This document shows positions 1-39,142 of a DNA stretch of 39,142 bases, piece by piece (the first letter of the stretch is position 1; the number at the start of each line of letters is the position of its first letter). The notes under the pieces are model-generated. The model had not been told where the DNA came from. It searched no databases and saw only the letters and a list, made by a program, of their open reading frames with translations. A program made the position numbers and the translations under genes. The stretch comes from a virus: positions 1 through 39,142 of IMG/VR virus record IMGVR_UViG_3300043099_000404, one strand, 5' to 3'.

Positions 1-1927
1 AAATAACAGAACGGGTGACTCGGTTCCTGATCGCCGTGTCGAACGGTGGGCCGCCCAGCTGGCCGCTGCGAGCGTCAATGGTGAGGCCACCTACAAAACA
101 GGCGTTTCCGGCATCGTCTTGGCCGGAGAAGATAATTCGCCCGCCGTTGCGTTGCACAATGCTGCGCTGGATGCTGCGGGCAGTGGGGGCAGGGGGTACA
201 CGGAAGAACTGTGTGCCAGCCCTGGATGAAGTCCATTGGTGTGCAATGGCAGTCAACAGAGATCGCTCAATTACTCTCACACGCTCTACCGGAGAGGGCG
301 CAGGGCCAGATCCAACTTCAAAGAAGTAATTGTCTAAAGTTGCAACCAGTCGAGCAAACAAGGCGTCAATAAAAGCATCGACTCCAGAGCTAAAGGACGT
401 GTTGGTTTTGATGTAATCACGGATAAAGACCCAGCTCAATTTCCAGTCGGCCAGTTGGTTATATGGGAGCACTGGCAGACCATCAAACTTGAAGAAACCG
501 TCAGCCACGTTAAGCATAGGTTCGTCGGTTCCGTACTCAAGGCAAACGCCAATAGCGTCCGCAATGAGTCCAGTATCCTTGGCAAACAGAGCTTGTTGAG
601 TCGCGGTCCATGTCCTGAGGCCATTGATGTAGGACGAGGCTGCGGATACTAAAGCTGTCTTAATTCCGGCAATCGAAGCTTGTGCTCCGGTCGATGATGC
701 AATTACCTCCGGCGCCACTTTCAGCGGCTCGATCCGGGGCACCGTGCCTTCGCTCCAGAGGGAGTAGTCCCCAAACTGGGAGGAGCATCCAGACAAAACC
801 ATGTTGCCGCCCGCCAGGCACATGAAGTGCTTATGCTGACCGACGCCAATGGCGTTCACGCAGTTAATATGTGCTCGGTTCTTGGCTACATATCCAATAC
901 CATTCTTAGATGCAGGGGTAAAGCCCCACGTCATCATGTTGGGATAGACAGAGTATGCGGATAGCACGGATCCATCGGCAATAGCGCAGCCACCACCTCT
1001 TGGTTGAGCTGGATTGCCGTTGGCTGCATCCCCTGGCAGGGGGGTAGGGACATCAGTGAGTGCCGCTGTAACGACACAATTCTGCCCGTATGGCACACCC
1101 CCTGGGAGAATGATCGCGCCAGGCCGGAAGGCCATAGCGAAGCCCGTAGAGGGGTTGGCAAAGTCGTTAACTCTCCAACCGGTAAACTTCAGGCCATAGA
1201 GGTGGCATCCGTTTCCCATCAAGAAGACATTTTTCTGGGCATTGGCATCGCTATTGCTTACTGGTCTAATTACAGCTCGGCGCTGCATGTTGGTGGAATC
1301 GACAGTGGTAAAGTCGGGAAGTGGTAGCTCGCCTTCGGTGACTGCATCGCCCAATAGCTTGATAGTCCAGCCAGCAGTATCTGCTTGATCTAAAATATAC
1401 TCTATTGCCCTCTCGGGCGACAGAAACGGCCTGTCGTCATTTCTCCCGGTAGAGGTGTTACTGCCTTCCGGGCTGACATACACTGTCTTGTAGACGGAAT
1501 GGCTGGGTGCGGCCCGAACGGTGATGTTCTGGGTGCCGTTGAATGACACGCCGTTGATGGTGCGTGCCGTGGTCAATCTGTCTGCCCTGGATGCGGCTAC
1601 CGCTGTATCAGCACTGTCAGCTTCTAGTGCCCTTTCAGTTATCTGTAGGGCTTGCCTGAAGTTCTCATTTAGTGCCTCATTCGTGATAATGGTGGTATTC
1701 GTAAAATCGTTTAGCGGACTATCAACTGGAGGTTTTCTCTCTAGAACAATAGAGGCGTCGTTCGCTGGTGCTACATCAAAACGGATAATAGTTTCAGAAA
1801 ACCAAATATAGGCAGTGGTTAGAACCCCATTGATCCTAGCGGTTACATGTGACTTGCGGATGTAGTCTGCAGGAACAACAAAGTCACGTTGAGACCCGTT
1901 CCCGGTGTAGGTAAGTCTGTAGGCCAT
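1..1927 (-). CDS. Tail fibre protein (T7 gp17-like N-terminus), partial
   Basis: An ATG at 1927 opens a frame of 642 codons that leaves the left edge without a stop, so the C-terminus is missing. Residues 1-100 resemble the T7 gp17 particle-binding domain: a start like MAYRLTYTGNG, an RDFVVP strand, a VLERKPPVDSPLNDF segment and a following helix NEALNENFRQALQITERAL. From about residue 145 it changes to a beta-rich region opening with VYVSPEGSNTSTGRNDDRPF, which looks like the start of a right-handed beta-helix fibre body. T7 gp17 attaches to the tail through its N-terminus and binds the receptor with its C-terminus; here the receptor end is not visible. It starts 3 bp after the upstream gene's stop, in the late operon. 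Confidence 0.9.
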   Translation of the reverse strand, partial: MAYRLTYTGNGSQRDFVVPADYIRKSHVTARINGVLTTAYIWFSETIIRFDVAPANDASIVLERKPPVDSPLNDFTNTTIITNEALNENFRQALQITERALEADSADTAVAASRADRLTTARTINGVSFNGTQNITVRAAPSHSVYKTVYVSPEGSNTSTGRNDDRPFLSPERAIEYILDQADTAGWTIKLLGDAVTEGELPLPDFTTVDSTNMQRRAVIRPVSNSDANAQKNVFLMGNGCHLYGLKFTGWRVNDFANPSTGFAMAFRPGAIILPGGVPYGQNCVVTAALTDVPTPLPGDAANGNPAQPRGGGCAIADGSVLSAYSVYPNMMTWGFTPASKNGIGYVAKNRAHINCVNAIGVGQHKHFMCLAGGNMVLSGCSSQFGDYSLWSEGTVPRIEPLKVAPEVIASSTGAQASIAGIKTALVSAASSYINGLRTWTATQQALFAKDTGLIADAIGVCLEYGTDEPMLNVADGFFKFDGLPVLPYNQLADWKLSWVFIRDYIKTNTSFSSGVDAFIDALFARLVATLDNYFFEVGSGPAPSPVERVRVIERSLLTAIAHQWTSSRAGTQFFRVPPAPTARSIQRSIVQRNGGRIIFSGQDDAGNACFVGGLTIDARSGQLGGPPFDTAIRNRVTRSVI

Positions 1928-1930
1928 CTA

Positions 1931-4900
1931 TCAATTCGGCATTGTTGTCAGTTTCTGCAAGACTGTTTCTCTGTTCCTCTTGCTGTATTCACCTTGACGG
2001 AAGTTACGCCGCATCTGAGCTGCTTCTTGCAGCCTCACACGGAAGTCCTCATTCTCTGAAGCCATAGCCATCTGAGCTGCACGTCTCATGGAGTTGACCC
2101 GGCCTTGTATCAATTGAATGTGCGGGGGGGCGAGGCTAGGCTCATCCGGGTTGTATGGGCGCCTATCCCAGCTGTCACGAAGCTCCACGTACTCAGGGGT
2201 CTGGATCAACTCCTCCAGGGAGTCACGGAGGCCCATGTCGAACATGCGCTTGTGTAGCTCGTTCTTATCCTCAGGTGTCATCTCCATGCTCTGAGGGCCT
2301 CGATCAAAGTCCCTAAAGCCATAGCCATCATCAGACAGTGCCCACTTGAGGGGGTCCTCAGTTGGGGTGCTGATTCGGATGGGAGAGTTGGCGTTGAAGA
2401 ATCCACCTGTAGCAGAGATGCCTGGCTCCCCGGTGAAGGGGTCAATTGAGAGGGCACCTGTGCTGACCATACCAGCTGAAGCCTGCTCCCACACTCTATC
2501 TGACAGGCTCTTGTACTCCTTCCTGTAAGGACTGATCGTGTTAAAGATACCACGACGGAAGCCTGACAAGGGTAGGCTGTTGTTGATCAGGTTAGCCAAC
2601 ACTACTTCACGTTGTGATTCAGAGGTTCTAGGGTTGATCATCTCTGCAATGGCTTGCATACCAGCAAAGAACGATTTATCAGTCAAACCAGAGGCAATGG
2701 TAAATGCTGCGTATGCACCTAGATGGTGTCCAGCATCGTTGTACCCAAGCATGGCCAAGTTAACAGCATCCGCTGTCATGCCAAGAATTGTGGCAGCAGG
2801 TTCAGATGAACTGAAGTCAATCAACTTTCCACCAACCTTCACTGTCAGGGGTCTGATTCCAGCTGCATCCCATGCAAGTTTTGCTCTGGATCCTGGAGGA
2901 GGGCCGTAGCCGTACAGGTTTCCACTGGCTGCGAGCATTGCTCCACCCATCACCATCATCATCCCTGTTCCAACTCGTCCCTCGTACACAGCTAGTTTGG
3001 CCTGTGCTTCTGGGTCTTTCGACTCCTTTGCAAGCCTAGCCACTTCAGCATAGTCTTTGGTGAATGCTTTGTTGAGGAATGGGGTGTGTTTACCAACGTA
3101 CCTGAGAATCTCCGATGGTGTGTTCACAACAGGAACAAACCACTTAAGCACTGGAACAGCTTCAAGGAACGAAGAGAACCTCTTAACTGCCTCAAATGGG
3201 TCACCCTGGAACGTACCCTGAGCAATCCACTCCTTGAGGTCATCATCCAGGATGCTCCCATCAGGTGCAATCTTCTGGTTGAACTCACCTAGGGCCAGGT
3301 CAAACTTCTCTTTGAGGTTCCCACCATCCCGAGAGGCAACAAACATGCTCTCCTGATATGACCACTGACGAAGCAGTAGATTTTGGAAAGCTTCATCCCC
3401 AGCAGTCAGTAAACGTGTAGGCCAACTGAACAACGGGTTAGCGGCAATGAACCTGTGCTGCAGCTTCATGAAGTTAGCAGCCGCCTTTTCTGAGGGAGTC
3501 TTGGCTCGTGCAATCAGTTCAGCAATCTCGTCATCAGTCTTTGCATTGCTTACGTGATATTTACCATCTCCAGACAACTTGATGGATGCTGGGTCCTTCA
3601 GGGCCTTGGCTCCAGCCGTGAATGCCTCACCAAGTCCCATGACCAGGCCGTGCATCCCAGCCATGCTTGCTCGGATAGAGTGCTCATCGAGGTTGGTTAC
3701 ACCATAGATCATCGAAGACAAAGGCCGCTCAATGACGTTGTAGGCGTTACCGCTGATGTTCCTGAGCTGGGTGATAGGTCCACTGAAGATGCTGTTGATC
3801 ATCACTGAGCCAGCATCCTTGATTCCCACCTTCCTGACAAGTTGCCAGAATGGGATGATCTTCTCAGGGTTACCTCCTGAAGCTCGGAGGGACGCAGCAA
3901 TAGCCAAGATGTCCTGGCGTGCCTCTTCAACGTCTCCAGCCTTCCACTTGTCCTGGATGCTCTTCAGGGTCTGGAGGATGTCATCAAATCCATCCATGCC
4001 CTCATCACCTTTAGCCAGTAGGTTGATGTTTCCGGTCTGACGGTTGATGGGCAGGCCGAACATACGCACCCTGCGACCAGCTCGTGAGGAGGTCTCCTTT
4101 GTGAGCCGGAGAGTGGCAGCCAGGTTGTCGATCATCCGATCCACAGTGTTGCCAAGTGGTTGACCTTCTTCGGTTAGGTGGATCACTTCATCAGCCAGTT
4201 TGGCGGCTTTCTCAGCTGTACTCTTGATGTAGGTCCTACCTACGATCACACCTGGATCATTGAATTGCTCAACCGTGATACCATCAGCTTGACGTACCTG
4301 CTCTACCAATCCACGCTTGCGGAAGGCTTCGATGGGCTTGTCAAGTGCAGACAGGTCGTCTCCGGTGACTGACTCAAGGAGATCACGCTCAGCCTGCAAA
4401 GCGTCAGCCATGTTCTCTCGATCAGGCTTGAAGCGTGAGGCAGCGAACTCCTGGACCTCAGGACGGTTGATGCCTGCATCGAGGATACGAGCAGCAGGGC
4501 CTTCCTGGAGCCCCAGGAGTTTGGTCTGAGCATCCGTCAGGACGGAGACAGTGCCAGTACGGGCCTTGATGGCATCAGTGATGTCCACCGGCTCAAACGT
4601 GGCTGACCGTTCCTGAGGAAGCAGGTTGTAATCAGCGGGAGTGTACCCAGTGCTGATGTCTGCATCCAGGGAGCGGTTGAGGTTGATCAGGACTCTCTCT
4701 TGGGCATCGAGGTCTTCCTGCTTGCCAGGAGGTATAAGGTCTCCCATCTCCTCCAGTTCTTGACGCTGAACAGCGATCTCATCGAGGCGTGCCTGGATGT
4801 CATCTTGGGAGCGAAGGGTAATATCAGCAAACAACTCGCTTTCACGGGTTGCGGCTTGTGCTACCTCATCGGCAGCCTTGGTCATCTCCTCGTTGGCAGC

Positions 4901-5941
4901 CCTCAGGGCTTGCTGGAAAGCTTCAATTTTGTCCTGATTGCTTTTGGTTTTACCTCGCTTTCCAGGTACAGGTGCGTCTGGGTCAGACTTGACTTCCCCT
5001 GTGGTTGACAGCGCGTAGGACTTCCTCGCAGCCTTGAGGCCACGAATTGCAACAGCTGCAGCCGCAGAGATACCACTCCCCTCAAGGATAGCCTTGACTC
5101 GTGAACTCGCTGCCGTGTCGTCTTCGTCGCTGATCAAGTAGTCGATCAGTCCAAGGTTATCTTGGAGTTCCTCAGGAAGAAGCCCCTTGATCAGGCCAGT
5201 CAGGTTGGGGTCACCCTTTTTTGTGGTGATGATGTCTGCAATGCCGGATGACACTTCAGCCTTTATAGCAACACCTACCTTACCGGTGGCTTTAGGGAGT
5301 GCCCTCCAGGCGGTGCTCATTGTCGCCCCGAAGGTTACCAGATTCTGCGCAAACTTACCACCAGCAGTCTTAGGTACAAACACTCCTGTGTTCAGCCTAG
5401 GCTCCACATACTCTGGGTGGAATGGATTCTGAGAGGGATCGGTCTCAATCCCAACCGCATTCCTGCCTACCATACGCACCACATCGGTGACCGCAGCCCC
5501 CGTGTCGATCACATTCTCCAGAGCACGCGCAGGGACACCACCAAGGACCCTCTTGGTCTCTGCAACCGCTGGGGTGGATGGACTGAGTGGCTGCGGTCCT
5601 CCTTGGGCCTTCCTGCGCCTCTGAGAGGCCTCTGCTTGCTGGACAGTGACAGGCTCCTTCCCGGCTGCGCCCCGGATCACGTTCCCAAGGGCATTACCGG
5701 CAGCCTTGGCACCCCACTCGACTTCGTTGGTCACCTTGTCGATGGCCTTGCCGATGGGCTCCAGGGGGTTGCTGGTCCTCTTGGCTCCGGGTTTCTTCTT
5801 GTTGGCTTCCTTCATCCGTTCTTCGGACGAGGGGCCTTTTGGACGAGGGGCTGGCCTCAGCTTCGCCTTCTCTTCCTCGGTCATTTCAGTAATGGGAGCC
5901 GGTTGGCCCCCAGTGATCTGAAGTGTCTTGTAGATAGACAT
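1931..5941 (-). CDS. Large internal virion (ejection) protein, T7 gp16 position
   Basis: The 1336-residue protein lies directly before the tail fibre, which is the position of T7 gp16 (1318 aa), the core protein that is ejected and forms a DNA-entry channel across the envelope. The N-terminal 130 residues are basic and Pro/Gly/Ala-rich, followed by long helical and coiled-coil stretches (about 330-430). Around residues 985-1010 a Gly/Met/Ala-rich hydrophobic segment (GTGMMMVMGGAMLAASG) could insert in a membrane. The N-terminal lytic transglycosylase typical of T7 gp16 is not seen; wall-hydrolase domains sit in the upstream gene instead. The function is inferred from size and synteny, as sequence similarity to T7 is not obvious. 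Confidence 0.8.
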   Translation of the reverse strand: MSIYKTLQITGGQPAPITEMTEEEKAKLRPAPRPKGPSSEERMKEANKKKPGAKRTSNPLEPIGKAIDKVTNEVEWGAKAAGNALGNVIRGAAGKEPVTVQQAEASQRRRKAQGGPQPLSPSTPAVAETKRVLGGVPARALENVIDTGAAVTDVVRMVGRNAVGIETDPSQNPFHPEYVEPRLNTGVFVPKTAGGKFAQNLVTFGATMSTAWRALPKATGKVGVAIKAEVSSGIADIITTKKGDPNLTGLIKGLLPEELQDNLGLIDYLISDEDDTAASSRVKAILEGSGISAAAAVAIRGLKAARKSYALSTTGEVKSDPDAPVPGKRGKTKSNQDKIEAFQQALRAANEEMTKAADEVAQAATRESELFADITLRSQDDIQARLDEIAVQRQELEEMGDLIPPGKQEDLDAQERVLINLNRSLDADISTGYTPADYNLLPQERSATFEPVDITDAIKARTGTVSVLTDAQTKLLGLQEGPAARILDAGINRPEVQEFAASRFKPDRENMADALQAERDLLESVTGDDLSALDKPIEAFRKRGLVEQVRQADGITVEQFNDPGVIVGRTYIKSTAEKAAKLADEVIHLTEEGQPLGNTVDRMIDNLAATLRLTKETSSRAGRRVRMFGLPINRQTGNINLLAKGDEGMDGFDDILQTLKSIQDKWKAGDVEEARQDILAIAASLRASGGNPEKIIPFWQLVRKVGIKDAGSVMINSIFSGPITQLRNISGNAYNVIERPLSSMIYGVTNLDEHSIRASMAGMHGLVMGLGEAFTAGAKALKDPASIKLSGDGKYHVSNAKTDDEIAELIARAKTPSEKAAANFMKLQHRFIAANPLFSWPTRLLTAGDEAFQNLLLRQWSYQESMFVASRDGGNLKEKFDLALGEFNQKIAPDGSILDDDLKEWIAQGTFQGDPFEAVKRFSSFLEAVPVLKWFVPVVNTPSEILRYVGKHTPFLNKAFTKDYAEVARLAKESKDPEAQAKLAVYEGRVGTGMMMVMGGAMLAASGNLYGYGPPPGSRAKLAWDAAGIRPLTVKVGGKLIDFSSSEPAATILGMTADAVNLAMLGYNDAGHHLGAYAAFTIASGLTDKSFFAGMQAIAEMINPRTSESQREVVLANLINNSLPLSGFRRGIFNTISPYRKEYKSLSDRVWEQASAGMVSTGALSIDPFTGEPGISATGGFFNANSPIRISTPTEDPLKWALSDDGYGFRDFDRGPQSMEMTPEDKNELHKRMFDMGLRDSLEELIQTPEYVELRDSWDRRPYNPDEPSLAPPHIQLIQGRVNSMRRAAQMAMASENEDFRVRLQEAAQMRRNFRQGEYSKRNRETVLQKLTTMPN

Positions 5942-5946
5942 TGTTT

Positions 5947-8900
5947 TTATCGAAGTGGATATTTCCTCATCACACCATCGTATGCTCGCCGCAGCAAGCC
6001 GAGAATGTAACGGGGAACTGTACCGTTAGGGAATGCAAGGTGAATGTGCTCACCATGACCAGGATCACCTGGACCTAGAAGCTCTAGACCGTACTTGTTG
6101 GCAATAGGCATCCACGCATCCTTGAGGGCACGCTTCCTCTCTTGCCAGTAGCTCTTGGGCTCAGTCTTTGATCTCCAGTCTGTGATGTCGATGGCGCGAT
6201 CGGAGTAGTGATGGGAGTTATCAGAGTGACCACCAACTTTGGCGTTACCCTTTCCGACATACCCACGCTGCTTGTCGAAGGCTGAATGCTCAGCAACACT
6301 TAGGCCTAGGCCGTGGAGCATCTTACCTACATCAACAATGGTGGCTAGAGTACCATCACCGGGATCTGGGCTGTTGCTTATGGCACGCTGATAACGCTCG
6401 CGTGCAAGCTTCAACATGGCTGCAGTTTGAGATGCAGGGATGGAGGCCCGATTACCGGCTAGGCCATTGTAACGGCTTCCTCCTGCTTTGTTCTTCAGAA
6501 CTGCCCACTCATCTGATGCCTCATTGACAGCTCCAACCAGGTCGTTGCTCTGACCCTTGATGTATGCAGACAGTGTGGGACGTTGACCATTGAGCAGTAG
6601 GGCAGCGCCGAGTCGATCTTGAACTTCAGGAGTCATCCTGTCATCCATAGACACACCAGATCCACGGACAGCAAGCTCCATAGTTCCACCAATGATCTGG
6701 TAACGACCGAAGGCATTGATGATCCCCCTCTTTTGGAGGCTAATCACTTCACGCACTGTTAGCTGGTCTGCTGTCTTGCCGGTAATGGATTGGATGCCTC
6801 CTCGTGTGTCGTCAGAGACCCTACGGTTCACCGCATTGTATCCTTGGGCTCCAGCCTCGGGACCAGCGATCATGTCAAGGATTGGACGAACAGCTTCAAC
6901 CTCAAAGTCCCCACCACCTTCACTTCGATCAATCACCACCTCACCATTGACCAGTTGAACCTTACCCATGTTGGCCAGTTTGGTCTGAGCTACAGCACCC
7001 TTGCTCTGCATTTCCAAGAACTGACGGGTCCGCATGAACCTCTCGTAGCCATAGGCACGCCTCTGCTCTGGGAGTCGTGGGAGTACCTGTAGCTGTGCTT
7101 CCTGTGGGTTGATGAGGCTCTGCTGTTGCATCTGAATAACAACTGGGAGCTGCTGTATGGGGGCTGTATCCATGCCGTTGACTTTTGCTTGCTGTGTGAG
7201 TACGCTGTGTGCTGGAAGACCTGTGACATTGACGATGCCCTGAACTCGTGGAGTTGGCAGCTGACCTTGGGAGATACGCTGTATGTTCTCCTCCAGTTCA
7301 GTGGTAGCAACAGTCGCGTCTTGCCTCACATTGGGGAGTGTTAGGGCTTGTGGTACAATACCTCTCGCATCGGAGGATCTACCGGTTGGGGAGTTGGGGT
7401 TACGAACAGTTGAAGTGATGCGATTACTGAAGTCAACAGGGAATCCATCAAACAGTATTTCTCGCTTACCATCTGCTCCTATGGCCCCCTCCTTGGTCTT
7501 GACTTGGTATGCTGGATCCTTTAGTGCTGTCCCAATGTACTTGAGTGCCTCTGCCTGTATAGCTGATGCAGATGGTACAACCTTTTGACTGTTAATCCAG
7601 TTGGACAAATGCAGCATGGTCTCTGCTGTTAGGGTTTCAACCCTTGCACGTCCACCACCTCCAGTCTTCTGGATTGTATCTAAGCCTGCACCTTGGATAA
7701 TGGCTCTTGTAAACTCGGCTGTTGCCAAACCTTTAATCGAGGATTCCTGAGCTTTGATTACCTCATTACCGGCGTTGAGTGGACGCTTGCTTCTGAAGAA
7801 GTCTGCCTGGGCATTGGTCAGCTGACCATCAAGCATCATCTGCTCAAGGCGATCTTCCGATGGAATCTCTCCTGTCTTTTCCCAGGTATCGACAACCGCT
7901 TCAAAGGCATTCTCTGAGGCAGTAATAGGACGTGTGTTGAAGTCCTGCAGCTCTTGCTGTGCCCTAGGGCTGTTGGCTTCAGACAGTTTGCCCAGCTGAG
8001 TCTTGTACCACGTATTGGCTTCAACGATCTTGTTGGGATCGCTTCCTGCTGCTTTCAATCGCTCTTGATGCTCAAGTTTGAGTTGAGGTACAAGGCTGTC
8101 GGCAGCTTCGATGGCCATCCGAACGTTGCTACGATCCTCTGCTTCAAGGCTATCGTAGGATTCACGGAATGCAGCTTGATACCTGGGATGCTCTCCCCAT
8201 GATCCGAGTCCAGGCTGCTCGTTGCTGACATTGGATCTCTCCAGTTGAGCCAATAACTCAGGGTCTCCCACACGTACAGCATAGCTGAGTACAGCTGGTA
8301 TAAGTACGTCATTGGCCTCCCTGTTACTTAGACCTGTGGCTCTCAATGCAGTGGTTTTGGAGTTGATCCATTCAGTCATCCCATAGAAGTCATCCTTGCC
8401 TATGCCAGCCGCTTCTACACCAATACTGAGTGTGATGTCCTCCCTTTCCTGCTCTTGCTGTTGCTTCCTATTCTCATTGATTACCCTTTCAGCCGTCTGG
8501 GCATTGACCTCAGTGGATCTAGGGTACAGGTGTTCAGCCAGGATTGCTGGGTTGACATTTTTTAGTCCAGCATTCTCAAGTAGGAATGCAGCCCCAGCAT
8601 TGATTGCCGCAAACGTCTCCGCAGAGCCACGGGCAGCCAGCTCCTTGGGACTGATCATCTGACCAGGATTCAGGGGATCTGGGATGATCTTCTCATCTGA
8701 GTTTATCCAGGTGTTGATGCCTACCTGCCACTCGGCAGCCATCTTTCTGGTGGCGCCAACAGCACGATAGTAGGCTCTCCAGCTTCTCCTGATAGGAGAC
8801 TTCTTTCGCTGGTCTTCAGCCTGGATAGCATCAGTCTGAGCCAGCACCTCATTAGCCTGCCCTTCAGCCGCTGCAGCTGCCCCTAGGACTTTTCCAGCTT

Positions 8901-9435
8901 GGATGACAGTTTCCTGATCTTCAATTGGCATCCCCTCAGAAGCACCAAGGGCAAGACCTATGCCTTTCTCCTTGTTGATGTAGGCCAGCTCCTGGTCCCT
9001 GATGATACTAGCTGCAGTTTCAGAGATAGCAGCAAACGACTTGAGGTTCTGGTCACGTACCTCAGCATTGAGCCGTAGGGACCGTTGCCTGATGTCCTGA
9101 TCTACAGCTCGTGTTTGTTCAGCCTGCCGAAGGCCAAGCTCTTGTCCCCTCAGGAACGTCTCGTTGCTGAATTGTTGGGCACGTTGGAAGTCATCCAGGC
9201 GAGAACGAAGGAACCTCTCATTGGCTGCATCGTTCTGCCTGAGTGATCTTGAGAATGTTTCTACCTGGAACTCACCTGTAGAAGCGGCGGCAGCCTGGGA
9301 ACTTTCAAGTGCCCGGTTGTCAGTCCGTTGTTGTACTTCTCCAGCTCGCTCCAGGCTTCTGTTGAAGTCAGCCTGTTGCTTGGCTGCAGCACCTGAACGG
9401 TCAACCGCAGCGACCGTGATTTTACCAGTTGCCAT
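5947..9435 (-). CDS. Internal virion protein (gp15 position) with C-terminal muramidase-like and M15 peptidase-like domains
   Basis: This 1162-residue protein has a Gln/Arg-rich helical N-terminus (1-200) and a long helical middle. Two hydrolase-like modules end it. Residues about 855-1010 contain EAGAQGYNAVNRR (Glu860) followed by FGRYQI, the layout of lambda-type lysozymes (GH104-like). Residues about 1030-1140 show SHHYSDRAID (Ser1074, His1076, Asp1083) and then GEHIH (Glu1129, His1132). These fit the SxHxxGxAxD and ExxH metal-site motifs of M15 D,D-carboxypeptidases, with Gly replaced by Asp. The protein is likely ejected and opens the peptidoglycan layer during DNA entry. T7 gp15 has no such domains, so this is a rearranged version of the T7 core. 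Domain calls are by motif only. Confidence 0.82.
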   Translation of the reverse strand: MATGKITVAAVDRSGAAAKQQADFNRSLERAGEVQQRTDNRALESSQAAAASTGEFQVETFSRSLRQNDAANERFLRSRLDDFQRAQQFSNETFLRGQELGLRQAEQTRAVDQDIRQRSLRLNAEVRDQNLKSFAAISETAASIIRDQELAYINKEKGIGLALGASEGMPIEDQETVIQAGKVLGAAAAAEGQANEVLAQTDAIQAEDQRKKSPIRRSWRAYYRAVGATRKMAAEWQVGINTWINSDEKIIPDPLNPGQMISPKELAARGSAETFAAINAGAAFLLENAGLKNVNPAILAEHLYPRSTEVNAQTAERVINENRKQQQEQEREDITLSIGVEAAGIGKDDFYGMTEWINSKTTALRATGLSNREANDVLIPAVLSYAVRVGDPELLAQLERSNVSNEQPGLGSWGEHPRYQAAFRESYDSLEAEDRSNVRMAIEAADSLVPQLKLEHQERLKAAGSDPNKIVEANTWYKTQLGKLSEANSPRAQQELQDFNTRPITASENAFEAVVDTWEKTGEIPSEDRLEQMMLDGQLTNAQADFFRSKRPLNAGNEVIKAQESSIKGLATAEFTRAIIQGAGLDTIQKTGGGGRARVETLTAETMLHLSNWINSQKVVPSASAIQAEALKYIGTALKDPAYQVKTKEGAIGADGKREILFDGFPVDFSNRITSTVRNPNSPTGRSSDARGIVPQALTLPNVRQDATVATTELEENIQRISQGQLPTPRVQGIVNVTGLPAHSVLTQQAKVNGMDTAPIQQLPVVIQMQQQSLINPQEAQLQVLPRLPEQRRAYGYERFMRTRQFLEMQSKGAVAQTKLANMGKVQLVNGEVVIDRSEGGGDFEVEAVRPILDMIAGPEAGAQGYNAVNRRVSDDTRGGIQSITGKTADQLTVREVISLQKRGIINAFGRYQIIGGTMELAVRGSGVSMDDRMTPEVQDRLGAALLLNGQRPTLSAYIKGQSNDLVGAVNEASDEWAVLKNKAGGSRYNGLAGNRASIPASQTAAMLKLARERYQRAISNSPDPGDGTLATIVDVGKMLHGLGLSVAEHSAFDKQRGYVGKGNAKVGGHSDNSHHYSDRAIDITDWRSKTEPKSYWQERKRALKDAWMPIANKYGLELLGPGDPGHGEHIHLAFPNGTVPRYILGLLRRAYDGVMRKYPLR

Positions 9436-9444
9436 GTTGTTCTA

Positions 9445-10815
9445 CTATGGAGGTGTTATGGGTGTTGCTGCGGGTGGTCTGGCGTTGTAGGCTTGTATGC
9501 CACTTTGAGCTGCACCTAAGATCCCCTGAAGGAGGAGACCACCAGATGCGCTGGCTGAGGTGAATCCTTGCTGACCAAGTACAGGCATAGGAGCCCGAAT
9601 CGGCCTTGCTGGGATGATGGCCCGGTTCGCCCGTGTTGCAGCCAACGGAATCGGAGCCTGGAATGGCTGAGGCAAGAACGAGCGAGGAGTCTGAAGAGGA
9701 TCCAAGATTTGAACCTGATCCAGTGGCCTCAGCACACGGTTCGATTCAGCTTGGTTCATCTGACTCATGGCCTGTAGCCTGGTGTCGGCCAAGTTGTTAT
9801 TTGCTTCAAAGATTCCTTCACGTTCCCGCAGGTTGTTCTCGGTCAGTGAGAGGTTGGCCAGGGTAGCCTCAGATTGGAGCCGGATGTTCAGCTGCTCCCT
9901 CTCCGCATCCGTGAGGGTGCTCTGGAGGTTGGTTGCAGCAGCCAGTTTGAGCAACTCGGACTGTCTCTCCTCACCAAAGAACGCCAGCTCGATCCCCAGC
10001 ACACCAAGGGCAAGGGAGGCCTGGTTAAGGGGGTCCTGTATGAGGCGGTTGGCGCTCTGCCCTTGACGGCCCGTAGCTGCCGCCTGGGCGCCCCTGGAAG
10101 AGGCCTCCCGCCGGGTCTGGTCCTGAGTGGCCGTGAACTGCTTCATTCGCTGCCTGACGGCCTTCTGGAGGTCTTCCCCGGAAAGGCCAGCCTGCTTCAG
10201 TTCGTTGGCGAAGCGTGCCTCCTGAGCCTTGGCCTGATTGATGGCCTGCTTCTTGCTCTGGTTGAAACCTTCTTGAACCTGACCACGTTGGATGGCTAAT
10301 CCAGCTCTCTCAAACTTGAGCCTCTCCGTGATGTAGCTGTAAGACTGAGCTGCAGCTGCCGCAATGAGTTGGGTGTTCTGAGAGTAGGTCCTCTCCGATT
10401 GCTCAAACTGGCGAATCTGAGCCCGCTGATCAGCAGCTTGAAGAGTTCGCTGGAAGTCTACATCTCTCTGGTTCTGAGCATTGACGGAGAGGTTCTGGAT
10501 GTCAAGATTGGTGCTGCGTATAATCCAATCAGCAGCGTCAACACCATTCTGAGATCGCCATGATTGTAAGGCTACAGCCCTTTCCAGGTCACGACTCATC
10601 CGAGCCGAAGCTACAGCAAAGTCGTAAGTGAGATCGGTTTGGGCCTCATTGAGTTGCCAGCTACCTACCTGGGTATTGAAACTTTCGATGCGCTGCTGAT
10701 TTGCATTGCGGCGAGCATCCTCTTCCGCGTCCCTGGCTGAGTTAGCGCCGAAGATCCCACTTACTATACTGCCAACAGCTTGCGCCCCAGCTATTGCCAA
10801 ACTTACTGGTTCCAT
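9445..10815 (-). CDS. Internal virion protein, T7 gp14-like
   Basis: A 456-residue protein between the tail tube B gene and the gp15-position gene, matching the place of T7 gp14, an ejection protein that reaches the outer membrane. Residues 3-27 form an Ala/Gly/Ile hydrophobic segment, followed by a very Gln/Ala/Arg-rich helical region (30-340) likely to be coiled coil. A proline-rich patch (370-410) and a Gly/Ala/Ser tail follow. T7 gp14 (196 aa) is much shorter; cyanophage versions are longer. Start ATG at 10815; the stop is 9 bp before the next start. Confidence 0.72.
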   Translation of the reverse strand: MEPVSLAIAGAQAVGSIVSGIFGANSARDAEEDARRNANQQRIESFNTQVGSWQLNEAQTDLTYDFAVASARMSRDLERAVALQSWRSQNGVDAADWIIRSTNLDIQNLSVNAQNQRDVDFQRTLQAADQRAQIRQFEQSERTYSQNTQLIAAAAAQSYSYITERLKFERAGLAIQRGQVQEGFNQSKKQAINQAKAQEARFANELKQAGLSGEDLQKAVRQRMKQFTATQDQTRREASSRGAQAAATGRQGQSANRLIQDPLNQASLALGVLGIELAFFGEERQSELLKLAAATNLQSTLTDAEREQLNIRLQSEATLANLSLTENNLREREGIFEANNNLADTRLQAMSQMNQAESNRVLRPLDQVQILDPLQTPRSFLPQPFQAPIPLAATRANRAIIPARPIRAPMPVLGQQGFTSASASGGLLLQGILGAAQSGIQAYNARPPAATPITPP

Positions 10816-10821
10816 ATTGTC

Positions 10822-13515
10822 TTACCTAGGTGTAATTCCTCGTGTGGAGTATGTGCCTTGCCATGACACTTCTTGGATGTTGGTGGGTAGAGAGTCAGGT
10901 GCAATCAGAGTCACCTCAGCTTTATCACCATCAGCCATGATTGGAGCAGATGCTTGTGCAACTCGGTACATGGCTACATCCCCAAGCAGGTAGTTGGTAG
11001 GGGTTTTGAGGTCACATCGTCTCGTGAAGTCAGGCCGTCCAGGGGACTGCACCTTTACCTCAAAGGCTCCACTTGTGTAGGCCCGTACAATGAGCCTGCG
11101 CACCTTGGGAGGAAATACCACTTCGGATCTATCCCCACGGACGTACATGTGAGGCAGCACTGCAGATGCCACGAATGGGAGGCCAATGATGATGTTGCCA
11201 GTCTTTGTGTCCTCTTCAATCTGGAGGATGCCAGACGTGATGGATCCATTCAGGAATACGCCTGTCTTCGGCCCGTCAACGATGAACACAGTCAGCTCTC
11301 CAGGGAAGTCATCATAGACCGTCCCATTGAGATCAACTGAGGTGATCCCTGTGATGACATTGAAGGTAGGGTTGACTGGATACAGTTGGAGATCGAGACG
11401 TGGGTTGAAGGTCTTCCCGTCGAACTCAATAAATCCACGAGGATCGGTTACCGACAACCTGAAGCGGCTGATGGCTGTGACACCGTTGAAGTCTCCAACA
11501 ACATACATGTAGTCATCTAGCATGTAGATGTGTCGGATGGTGGACTCCAGGATGTACCGGAACCAGGCTGCTTGGATGCGTTGCCTCCCAGCTTCTGCCC
11601 ATCGCCAGAGATAAACTGTGTTTTGCTCCTGCTCTGACACGCACGCCAGGATCCCAGCGTCAGCGTCCGCATCTGCCGTGAAGACAAAAGGCGGAATGTA
11701 GGTTGGAGCCTGGAGGTTCAATACCTCAGGTCTGCCAAGGTTGGGGTCCTCATCTGCTCCAGGGAACATCTCGTAGAACCTTACACCACCAGGAGCCTCT
11801 TCAGTCACAAACCAGGAGAGTTGATTCCTGATGGGACGGATTGCGGTGGAAGTTCTGATCTTGGAGATCGAGGTCAGTTCGGCACTTCTTGGGCTGAATG
11901 CTTCATCCCTAGTCCTGAGAGCATACTGAGCATCTTCAGAAACAAGGACCAGCTGACGATTGTAGGGAATGGCGTATCTGAAAGTTAACCTTGAAGATGC
12001 TCCTGCATTCAGGTCAACAGGATCATCATCTAACACCTGGATTGCTGAGGTAGGCCAGAAGTTGTAGTAGTCCCCTGCTTTGCTGGTTATCACGGTATCT
12101 TCACTCATTAGCACAAGTCTGTTGAGATAAAAGCCTATACCGGTGATGTAGGAGTCAACAAAGGTTGGCCAGGGTATCGTGGATAGCTCCCCTACTGAAC
12201 GTCCTGTCCACTTCTCGTTGGCAAACACAGGATTGAATAGCGTCTGAGTGGCTACCGTCGAGATGGTAAAAGCGTCTCCATTTAGAGCGGTGACAGTTGA
12301 AGCAGCAGTGTAACCTTGGCCACCTGTGACCACCTCAGCAGCTGTAGGGGCTCCACTAGAGTTGGTGTTGGTGACGGTGATTTTGAGGCCCTTACCGCTG
12401 CCACCATAGAGGGGGATCGTCTGTCCGATTCCGTAGCGTCCCCTGTAGGTGCCTGTGGGGGCGACAGCGGTTACCACACCCCCCACACTTTGGGAGGCCG
12501 CCAAGGGGCTCACAGCGTCCAGTGAGCGCATGATCCAGGTGCCGTCAGCTCTTCGCACAAGGGCATGGGGCATGGTGGTGTAGTCCACCCGGAACTGCTC
12601 CCCAGGCTTGGCCGATTCAACCCAGACTCCTGTGCCGATGGTATCAGTTGGATTCTGGTCTCTTGATTCAAATGCCACCCAATAGCCTTGACCTACATCA
12701 GAGCTAGGGTTGACTTTAACGTGAGCACCTACTAGATACTGGGATGGTAGATCGGCAACGGACGCCACTGAGCCACTATATCCGCGTATAGCAGTTCCAG
12801 TGAATCCACCCCGTGCATCTATGATCAGGGGATCTTGAGTACTAGGCCATGCTCCACCACTCTGGATGAAGATTATGTTATTACCAGCTGCTAGAGAAGT
12901 CCATCTAGTAGAGGATGCAGCAGCTAGTGCTGAAGTAAATGCACTCCTAATCCCGGTGATGACTGTCTGGACATCCAGGCTTCCAGTTGAAGGCGTGGTA
13001 TAGCTGAATGTCAAGTTAAGTACGCTGTCCTTAAGAGAGACCCTATACTCTGTGTTGTATGAGACTGCTTCTACAGAAACCCACGCATGGACTCTTTGAG
13101 CTGGAAGAGTAGCCGATGATTTATTTACACGCTTAGTTCTATTCAGGAGGAACACAAAGTCTCCAATCTGGAGAACCTCGATGTCCCCTTGCTTACCATG
13201 GGATGCGTAGCTTGTGACTTGAGTGGATACAGTCTGCTCAATACCAGATGCTGCATCCCAGATTTTGACGTTCCCTGAGCGGCCAACGAATAGTAGGAAA
13301 TCCTCAGACTCACTCAAGGTGGCGTTGAACCAGGAGCCCTTCTCAGTTATAGAGGTGGTACTGACAAGTTCAGATCCAGGCCTCTTGGCCAGCCCCCAAA
13401 CAGGATCAGGAAGAAAGTTGTCACACCTACGAACAGTGCCGGGGGCCATAAGGGAATCAGGCTGCTGACTGACTCCATTGATGAGGGGAGGTAGGGTCTG
13501 TTGAATTACAGCCAT
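10822..13515 (-). CDS. Tail tubular protein B (T7 gp12-like)
   Basis: The N-terminus, MAVIQQTLPPLINGVSQQPD, is the hallmark of gp12 nozzle proteins, which continue with a Pro-rich PDPVWGLAKRPGSE stretch as seen here. The product of about 897 aa is close to the usual gp12 length (T7 794 aa). It forms the hexameric tail nozzle beneath the gatekeeper ring. The frame is open eight codons further upstream, but the ATG at 13515 is preferred: it has GGAG 7-8 nt upstream and begins exactly at the conserved motif. It overlaps nothing essential and follows the gatekeeper gene by a 3-bp overlap region. Confidence 0.93.
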   Translation of the reverse strand: MAVIQQTLPPLINGVSQQPDSLMAPGTVRRCDNFLPDPVWGLAKRPGSELVSTTSITEKGSWFNATLSESEDFLLFVGRSGNVKIWDAASGIEQTVSTQVTSYASHGKQGDIEVLQIGDFVFLLNRTKRVNKSSATLPAQRVHAWVSVEAVSYNTEYRVSLKDSVLNLTFSYTTPSTGSLDVQTVITGIRSAFTSALAAASSTRWTSLAAGNNIIFIQSGGAWPSTQDPLIIDARGGFTGTAIRGYSGSVASVADLPSQYLVGAHVKVNPSSDVGQGYWVAFESRDQNPTDTIGTGVWVESAKPGEQFRVDYTTMPHALVRRADGTWIMRSLDAVSPLAASQSVGGVVTAVAPTGTYRGRYGIGQTIPLYGGSGKGLKITVTNTNSSGAPTAAEVVTGGQGYTAASTVTALNGDAFTISTVATQTLFNPVFANEKWTGRSVGELSTIPWPTFVDSYITGIGFYLNRLVLMSEDTVITSKAGDYYNFWPTSAIQVLDDDPVDLNAGASSRLTFRYAIPYNRQLVLVSEDAQYALRTRDEAFSPRSAELTSISKIRTSTAIRPIRNQLSWFVTEEAPGGVRFYEMFPGADEDPNLGRPEVLNLQAPTYIPPFVFTADADADAGILACVSEQEQNTVYLWRWAEAGRQRIQAAWFRYILESTIRHIYMLDDYMYVVGDFNGVTAISRFRLSVTDPRGFIEFDGKTFNPRLDLQLYPVNPTFNVITGITSVDLNGTVYDDFPGELTVFIVDGPKTGVFLNGSITSGILQIEEDTKTGNIIIGLPFVASAVLPHMYVRGDRSEVVFPPKVRRLIVRAYTSGAFEVKVQSPGRPDFTRRCDLKTPTNYLLGDVAMYRVAQASAPIMADGDKAEVTLIAPDSLPTNIQEVSWQGTYSTRGITPR

Positions 13516-13516
13516 C

Positions 13517-14113
13517 TCAGAATCTCCAGACAGCATCAAATGGGCTGAAGGTGTTGTTGTATTGGTTTCGGTTCCTGTCTACTGCCATAGTCAGCTTCTG
13601 CTCGTCTGCATCATAGGCCACACAGTTAGCACGAAGCCTTTCTTCATCAATGTTGGCCAGCCTCACCATCTCTTGGGATCCTTGGCTGCGGGATACAAAC
13701 ACCCGTGCAGCTCGTTGGGTGATGTAGAGCTTGAAGGGGAGTGGGATGTCATCAAAGGGGAAGGCCCACACCACATCCACCAGGATCTGCTCCGTGGTGA
13801 ATTTGAAGGAGTGGCTCCTGCGATCATACAGCTTGCCTGCACGTACCGTCAGGTCGAACAGCACAGGGAAGCGATCCTTGTTGACTTGGATGAAGAGGAC
13901 ATTATCAGGTAGCACAAATTCCCCATCTACATTTGGTGTGAGGGAGTAGTTGTACTCACGGTTGAAGTGCCAACGTTCAGCTTGCACTTCCTTGTTGACT
14001 TGATTAAGAGTAGCAAGCGCAATGCCTAGCTCAGGGTTGTCTGTGTCGATCGTAGTGACCGGAGCTTCACCCACAGCAGAAAGCATCTGATTGACAGCTT
14101 CTAGTGTGTTCAT
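13517..14113 (-). CDS. Tail tubular protein A (T7 gp11-like gatekeeper)
   Basis: The 198-residue product beginning MNTLEAVNQMLSAVGEAPV matches the start of T7 gp11 (an SAVNDILASIGEPPV-type helix) and continues with LNQVNKEVQAERWHFN, the conserved NKINRQIQSRGWTFN-like block. It forms the dodecameric ring joining portal and nozzle. The frame extends upstream to 14257, but that extension runs into the capsid gene and terminator hairpin and is Pro/Ser/Cys-rich junk. ATG 14113, with AGGA about 11 nt upstream, is therefore chosen. Confidence 0.93.
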   Translation of the reverse strand: MNTLEAVNQMLSAVGEAPVTTIDTDNPELGIALATLNQVNKEVQAERWHFNREYNYSLTPNVDGEFVLPDNVLFIQVNKDRFPVLFDLTVRAGKLYDRRSHSFKFTTEQILVDVVWAFPFDDIPLPFKLYITQRAARVFVSRSQGSQEMVRLANIDEERLRANCVAYDADEQKLTMAVDRNRNQYNNTFSPFDAVWRF

Positions 14114-14144
14114 GTTGATTAGTATCCTGTCTAGGTACTCATAC

Positions 14145-14179
14145 GAAGAAAGCCCCCTCCCCAATAAAGAGGAGAGGGC
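14145..14179 (-). terminator. Strong hairpin terminator after the capsid gene
   Basis: On the minus strand GCCCTCTCCTC pairs with GGGGAGGGGGC around a TTTATT loop, giving 11 pairs with two G-U wobbles, followed by TTTCTTC. It lies 20 bp after the capsid stop and before the gatekeeper start. T7 has its T-phi terminator at the same place, where partial termination keeps capsid mRNA in excess over tail mRNA. The structure is seen directly; its use by the phage polymerase is inferred. Confidence 0.75.
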
Positions 14180-14198
14180 AGAATAGGAGCCACCAAAC

Positions 14199-15275
14199 TC
14201 AGGAGATGGTGGTGCGGTTGTCGAAGGAACCAGCCACGGACACGCGCACGGGCGCACAGCCCATAGCCAGCTTACCCACGATCAGGTCACCCTGATAAAT
14301 CACTCGGGTGTCGCTGCCAGTGGTTTCCACGGAGGGACCCACAGCAGTAACAGCAGCAGCAGCTTCCCGGTGGTAGATCAGGCCACAGGTGTGGGCGAAC
14401 GAGGCCGCCGTGCCGTAGGTGTTCCGCTCACCGAAGGAGCCGTTGGTGGGGTTCTGGCCAGCAGAGGTCATACCAGTGGCAAGAGCGCCATCAGCAATCA
14501 CGGGGCCAGTGGGGCTACCGAAGCGACCCAGGAAAGGTACGTTGTTGCTCTGACGGATCTTGATACCAGCGATCTGATACAGGCCATCACCAGTGTTCAG
14601 GCTACCACCTTGAGCACCATACTCCCGGTTGAGGATGTTGGTGTCAACCTGAGAGATCAGGGTGTAGTATTGACGGGGAGACAGTACAGCATGTCGGCCA
14701 TCCTTGGGAGCCGAGATTTCATCCAGACGGGCAGCAGCTTCAAAGAAGCCATCCACGAGGGCCTGGGCATTATACTCGTTGTTGTCACCAAGGGCGATTC
14801 GGAAACCGCCAGGCTCACCAGTCACAGGAGCGGCAAGGGTGGAGGCACGAACCAGCACACGAGCCACAATCCGGTCGTAACGCTCAGCCAGTGCTTGCCC
14901 GATCTGACGGGCGATGGGACCACGGGTGCTGTAGTGAGCCAGCACTTCATCCAGGTTGTAGATGAAGGCCTGGGAGGTCAGCAGGTCATCCACAGTCACG
15001 GTGGTTTCAGCAACCCGCAGCTGCTCGGCCTTGTCCAGGAGGGACGTACCAGGCACATGGTAGCTGGAGGTCATCCGGCCAGTGTGGATGAACTGATGCT
15101 CACGCCCATTGCGCAGCTCGTGGTTCATGATGGTCTCCTTGAAGATCAAGGAGTTAGTGAAAGCCTGATAGACTTCACCTTTGAAGAGCTTGAGGTAAGT
15201 GGCACGCTCAGAGCCCGTATTGTTAATCTGACCCTGGAAGCCTACGACTCCAGGAGGTGCAAAAGTTCCAGCCAT
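14199..15275 (-). CDS. Major capsid protein (T7 gp10-like)
   Basis: The 358-residue protein follows the scaffold gene and precedes the gatekeeper gene, with the size of a T7-like HK97-fold capsid protein (gp10A, 345 aa). The N-terminal arm (about 20-75) contains LKLFKGEVYQAFTNSLIFKE, followed by an REHQF strand, typical of this family. The C-terminal half has ALVDGFFEAAARLDEISAP and FLGRFGSPTGPVIADG blocks. No strong Shine-Dalgarno is seen before ATG 15275 (TTACTAAGATAA), which is unusual for the most abundant phage protein. There is no evidence for a slippery gp10B-type frameshift. Confidence 0.95.
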   Translation of the reverse strand: MAGTFAPPGVVGFQGQINNTGSERATYLKLFKGEVYQAFTNSLIFKETIMNHELRNGREHQFIHTGRMTSSYHVPGTSLLDKAEQLRVAETTVTVDDLLTSQAFIYNLDEVLAHYSTRGPIARQIGQALAERYDRIVARVLVRASTLAAPVTGEPGGFRIALGDNNEYNAQALVDGFFEAAARLDEISAPKDGRHAVLSPRQYYTLISQVDTNILNREYGAQGGSLNTGDGLYQIAGIKIRQSNNVPFLGRFGSPTGPVIADGALATGMTSAGQNPTNGSFGERNTYGTAASFAHTCGLIYHREAAAAVTAVGPSVETTGSDTRVIYQGDLIVGKLAMGCAPVRVSVAGSFDNRTTIS

Positions 15276-15450
15276 TTATCTTAGTAAGTAGAGTGTTTAT
15301 GACGACGCCCATTCGCGAATAGACTTGAAGTATTCAATTTGACAGGCCTGCCGGGTATCCACTCACCACGTATGTCCGCAGACACAGGTGTTGGGCCGAC
15401 AATAGGAAAGGAGGGGAATCGAACCCCTCACATAAAGCACCAGCTTCCAA
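15276..15450. promoter_or_regulatory. Capsid 5' leader / scaffold-capsid spacer
   Basis: A 175-bp gap before the capsid gene, where T7 carries its strong phi10 promoter. It contains a perfect palindrome ATTCGCGAAT (15311-15320), an inverted repeat TTGAA-GTA-TTCAA (15325-15337), a short TGTC/GACA hairpin and the tRNA T-arm-like hairpin listed separately. A promoter is expected here by synteny. No T7- or Syn5-type promoter can be named with confidence. Confidence 0.4.
15405..15428 (-). other. tRNA T-arm / acceptor-like hairpin (not a complete tRNA)
   Basis: On the minus strand AGGGG-TTCGATT-CCCCT is a perfect tRNA T-arm (15412-15428) followed by CCTTTCC, which looks like the 3' acceptor strand. 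No matching 5' acceptor (GGAAAGG) or normal anticodon arm is found within 100 nt upstream, and no CCA follows. It may be a captured tRNA 3' end, as in an attachment site or relic, or a chance hairpin. Confidence 0.4.
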
Positions 15451-16152
15451 TCAGAGCAGATCGTCAGGGCTTACGGCCAAACGATCAGCTACATCATTTC
15501 GATAAGCAGGATCCCGATCATAGCGGGGATCACTGAGGGCAGTGTTTACTTCTTCTCGACTGCGATATGGCTTGACTCCAGGGTTGGCATCACCTCGTCC
15601 AGTGTAAGTCTTTCCTTGGAAGTCAGCCTGGGACTTATACCTTTGAACAAGTGCTTCAGCAGCGAACTTGATTGCGGCTGCATTTTGGGATTCAAGTACC
15701 TTGTTGAAGTCGGCTTGATCCTCTTTGCTGATGTTCTCGGCTGCCCATTCAATTGCCTTGTCGTAGGTGTCTTTGCCACCAACAGCTTCAAGGATAGCCT
15801 GGGTATCTTTATCAGAAAGAGTAGGTACTTCAGGCTCCTTTGCCTCTACGGACTTCTCCTTTTCCTCAGGCTCTTCAGCTTCCTGTTCTTCGGATTCCGC
15901 AGTCTCGGGCTCTTCTTCGCTGATCTCGTCTTCGGATGACTCTGTGGATTTGCCCCCAAGCTTCTTCTGAAGTTCCAGGTAACCCTTCTCCAGGTCTTCC
16001 GCCGTTCGGAACTTCCCCGCAAACTTCAGCTCAGATTCTGAGTCCTCCCGAGCCTTGGTGTACGTCTGCTGTTCCTGCTCACGTTCAGCGGCTTCAATTT
16101 CTTCACCCTTGGCAAGGGCAGCCTTTTCTGTATCAGTAAGTTCGATAGCCAT
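15451..16152 (-). CDS. Scaffolding / capsid assembly protein (T7 gp9-like)
   Basis: A 233-residue, very acidic protein directly upstream of the capsid gene. Residues 60-105 are a run of Glu/Ser (SEDEISEEEPETAESEEQEA). The C-terminus is more basic (about 190-220), as expected for a scaffold that binds the capsid protein through its C-terminal helix. T7 gp9 is 307 aa and likewise acidic. It guides procapsid assembly around the portal and then leaves. The identification rests on composition and position. Confidence 0.85.
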   Translation of the reverse strand: MAIELTDTEKAALAKGEEIEAAEREQEQQTYTKAREDSESELKFAGKFRTAEDLEKGYLELQKKLGGKSTESSEDEISEEEPETAESEEQEAEEPEEKEKSVEAKEPEVPTLSDKDTQAILEAVGGKDTYDKAIEWAAENISKEDQADFNKVLESQNAAAIKFAAEALVQRYKSQADFQGKTYTGRGDANPGVKPYRSREEVNTALSDPRYDRDPAYRNDVADRLAVSPDDLL

Positions 16153-16155
16153 GAA

Positions 16156-16449
16156 TTAGGATTGAGGGGAAACGCTGTAGACTTTGGTGGTGCCGAAGCC
16201 AATGCTGGTCACAGACTTTCGAGCAGCCTTGATGTATCCAGCCTTGGGCTTAGCTTCCGACTTGAGTACACCTTGAGTACCAGTAATCTGACGAGGAGGA
16301 TCGTAAGCTTCGTTGACCTCAGGGGTGCTAGGGTCATCCCCTGCAAATTCACCCTCCTCATTACGTGCTCGCTGCTCTTCAACTTCCACCGGTTGAGGCT
16401 GTTGGCGTACTCTGGGCATTGGCTTGGTTCTGTTGTAGTTGTTGGGCAT
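16156..16449 (-). CDS. Small hypothetical protein between portal and scaffold
   Basis: A 97-residue product, Pro/Gln/Glu-rich in the first half (QQPQPVEVEEQRARNEEG) and Lys/Ser-rich in the second. The gene overlaps the 3' end of the portal gene by 71 bp in another frame and ends 3 bp before the scaffold ATG, so it sits in the head operon. Low-complexity, disordered composition suggests a virion accessory or assembly factor. No family is recognised. A later start at the Met codon 16419 would reduce the overlap. Confidence 0.6.
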   Translation of the reverse strand: MPNNYNRTKPMPRVRQQPQPVEVEEQRARNEEGEFAGDDPSTPEVNEAYDPPRQITGTQGVLKSEAKPKAGYIKAARKSVTSIGFGTTKVYSVSPQS

Positions 16450-17995
16450 CTACTGCTACTTTAGCGAGTGCGGGTTCATTCTGCTTATCTTGGAGAGCGG
16501 CTTGTTGTTGGAAGGCCTGCTGCTTCTCTTGCTGCTTCTCTTCGTCCGTCTTGACAAGTCCAAGGGCATCAATCCCGACAGACGCAGCTAGACGTTTGAT
16601 CAGCTCCTCAGGTTTGAGGTATTGAGCCATAGCCTCAGGTCCAAGTGTTTCCTGAAGAGTTCTGGCAAAGATGATCAGGGCCTCTCGATCCTGACCACGA
16701 CCAATGCCATCCATACCGGTGATGATCGTAGGGATCACCATATTCTCTGGGAGATCAGGAAGCATCCTCTTCTTGCGAAGGATGAACATCTTCCTAGCTA
16801 GGTATGGCTGTAAGAGGTCTACAGTCAGCACCCCGAGATTACCACCAAGCTGCTCGTTGAGTTCCTGCTGGGTAGCACGGATCTCTTCGGCTGTAGTCCT
16901 CTCAGATTGACGGGGGGTAAAAATAAGGAAGGCTTCAGATAGAGAAGCCGTGAGGGCCTCGATCCGATCCTTGGCCACTGCCAGGTCTGCCGCCTTGCCA
17001 GCCTGAACCACAGTGACTTCATCTTTCCGACCAACCTGGAACGAAAGGCTGGGGGCCTGGGCCAGCAGCTCAGGTGAGGAGGCACAGGCAGGGCTTACCA
17101 ACCACACCATCCGAGCAGAGCCCGCAGCACCCTCTACGAGGCTTTGAGTGAGGCTCTCCAAGGATCTCAGGTCCCCAAGGTACTCCTCGATTCGGCCACG
17201 GCCATAGTCCTCCCCATCAACCACATTGAAGCGAAGAGCAAGCCACGGGCATACGTCTTCCTTGGCCTGACCATCAGTGCCGGGGATCACCTTGTCGTCA
17301 GCTTCCTGGTGCCACTTGTATAGCTTCTTGGCGGGGTCGTACTTGACCCAGGTGAAGACCTCCACCTCATTTTCATTGATGGGCGTGGAGGCGGCTGTAG
17401 AGGGGCCTGAGGGCCTATCGGATCCATCCCTGTCCTGGCTATGGAAGCTAGGGGGCAGGGTGTCCCGGTTGACCACCTCAACAGTCAAGGCCTCAAGGAG
17501 CTTCTCACCTCCGCTACGATCAACCACATATCGATTGATAGGGTACAGCTTGAGGTCAGCGTCATCCTGCATGTAGACAAGGACGTTACCTGTAGCTACA
17601 AGGTGCTTGAAGCAGCTGAACAACTTCGCCCGATCTTGGGTTTCGTTGATGTGCTGCAAGACGATCCTCTCTGTCCGTGACAGTACAAGGTCAATCTCAG
17701 ACTTGATCTGAGCATTCGTCTGGGGGTCCCTAACAAACTCCCCATCGCTGATTTGGAGTTTGAAAAAGCTCGTAGTTGGAGGCATAATGGCAAGCAGAAG
17801 CTTTGAGGCCATCACACTTACACCCTTTGCCCCCACACTCTGCCAGGTCTCAGGTAGAGTTTGACTTTCGGCTGTACCGGATCGGGTGAGCAGGTATGGC
17901 AGTGTCAGCTCTGCGCAGCGGCGTGCCGTCTCCAGGACGTTTGAATCTCTACGTGCTGCAAGTTCTAGATACCTGGTTTGTGCTGATTCTTTCAT
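16379..17995 (-). CDS. Portal (head-tail connector) protein, T7 gp8-like
   Basis: A 538-residue protein, the same size as T7 gp8 (536 aa). Near the N-terminus the blocks RRCAELTLPYLL, then WQSVGAKGVSVMASKLLLA and MPPTTSFFKL follow the gp8 pattern (a GARGVNHLANKLMLALFP-type helix). The C-terminal 60 residues are extremely Gln/Ala-rich. It forms the dodecameric ring for DNA packaging and exit. The ATG at 17995 follows the upstream stop (TAGTGATG); a GTG one codon earlier overlaps that stop and is less likely. Confidence 0.94.
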   Translation of the reverse strand: MKESAQTRYLELAARRDSNVLETARRCAELTLPYLLTRSGTAESQTLPETWQSVGAKGVSVMASKLLLAIMPPTTSFFKLQISDGEFVRDPQTNAQIKSEIDLVLSRTERIVLQHINETQDRAKLFSCFKHLVATGNVLVYMQDDADLKLYPINRYVVDRSGGEKLLEALTVEVVNRDTLPPSFHSQDRDGSDRPSGPSTAASTPINENEVEVFTWVKYDPAKKLYKWHQEADDKVIPGTDGQAKEDVCPWLALRFNVVDGEDYGRGRIEEYLGDLRSLESLTQSLVEGAAGSARMVWLVSPACASSPELLAQAPSLSFQVGRKDEVTVVQAGKAADLAVAKDRIEALTASLSEAFLIFTPRQSERTTAEEIRATQQELNEQLGGNLGVLTVDLLQPYLARKMFILRKKRMLPDLPENMVIPTIITGMDGIGRGQDREALIIFARTLQETLGPEAMAQYLKPEELIKRLAASVGIDALGLVKTDEEKQQEKQQAFQQQAALQDKQNEPALAKVAVDAQQLQQNQANAQSTPTASTGGS

Positions 17996-17997
17996 CA

Positions 17998-18768
17998 CTA
18001 CGCTGCCCTCCTACGGAAGCCTTGGATGCCTGTACGCTGCCTTGAAGAGCTAGCCATTTGTTCTGAACTGAATCCTGTCATTGCAGGAGTCCTTTGTATC
18101 GTTGCAGCTTGACGCTCAACACCAATTGGTTGAAGAGGGTTCCAACCGGAGACCTGCTCAGATTCTCCTCCAATCTGATCAATTGGGGTAAATCCAGGAA
18201 GGGAAGCAATCTGTGATTGATACTGACGGATAGCCTGCTCAGATGCCTGATTGGCCTCATCGAAGGCTGCTCGTTGCTGAGAGTTGATGGCTTGTGACTG
18301 AGACATAGCCATGTCCAACATTGACTGAAATCCTCCAAGAGACTGATCAGCTTGAGAGCGAATCATGTCTAGCTGAGAGGCAATGCTGCGGGAAGATTCA
18401 CCCATAATAGAGCCAATCACCTCAGACTGCCGACTGGTAAATGCAGATAGCCTATTGTTCTGTTTATCCAGGTAGTCACTGTACCTGGCTGCATCAATAG
18501 CGTTACGAGTAGAGCCTTGAGTAAGCCAGCGCTCGCTGTTGCTGAATCCAGGTAGTTTGGCAACCGAAGCAACTACTTCCTGCTGAGTTACCTTGCCATC
18601 CTTACTGAATCCCTTTAAGGTCTGCTTGACGCTCTTCCAGTCTTCAGGCCTGAACTCTTTGTCATTGGCTGCAAAGGTTTGAGGCAGACTCTCCTTTAGT
18701 GGGCGAAGTAAGTCACGCTTGAGGTTGACCTTACCTTGCCCTTCTATTTTTACTTGCTTCTTAGACAC
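17998..18768 (-). CDS. Putative virion-associated protein upstream of portal (T7 gp7.3 position)
   Basis: The 256-residue protein has a basic N-terminus and a Ser/Gln/Ala-rich helical core (105-190). An EF-hand-like stretch, SKDGKVTQQEV, lies near residue 55; only the DGxVxxxE half of the loop is kept, so calcium binding is doubtful. In T7 this slot holds gp7.3, a Gln/Ser-rich particle protein needed for adsorption and tail assembly, and the composition is similar. The assignment is positional. The gene is translationally linked to the portal gene through TAGTGATG. Confidence 0.55.
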   Translation of the reverse strand: MSKKQVKIEGQGKVNLKRDLLRPLKESLPQTFAANDKEFRPEDWKSVKQTLKGFSKDGKVTQQEVVASVAKLPGFSNSERWLTQGSTRNAIDAARYSDYLDKQNNRLSAFTSRQSEVIGSIMGESSRSIASQLDMIRSQADQSLGGFQSMLDMAMSQSQAINSQQRAAFDEANQASEQAIRQYQSQIASLPGFTPIDQIGGESEQVSGWNPLQPIGVERQAATIQRTPAMTGFSSEQMASSSRQRTGIQGFRRRAA

Positions 18769-18946
18769 TGCTGTACTCCTTTAGTCGTCGGATAACTTCA
18801 ATGGCTCCAGCTTGATAGCCAAGCTCAAATTCACCCACTGATACACGAGGGTGCGTATCGGGGAAGCAGTTTTCAAGGGTCTTTACCATCGACTGGATGT
18901 CATGTGGCAGAGTCAGGTCAAGCACGGAGCCGGTGATGTTAGCCAT
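18761..18946 (-). CDS. Small hypothetical protein
   Basis: A 61-residue product beginning MANITGSVLDLTLPHDIQSM, with an amphipathic second half ending RRLKEYSSV. ATG 18946 overlaps the nrdB stop by 8 bp (TATGGCTAA). The frame also extends to a TTG at 18976, which is less likely. Its 3' end overlaps the next gene's start. No family is recognised. Its place between nrdB and the head genes suggests expression with either group. Confidence 0.6.
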   Translation of the reverse strand: MANITGSVLDLTLPHDIQSMVKTLENCFPDTHPRVSVGEFELGYQAGAIEVIRRLKEYSSV

Positions 18947-19664
18947 ATTGGGGGAGGTCGGTGTTGGAAGCTTCAAAGAAGGCAGGCATTCTGGATCGTT
19001 TGGTGTCGCTCAATCCAGGAGCCTTGCCACGTTCATAGAGGGAATCTGACTGTGCAAGCCAGAAGTCTTTGTCCAGGTATTTGTTGGAGCTGGACTTGAG
19101 GCCATCAATCACCCATCCCACAGTCGCTCGGCGTAGTCGATTGAGACTTTGCGTCGATTTGAGTCCAAGCTCAGAGCAGACCATTGAGTGGACGGCAACG
19201 TGAACTTGCTCGTCTCGGCTGATGTCGGCTGCGGTTGTTCGGATTCCGATGTCACCGTTGAATCGGTAGAAGGGGAGAAGTACGAAGAAGACACTGCGCT
19301 CTAGGATTGCTGCTTTGAGGATTGGATGTTCAGGTGCCTCGATCCACGCCTTCAGGACATGAGCACCTTCACGCTCTGCTCGATCGTCTGTGCCGTGGGC
19401 CTCGATCACGAAGTCCAGGGCCTGGTCGTGTCGCTCCTCGTCTCTGACGTTGCTCTCTAGGGCCTCTACAACACCCTTGGTGCCCGGTAGATCCTTGCGG
19501 AGAGCTTCCCTGAGGAAGTCAGCCACAGGCAGCTCCAGGCGCCTCAGAGCAAGGGCTCGGTACATGGACTCTTCGGAGCCCTCAACCAGACGGCCACGTT
19601 GAACAGCAACAGGCGTCCACTTACGTTTACGACTAATGACTTGTAGGTATGGGGAATCGGCCAT
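18939..19664 (-). CDS. nrdB: Ribonucleotide reductase class I small (beta) subunit, tyrosine-less
   Basis: The 241-residue ferritin-like protein carries four-helix metal ligands: probable Glu44, then Glu76-x-x-His79, Glu122 and Glu152-x-x-His155. The spacing is as in R2 proteins but the chain is short (E. coli NrdB 376 aa). The residue four after His79, which carries the tyrosyl radical in canonical class Ia/Ib enzymes, is Leu83, so a normal Tyr radical cannot form there. Short podoviral RNRs of this type have been reclassified as class I with non-canonical small subunits. It activates the large subunit encoded 2 bp upstream; both supply dNTPs for phage DNA. The metal content is unknown. Confidence 0.88.
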   Translation of the reverse strand: MADSPYLQVISRKRKWTPVAVQRGRLVEGSEESMYRALALRRLELPVADFLREALRKDLPGTKGVVEALESNVRDEERHDQALDFVIEAHGTDDRAEREGAHVLKAWIEAPEHPILKAAILERSVFFVLLPFYRFNGDIGIRTTAADISRDEQVHVAVHSMVCSELGLKSTQSLNRLRRATVGWVIDGLKSSSNKYLDKDFWLAQSDSLYERGKAPGLSDTKRSRMPAFFEASNTDLPQYG

Positions 19665-19666
19665 GA

Positions 19667-21070
19667 CTATTCACTGCAGGCTGAGCAGAAGTTATCGTTT
19701 TGATCAATAGAGCAGGACTCATCAAGATTGAAGAAATCCTTGTAGTCGTCATCAAGTGCAGCCAGAGCATCGTCTTTCGACTGGGTATCTGGCATGACCT
19801 GGAGAGAGTAGTAGAGAGACGTTTGTGGGGAGTTGAGCCAGTCTTCTAGGAAGGCTTCGTCGTAAGTGACGACATCACTCCAGCTGTTGTAGGAGTAACC
19901 GTGGAACAACCCAGTCTTCTGGAACAGCAGGACGATGCCATCTACGACCTTGTTGTACGTCCTCCAGCCTACCTCAGAAGCAATCTCGATGTCAGGAGGG
20001 TATGTGTAAGACAGAACACCAAAGGTGCCACTGTCTCGATCAACCTCTCGGCTGATAGGAGGTGCAATTTCTGGAGCAGTAGTGTAGCCCCGGAGATCCT
20101 TGTTTTGGTAAGAGCAGCTGGCTGTGGGAGCGATACAAAAGGCACGTTCCATTCCAGCATTGCGAGCTACGCTGGCTGCACGATTGATACCAAGGGCAAG
20201 GTAAAAGACTGCAGCATTGGCGGGAGTGACTGTGGTGATTTCTCCTTCATGGTAGGCTTCAAGAGCTTCACCAAACTGGTAGTAGCTGATCTTGTTCTGA
20301 GCCAGGAAGTTGGCTAGTCCTAGATTTCCCAATCCAACTTGACGATCCACATCAGGACTAAGGTACTCACCAGTGCTGCCCACACCTGTCCTTGCGTGGA
20401 GAGCAACCAACTCCTCCATTGCTTTTGGGAAGACATAAGCGAGGCTGCCGGTTGTGCAGGCTCCAAGGTTGACATGCTGGAGGAGGCAGGTTCCACGAGA
20501 TTGAAGGTAGACTTCAAGGCAGACGTTTCCATAGATTCTATCGCCTTCTTCGTTGTAACGGATTTTGTTAAGCCAAATGTCGCCACGCTTGATACCCTCA
20601 AGCAAAGCTGGAATGACTCCATATCTGGCATCTTCAAGTAAGTGCTCATCGACATCAACACACCTCTTCACCCAAGGTAGCTGGGCACGAGGAGTATTGA
20701 TAAACTCAAGTATGTCAGGGTGATCATAATCAAGGTGAAGCACCACTGCTCCATTCTTGTAGACACCACCACGCCTAAGGGTCTCATTCAGGGACGAATA
20801 GATGCGAGCAAAAGAAACTGGCCCAGAAGAAACAAGACCACGGCCATTGTCAGCTCCAGCGGGGCGTAGCTTAGAAAGATGGACCGCGCAACCAGCACCA
20901 TTGCGAAGAGCGTGGGAGACAAAACGCCAAGAAGCTTCAATACCGTTCGGACCCTCCATAGAGTCCTCGACAACAAAGACCGTGCAGGAAACGGGGAGCC
21001 GTGATTCGGGGTTGTCGATCCAGGATTGAACACGGCCAGTGCGAGCAATAGGGTTTGCAGATTCGGTCAT
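19667..21070 (-). CDS. nrdA: Ribonucleotide reductase class I large (alpha) subunit, short form
   Basis: The 467-residue enzyme retains the catalytic core: Cys29 and Cys205 as the likely disulfide pair, the active-site triad Asn182-x-Cys184-x-Glu186, and a phosphate-loop-like APTASCSYQN. The Tyr420-Tyr421 dyad near the C-terminus, diagnostic of class I radical transfer, is also present, with a terminal Cys462-x-x-Cys465 shuttle. It lacks the N-terminal ATP-cone of full-length NrdA (about 760 aa), so dATP shut-off is probably absent. It reduces ribonucleotides to deoxyribonucleotides with the adjacent NrdB. The start ATG overlaps the previous stop (CTATGACC). Similar short enzymes were once called class II; the YY dyad and the neighbouring nrdB argue against that. 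Confidence 0.92.
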   Translation of the reverse strand: MTESANPIARTGRVQSWIDNPESRLPVSCTVFVVEDSMEGPNGIEASWRFVSHALRNGAGCAVHLSKLRPAGADNGRGLVSSGPVSFARIYSSLNETLRRGGVYKNGAVVLHLDYDHPDILEFINTPRAQLPWVKRCVDVDEHLLEDARYGVIPALLEGIKRGDIWLNKIRYNEEGDRIYGNVCLEVYLQSRGTCLLQHVNLGACTTGSLAYVFPKAMEELVALHARTGVGSTGEYLSPDVDRQVGLGNLGLANFLAQNKISYYQFGEALEAYHEGEITTVTPANAAVFYLALGINRAASVARNAGMERAFCIAPTASCSYQNKDLRGYTTAPEIAPPISREVDRDSGTFGVLSYTYPPDIEIASEVGWRTYNKVVDGIVLLFQKTGLFHGYSYNSWSDVVTYDEAFLEDWLNSPQTSLYYSLQVMPDTQSKDDALAALDDDYKDFFNLDESCSIDQNDNFCSACSE

Positions 21071-21315
21071 AGGTGTGGATTCTCGATAAAGTGATCAATG
21101 TGCTCTACGTCTTCTAGTTCAAGCCACTCAAGGAACTCCCAAGAGTCTAGGTGGGGCTTGCCTCGTAACTCTAGGAGCCTCTCGTTTTTCTTGTACCAGG
21201 CCCTGTAGCAATCTGGATGTGAGGACCATACTGGTCGGCCAGTGCGAACATCCACATCGATTAAATAGGCCCTGGTGTTTAGGTCAGGCTCTGTACCCAG
21301 AACTACAGGGCTCAT
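21067..21315 (-). CDS. Hypothetical protein upstream of nrdA
   Basis: An 82-residue acidic product rich in Trp, His and Leu. A Trp/Tyr cluster (WSSHPDCYRAWYKKN) lies in the middle, and the C-terminal helix is SWEFLEWLELEDVEHIDHF. It overlaps nrdA by 4 bp (ATGA) and starts 2 bp after the MazG-like gene, so it belongs to the nucleotide-metabolism block. No family is recognised. Confidence 0.62.
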   Translation of the reverse strand: MSPVVLGTEPDLNTRAYLIDVDVRTGRPVWSSHPDCYRAWYKKNERLLELRGKPHLDSWEFLEWLELEDVEHIDHFIENPHL

Positions 21316-21317
21316 GG

Positions 21318-21677
21318 TTAGACGAGATCGTTGAGGAATGGAGGTATGTAGTCAGGACCCTTGAGTACCTTACCAGCTGAGTTCTTGAGGCACTTACCGT
21401 TAACCAGCTTGGTCATGTTGGACTGATGCACCCGCTCTAGGGCTTGATCAAGATCCCAACCACGAGCAGCTGCGAACTGGTAGCACACGTACACCAGGTC
21501 GGAAAGCTCCTTGAGCTGGTCTACCCTAGCACCGTTGGTCTCAACCTCACAGCAGAACTCATTGTACTCCTCAAAGATCAGATCAAGTTGACCTTGGATA
21601 AGTCTAGGGTCATCGCTATGGATAGGCTGCTCCATTGCGGAACGGAACTCGTAGGCTTCTTGGATACGTTGGGTCAT
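21318..21677 (-). CDS. mazG: MazG-like nucleoside triphosphate pyrophosphohydrolase
   Basis: A 119-residue all-alpha protein with the MazG/PRA-PH metal-site pattern: EEYNEF (ExxxE) near residue 36, and KELSDLVYVCYQFAAARGWD (ExxD) near 57-75. Next come ALERVHQSNMTKL and the KGPDYIPPFL end typical of phage MazG-like proteins. Family members hydrolyse (d)NTPs to monophosphates; cyanophage versions have been proposed to act on unusual dNTPs or on nucleotide pools. It lies among DNA replication and RNR genes, fitting pool control. Confidence 0.85.
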   Translation of the reverse strand: MTQRIQEAYEFRSAMEQPIHSDDPRLIQGQLDLIFEEYNEFCCEVETNGARVDQLKELSDLVYVCYQFAAARGWDLDQALERVHQSNMTKLVNGKCLKNSAGKVLKGPDYIPPFLNDLV

Positions 21678-22168
21678 TGAGAAACTCCATCAAGTCGGTC
21701 AGCTACCAGCTTAGCATAGCCAGCAATGTCGTGCCAGGAATCCGAGTAGTTTGGATCCCCATTTACAATTCTCCCGATTTTGTGGAAGATCATGTGGAGA
21801 GCCTCCTTTTGATCAGACTGCAGTTGCTTGTCACGACGCTCCAGTTCATCCCCAACAAACCCAAGAAGGGCTTGTGTGACAAAGGCATGATCAGTGAACT
21901 TGCCGTAGCGTCCACCTCGCTCCTTGAGGAGGTCTTCAGTGTTGATCTGAGTCACCGGTTGATTGTTGATTGAATAGCTCACGGTAGGCTGGGTTGTTGC
22001 GGATTCGATAGAGTTGCCAGCTCGATACCAATCTTCCCAGGGGTCCTTTACGGTATCCGAGTCGGTCGAACCAGAGTCGGATTCGGATACAGGTTCCAAG
22101 GTAGATTCGGTTGATTTGCTGAGCATACGCTCTGAATTGGAGGACAAGATAAGCCGGTAAGTTGCCAT
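21674..22168 (-). CDS. DUF6378-type phage protein
   Basis: The 164-residue protein has a low-complexity Ser/Thr/Glu-rich N-terminal half (15-75). A conserved C-terminal domain opens LLKERGGRYGKFTDHA and continues DQKEALHMIFHKIGRIVNGD and SWHDIAGYAKLVADRL. That signature is common in phages, often near nucleotide-metabolism genes, and I recognise it as the DUF6378 type. Its function is unknown; conserved His, Lys and Asp in the helices hint at a MazG-like or metal-binding fold. The 3' end overlaps the mazG start by 4 bp. Confidence 0.72.
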   Translation of the reverse strand: MATYRLILSSNSERMLSKSTESTLEPVSESDSGSTDSDTVKDPWEDWYRAGNSIESATTQPTVSYSINNQPVTQINTEDLLKERGGRYGKFTDHAFVTQALLGFVGDELERRDKQLQSDQKEALHMIFHKIGRIVNGDPNYSDSWHDIAGYAKLVADRLDGVSQ

Positions 22169-22198
22169 AAATAGAACATAGAATGATGAAGATAGAGA

Positions 22199-23014
22199 TC
22201 AATTCAACCCAGGCAGTGGTGGAGGGGTCCATAGATGCACGTCGTTGTTTTCGTATTCGCCTGGGCGAAGGATTCGGGCTAGAGTGGCATTGCGGATAGC
22301 GTCCTCTTCAGTGAGACCAGCCTTTAGGTACTCCCCTAGGATAGCAGCCCACCACCGTTCCCTGGGGGTGTTGTCGAGAATCTTCTTGGCAGCTACCTCA
22401 CCCTTACCGGGGATCCCCTTGTAACCATCTACCGGGTCTCCGGTGATGATCTGCTGGTAGAAGAAGTAGTCAGCCTCCTGTTCTGTGACAGTGAACTCTT
22501 GCTTCTCGTCATAGTGGCGACAAGCAATCTGCTTCATGTCCTTATCAGGTGAGACGAGGATGAAGTCATTGTCATCGAGATGGCAGTCAATACCGAGGGA
22601 ATCATCCGCTTCAATGTTTGGGTAGGTACGTGTAGGGTAGTTCTCGTCACACCACTGAAGAAGGCGTTTGTATCCTACAGGCTTCCTCTTGATACGCTGG
22701 CCCTTGTATTCAGGGTCAACCACCTTACGGAAGTTGGTGTGGTGTGAGAAGTAGAGGATCACATCGTCCGTCTCAAACTGCCTCCTGAGGCTGGTCAAGA
22801 CTGACTCAAAGGATCTGACGACCTCCTTGAAGTTGGACGAAATGGTGATCAGGTCTTCTCCCCAATCTAGCTCCTCTTCATTTTGCTGACAAGCACGGTA
22901 AGCGTAAAAGTCAGCGTCGATGCGTAGCTGTGTCTCAGTGGCAGTCTGCCCAGCTTTCACCTTCTTTGGCTTCCGCTGCGAGGGGTACTTTGAGTTTGAA
23001 GTGTTTTCCGACAT
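22199..23014 (-). CDS. 5'-3' exonuclease (T7 gp6-like, FEN/PIN fold)
   Basis: The 271-residue protein carries the flap-nuclease acidic residues in order: RIDADF near residue 33, EADDSL near 137, VSPDKDMKQI near 155 and ITGDPVDGYKGIPGKGEVAAKKIL near 190-213, the last being the helix-hairpin-helix DNA-binding segment. T7 gp6 removes primers and degrades host DNA. The gene starts within the DNA polymerase 3' end (80-bp overlap) and has no clear Shine-Dalgarno at 23014, so the N-terminal 30 Lys/Ser-rich residues may be overextended. Confidence 0.92.
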   Translation of the reverse strand: MSENTSNSKYPSQRKPKKVKAGQTATETQLRIDADFYAYRACQQNEEELDWGEDLITISSNFKEVVRSFESVLTSLRRQFETDDVILYFSHHTNFRKVVDPEYKGQRIKRKPVGYKRLLQWCDENYPTRTYPNIEADDSLGIDCHLDDNDFILVSPDKDMKQIACRHYDEKQEFTVTEQEADYFFYQQIITGDPVDGYKGIPGKGEVAAKKILDNTPRERWWAAILGEYLKAGLTEEDAIRNATLARILRPGEYENNDVHLWTPPPLPGLN

Positions 23015-24704
23015 TAGGCATGGTTGAGGTTAGGACTGTCTTCACAACTTCAGCTATGATTGGGGTGCAAGCAAGCTGTATTTCATCATGGATAAAGCCT
23101 AGAGGCTGGTAGTTAACCCCAGGGATTAGACCATAGCGTTCAAGGATTCCGTAGCTGTCTACCAGCCACTTCTTGCACACAATCGCACCAGCTGACTGAA
23201 GCAGGTAGTTCAGGGCAGCGTGCTTCTTCCCTTGGAGCCTGATAGGTCTACCGTCAAGTCCCTTAAGAATGTCACCATCAGCCTTCTTGGCTACAGCTTG
23301 AAGTAGTTGACCAAGACCTGGGATAGCTGCAGTGAACTTGGCTCGGATCTCCTTGCCTAGTTTGACTGCAGCCTTACCCTTAACGGTTGAGTCTGTTGTT
23401 ACCCCAAGCTTCTCATCACCCGCACCGTAGATGAAGGCGTAGGTGATGCTCTTTACCTGCTTCCTTGATACTCCGATTGCATCAGCGTTGATTTGGTGGA
23501 TGTCACCGTTCACCACGATGTCAGCGAAGCGCCCTCCATCGAAGAAGGCGAGGTAGTGGCCGAGCATCCGAAGCTCAAGACCAGAGGCGTCTGCCCCGAT
23601 CTGAACCATCCCCTCTGGGGGCACGAAGAGAGCCCTGCAGCGGGGGTCTGAGGCCACCTGACCCAGGTTGGGGTTGGAGTGGGCATTGCGCCCCGTGTTG
23701 GTTGCCAGGACGCACCTGTGGTGGATCCTACCTTCAGGGGTGACCCGCTGGAGCCAGGAGTTCTTCCCAGAGGAGAGCTGGCCTAGGGCCTTCTGTAGAT
23801 CGAGGAGGCGGGCAAAGGTCTTGGCCTCTTCCGTCCCAATCCCAAGAAGAACGGTTTCGTCAATCTTGGGTTTCCCGGTGTCAGTCTTCTCTTCAGGCTT
23901 CCACCCTCTCCAGGTTTGAAAGGCCCAGGCAATGTGGTCGCGGCTTGTGGGATTGAACTCCTTCAGCTTGGTACACACTGCCCCCTTGATGTAGCCCTTG
24001 GACTTATTGTCTCTGGCTGGAGTAAACTTGGATCCCTCGACGTAAGGGAATTTGTCACGCATGGCGTCTGCCAGCGAGCAGCTCTCCTGCTGTAGTTCAA
24101 GCTCAAGAGTCTGTGCAGCCTTCACATCAAAGGGCCACCCCAGGAACTCCTGCTGGGCCATAATGCGGGCACACTCATGCTCCAACTGAATGGAAGGGCC
24201 ATGCTCCTCGATGAACTTACTGAATCTACCAAACAGTGTGGCAGATACAATAACATCTTGAGTACAGTAGTCCTCCATCTCTTGGGACCACTCCTTCCAG
24301 TCTGTGTTGTGGCAGAAGCCATCCTTGTACTCACCCAACCGGTAGCCCCAAGCTTCAAGGCTGTGGCGGCCATAGAGCTTGACTGGCATCCTGATAGGCT
24401 TCTGCCTGAAGTCCCGGTTGAGGATGTCAGGGAACCTCATCTGACTGAGGATCAAGGTGTCGATGACATCTCGCTCATGGAAGTTATCAGGGAAGAACTG
24501 CTTCAGTACAGGGATGTCGAACGAGACGATGTTGTGGCCTACAAGAAGCTCAGCATCGGATAGTAATCGCACGCCATCAAGCAAGTAGCCTTCCCTGAAT
24601 CTATGCACATGGCCGTGATCAAGATCCCGTGCAACAATGCAGTGGATCTTGGATAGCCCCTGGCGAGGAAGGCCATCCGTTTCAATGTCAAAGGCTAGGC
24701 GCAT
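22935..24704 (-). CDS. Family A DNA polymerase (T7 gp5-like)
   Basis: Start ATG 24704 gives MRLAFDIETDGL, the exonuclease I motif (Asp6, Glu8). Exo II (GHNIVSFD, about 56-63) and Exo III (DYCTQDV) follow, so proofreading is kept. Polymerase motif A is GADASGLELRML, motif B RKQVKSITYAFIYGAG and motif C FIHDEIQL. Motif B has Tyr at the position of T7 Tyr526 / E. coli Phe762. At 589 aa it is about 115 residues shorter than T7 gp5 (704 aa). This suggests loss or reduction of the thioredoxin-binding insertion, so its processivity partner is uncertain. An upstream in-frame start at 24749 would add an unconserved tail inside the preceding gene. Confidence 0.96.
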   Translation of the reverse strand: MRLAFDIETDGLPRQGLSKIHCIVARDLDHGHVHRFREGYLLDGVRLLSDAELLVGHNIVSFDIPVLKQFFPDNFHERDVIDTLILSQMRFPDILNRDFRQKPIRMPVKLYGRHSLEAWGYRLGEYKDGFCHNTDWKEWSQEMEDYCTQDVIVSATLFGRFSKFIEEHGPSIQLEHECARIMAQQEFLGWPFDVKAAQTLELELQQESCSLADAMRDKFPYVEGSKFTPARDNKSKGYIKGAVCTKLKEFNPTSRDHIAWAFQTWRGWKPEEKTDTGKPKIDETVLLGIGTEEAKTFARLLDLQKALGQLSSGKNSWLQRVTPEGRIHHRCVLATNTGRNAHSNPNLGQVASDPRCRALFVPPEGMVQIGADASGLELRMLGHYLAFFDGGRFADIVVNGDIHQINADAIGVSRKQVKSITYAFIYGAGDEKLGVTTDSTVKGKAAVKLGKEIRAKFTAAIPGLGQLLQAVAKKADGDILKGLDGRPIRLQGKKHAALNYLLQSAGAIVCKKWLVDSYGILERYGLIPGVNYQPLGFIHDEIQLACTPIIAEVVKTVLTSTMPNVGKHFKLKVPLAAEAKEGESWADCH

Positions 24705-25149
24705 TGAATTGTGATTTAGGGTTACTGAACTCAGACAAGAGACCCTCAAATAGCTTCACACGGGTAGCCTTGCGAGCTAGAAGTCCTGGCCCCGGATGTA
24801 GGCACTGAGCCAAACTACGCACAGCTACTGTGGCATTCCACCAAGCTGAGTACTCCAATTCAGAGTCCACAACAACGGCGTTGTAAATAATCCCATTCTT
24901 CTCTATCTTGAAGCTGCTGTTAGGGAAGTAAGTTGATTCCTCCCAGAAACCTGTTTCTCCTGATCGGAGCCTATTAAAATGCTCCCGTCTGATTACAAAA
25001 TCAATGTCCCCAGGATTTACGCCAGGCAAGCCGTAAGCAGCAGTGCCAGTGATAAAGAAGAAGTTTTGAATCCCAGAAACAGGACTCCCGTTAATCAAGT
25101 CAGTAAAGACTAATGCTTCAGCAACCCTTTGATTGAGTGTCAGTTTCAT
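24688..25149 (-). CDS. Nucleotidyltransferase-fold protein
   Basis: The 153-residue protein shows ITGTAAYG (34-40) followed by GDIDFVI (Asp48, Asp50). This is the G-S/T-x-AxG plus DxD signature of the polymerase-beta/MNT nucleotidyltransferase superfamily. The third catalytic acid could be Asp75 or a residue in the VVVDSELEYS strand (about 93-97). Such folds transfer NMP groups to proteins, RNA or small molecules; the substrate here is unknown. It is inserted between helicase and polymerase genes, an unusual addition to the T7 replication block, and overlaps the polymerase start by 17 bp. Confidence 0.7.
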   Translation of the reverse strand: MKLTLNQRVAEALVFTDLINGSPVSGIQNFFFITGTAAYGLPGVNPGDIDFVIRREHFNRLRSGETGFWEESTYFPNSSFKIEKNGIIYNAVVVDSELEYSAWWNATVAVRSLAQCLHPGPGLLARKATRVKLFEGLLSEFSNPKSQFNAPSL

Positions 25150-25152
25150 AGC

Positions 25153-26748
25153 TTAAAACGGTTCCTCCTCCGAAGAGTCAAGTGAGTTGAAGGTAGCAGC
25201 CAGGATCTCAGTCTGCCTGCCTGTCTCTGTATTGTAGCACAGAACCCCTGCAGGTCCGGTGCGTCCGTTGAAGCGGTTCTTGAGGACCACCAGGTTGGAC
25301 TCATCATCCCCGGCTGAGAGGTTCCTCTCCAGGGCGATCACGATGTCAGACAGCTGTACGATGGCGTGTGAGCCCCGCAGCTGGCCTAGGGAGACCTTCC
25401 CCCCATCTTCGTGTCCCTTGTCCCCCTGAGGCCGCCTGAGGTGGCTGATGAGCAGCATCCCCACTCTGGTCTCCTCCACGAAGGAGCGGAGCTTGGTCAT
25501 GGTCACATCAATCAGCTTGCGCTCGTCCCCTGTGTCATTACCACTGAGCAGGATCGAGAGGTGATCGAGGACAATCCACTTGACCCCGTGAGCCATAACT
25601 AGGAATCGGCAGTCAGCCAGGATTGCATCCGGGTCCACTGATCCGAAGCCGTCACGTAGAAACACCCGTCCTGTGCCAAGAGTAGCACTGAATGCTTCCT
25701 TGAGATCGCCGGAGTTGTCGATGTGGAGTGGTCGATCAGCTTTGACACTCATCAACCTAAGGGCTGTCCGTTGGATGGACTCCTCTAGGGCAATGTAGCC
25801 AATAGTATGACCCTCATCGACAAGGTGCTGAGCAACCTCACCGCAGAAGGTAGATTTGCCAACACCAGTACCTGCTGTGACTGTGACCAGCTCACCCAAG
25901 CGCAAGCCCATCGTCACACTGTTAAGCCCAATGAAAGGCCATGAAGCATCTTTCCCGGTTAGTGGTTTCTGAACTAGATCAAACAGGGTGGACCCGTCGA
26001 TGATTGTCTTCGGCTTCCAAGGCTCAGCATTGTAGATGGCCTGCAGTACCGCTGCTGTGTCTCCAGCTTGAATCGCCTCATTCGCATCCTTGTAAGGAGA
26101 AATGGTGGCGATCTTGCATCTGTTGTGGGGGAACAGTGGGGCACACTCTTGAGCAGCCTTTTGTCCTTCAGAGTCAGAGTCAAAGAATAGAATAATCTCC
26201 TCAAAGTTGAGCAACCACTTGAGCTGACGTTCAAGGCTTTTCCTGGCAGACTTCGCACCGTTCGGGATGCTTACAACTGGCCAGGTAGGTCGTACCTTGA
26301 ACACGCTCAAAGCGTCGATCTCACCTTCAGTGATTGTGATGCTTTTCCCCTTACCCCACAGCTGCTGGCCAAAGAGTGTTTTGGAGTTGACACCAGAGTA
26401 GAAGAAGTCCTTCCCTGGTTGCCTCCCCTTGAATCCACACAGCTGACGCTCTTCGTCGTAGTACGGAAACTTGATAGTTTGAGTCTCAGAGTCGTACCTG
26501 ACGTTGAACTTCTTGCACTGCTCTTGGTTGATGTTGCGGGTCTTTAGGCGAATAATCTCGCCAGTGAAATCCATAATTGCACGTCGATTTGGCTTTTGGA
26601 TTGTGTCGCCTGTTGAACCTGTATGGTGGCCACAGGAGAAGCAATGAGTATGACCGTCAGTGTAGACAGCATTGGCATCGCTACTCCCGCAGCTTGGGCA
26701 GGGCTCATGGCAGACGAACTCCGAATCAGAGTCGTCTAGTTGAACCAT
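25153..26748 (-). CDS. Primase-helicase (T7 gp4-like)
   Basis: The 531-residue fusion enzyme has an N-terminal zinc site (Cys17, Cys20, Cys36, Cys39). A TOPRIM primase core follows (TEGEIDALS near 140, FFDSDSEG near 188). The RecA-like DnaB-family helicase has Walker A GTGVGKST (293-300), an LEES glutamate motif, Walker B WIVLDHLS and an SHLRRP motif. The acidic tail SSEEEPF ends in Phe, as in T7 gp4, where it contacts the DNA polymerase. It unwinds DNA and makes primers at the fork. It begins 13 bp inside the endonuclease 3' end. Confidence 0.96.
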   Translation of the reverse strand: MVQLDDSDSEFVCHEPCPSCGSSDANAVYTDGHTHCFSCGHHTGSTGDTIQKPNRRAIMDFTGEIIRLKTRNINQEQCKKFNVRYDSETQTIKFPYYDEERQLCGFKGRQPGKDFFYSGVNSKTLFGQQLWGKGKSITITEGEIDALSVFKVRPTWPVVSIPNGAKSARKSLERQLKWLLNFEEIILFFDSDSEGQKAAQECAPLFPHNRCKIATISPYKDANEAIQAGDTAAVLQAIYNAEPWKPKTIIDGSTLFDLVQKPLTGKDASWPFIGLNSVTMGLRLGELVTVTAGTGVGKSTFCGEVAQHLVDEGHTIGYIALEESIQRTALRLMSVKADRPLHIDNSGDLKEAFSATLGTGRVFLRDGFGSVDPDAILADCRFLVMAHGVKWIVLDHLSILLSGNDTGDERKLIDVTMTKLRSFVEETRVGMLLISHLRRPQGDKGHEDGGKVSLGQLRGSHAIVQLSDIVIALERNLSAGDDESNLVVLKNRFNGRTGPAGVLCYNTETGRQTEILAATFNSLDSSEEEPF

Positions 26749-27092
26749 TCAATCGGTATCCTCATGTAGTGTGCCCACGGGAATCCATTCTTGTCACACC
26801 ACATAGCGTAGGTGGTATTGGATCCCTTGTTGATTGGGTTTTGCGGGTTCTGGAACACCATCCGAATGTCAAGCTCTGGGTGAGCCTGTTTTATGGCAAG
26901 CATCTTGCGTCGGTCTTCTGGTTTGAACCAACCTTTAGCTTCTAGGATTACACCATTTGTTAGTACGAAATCGGGTGTGTAGTTGGCTTCAATGATGTAA
27001 GGCAGCTTGGTAGGTTCGTACTCAAACTGCCTGTCATTCAGCTCCAGATACCGCGCCAGCTTCTCTTCAAGTTTGGAGCGGTACTTAGTCAT
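26736..27092 (-). CDS. Endonuclease I / Holliday junction resolvase (T7 gp3-like)
   Basis: A 118-residue protein with the gp3 active site TPDF-x8-LEAKG: Asp41, Glu51 and Lys53 have the same spacing as T7 Asp55, Glu65 and Lys67. Glu9 or Glu10 is the likely N-terminal acid. HPELDIRMVFQNP and the C-terminal IPIEWFN block also match T7 gp3. It resolves branched DNA before packaging and helps break down host DNA. ATG 27092 overlaps the SSB stop. Confidence 0.93.
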   Translation of the reverse strand: MTKYRSKLEEKLARYLELNDRQFEYEPTKLPYIIEANYTPDFVLTNGVILEAKGWFKPEDRRKMLAIKQAHPELDIRMVFQNPQNPINKGSNTTYAMWCDKNGFPWAHYMRIPIEWFN

Positions 27093-27685
27093 CAGAAGGG
27101 CGCGTCGTCGTCTCTCTCTTCACCCACCTCTCCCTCATCTTCAGGAGGATTGAAGTTGGGGTCACTTTGGGAGAAGCCATCAACCTCACCGAAGAGGTTA
27201 GTCACTTCTTCATCAGAGAGATCTCCTGCATCAGAGCCACCACCGCTGGATACCAGCTTGAGGATCTGAGCACCACGTACCTTTAGGGAGCATCCAACCT
27301 TGTTGCCATAGATGTACGGCTTCAGATCAATGATGAGTCGGACAACCGTACCCTTCCAGATGCTGATACCGAGATCAATGGGCTCACCCTTGGCATCTAC
27401 CCAAGGGAACATGGGAGGATTATCGTCTCCAGCGTAGTTGTACTTGACAAGGCCGTTTTCTTCCCACTTAGGAGCGGCCTTCTCGATCTTGCGTTCAGAT
27501 ACCTTCTTGTCTTTGAGAGTCTTGACACCCCAGGCAATGCACTTCTCGAAGCACTCATCAAACTCCTGAAGTTCTGCAGGAGGAATCTTGAAGCTGATGG
27601 TACAGTTGTCGAACTTGCCACCAGGTCTGAGGGCGTTGATGAAGCCTTCAAGGGTGGCCGTGATGATGAAGCGGTTTTCAGACAT
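27092..27685 (-). CDS. Single-stranded DNA-binding protein (T7 gp2.5-like)
   Basis: The 197-residue protein starts at MSENRF (ATG 27685); the 22 upstream codons in this frame overlap the preceding gene and look unconserved. Its beta-rich body is followed by a Gly/Ser linker and a strongly acidic tail ending ERDDDAPF with a terminal Phe. This is the feature T7 gp2.5 uses to contact DNA polymerase and helicase. The place just before gp3 is that of gene 2.5. Fold similarity is inferred. Confidence 0.86.
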   Translation of the reverse strand: MSENRFIITATLEGFINALRPGGKFDNCTISFKIPPAELQEFDECFEKCIAWGVKTLKDKKVSERKIEKAAPKWEENGLVKYNYAGDDNPPMFPWVDAKGEPIDLGISIWKGTVVRLIIDLKPYIYGNKVGCSLKVRGAQILKLVSSGGGSDAGDLSDEEVTNLFGEVDGFSQSDPNFNPPEDEGEVGEERDDDAPF

Positions 27686-27911
27686 TCTCTTCAGTAGCAA
27701 GTGAGGCAACAAGAACCTGGTGATCAGCGTAGCACTCAAGGTGATCCTCAAGTGTTTCGTTCAGGGTCTCATCGTAGGTTTGAGCGAACTGCTCCACGAT
27801 CCCTTCATCCCATCCCAAACCTGGGTATTGCTGATTGAATTGCTCAGCGAGGGCTTTGTAGTTGGGAGCTGAACTCACCAAGGGCAAGGTGGATACTTTA
27901 GGTGCAGCCAT
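27678..27911 (-). CDS. Small hypothetical protein upstream of SSB
   Basis: A 77-residue acidic product (MAAPKVSTLPLV start; many Glu/Asp/Gln in the C-terminal half). ATG 27911 directly follows the previous stop (TGAAATG) and the 3' end overlaps the SSB start by 8 bp, so translation is likely coupled. The longer frame to 28010 overlaps the neighbour and is not preferred. No family is recognised. Confidence 0.65.
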   Translation of the reverse strand: MAAPKVSTLPLVSSAPNYKALAEQFNQQYPGLGWDEGIVEQFAQTYDETLNETLEDHLECYADHQVLVASLATEENV

Positions 27912-27912
27912 T

Positions 27913-28083
27913 TCAGTAAACGTCGTTGGTGAGTCGGTCGTTGGGGCCGTAGTCTTCATCAGCCGCTGGTTCAATGTCCTCAGCTGCAATGTGGTAGGCA
28001 GTCTCAGCATCAGCTACAGAGCAACCAGCATCGAGGGCTTCACGGTAAGCAGAGGAGGCCACGGTGTCCTTAGTGAGAGGCAT
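27913..28083 (-). CDS. Small acidic hypothetical protein
   Basis: A 56-residue product starting MPLTKDTVASSAYREALD, helical with an acidic tail (DIEPAADEDYGPNDRLTNDVY). ATG 28083 is used because the longer frame upstream covers the hairpin in the intergenic space. It ends 1 bp before the next gene. No family is recognised. Confidence 0.58.
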   Translation of the reverse strand: MPLTKDTVASSAYREALDAGCSVADAETAYHIAAEDIEPAADEDYGPNDRLTNDVY

Positions 28084-28110
28084 AGAAAAGAGGAGGCTTG
28101 TGAGAGGAAC

Positions 28111-28140
28111 GGTGGTGAGCCTCAGGGAAGACCCACCACC
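28111..28140 (-). terminator. Hairpin between AT-hook gene and downstream small gene
   Basis: Minus-strand GGTGGTG pairs with CACCACC around a 16-nt loop that can form a small GGG/CCC hairpin, followed by GTTCCTCTC. The U-run is weak, so this may be an attenuator or RNA-processing site rather than a full terminator. It lies in the only sizeable gap (72 bp) of the replication block. Confidence 0.35.
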
Positions 28141-28155
28141 TGGGTATGGCTTCAC

Positions 28156-28509
28156 TCAGCCAGCAGCAGGGCGACGGCCACGGGGACGGCCAGTGGGGAC
28201 GGCGATCACACCACACTCAGGGAAGACACCCTCTTCACCGGCATTGAGGCGCTTGACGATGGCCTTGGCGGTTTTGATGGCAACGTCGGTGGTGAACCGC
28301 TTGAAGCGGATAGAGCCAACACGGGCACTCTTCAGGGCATCGCCTTTGGCGTTCAGCACGAACTGGAAGACCGAGATGGCACCCACAGCTTCAGGGTCAT
28401 AGTCCTCAGCAGGAGCAGGCTCGTGGAAGCTGTAGGTGCCAAGCTTCTTCTGGTCGGCCTTGGAGAGGGTCACTTCGGTAGCAGGAGCGGTAGCGGTAGC
28501 GGTAGGCAT
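28156..28509 (-). CDS. Hypothetical protein with C-terminal AT-hook-like motif
   Basis: A 117-residue product from ATG 28509 (MPTATATAPAT). A globular middle contains FQFVLNAKGDALKSARVGSIRFKRF and the C-terminus is TGRPRGRRPAAG, an AT-hook-like GRPRGR core that binds the DNA minor groove. It starts 4 bp after the RNA polymerase stop. It may be a DNA-binding or nucleoid-type factor. The upstream in-frame extension to 28584 lies inside the polymerase gene and is rejected. Confidence 0.68.
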   Translation of the reverse strand: MPTATATAPATEVTLSKADQKKLGTYSFHEPAPAEDYDPEAVGAISVFQFVLNAKGDALKSARVGSIRFKRFTTDVAIKTAKAIVKRLNAGEEGVFPECGVIAVPTGRPRGRRPAAG

Positions 28510-28513
28510 TTGC

Positions 28514-30877
28514 TTAACAGAAAAGATAGGGTGAGTTGAGGGAGCAGTTGATGTCGAGATCACCGATGATGATGCTCTCATCAAATTCTACTCCAAGTTG
28601 AGCAGCCCAATCCCTTAGGACAGGCTTTTGATACAATTCGACAAACTTGATCCTGATGTCCCTGGACACCCTACCCATGTCGCAACTCCTAGCGAGGATG
28701 CAATCGTGGATCAAGGTGAAGGGATAGTCAGTCTCAGAGAATGCCAGGTGGAGCAGGGAGGCGTCCAAACTGTGGACAAGGTTAGGAGCAGATGCCCCAC
28801 GGTGATGGTTGAGATCAGGTTCCTCAGTGTCGAGACTCAGGGAGTAGCGTACACTGCTGCCAAGTAACTTGGTTTTGATCCTGATTGACTCACACTTCCT
28901 GAGATCCTGCTTAACAGGAAACCCAGAGGGAGTGACCCAACACACTGAAGAGCTTTCAGTCCTTTTGACTGTTTCTACTACAGCATTCCTAATGAACTTC
29001 ATGGCCCGTATAGGACCAGGTATGACAGAAGGAATAGCTTCAGTAAAAACAGCCTTGGTAACCAAACTCAATTCAACGGGGGACCCATCAGGAAATTCCC
29101 GTGGTAGCTCCTCCCTGATGTAACCACGAGCAGAGCTAGCAGTGACACCATAGGGTGTTGTCATGACCGTCCTCTTTGTAACCTTTCGATTCATCAGAGG
29201 ATGATACTTCTCAGGCAAGAACTCTTTCGCTTTTTCAGCAACAGCTAAGTAAGCATCAGCGGGCTTGTCTGTGACAATCACATTGACCAGTGAAGCAGCT
29301 GACAAATCCTGAGTCAACGCAGCAAGATGCTGTAGACCAGAACAAGTAGCGTCAACACCAATGGGTAGGTTAGACCAGTCTCTTGATCTATCAATCACAC
29401 AGTCGTTGTATTCGACACAAGATGCAAGGAAGCACCAAGGCTCACTTGTATCCGACCAGTCAGACAAATTGCCTAACGGATCATTGGCGATTCTAGATAT
29501 GAGATCGTGGTTCTCGCTGACCCACTGCTGTCTCTCCTCCATTGTAGACTTGTCGAGTCCGAACGTAGTGGCAACCTGGAAGGCTAACCAGTACTCCTCG
29601 ATAGGACCAGGCTCAGCAAACAGGAGTAGACTCTTTTCAAAGTCTGTCCCCTGAGGATGTAGCACAGTACAGAGTGGGTAGGCTCGACCCCTGTAGTCAA
29701 ATGACCAGGGGATCCAGAACTCTTCTTCGTCTACAAACTTCTTGGCTACGAATAGTAGTTCATTGGTTCTGTAGTTCTTCTGACTCAACGTGTAGTTTGA
29801 GTCTTCGATTTGAGTCCTAGCCCTCCTATACTCCAACTTGGCTTCATCTGAGGCCGAGTCCCAGTCAGGTTTGACGGGAGGTTCTTGAGGCTGCATCTGG
29901 CAGAACTTACCAATGGTTAGTCCTCTCTCCTTACACTCCACGGCTACTTCATAGATCAGTCGATTCACCCTGTAGGGGACCTTCTGGATCTTGTTCAGCA
30001 TCCTCAGTGCAGGGGTGCCATCAATCGTAGCCGGTACTAGTGGTCCCCCTCTTCGGCTGCGGATCATGGAGTGCCTCTCCCTGAGCGTGGAATCCAAGTA
30101 GCCACCACGCACCTTAGAGGTCCAGGGCATCGGCTCACACAGCATGGGCCACTGGCAGATGGCGATCTCCTCAGCACGCTCCAGGAGGGCCATACGGGCC
30201 TCGATGAAGGCTTGTGAGGGCACCACCAAGGTGTGGTCCTTGTGTCGGACCTTGTGGGCCTTCAGCTCAAGCCAGCCCGTCACCTCCATCAGCTGCTTCA
30301 GGAACCAGGTCCCAATCTTGCACTTGGTGGTAGGCATCCACTTAGGTGAGGAGTGGGCCACCTTGTTCATTTTGGAGCGGTAGTCTTGCCTGGCGTAGGA
30401 GTAGCCCTTGCGCTTTCCTTTTTGGTAGAACCTGACTGATTCAAACTCCTTTGGGTAGGCAGCTTCAAAGCAACTGAGCTGGTACTCGTCGTAGATCCTT
30501 TCACCAATAGCAGCAGCTAGGTACTGAAGGGTGTTTTTAGGGAACACCATTTTGCTATGATCAAGGGTCATCTTGATGGTGATCAAGGATAGCACGTAAG
30601 GATCCATACCTTGGACATTGGCTACGTCCTGACCATACTCAGCTGATTGACCTTGGCCAATACGGTTGATACTTTCCCTGATCCTTTCAGCGATGATGGC
30701 TACAGGATCTTCACCTTTGTCTGTCCTCCGCATGAAGGCTTTGCCATACACGGTGGCACTGCAGTAGTTATTGTCCTCTGCAGCTTTTGTCCGCTCCTTG
30801 AGTCGTTTGCGGGCCTCAGTACGTGCTTCATCTTCCAGGGCAAGTTGTCGCTGGACTGGTGTTTGTGTCATGAGCAT
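28514..30877 (-). CDS. Single-subunit DNA-directed RNA polymerase (T7 gp1-like)
   Basis: The 787-residue enzyme (T7 RNAP 883 aa) shows motif A GVDATCSGLQH (Asp509, equivalent to T7 Asp537) and motif B RKVTKRTVMTTPYG (Lys568 and Tyr576, equivalent to T7 Lys631 and Tyr639). Motif C TLIHDC (Asp725, equivalent to Asp812) and the palm segment FDYRGRAYP are also present. It transcribes the middle and late genes that follow. Two start codons, 30877 and 30871, are possible and neither has a clear Shine-Dalgarno. The specificity-loop region differs from T7, so its promoter cannot be predicted by analogy. Confidence 0.97.
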   Translation of the reverse strand: MLMTQTPVQRQLALEDEARTEARKRLKERTKAAEDNNYCSATVYGKAFMRRTDKGEDPVAIIAERIRESINRIGQGQSAEYGQDVANVQGMDPYVLSLITIKMTLDHSKMVFPKNTLQYLAAAIGERIYDEYQLSCFEAAYPKEFESVRFYQKGKRKGYSYARQDYRSKMNKVAHSSPKWMPTTKCKIGTWFLKQLMEVTGWLELKAHKVRHKDHTLVVPSQAFIEARMALLERAEEIAICQWPMLCEPMPWTSKVRGGYLDSTLRERHSMIRSRRGGPLVPATIDGTPALRMLNKIQKVPYRVNRLIYEVAVECKERGLTIGKFCQMQPQEPPVKPDWDSASDEAKLEYRRARTQIEDSNYTLSQKNYRTNELLFVAKKFVDEEEFWIPWSFDYRGRAYPLCTVLHPQGTDFEKSLLLFAEPGPIEEYWLAFQVATTFGLDKSTMEERQQWVSENHDLISRIANDPLGNLSDWSDTSEPWCFLASCVEYNDCVIDRSRDWSNLPIGVDATCSGLQHLAALTQDLSAASLVNVIVTDKPADAYLAVAEKAKEFLPEKYHPLMNRKVTKRTVMTTPYGVTASSARGYIREELPREFPDGSPVELSLVTKAVFTEAIPSVIPGPIRAMKFIRNAVVETVKRTESSSVCWVTPSGFPVKQDLRKCESIRIKTKLLGSSVRYSLSLDTEEPDLNHHRGASAPNLVHSLDASLLHLAFSETDYPFTLIHDCILARSCDMGRVSRDIRIKFVELYQKPVLRDWAAQLGVEFDESIIIGDLDINCSLNSPYLFC

Positions 30878-30919
30878 TTGGCTTGTGATAGAATCTACAC
30901 CACTTCCCAGGTTGGAAGG

Positions 30920-31195
30920 TCAGTCATTTGTTGGCCTGGGCTGCCCCTCCTGCCGCAGTTCGGCGGCGATGTGGGTAATGATGCTGAGTGCGCGGTTCCA
31001 GCCTAGTTCGTAGTCATCGGGTTTAGAGCCTTCCCATTCGTCGGGTCCTAGCTTTACCCGATCCACAGCAGCGATCAGCGCGGCGGCGATCTGAGATCGA
31101 CGAGTGCCTTCAATGTTGCCACACTGAACAGGACAGTTTGTCCATGCAGCATCCCATACAGCCTGCGCGGCGGGGGATAGGGGTGGGGTGGGCAT
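30920..31195 (-). CDS. Small hypothetical early protein
   Basis: A 91-residue product (MPTPPLSPAAQAVWDAAW start) with two Ala-rich helices (QIAAALIAAVDRV and NRALSIITHIAAELRQ) and a short Cys pair (PVQCG). The opening LSPAAQAV style is frequent in small proteins of picocyanobacterial phages and prophages. Its ATG overlaps the upstream stop in a TAATG junction. The function is unknown. Confidence 0.7.
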   Translation of the reverse strand: MPTPPLSPAAQAVWDAAWTNCPVQCGNIEGTRRSQIAAALIAAVDRVKLGPDEWEGSKPDDYELGWNRALSIITHIAAELRQEGQPRPTND

Positions 31196-31356
31196 TAGCT
31201 CTCTGTTTTTGTGGGCTGGTAGGTGCTAGTGGCTCGCTGTTTTACCCATGCAATCGCTTCGCCGAGAGTTACAGCACCCGAAAGGCGGACATCTTGATCA
31301 CCCGATGCCAGCCAAAAGGAGCCGCTGGGCTCTCTAAAGGCCGTTTCAGTATCGCG
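31195..31356 (-). pseudogene. 3' segment of an early gene split by an in-frame UAA
   Basis: After the TAA at 31359-31357 the same frame continues open for 53 codons to a TAA at 31197-31195, without any ATG, GTG or TTG to start it. The translated stretch contains FREPSGSFWLASGDQDVRLS and TLGEAIAWVKQRA, which look like a folded protein end. Its stop makes a TAATG junction with the next gene, as a real gene end would. It is most simply the C-terminal half of the preceding gene, detached by a nonsense change or reached by readthrough. Confidence 0.6.
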
Positions 31357-31542
31357 TTAGCCAAACCCTGTCATTCGATCCAATACGGTCAGGCTTCCAA
31401 CGTCTGTATGCAATGCCCATTGGCGGCGATTCGTGTCATGCTGATTAGGGACTGTTTCAAACATGGAAGGGTCAAAGTGGGCGTCAAGTGTTGCCCCAAC
31501 CCAAAAGGGTTTTCCGCTTTCGGCGTGAACTTGTCTTTTCAT
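31357..31542 (-). CDS. Small early protein, probably truncated by in-frame UAA
   Basis: A 61-residue product from ATG 31542 (MKRQVHAESGKPFWVG), ending TVLDRMTGFG. The start overlaps the upstream stop as AAATGA. The TAA falls in the middle of what reads as one domain: DRMTGFG-stop-RDTETAF followed by a SGSFWLASGD block in the same frame. I judge the intact ancestor to have been about 115 residues. The function is unknown. Confidence 0.6.
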   Translation of the reverse strand: MKRQVHAESGKPFWVGATLDAHFDPSMFETVPNQHDTNRRQWALHTDVGSLTVLDRMTGFG

Positions 31543-31931
31543 TTGATACTCCAACTGCGGCGCTCGACCAGGGAGCAGCCGGGCACGGGCTCGGTGGTGG
31601 GGCGGGCGTAGCGGGCGAGGATGGCGCCACATAGATCGGCAACATCTTCGGCACAGACATTGCCGATCAGTCGCGCAGTAGGTTCCCAGCCGAAAGCGCA
31701 CTCTCGAACCGCCGTTGCAATGGATGCGATTCGCTCCGTCACCCCCTCAGGCTCAGGCTGGGATAGGAGGTCTGCCGCAGTGGATAGAACGAGGTCCGCA
31801 TCGCGTAACGGCTCTGCAGGCACGCGCATGGTGTACTCCCTGGCTACCGCCTCGGGGCCAAGCGTGACTGCATGAGCCAGTTGCTTAAGTCTGGCAATAA
31901 TGGCTGCACGATCGCTGCTGCTAATAGTCAT
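31539..31931 (-). CDS. Hypothetical early protein
   Basis: A 130-residue product from ATG 31931 (MTISSSDRAAIIARLKQL), which has GGAGG about 8 nt upstream. The longer frame to 32087 would run through the 29-aa membrane ORF and is rejected. Mostly helical and Ala-rich, it contains LSTAADLLSQPEPEGVTERI and a CAEDVADLCGAILARYA block that resembles small phage proteins of unknown role. It overlaps both neighbours by 3-4 bp (ATGA). Confidence 0.68.
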   Translation of the reverse strand: MTISSSDRAAIIARLKQLAHAVTLGPEAVAREYTMRVPAEPLRDADLVLSTAADLLSQPEPEGVTERIASIATAVRECAFGWEPTARLIGNVCAEDVADLCGAILARYARPTTEPVPGCSLVERRSWSIK

Positions 31932-32017
31932 CGTGAAGACCTCCGAAGATAAACCGCCACGATAATCACCATGGCGATGAGTGTGATAACGCTGTCGCTG
32001 TTGATATTGACCATCAT
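31928..32017 (-). CDS. 29-residue single-pass membrane microprotein
   Basis: ATG 32017 overlaps the previous stop (CCATGATGG) and the TGA at 31930-31928 overlaps the next ATG (CGATGACT), so the ORF fills its slot exactly with coupled translation. The product has a polar start (MMVNINSDS), one hydrophobic stretch (VITLIAMVIIVAVYL) and a basic end (RRSSR), which predicts a single membrane helix with a cytoplasmic C-terminus. GGAG lies about 8 nt before the start. Candidate roles are membrane modulation or superinfection exclusion; none is shown. Confidence 0.6.
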   Translation of the reverse strand: MMVNINSDSVITLIAMVIIVAVYLRRSSR

Positions 32018-32265
32018 GGCCGCATCCCCTCCGTCCAAAGAGGCGGATTGTCCGTGGTCTCCGGCTCAAGCTGGACAGCCTCAGCAATGGCCTCTAGGCA
32101 GATGCCTACAGCGTTTTCCATCCAATCCTGACTGCCATCATTCTCTGGCAAGCCTTGAAGCCCGCGTGCAAGAATCTTGGCAATGTTGAGCTGCAAGTCC
32201 GTAAATGGCCTAGCGTGCGCAATACGCATGAAGTGATCTTCGTGGTCAGATAGTTGATTTGTCAT
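32014..32265 (-). CDS. Hypothetical early protein
   Basis: An 83-residue acidic product starting MTNQLSDHEDHFM, with a helical middle (LQLNIAKILARGLQGL, NAVGICLEAIAEAVQLE) and a C-terminal WTEGMRP. The stop codon overlaps the start of the 29-residue membrane ORF. No family is recognised. Confidence 0.65.
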   Translation of the reverse strand: MTNQLSDHEDHFMRIAHARPFTDLQLNIAKILARGLQGLPENDGSQDWMENAVGICLEAIAEAVQLEPETTDNPPLWTEGMRP

Positions 32266-32297
32266 CTTAGAGTAGAGAAGTGGTGGTCACTTGTGGG

Positions 32298-32498
32298 TCA
32301 AAGGAGTAAATCGTCAACATCTTCGATAAATTGCTCTATTTTTTTGTTGACTGGGCCAAAACCCTGATCTTTTTCTTTGCCATCTGTTTGATAAATTGGC
32401 CAGTAAGTGTGGAGAACACTACGAAGCTCTCCCTTTGCTCGCTCCCAGGCCATATACCTCATTGTCTCGGCAACGCTGCGATTTGAAATGTCAGACAT
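32298..32498 (-). CDS. Hypothetical early protein
   Basis: A 66-residue product (MSDISNRSVAETMRYMAWERAKGE) that is helical with an acidic C-terminus EQFIEDVDDLLL. The start forms a TAATG overlap with the preceding 53-aa ORF, which itself supplies AGGAG about 7 nt upstream. The function is unknown. Confidence 0.66.
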   Translation of the reverse strand: MSDISNRSVAETMRYMAWERAKGELRSVLHTYWPIYQTDGKEKDQGFGPVNKKIEQFIEDVDDLLL

Positions 32499-32659
32499 TA
32501 GTTCTCCTCACTACGAGGTGGCAGTGGATTCGGATGTGCCTGGCCGCAGTGCTCGCATGTCGTGCCAGCAGGCCATCCATTGAGCGGCACATAGCCAACC
32601 TCACTCAGCTTGTAATGCCACGCATGAACGCCAATGAGGCAGAGAAGACGGTTGATCAT
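32498..32659 (-). CDS. 53-residue protein with CxxC pair
   Basis: ATG 32659 is preceded by AGAGGA at a good distance and overlaps the upstream remnant's stop (TAATG). The product starts [16 protein letters not shown] and carries TCEHCGQAHPNP, a CxxC that with Cys7 and several His could bind zinc. It ends in TAATG with the next gene. It overlaps the 3' end of the pentapeptide frame by 59 bp. Similar tiny LCLIGxHxW-type proteins are common in phages; the role is unknown. Confidence 0.65.
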   Translation of the reverse strand: MINRLLCLIGVHAWHYKLSEVGYVPLNGWPAGTTCEHCGQAHPNPLPPRSEEN

Positions 32660-33602
32660 TAGTGTGTTCCTCTTGTAGGTTCGTAAGTTTGATTGAAGAT
32701 GTCAGGCTTGCAGGGATAGAACTCGCCCTTGACTCCTTTGATGATCCAATCACCAGCACTACCCCAGTAGCCGGTGATGCGTCGATCAGCTGCAGCACCA
32801 AGGCGTTATAGCGTGCCCACCAGTACTTGGCTTTTGAATCCATCGCATCAATCCAACGCGGGTCGGCAGTGCGCCACTTTTCAATGGCGTGTTGCTGACA
32901 GCCGATAGCCAGCACATCAGAAGACCACGCAACAGTCCACTGGTCAAACTGCGCAGACTTAATCTCGCGCATGTTGCCAATGGCCCAGCGCAGGTCGGCA
33001 CCGCGCAGGTCGGCGTCGCTCAGGTTGGCGTCGCGCAGGTAGGCACCGCGCAGGTCGGCGTCGCTCAGGTAGACCCCGCTCAGGTTGGCCCTGCGCAGGT
33101 TGGCCCCGCTCAGCTTGGCCCTGCCCAGGTCGGCCCGGCTCAGGTTGGCGCCGCTCAGGTTGGCGCCGCTCAGGTTGGCGTAGCTCAGGTCGGCCCGGCT
33201 CAGGTTGGCGCCGCTCAGGTTGGCGCCGCTCAGGTTGGCGTAGCTCAGGTTGGCGCCGCTCAGGTTGGCGTAGCTCAGGTTGGCGCCGCTCAGGTTGGCC
33301 CCGATCAGGTCTACTCTGCTCAGGTCTGCTCTGATCAGCTCGGCGTCGCGCAGGTTGGCCCCGCTCAGCTTGGCCCTGCCCAGGTCTGCTTTGATCAGGT
33401 GGGCCCCGCTCAGGTTGGCCCCGCTCAGCTCGGCGTTGCGCAGGTTGGCCCCGTTCAGGTTGGCCCCGCGCAGGTCTACTCTGCTCAGGTGGGCCCAGCG
33501 CAGGTCGGCACCGCTCAGGTTGGCGTTAACAGCTTCAATGCACTTGCCGCTGCCGTCGCGCAACCATGCTGCGTGCTGCTGGAACTGTTCGGGTGTAATC
33601 AT
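32601..33602 (-). CDS. Pentapeptide-repeat protein
   Basis: The 333-residue protein has a short N-terminal helix and then 36 uninterrupted A(D/N)LXX repeats (residues 27-206), about nine turns of a right-handed quadrilateral beta-helix. A tail ([28 protein letters not shown]) resembles the helical cap of other phage pentapeptide proteins. The last 55 residues after about 275 are probably spurious, as the frame runs over a remnant gene and the next ORF. Some pentapeptide proteins mimic DNA and inhibit gyrase, but repeat structure alone does not show this. ATG overlaps the upstream stop (TCATGA). Confidence 0.85.
32659..32805 (-). pseudogene. C-terminal remnant of an FRKKPVVIEA-type phage protein
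   Basis: In the frame +2 to the pentapeptide gene, 48 codons without a start codon read [19 protein letters not shown], then [17 protein letters not shown], then [11 protein letters not shown]. The [19 protein letters not shown]-type ending is the conserved C-terminus of a widespread small phage protein that starts FRKKPVVIEA. Here its N-terminus is absent and a TAA (32808-32806) stands right before the segment. The segment overlaps the end of the pentapeptide frame, and its stop is still linked to the next gene by TAATG. It appears to be a recombination remnant. Confidence 0.55.
32985..33524 (-). repeat. Tandem 15-bp repeat tract encoding the pentapeptides
   Basis: Thirty-six imperfect 15-bp units such as CTCAGGTTGGCGCCG (plus strand) follow one another without gaps. 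Several neighbouring units are identical or nearly so (around 33140-33300), pointing to recent unit duplication. The same periodicity makes an artefactual long open frame on the plus strand. Confidence 0.9.
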
Positions 33603-33967
33603 GACTTCACCGATGTAAGGGAAAAACAGAACTCAAGACGAGCCTTAGTAATCCGCTCACTTGCTTTGGCTAGAGCCTTCCTGACAGTAGGACTGGAGTG
33701 AACCTCAGATAACCTGGACAGCTCTCCAATGGCAGTTTTTTGAGAAGGACTCAAACCCTGACTTCCACCTTGCTTGATGGATGCTACGAGGCTTGTGAAT
33801 CGGGCATTGGTGAGGATCCGCTGAGTCATGTCGTCCCAGTTGTCATTGTCACCACCTTTACCAGGAAGAGGGATAGTTGTTGGCACAGCATTAGGTTGCT
33901 TGAAGGACTTAAAGAAGTCGGCATCATCTGCCGATGCGAAGGAGTTGGAGGTGGTAGAGAATCTCAT
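33599..33967 (-). CDS. Hypothetical early protein
   Basis: A 122-residue product (MRFSTTSNSFASADDADFF start). A disordered Ser/Pro/Gly-rich N-terminal third is followed by a helical basic C-terminus (PTVRKALAKASERITKARLEF). It begins 2 bp after the metallopeptidase stop and ends overlapping the pentapeptide gene start. No family is recognised. Confidence 0.68.
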   Translation of the reverse strand: MRFSTTSNSFASADDADFFKSFKQPNAVPTTIPLPGKGGDNDNWDDMTQRILTNARFTSLVASIKQGGSQGLSPSQKTAIGELSRLSEVHSSPTVRKALAKASERITKARLEFCFSLTSVKS

Positions 33968-33969
33968 GG

Positions 33970-34539
33970 TTAGTGGCAGTAATGGGAGACAAGACTGGAA
34001 ACGTTGTCTGAATGAAGCGATTGGGCGAGGCTGAACGCTTCATACTCTAGGGCGTGTACCTCAGGATCGTGGTAGTTGTTGGTGATCTGCTCTTTCAGTC
34101 TATCATGCCTAAGGCCAGAGACAAGGAACGGATTCCATCGTGGGTCGAGCACCTCCAACGTGTGGTTGTTGAGTCCATCCTTGCAGTCTTGTGCTGCGTG
34201 GGTGGCCTCATGCCTAAGTGTATCACCGATCCCCCCGGTGTGGGTGGCCCCTTCACAAAGAATTAACACATTGTAACCTGGGTGGTAGAGGCCCTCAATT
34301 CCATGGTCGCATGAGGTGCTCACAGCCGCCCTGACGCCCCCCCTGGCCAGGCTGGAGACAAGGCGGCAGTCCCCATCGTTCAGACCCAACCGGGTGGCTT
34401 CCAGGGGCCTGTGGGTGCAGATGGCGTGGAGATCGGCTGCCTTGACCAATGGTGGCGGTAGAGGCTTGTGAATCCCCCCAAATTCGAGGACATAAAAAAG
34501 GGCCCCCAATGTGAGGGCTCCAGTTAGAACTTTATACAT
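33970..34539 (-). CDS. Putative exported zinc metallopeptidase (HEATH motif)
   Basis: The 189-residue protein begins with a signal-peptide or anchor-like stretch (Lys3, then VLTGALTLGALFYVLEF). The zinc-site motif HEATH is at 110-114 (HExxH) and downstream acidic residues (LEYEAFS, Glu165/Glu167) could give a third, gluzincin-type ligand. Six Cys (41, 58, 77, 95, 119, 188) could pair as disulfides, which supports export to the periplasm or membrane. It would cleave a peptide substrate not yet known. It lies in the early region, not next to virion or lysis genes. The start is 3 bp after the upstream stop. Confidence 0.68.
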   Translation of the reverse strand: MYKVLTGALTLGALFYVLEFGGIHKPLPPPLVKAADLHAICTHRPLEATRLGLNDGDCRLVSSLARGGVRAAVSTSCDHGIEGLYHPGYNVLILCEGATHTGGIGDTLRHEATHAAQDCKDGLNNHTLEVLDPRWNPFLVSGLRHDRLKEQITNNYHDPEVHALEYEAFSLAQSLHSDNVSSLVSHYCH

Positions 34540-34542
34540 TGA

Positions 34543-34716
34543 TTAGAGCTGGTTGATGATACTTAATGCCTTCTCAGTTGTGAGGGGCTTACGTGTGACT
34601 GGTAAGCCTTGCTCCCATAAGGTGGCAACGTAGGGTGATGATGAGTCGGACTTCTCAATAGAAATAGTTCTGCCCTGCTTGTCTTGTCCTGGAATGTACC
34701 ATTGCTGATAAGCCAT
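34543..34716 (-). CDS. 57-residue hypothetical early protein
   Basis: ATG 34716 opens a clean frame to TAA 34543. The product is MAYQQWYIPGQDKQGRTISI and then a Ser/Lys-rich middle with a helical end (LTTEKALSIINQL). It starts 3 bp after the upstream 42-aa ORF and ends 3 bp before the metallopeptidase start, so the region is fully packed. No family is recognised. Confidence 0.62.
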   Translation of the reverse strand: MAYQQWYIPGQDKQGRTISIEKSDSSSPYVATLWEQGLPVTRKPLTTEKALSIINQL

Positions 34717-34719
34717 GAT

Positions 34720-34848
34720 TTAATCTAGGTTAGGTTTGGGGACTGTAAGTGCAAAGGGCTGCCAGTTCTGTAGCCTCTCCTTCCACACTTGCTTTAGTTG
34801 CTGATGCTGATGCCGTATCTGCTGAGTTGGGGTGGTGGGTTTGATCAT
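34720..34848 (-). CDS. 42-residue hypothetical early protein
   Basis: ATG 34848 overlaps the previous stop as TGATG, and the TAA lies 3 bp before the next ATG. The product is basic and Gln/His-rich (MIKPTTPTQQIRHQHQQLKQ, then VWKERLQNWQPFALTV). The coupled start and exact fit between neighbours argue that it is real, although it is short. Confidence 0.55.
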   Translation of the reverse strand: MIKPTTPTQQIRHQHQQLKQVWKERLQNWQPFALTVPKPNLD

Positions 34849-35351
34849 CAAATTGTACCCTCACCTAGTAGCAGTTCGGCGCACGCGGCTGATAGTCTCT
34901 GCTCTGGAAAGTTTCCGGTAGTGATAGTTACTGAGGCTTGTCCTGCCACCTCAGAAACAATAATGGGCCAGATCTCTTTAGGTGCTGTATTTAGGTGTGC
35001 GAGCGTGGTTGCTAGTTCACCTTGCCAAGTTGCATCAGCTCCTATCTTAAGGTGCATCCAATCATGCACAGCGCGGAAGTGTAGATTTTCCTGATCGGTC
35101 ATTAGGTCAGACACGGCCGATGTTCCTAGAGTTGAGATGAACAGTCGATCCGAAGCTTCAAACAGGGCTTTGACTGTATCCAAGGGGATGTCAGCTGCCA
35201 CGTAGTGGATATCACAGTGTTTAGTGACCTTTGTGTATTCTGAATAAAGCCAACCATGAAATAGTTTTTTGATCGACGAGTTAAGCTCAATTTCAGGACC
35301 TTTGCTGTAAGCATCGGCCATCTGATGAATCAGTAGGTACGGGGTTAGCAT
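34848..35351 (-). CDS. Hypothetical early protein, His/Glu-rich helical core
   Basis: The 167-residue protein has LHFRAVHDWMHLKIGAD, then WQGELATTLAHLN and KEIWPIIVSEVAGQASV. The pattern of His, Asp and Glu on successive helices could make a metal site of ferritin-like or similar kind; this is only suggestive. It lies 48 bp after the HhH-GPD-like gene and is probably co-transcribed with it. I recall similar proteins in other phages but cannot name a family. Confidence 0.65.
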   Translation of the reverse strand: MLTPYLLIHQMADAYSKGPEIELNSSIKKLFHGWLYSEYTKVTKHCDIHYVAADIPLDTVKALFEASDRLFISTLGTSAVSDLMTDQENLHFRAVHDWMHLKIGADATWQGELATTLAHLNTAPKEIWPIIVSEVAGQASVTITTGNFPEQRLSAACAELLLGEGTI

Positions 35352-35399
35352 AGCTGGAGATGGGTGATAAAGTTGTGGATAGGTTGTGGCTAGTGAAAC

Positions 35400-36065
35400 T
35401 TACTTAGACCGTTTGTAAGCGTAGAGTCTACGGTAGACAATCCAAGTCACCGCTTGCACCTGAGCCGGTGTGAGAATCTCCCCGATCAGATCATAGCTAC
35501 GGGAGGCAACTAACTGATAGGATCTTTGCACTGCAGCATACAATGCTTGACTGATCTTAGGAACCTTAGTCGTTGGGATCCGTTGCCCTAGATAGACTGA
35601 TAATGCGTGGCCATCGACGCAGACTTCATTTTGAATGCCGGTTATGCAACGGAAAAATGATGTAATCTTAGGCCCATTAAGTGTAGACTCTATTAGATCA
35701 GTGTTGTAGATTGTTGTAAAGTTGTCAGTGACTGGGCCACAATGATTGAGAATGTAGGCTGCCTTTCCTCTCATTACAGGATAAGCGGGCACACCTTCTA
35801 TTGAGCATGGGTCCACACCTTGAGACCATGCACTTATTGTTTTATCTGCCGCACGCTGATTCAGCTCCCAGCTTTGATTAGGTGATAGTGCGGCGATCAC
35901 ACCGGCTGCCTGATAGTAGCTGCAGCCATAGGCATTTGCTAATCTATGGGCAAAGTCTGATGCTTGCTGATACCAGAATCGGCCATGCTGAATTTCATCC
36001 TGGCCGGCTAGTAATAGCATGGCTGAAATGTGGCGGGAGTTGGCGCGGGGTTTGGGGTTTGCCAC
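35400..36065 (-). CDS. HhH-GPD (DNA glycosylase)-like phage protein
   Basis: The 221-residue helical protein has GVIAALSPNQSWELNQRAADK (about 55-75), LNGPKITSFFRCITG (129-143) and then EVCVDGHALSVYLG (147-160), ending QAVTWIVYRR. The last blocks resemble the hairpin plus VDTHVxR segment of endonuclease III-type glycosylases, where Asp151 would match the catalytic Asp. No [4Fe-4S] Cys loop is present. It is likely the DUF7178-type family. It could be a base-excision, DNA-binding or base-modification enzyme. It is the first gene after the 624-bp control region, so an early role is expected. Confidence 0.6.
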   Translation of the reverse strand: MANPKPRANSRHISAMLLLAGQDEIQHGRFWYQQASDFAHRLANAYGCSYYQAAGVIAALSPNQSWELNQRAADKTISAWSQGVDPCSIEGVPAYPVMRGKAAYILNHCGPVTDNFTTIYNTDLIESTLNGPKITSFFRCITGIQNEVCVDGHALSVYLGQRIPTTKVPKISQALYAAVQRSYQLVASRSYDLIGEILTPAQVQAVTWIVYRRLYAYKRSK

Positions 36066-36226
36066 GGTTGAGAGTGTCGGTGGGGTTTAGGTGGTTTGAT
36101 TTAACTGTGCACAGCATTGCCCGGATTTGGCAGGAGCACAACCAGCTGTGGGCCGCTTTGCCAGCTGTCACAGTGTGGGCTGGCCATACATATAGAGAGA
36201 GAGGCTTGTGAGCGTGGCAGTGAGAC

Positions 36227-36356
36227 TGAGAATTATTCTCAAAAACAGATCCATCACTTATTCTCAAGAAGCCCCACTATTGAGAATCAACTGGTCTCCC
36301 TTATTGAGAATGCAAGCACCCATCACGTTCTCAATAAGCTGCCCCTATTGAGAATT
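36227..36356. repeat. Inverted-repeat array, core ATTGAGAAT
   Basis: Seven copies of the TTGAGAA / TTCTCAA-type core lie in 130 bp. The palindrome TGAGAAT-T-ATTCTCA is at 36227-36241. ATTCTCAA (36260-36267) pairs with TTGAGAAT (36280-36287). TTATTGAGAA (36301-36310) pairs perfectly with TTCTCAATAA (36328-36337). A single ATTGAGAAT is at 36347-36355. The first palindrome has the 7-1-7 form of Fur-family sites. The array may bind a regulator or initiator protein. Confidence 0.8.
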
Positions 36357-36657
36357 GCCTCCCTCACTGCTCCCACGCCTTGCGTATCTGTCTCTCACGC
36401 AGGTACGCAGCAGCTCAAATCCCTTGCGCTGCAGTGTATCCAGTGCGATTGGACACGGATTGGACAGGGGGCATGGACAAGGTTGGCCCCATTCTTGATC
36501 GGAGAAGGGGGGTATGGGGGGGATTGGCGGCCACAGCTGGGCGTAAGGCCCTCACATTTTTTGGTCAAAATCTCATGGGAGGCCCCTACAAGGCCCAGCA
36601 AGGCCCCTCGACGCTCCGAGAGACCCAATCCCACGCCCAACGACCCCCAAGCGCCTT

Positions 36658-36683
36658 CCTGAGGCTCCTGGAGGCCTCTCAGG
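36658..36683. repeat. GC-rich hairpin downstream of thyX
   Basis: CCTGAGGC and GCCTCTCAGG flank TCCTGGAG and can pair with a two-base bulge. It follows the 48-aa ORF on the minus strand. There is no U-run after it, so termination is doubtful. Confidence 0.4.
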
Positions 36684-36689
36684 CTCGAT

Positions 36690-36836
36690 CTACTGCTCAG
36701 CCCCTTTGACGACCCTCGGCTGGCTCCCAGCTTCCCTCAGACACCGCTGAGCCTCTTGGTAGTAATATGTACCCGGCGACACGGTGGCCAAGACCTTGCG
36801 GGCCTGCTCTACTGTGAAATTGATTTTGTGAGGCAT
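36690..36836 (-). CDS. 48-residue hypothetical protein after thyX
   Basis: ATG 36836 starts inside the last 28 bp of thyX in another frame and ends at TAG 36690. The product begins MPHKINFTVEQARKVLATVS and has a helical middle with YYYQEAQRCLREAG. Amphipathic pattern and overlap with thyX suggest a real, coupled gene, though the length is small. Confidence 0.5.
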   Translation of the reverse strand: MPHKINFTVEQARKVLATVSPGTYYYQEAQRCLREAGSQPRVVKGAEQ

Positions 36837-37471
36837 ACCGATTCAGTGATGATAGGACAATGTAACTTGAAAATATCTAAAACTCCCTCTGCAACCTCCC
36901 GGTGCTCCTTCTGCGTCTCAGGACCCAACCTCACCTTGAGGTAGTGGATCCAGCTTCTAATCGTCCCAGACATGTAGAGCCTACTTGGTGACCCGATAGG
37001 TAGAATCTTCCGAGCACACTCTTTGGCTACACCAGCTTTTACCATTCGACCATAGACATCACGACATTTCTCCTGAAGATCCAGGATTTCAATCTCAAAC
37101 CCCTCGATGGTTGGAATCATCGACACAGGAGGCTGTAAGCTACTCTGCCTATTCTTCCTATCCTGCAACCTCAACTCTGGTATAACCATAGGCCCAAGAG
37201 ACTCAACCTCAGCATACCTCTGACTGAACTCTTGAAACGAGAAACTACTGTGCCTAAGGATCTGGGCAGAGATGTCCCTGGTAGTGTTGATCTCTACACA
37301 CATATTAGCCATCTGAAACGGAGACCAGTGCTCATGCTTCAGCAGGTAACGGATGAGTCTGTCTGGACTATCATTACTGCTCTGTCCCCGTGGGTTAGAT
37401 ACACGAGCACAATACACGATCTGTTCCTCTGCCCTAGGAGTGATCCATACAAGGCTACACGTAGAAGTCAT
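36809..37471 (-). CDS. thyX: Flavin-dependent thymidylate synthase
   Basis: The 220-residue enzyme has the ThyX signature LRHSSFSFQEFSQRY at 72-86. It is aligned with the RHRx7S motif, with the third Arg replaced by Ser75 and the serine at Ser83. KHEHWSPFQM near 45-54 matches the conserved EHxSPFxH helix, and LYMSGTIRSWIHYLKVR near the C-terminus supplies the dUMP-contacting Arg. It makes dTMP from dUMP using methylenetetrahydrofolate, FADH2 and NADPH. It is the first gene after the terminase-early junction, so it should be expressed soon after DNA entry. No clear Shine-Dalgarno precedes ATG 37471. Confidence 0.95.
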   Translation of the reverse strand: MTSTCSLVWITPRAEEQIVYCARVSNPRGQSSNDSPDRLIRYLLKHEHWSPFQMANMCVEINTTRDISAQILRHSSFSFQEFSQRYAEVESLGPMVIPELRLQDRKNRQSSLQPPVSMIPTIEGFEIEILDLQEKCRDVYGRMVKAGVAKECARKILPIGSPSRLYMSGTIRSWIHYLKVRLGPETQKEHREVAEGVLDIFKLHCPIITESVCLTKSISQ

Positions 37472-37506
37472 TAGGTAAGTAAAGAGACAAGTTAAAGTGA
37501 GGTAGA

Positions 37507-37561
37507 ACTATAGTGATAGATTCAGTCGCTACTCCGTAGCTCCTTCATAAGCAACTATAGT
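37507..37561. repeat. 55-bp element, copy 1, bounded by ACTATAG / CTATAGT
   Basis: The copy starts ACTATAGTGATAGATTC and ends CATAAGCAACTATAGT, so its ends are inverted repeats of each other. Inside, TAGTGA can pair with TCGCTA (one G-U) and GCTAC with GTAGC. The other copy is 123 bp away. CTATAG occurs only in these two elements within the window. Confidence 0.8.
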
Positions 37562-37629
37562 CTAATAGTAGAAGAAGATTCAGTTTTATTCTCTATTCGA
37601 TTGAAGAATTAAGGGTCAGTAGATTGAGG

Positions 37630-37683
37630 ACTATAGCGAGAGATTCGGACTCGCTCCGCTCCGTCCTCATAAGCAGCTATAGT
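37630..37683. repeat. 54-bp element, copy 2, bounded by ACTATAG / CTATAGT
   Basis: Starts ACTATAGCGAGAGATTC and ends CATAAGCAGCTATAGT. The first 17 bp differ from copy 1 at two positions and the last 16 bp at one. AGCGA pairs with TCGCT here, a compensated version of the copy 1 stem. On the minus strand both copies read ACTATAG-YTGCTTATGA, similar to the -6 to +1 part of T7-type promoters. Confidence 0.8.
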
Positions 37684-37721
37684 GGAGAGTGTGTCATCCC
37701 TCTCTTTGTGTGTCACCCCTA

Positions 37722-37744
37722 CCCCTCCCCGTCTTTCGGAGGGG
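37722..37744 (-). terminator. Possible hairpin terminator after the terminase gene
   Basis: CCCCTCC (37722-37728) and GGAGGGG (37738-37744) can pair around a 9-nt loop about 75 bp after the terminase stop. There is no U-run on the minus strand side, so it may be a packaging or pausing structure instead. Confidence 0.3.
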
Positions 37745-37817
37745 GGTAAGAGTGGTCCCCTTCTACAGCAAAAGGAGATGATCCAAGTGGTCACCCCTGA
37801 TTTAAGTCGTTGATTTC

Positions 37818-39142
37818 TTATCTCCTAGTCTGGACCCCATAGGGCCTCCTGGTAATAACTAACTCCAGGTTAGATATGGTCCCCCCAAGTGCAAGAATGT
37901 CGAGACTTCTTGTGGGCTCAGAAGTTAGCGCATCTAGCAGAATGTTGAACCTTCGCTTATCCTCTTCCTCAATAGCCATCTCCTGGGAGACAACATAAAT
38001 GTCCTGGTAGTACTTGACTCCAATAGCAAGTGCGTCAGCTCGGTCATCCTTCTTCACAGCGCCTTTTTCACGACACATGCGAGTCAGCTGGTACATCAGC
38101 ATACGCGGAAGACGATCTTCCATAGGCTGATCATTATAGCTCTCGTAGTCCTTGGTGATCAGCTTCTCGTCAATACACACCCGATGCTGATTGAGGACAA
38201 GTTCCATTGTGTCGATGATTCTGTCTTCCTTCCGTGTGGTGCTGCGTTGTTCTTCCCATGCAATCCCGATGCCCCTCTCTTTCCCTCGCTTGATGAGCAT
38301 CTCCATGATTGCACCATCACCGAAGTTACTTTCGATGACACCACGACTGGCGCCACACTTTTTGGCCATAGTAAGTATGCCATCAAGGGTAGAGTCAGAG
38401 TAGCCATTTGTGCTGTAGAAGATATCACGGATGTAGATGATGCCGTTAATCTGCGAAAGGATCCACGCCACGGTCTCATCACTACCACGACCTGATGGGT
38501 CCACAGCTATGATGGTGTCACCCCAAGGTTCAGACTCTCCGATCTCTGCAGGCCTGTACCATCCGTCTCCGGGTAGAGCCACGGTCGGAAGATTGTTGAT
38601 GCGGTGTTCCTTATCTGCTCTCCACACAAGGCTACGTGGTCCCACCTTAGGATCTAGGGGGAGTACCATGAAGTCCGACAACTTGAGGGGGAACTTGAGA
38701 GCGTCAGACAGGCTGGTATCGAGCATGAACTGCAACATGAAGTTGCTCTTGGTCATGCTCGATTCACGAGTCCGTAGGTCGTCCTCAGTGAAACGTGTGT
38801 CGGTAGGTTCCCACTCTAGCTTGGAGTAGTCCCTGCAGTTGTCGATGTCCTCCTGGAGTTCGGCTGCGAGGATTCCCTCGTACTGCACCAGGTTTTCCCG
38901 TTTGGGATACCTAGCAGGCCACACCATTGGGACGTAGTTCCTCTCTTGAAGCGTCTTGTAGATGGTGAAGACCGTCTGAGGAGTACCAAGGTAGGTGATA
39001 GTCGAGTCGTCCTGCGGGATCAGCACAGACTCACCCTCGGTGACCAACTGCAGAAGCTTCTCTCTCATCAAGTCTGTGGCCGAGTTACCGGGAACTTCCA
39101 CGTCATCAAAGATGATGTCGTTGGCACGACCACCAGTCATCT
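37818..39142 (-). CDS. terL: Large terminase subunit (T7 gp19-like), 5' end missing
   Basis: The frame enters from the right edge. The first Met (39140) lies inside the conserved MTGGRANDIIFDDVEVP block, which includes Walker B (IIFDD), so roughly 140 N-terminal residues with Walker A are off-window. The ATPase coupling segment TYLGTPQT follows. The RNase H-like nuclease begins at IIAVDPSGRGSDETVAW, then GVIESNFGDG and DRADALAIGVKYYQD complete the acidic site. It packages concatemeric DNA through the portal and cuts it. At 440+ visible residues it fits T7 gp19 (586 aa). Confidence 0.95.
   Translation of the reverse strand, partial: MTGGRANDIIFDDVEVPGNSATDLMREKLLQLVTEGESVLIPQDDSTITYLGTPQTVFTIYKTLQERNYVPMVWPARYPKRENLVQYEGILAAELQEDIDNCRDYSKLEWEPTDTRFTEDDLRTRESSMTKSNFMLQFMLDTSLSDALKFPLKLSDFMVLPLDPKVGPRSLVWRADKEHRINNLPTVALPGDGWYRPAEIGESEPWGDTIIAVDPSGRGSDETVAWILSQINGIIYIRDIFYSTNGYSDSTLDGILTMAKKCGASRGVIESNFGDGAIMEMLIKRGKERGIGIAWEEQRSTTRKEDRIIDTMELVLNQHRVCIDEKLITKDYESYNDQPMEDRLPRMLMYQLTRMCREKGAVKKDDRADALAIGVKYYQDIYVVSQEMAIEEEDKRRFNILLDALTSEPTRSLDILALGGTISNLELVITRRPYGVQTRR

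Follow-up and report, generated by a model that had tools for sequence, protein, structure and literature searches.

Operator-like cores cluster at the late/early junction of a T7-like cyanophage

Seven copies of the short core ATTGAGAAT form a confirmed array in the contig analysed here (the window, 39,142 nucleotides), and the array core was shown to have the same sequence as the strong half of a site conserved ahead of host iron genes. From these comparisons, it seems to us about evenly balanced whether a host DNA-binding protein, most likely Fur, uses the array as a cis-regulatory landing pad at the junction between the genome terminus and the early genes.

The window, a contig of 39 kb, comes from a freshwater T7-like cyanophage and has all its main genes on the minus strand. 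Its RNAP is 43-44% identical to those of Syn5 and S-CBP2, and its TerL 50-55% identical to those of cultured cyanopodoviruses. The gene order is terL, thyX, a 48-aa ORF, a 624-bp gap, DUF7178 and then the other early genes up to RNAP, with the following features around the gap:

37818..39140, minus strand: terL (large terminase), truncated by the contig end
36809..37471, minus strand: thyX, the final late gene ahead of the junction
36690..36836, minus strand: 48-aa ORF, overlapping the end of thyX
36066..36689, no strand: gene-free junction of 624 bp between the late genes (terL, thyX) and the early genes
35400..36065, minus strand: DUF7178 (PF23802), the first early gene past the array

The DUF7178 homologue of phage S-CRES3 carries the annotation N-glycosylase/DNA lyase. 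A sequence-only reading of this DNA had placed the array in the early control region, which was right, and in a gene-free region of 624 bp, which holds for 36066-36689 provided that the 48-aa ORF (36690-36836, minus strand) counts as a gene; the differences among relatives in this ORF, read by eye, are synonymous. Since the genes are ordered alike in Syn5, where terminase and thymidylate synthase are followed by the genome end, bearing a 237-bp terminal repeat, and then by the early genes, we infer that the 624-bp stretch is the late/early junction where the virion genome ends should fall. No fur gene was detectable in the window, so that the reader of the array would have to be a host protein.

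Composition and significance of the array

The seven cores, each with at most one mismatch to ATTGAGAAT, lie within 131 bp (36225-36355), at 36225+, 36235-, 36260-, 36279+, 36303+, 36327- and 36347+. Over the whole 39-kb window, 18 matches at this threshold were counted versus 7.9 expected. The region 36066-36808 (743 bp) was submitted to 300 dinucleotide shuffles, counting the copies of any 9-mer per 135 bp on both strands with at most one mismatch; the shuffles never gave more than three copies, versus six in the real region by the same count. The clustering described by the sequence-only reading, seven cores in about 130 bp, is therefore present beyond shuffle expectation, and chance, which that reading had named as a way to refute it, is ruled out by the shuffles and by the core excess. 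The array and its neighbourhood are made up as follows:

36225..36243, no strand: inward-facing core pair including the 7-1-7 palindrome TGAGAAT-T-ATTCTCA (36227-36241)
36260..36287, no strand: outward-facing canonical pair P1, ATTCTCAAGAAGCCCCACTATTGAGAAT, 28 bp
36303..36311, plus strand: lone core CTTATTGAGAAT, an exact 9-mer, between P1 and P2
36327..36355, no strand: outward-facing canonical pair P2, GTTCTCAATAAGCTGCCCCTATTGAGAAT, 29 bp
36380..36412, no strand: palindromic element TTGCGTATCTG...CAGGTACGCAG, read by eye
36419..36433, minus strand: second terminal element TGCAGCGCAAGGGAT, common to the Syn5 terminal repeat and S-SRP01

The spacers of 1, 12 and 17 nt and the palindrome at 36227-36241 are as first described, but the reading as three ordered pairs of increasing spacing is not upheld: the cores point inward in pairs 1 and 3 but outward in pair 2, and the unit that recurs in relatives is an outward pair of 28-30 bp, represented here by 36260-36287 and 36327-36355.

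No known RNA family was matched (Rfam, 35300-39142, up to E 0.1). An RNA hairpin as the general function was rejected by reasoning, the repeats of Syn5 being direct, some relatives having single cores and the first window pair leaving a 1-nt loop. Phage RNAP promoter repeats were also ruled out because the Syn5-type single-subunit RNAP promoter ATTGGGCACCCGTAA had no match in the window within three mismatches.

Two other elements were noticed on the terL side. The palindrome TGCGTAYCTG...CAGRTACGCA (36380-36412) also occurs beside the sites of the freshwater loci L016, L023 and L026. The sequence TGCAGCGYAAGGGAT is common to window 36419-36433 (minus strand), the Syn5 terminal repeat and S-SRP01 (L094:114, L226:3967 and L136:1149), and is a second conserved terminal element, perhaps for terminase.

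Conservation in close relatives

Absence of the array from close relatives that keep the flanking genes had been proposed as evidence against it, and the outcome was mixed. All seven cores are retained in L002 and L005/L093 (about 99% identical), but L004 (91-96% identical) has lost the middle three cores despite retaining the flanking genes. The 7-1-7 palindrome is broken in L004 (TGGGAAC-C-ATTCTCA), and the pair 36327-36355, retained exactly, is the sole part of the array intact there. The contig of another relative (L003/L008) stops at the first core. The array has one perfect 7-1-7 pair, at 36227-36241, and its other cores do not carry the second half of the host box; as the palindrome is broken in L004 and is not the recurring geometry, it gives no clear support to the Fur/PerR argument first drawn from it. 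In L004, unrelated sequence of near-equal length (3731-4225) replaces the middle of the array, and about 210 bp are inserted beside the first early gene.

Position of the core relative to terL

We collected T7-like loci via TerL and compared 28 terL-anchored loci. The form TATTGAGAAT occurs 17 times between 1.3 and 2.3 kb past the terL stop (23.3 kb in total) and not once in the other 207 kb of the 28 loci, and it is present in 12 of the 22 loci that extend far enough past terL. In relatives, the junction core usually takes the form of the 11-mer TTATTGAGAAT. Among cultured phages it is found at the junction of Syn5, S-CBP2, S-SRP01 and DSL-LC07: S-CBP2 and S-SRP01 have one site each and DSL-LC07 a pair, and the 237-bp direct terminal repeat of Syn5 contains two ATTGAGAAT cores. 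The core was thus shown to be a position-specific element of the junction in relatives whose RNAP or TerL is only 43-66% identical. It is not essential to the group, since TTATTGAGAAT was not found at the junction of seven cultured relatives (P60, P-SSP7, S-TIP37, S-TIP28, SS120-1, S-CBP42 and S-CBP4); it was also not found in Anabaena phage A-4L or T7. S-RIP1 carries a single copy, distant from its terL, and a DNA-level search with the whole array in the named phages gave no match.

Such a position would also suit an element of genome-end processing, a counterpart of the T7 SRL/SRR repeats acting in concatemer processing or packaging, whose likeness to a Fur box would be incidental. We consider this rather unlikely. 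The gene order does put the array at the terminus, a core lies inside the terminal repeat of Syn5, and T7 has arrays of a short repeat, CCTAAAG, next to its terminal repeat and close to the early promoters at the genome end (left, 8 copies in about 160 bp; right, 5). However, the T7 repeats are direct and of another motif, whereas the array cores are mixed or outward-facing; moreover, the core matches a conserved host iron-gene site, and large phages outside the T7-like group, cyanomyovirus relatives among them, share both the core and the pair geometry at places that are not near any known end.

An outward-facing pair of fixed geometry is shared by unrelated phages

The recurring unit is the outward-facing pair ATTCTCAATAA-N7/8-TTATTGAGAAT, 28-30 bp long. 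A scan of viral contigs that permitted lengths of 22-32 bp, with an estimated chance expectation of about one match, found it in at least 120 contigs, of T7-like phages and others including cyanomyovirus relatives. Among the matches listed, 139 of 141 pairs measure 28-30 bp (30 bp, 78 pairs; 29 bp, 49; 28 bp, 12), and almost all those of T7-like relatives are 29 bp. The outward pair was therefore shown to be of fixed length, with two helical turns between the cores, and common to unrelated phages. Only seven of 120 loci among the matches listed encode a relative of any of twelve core proteins of the window, and among the remaining pair loci many are cyanomyovirus-like. A marker protein encoded close to pairs shares 67% identity with a protein of S-SRM01, which itself carries ATTCTCAATAAGTGGTTGCAAATGAGAAT, and otherwise has matches almost only in Synechococcus and Prochlorococcus phages. 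Two contigs of 62 kb and 146 kb each have the 11-mer only within two pairs about 700 bp apart.

In the cyanomyovirus-like loci L170, L480, L438 and S-SRM01 (85350-85990), a small acidic ORF (MYDDYDFDYTY...LAYRHYA) lies in an otherwise mostly non-coding stretch, with sites or pairs on both sides of it separated by 0.6-0.8 kb.

Replication iterons, or an origin with initiator-binding sites as the sequence-only reading had suggested, would fit repeats about 20-25 bp apart in a non-coding region. We regard this as highly improbable: the orientations are mixed, the number falls to one copy in relatives, the sites occur in unrelated phages and resemble a host transcription-factor site, and no support for that alternative was found.

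Relation of the pair to promoters

In T7-like relatives, 7 of 13 distinct contigs have a -35-like hexamer, mostly TTGAC[C/G], that begins exactly 21 bp downstream of the pair; in those seven a -10-like hexamer comes 17-18 bp further on, and all read toward the early genes. A sigma-70-type -35 at 21 bp was thus shown in about half of the T7-like relatives having the pair. With +1 placed seven bases past the -10, these promoter matches put the pair centre near -72. In the cyanomyovirus-like group, whose sequences are related to each other, the commonest -35 offset is 31 bp, one helical turn more, and both pairs of the 62-kb phage lie 23-24 bp ahead of near-perfect promoters. Around all viral pairs, promoter matches numbered 48 versus 40 in shuffles, with no overall excess beyond the 21- and 31-bp peaks. 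Consensus search found neither a sigma-70 promoter nor a terminator near the window's own array; the promoter relation was therefore shown in relatives only.

The core corresponds to half of a conserved host site at iron genes

The footprint-derived FurA consensus of Anabaena PCC 7120 is AAATAAATTCTCAATAAAT, and the furA promoter site is ATAAATATTCTCAATAAGC (PMC4005646). The core of the footprinted Fur sites, TTCTCAATAA, is matched by exact or near-exact array cores; ATTCTCAATAA falls within the FurA consensus and ATTCTCAATAAGC in the furA promoter, so that ATTCTCAATAA(G) is common to the consensus, the furA promoter site and the phage sites. In contrast to the Anabaena box, the phage sites have no AT-rich 19-mer flanks and form outward pairs 19-21 bp apart. 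Array cores also have no second half of the host box (TTGCAA), and the best score of the full FurA 19-mer in the array was 12/19, which several other places in the window equal, with none within three mismatches.

Named picocyanobacterial genomes were reached via a phage psbA gene. Each of ten such genomes contains 0-3 copies of TATTGAGAAT; those placed upstream of genes adjoin iron genes, and most others lie inside open frames. The host sites are:

L322, L324, L335: upstream of a Crp-type regulator gene, close to ferritin, fur and ABC permease genes
L326, L369: upstream of feoB
L329: between futA and futB

The fur gene adjoins the site in L335 and L426. A universal feoB signal was ruled out, the exact core being upstream in 2 of 11 true FeoB loci. 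The extended box TATTGAGAATNNNTTGCAA occurs in 154 of 300 Cyanobiaceae genomes (reversed control, 0). Among 30 sampled boxes, 29 are upstream of a Crp-type regulator gene, 28 of these at about 50-95 bp, and 28 of the 30 have a ferritin gene nearby. The single phage site of S-CBP2, TTATTGAGAATCGTTTGCAA, is a complete host box.

Across Cyanobiaceae, including L322 and L335, a Crp-type regulator gene with a conserved TTGCTATTGAGAATCGCTTGCAA box is seen near ferritin; several genomes show two boxes at identical positions of two contigs, apparently duplicates.

The outward pair was found in none of 300 host-family genomes. Of 145 class-level genomes two had it, in neither case near a recognised iron gene, and the genomes searched thus gave no host precedent for the geometry. 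The half-site accordingly has a different setting in the hosts, and the phages arrange it in a pair geometry peculiar to them.

The best candidate for the reader is host Fur, because the core lies upstream of host iron genes and inside the FurA consensus. The proposal of a host Fur-family operator in the sequence-only reading is accordingly supported in part, for the core, through the FurA consensus and the rare TATTGAGAAT sites upstream of host iron genes, but not through its palindrome argument. The Crp-type regulator is a serious alternative. About -72 is the classical class I position of Crp-family activators, as for the pair centre in relatives, and nearly all sampled host boxes precede a Crp-type gene, which would suggest autoregulation. 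An operator of such a protein, or of another host regulator such as PerR or Zur, nevertheless seems unlikely, since the box is also found upstream of feoB and between futA and futB, the core is inside a footprint-derived FurA consensus, and there is no resemblance to TGTGA-N6-TCACA.

Marine relatives carry different arrays at the junction

Four marine T7-like loci (L071, L077, L082 and L091) have 9-12 boxes close to AGTACNNNTGTACT after terL, and a fifth, L073, on a cut contig, has four:

L071:5051-5508: LexA-like array
L077:6787-7245: LexA-like array
L082:6828-7275: LexA-like array
L091:3578-3946: LexA-like array
L073:6828-6962: LexA-like array

Only 25 such boxes occur elsewhere, in about 554 kb of terL loci with the five array loci left out. 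The published cyanobacterial LexA box is AGTACWNWTGTACT (PMC3091678), and by sequence the boxes close to AGTACNNNTGTACT are this LexA box. They form arrays of a host operator at the place equivalent to that of the window array, but for another regulator and with another motif. No LexA box was found near terL of the cultured P-SSP10 and 9515-10a. At L079:4465-4570, ACCTAAGTA repeats have a 14-bp spacing that recalls the T7 ACCTAAAG repeats with their 13-bp spacing.

These findings suggest that arrays of operators for different host regulators can be accommodated at the junction. They are also consistent with a general genome-end role, the repeats of L079 included, and the T7 SRL-like alternative keeps weight for this reason.

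A proposed role for the array and comparison with known systems

If host Fur reads the array, each core would be one Fur contact, and several Fur dimers would tile the array and modulate the first, host-RNAP-dependent transcription. The pair centre near -72 in relatives would be an activator-like position, from which Fur would raise early transcription under iron-replete conditions, an effect that iron loss or oxidation would diminish. The copies of phage DNA made in replication could also titrate Fur, either as a by-product or as the chief purpose. In the latter case, the array would mainly be a decoy that binds up host Fur during multiplication of the phage genome and so derepresses host genes for iron uptake and flavodoxin. 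A decoy would need no nearby promoter, such as was not found in the window, and would agree with multiple cores per genome and with the 9-12 LexA-like boxes in one stretch of marine relatives. We nonetheless hold it to be improbable, as many relatives have one pair or site, often at a fixed distance from a promoter, and FurA is reportedly unusually abundant in the cell (PMC4005646), so that few sites would titrate poorly.

More tentatively, and with the chances rather against it, unrelated cyanophages (T7-like, cyanomyovirus-like and at least one other type) may share a phage-only double operator, the terminus junction being a modular pad for host state. The double operator ATTCTCAATAA-N7/8-TTATTGAGAAT would then consist of two copies of the host Fur half-site on a fixed helix face relative to a sigma-70 promoter, and through the pad, lytic-type phages would sense the iron, redox or DNA-damage state of the host as infection begins.

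The nearest precedent is the Pho boxes in cyanomyophages S-PM2d and P-SSM2, read by host PhoBR, with PhoB binding demonstrated by gel shift for S-PM2d (PMC10976474). In that system a nutrient-stress operator of the host lies in phage promoter regions, as would be the case here. The Pho-box system, however, involves PhoB and dispersed phage genes, whereas the array has Fur as a candidate and lies at the early/terminal junction with fixed geometry; a candidate operator at a defined distance from a promoter, as in Pho-box-type promoters, is seen in relatives (pair 21 bp before TTGAC[C/G]), but no promoter was found near the window array.

Host iron regulators also repress phage-borne genes, stx1 by Fur and corynephage tox by DtxR, so that phage DNA is read by an iron regulator of the host, as proposed for the array. 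In those temperate phages a single operator serves one accessory gene, whereas here an array lies at the early-gene junction of an apparently lytic-type phage. We found no report of Fur boxes in cyanophages in the open-access literature, subscription papers being outside the scope of the search; within the open-access sources searched, the regulator candidate, the genome-end array and the shared phage-only geometry are new.

T7-like cyanophages are usually viewed as following a fixed transcription programme. If Fur reads the sites, they would sense host iron or redox state at their first promoter, and iron limitation in lakes and oceans would be tied to infection outcome, which is directly testable in the cultured S-SRP01, DSL-LC07, Syn5 and S-CBP2. 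Sites at fixed spacing in unrelated cyanobacterial viruses may mean that infection is tuned to host iron state, and the fixed geometry offers a searchable signature for phages under such control.

Other repeats in the window

Two imperfect 30-nt repeats with CTATAGT ends lie between terL and thyX (37532-37561 and 37654-37683) and are possible phage RNAP promoters or processing sites. A gene at 32601-33602 (minus strand) contains a 15-bp tandem repeat; its sole near DNA match among named phages is a gene of Salmonella phage g341c annotated as a pentapeptide-repeat protein.
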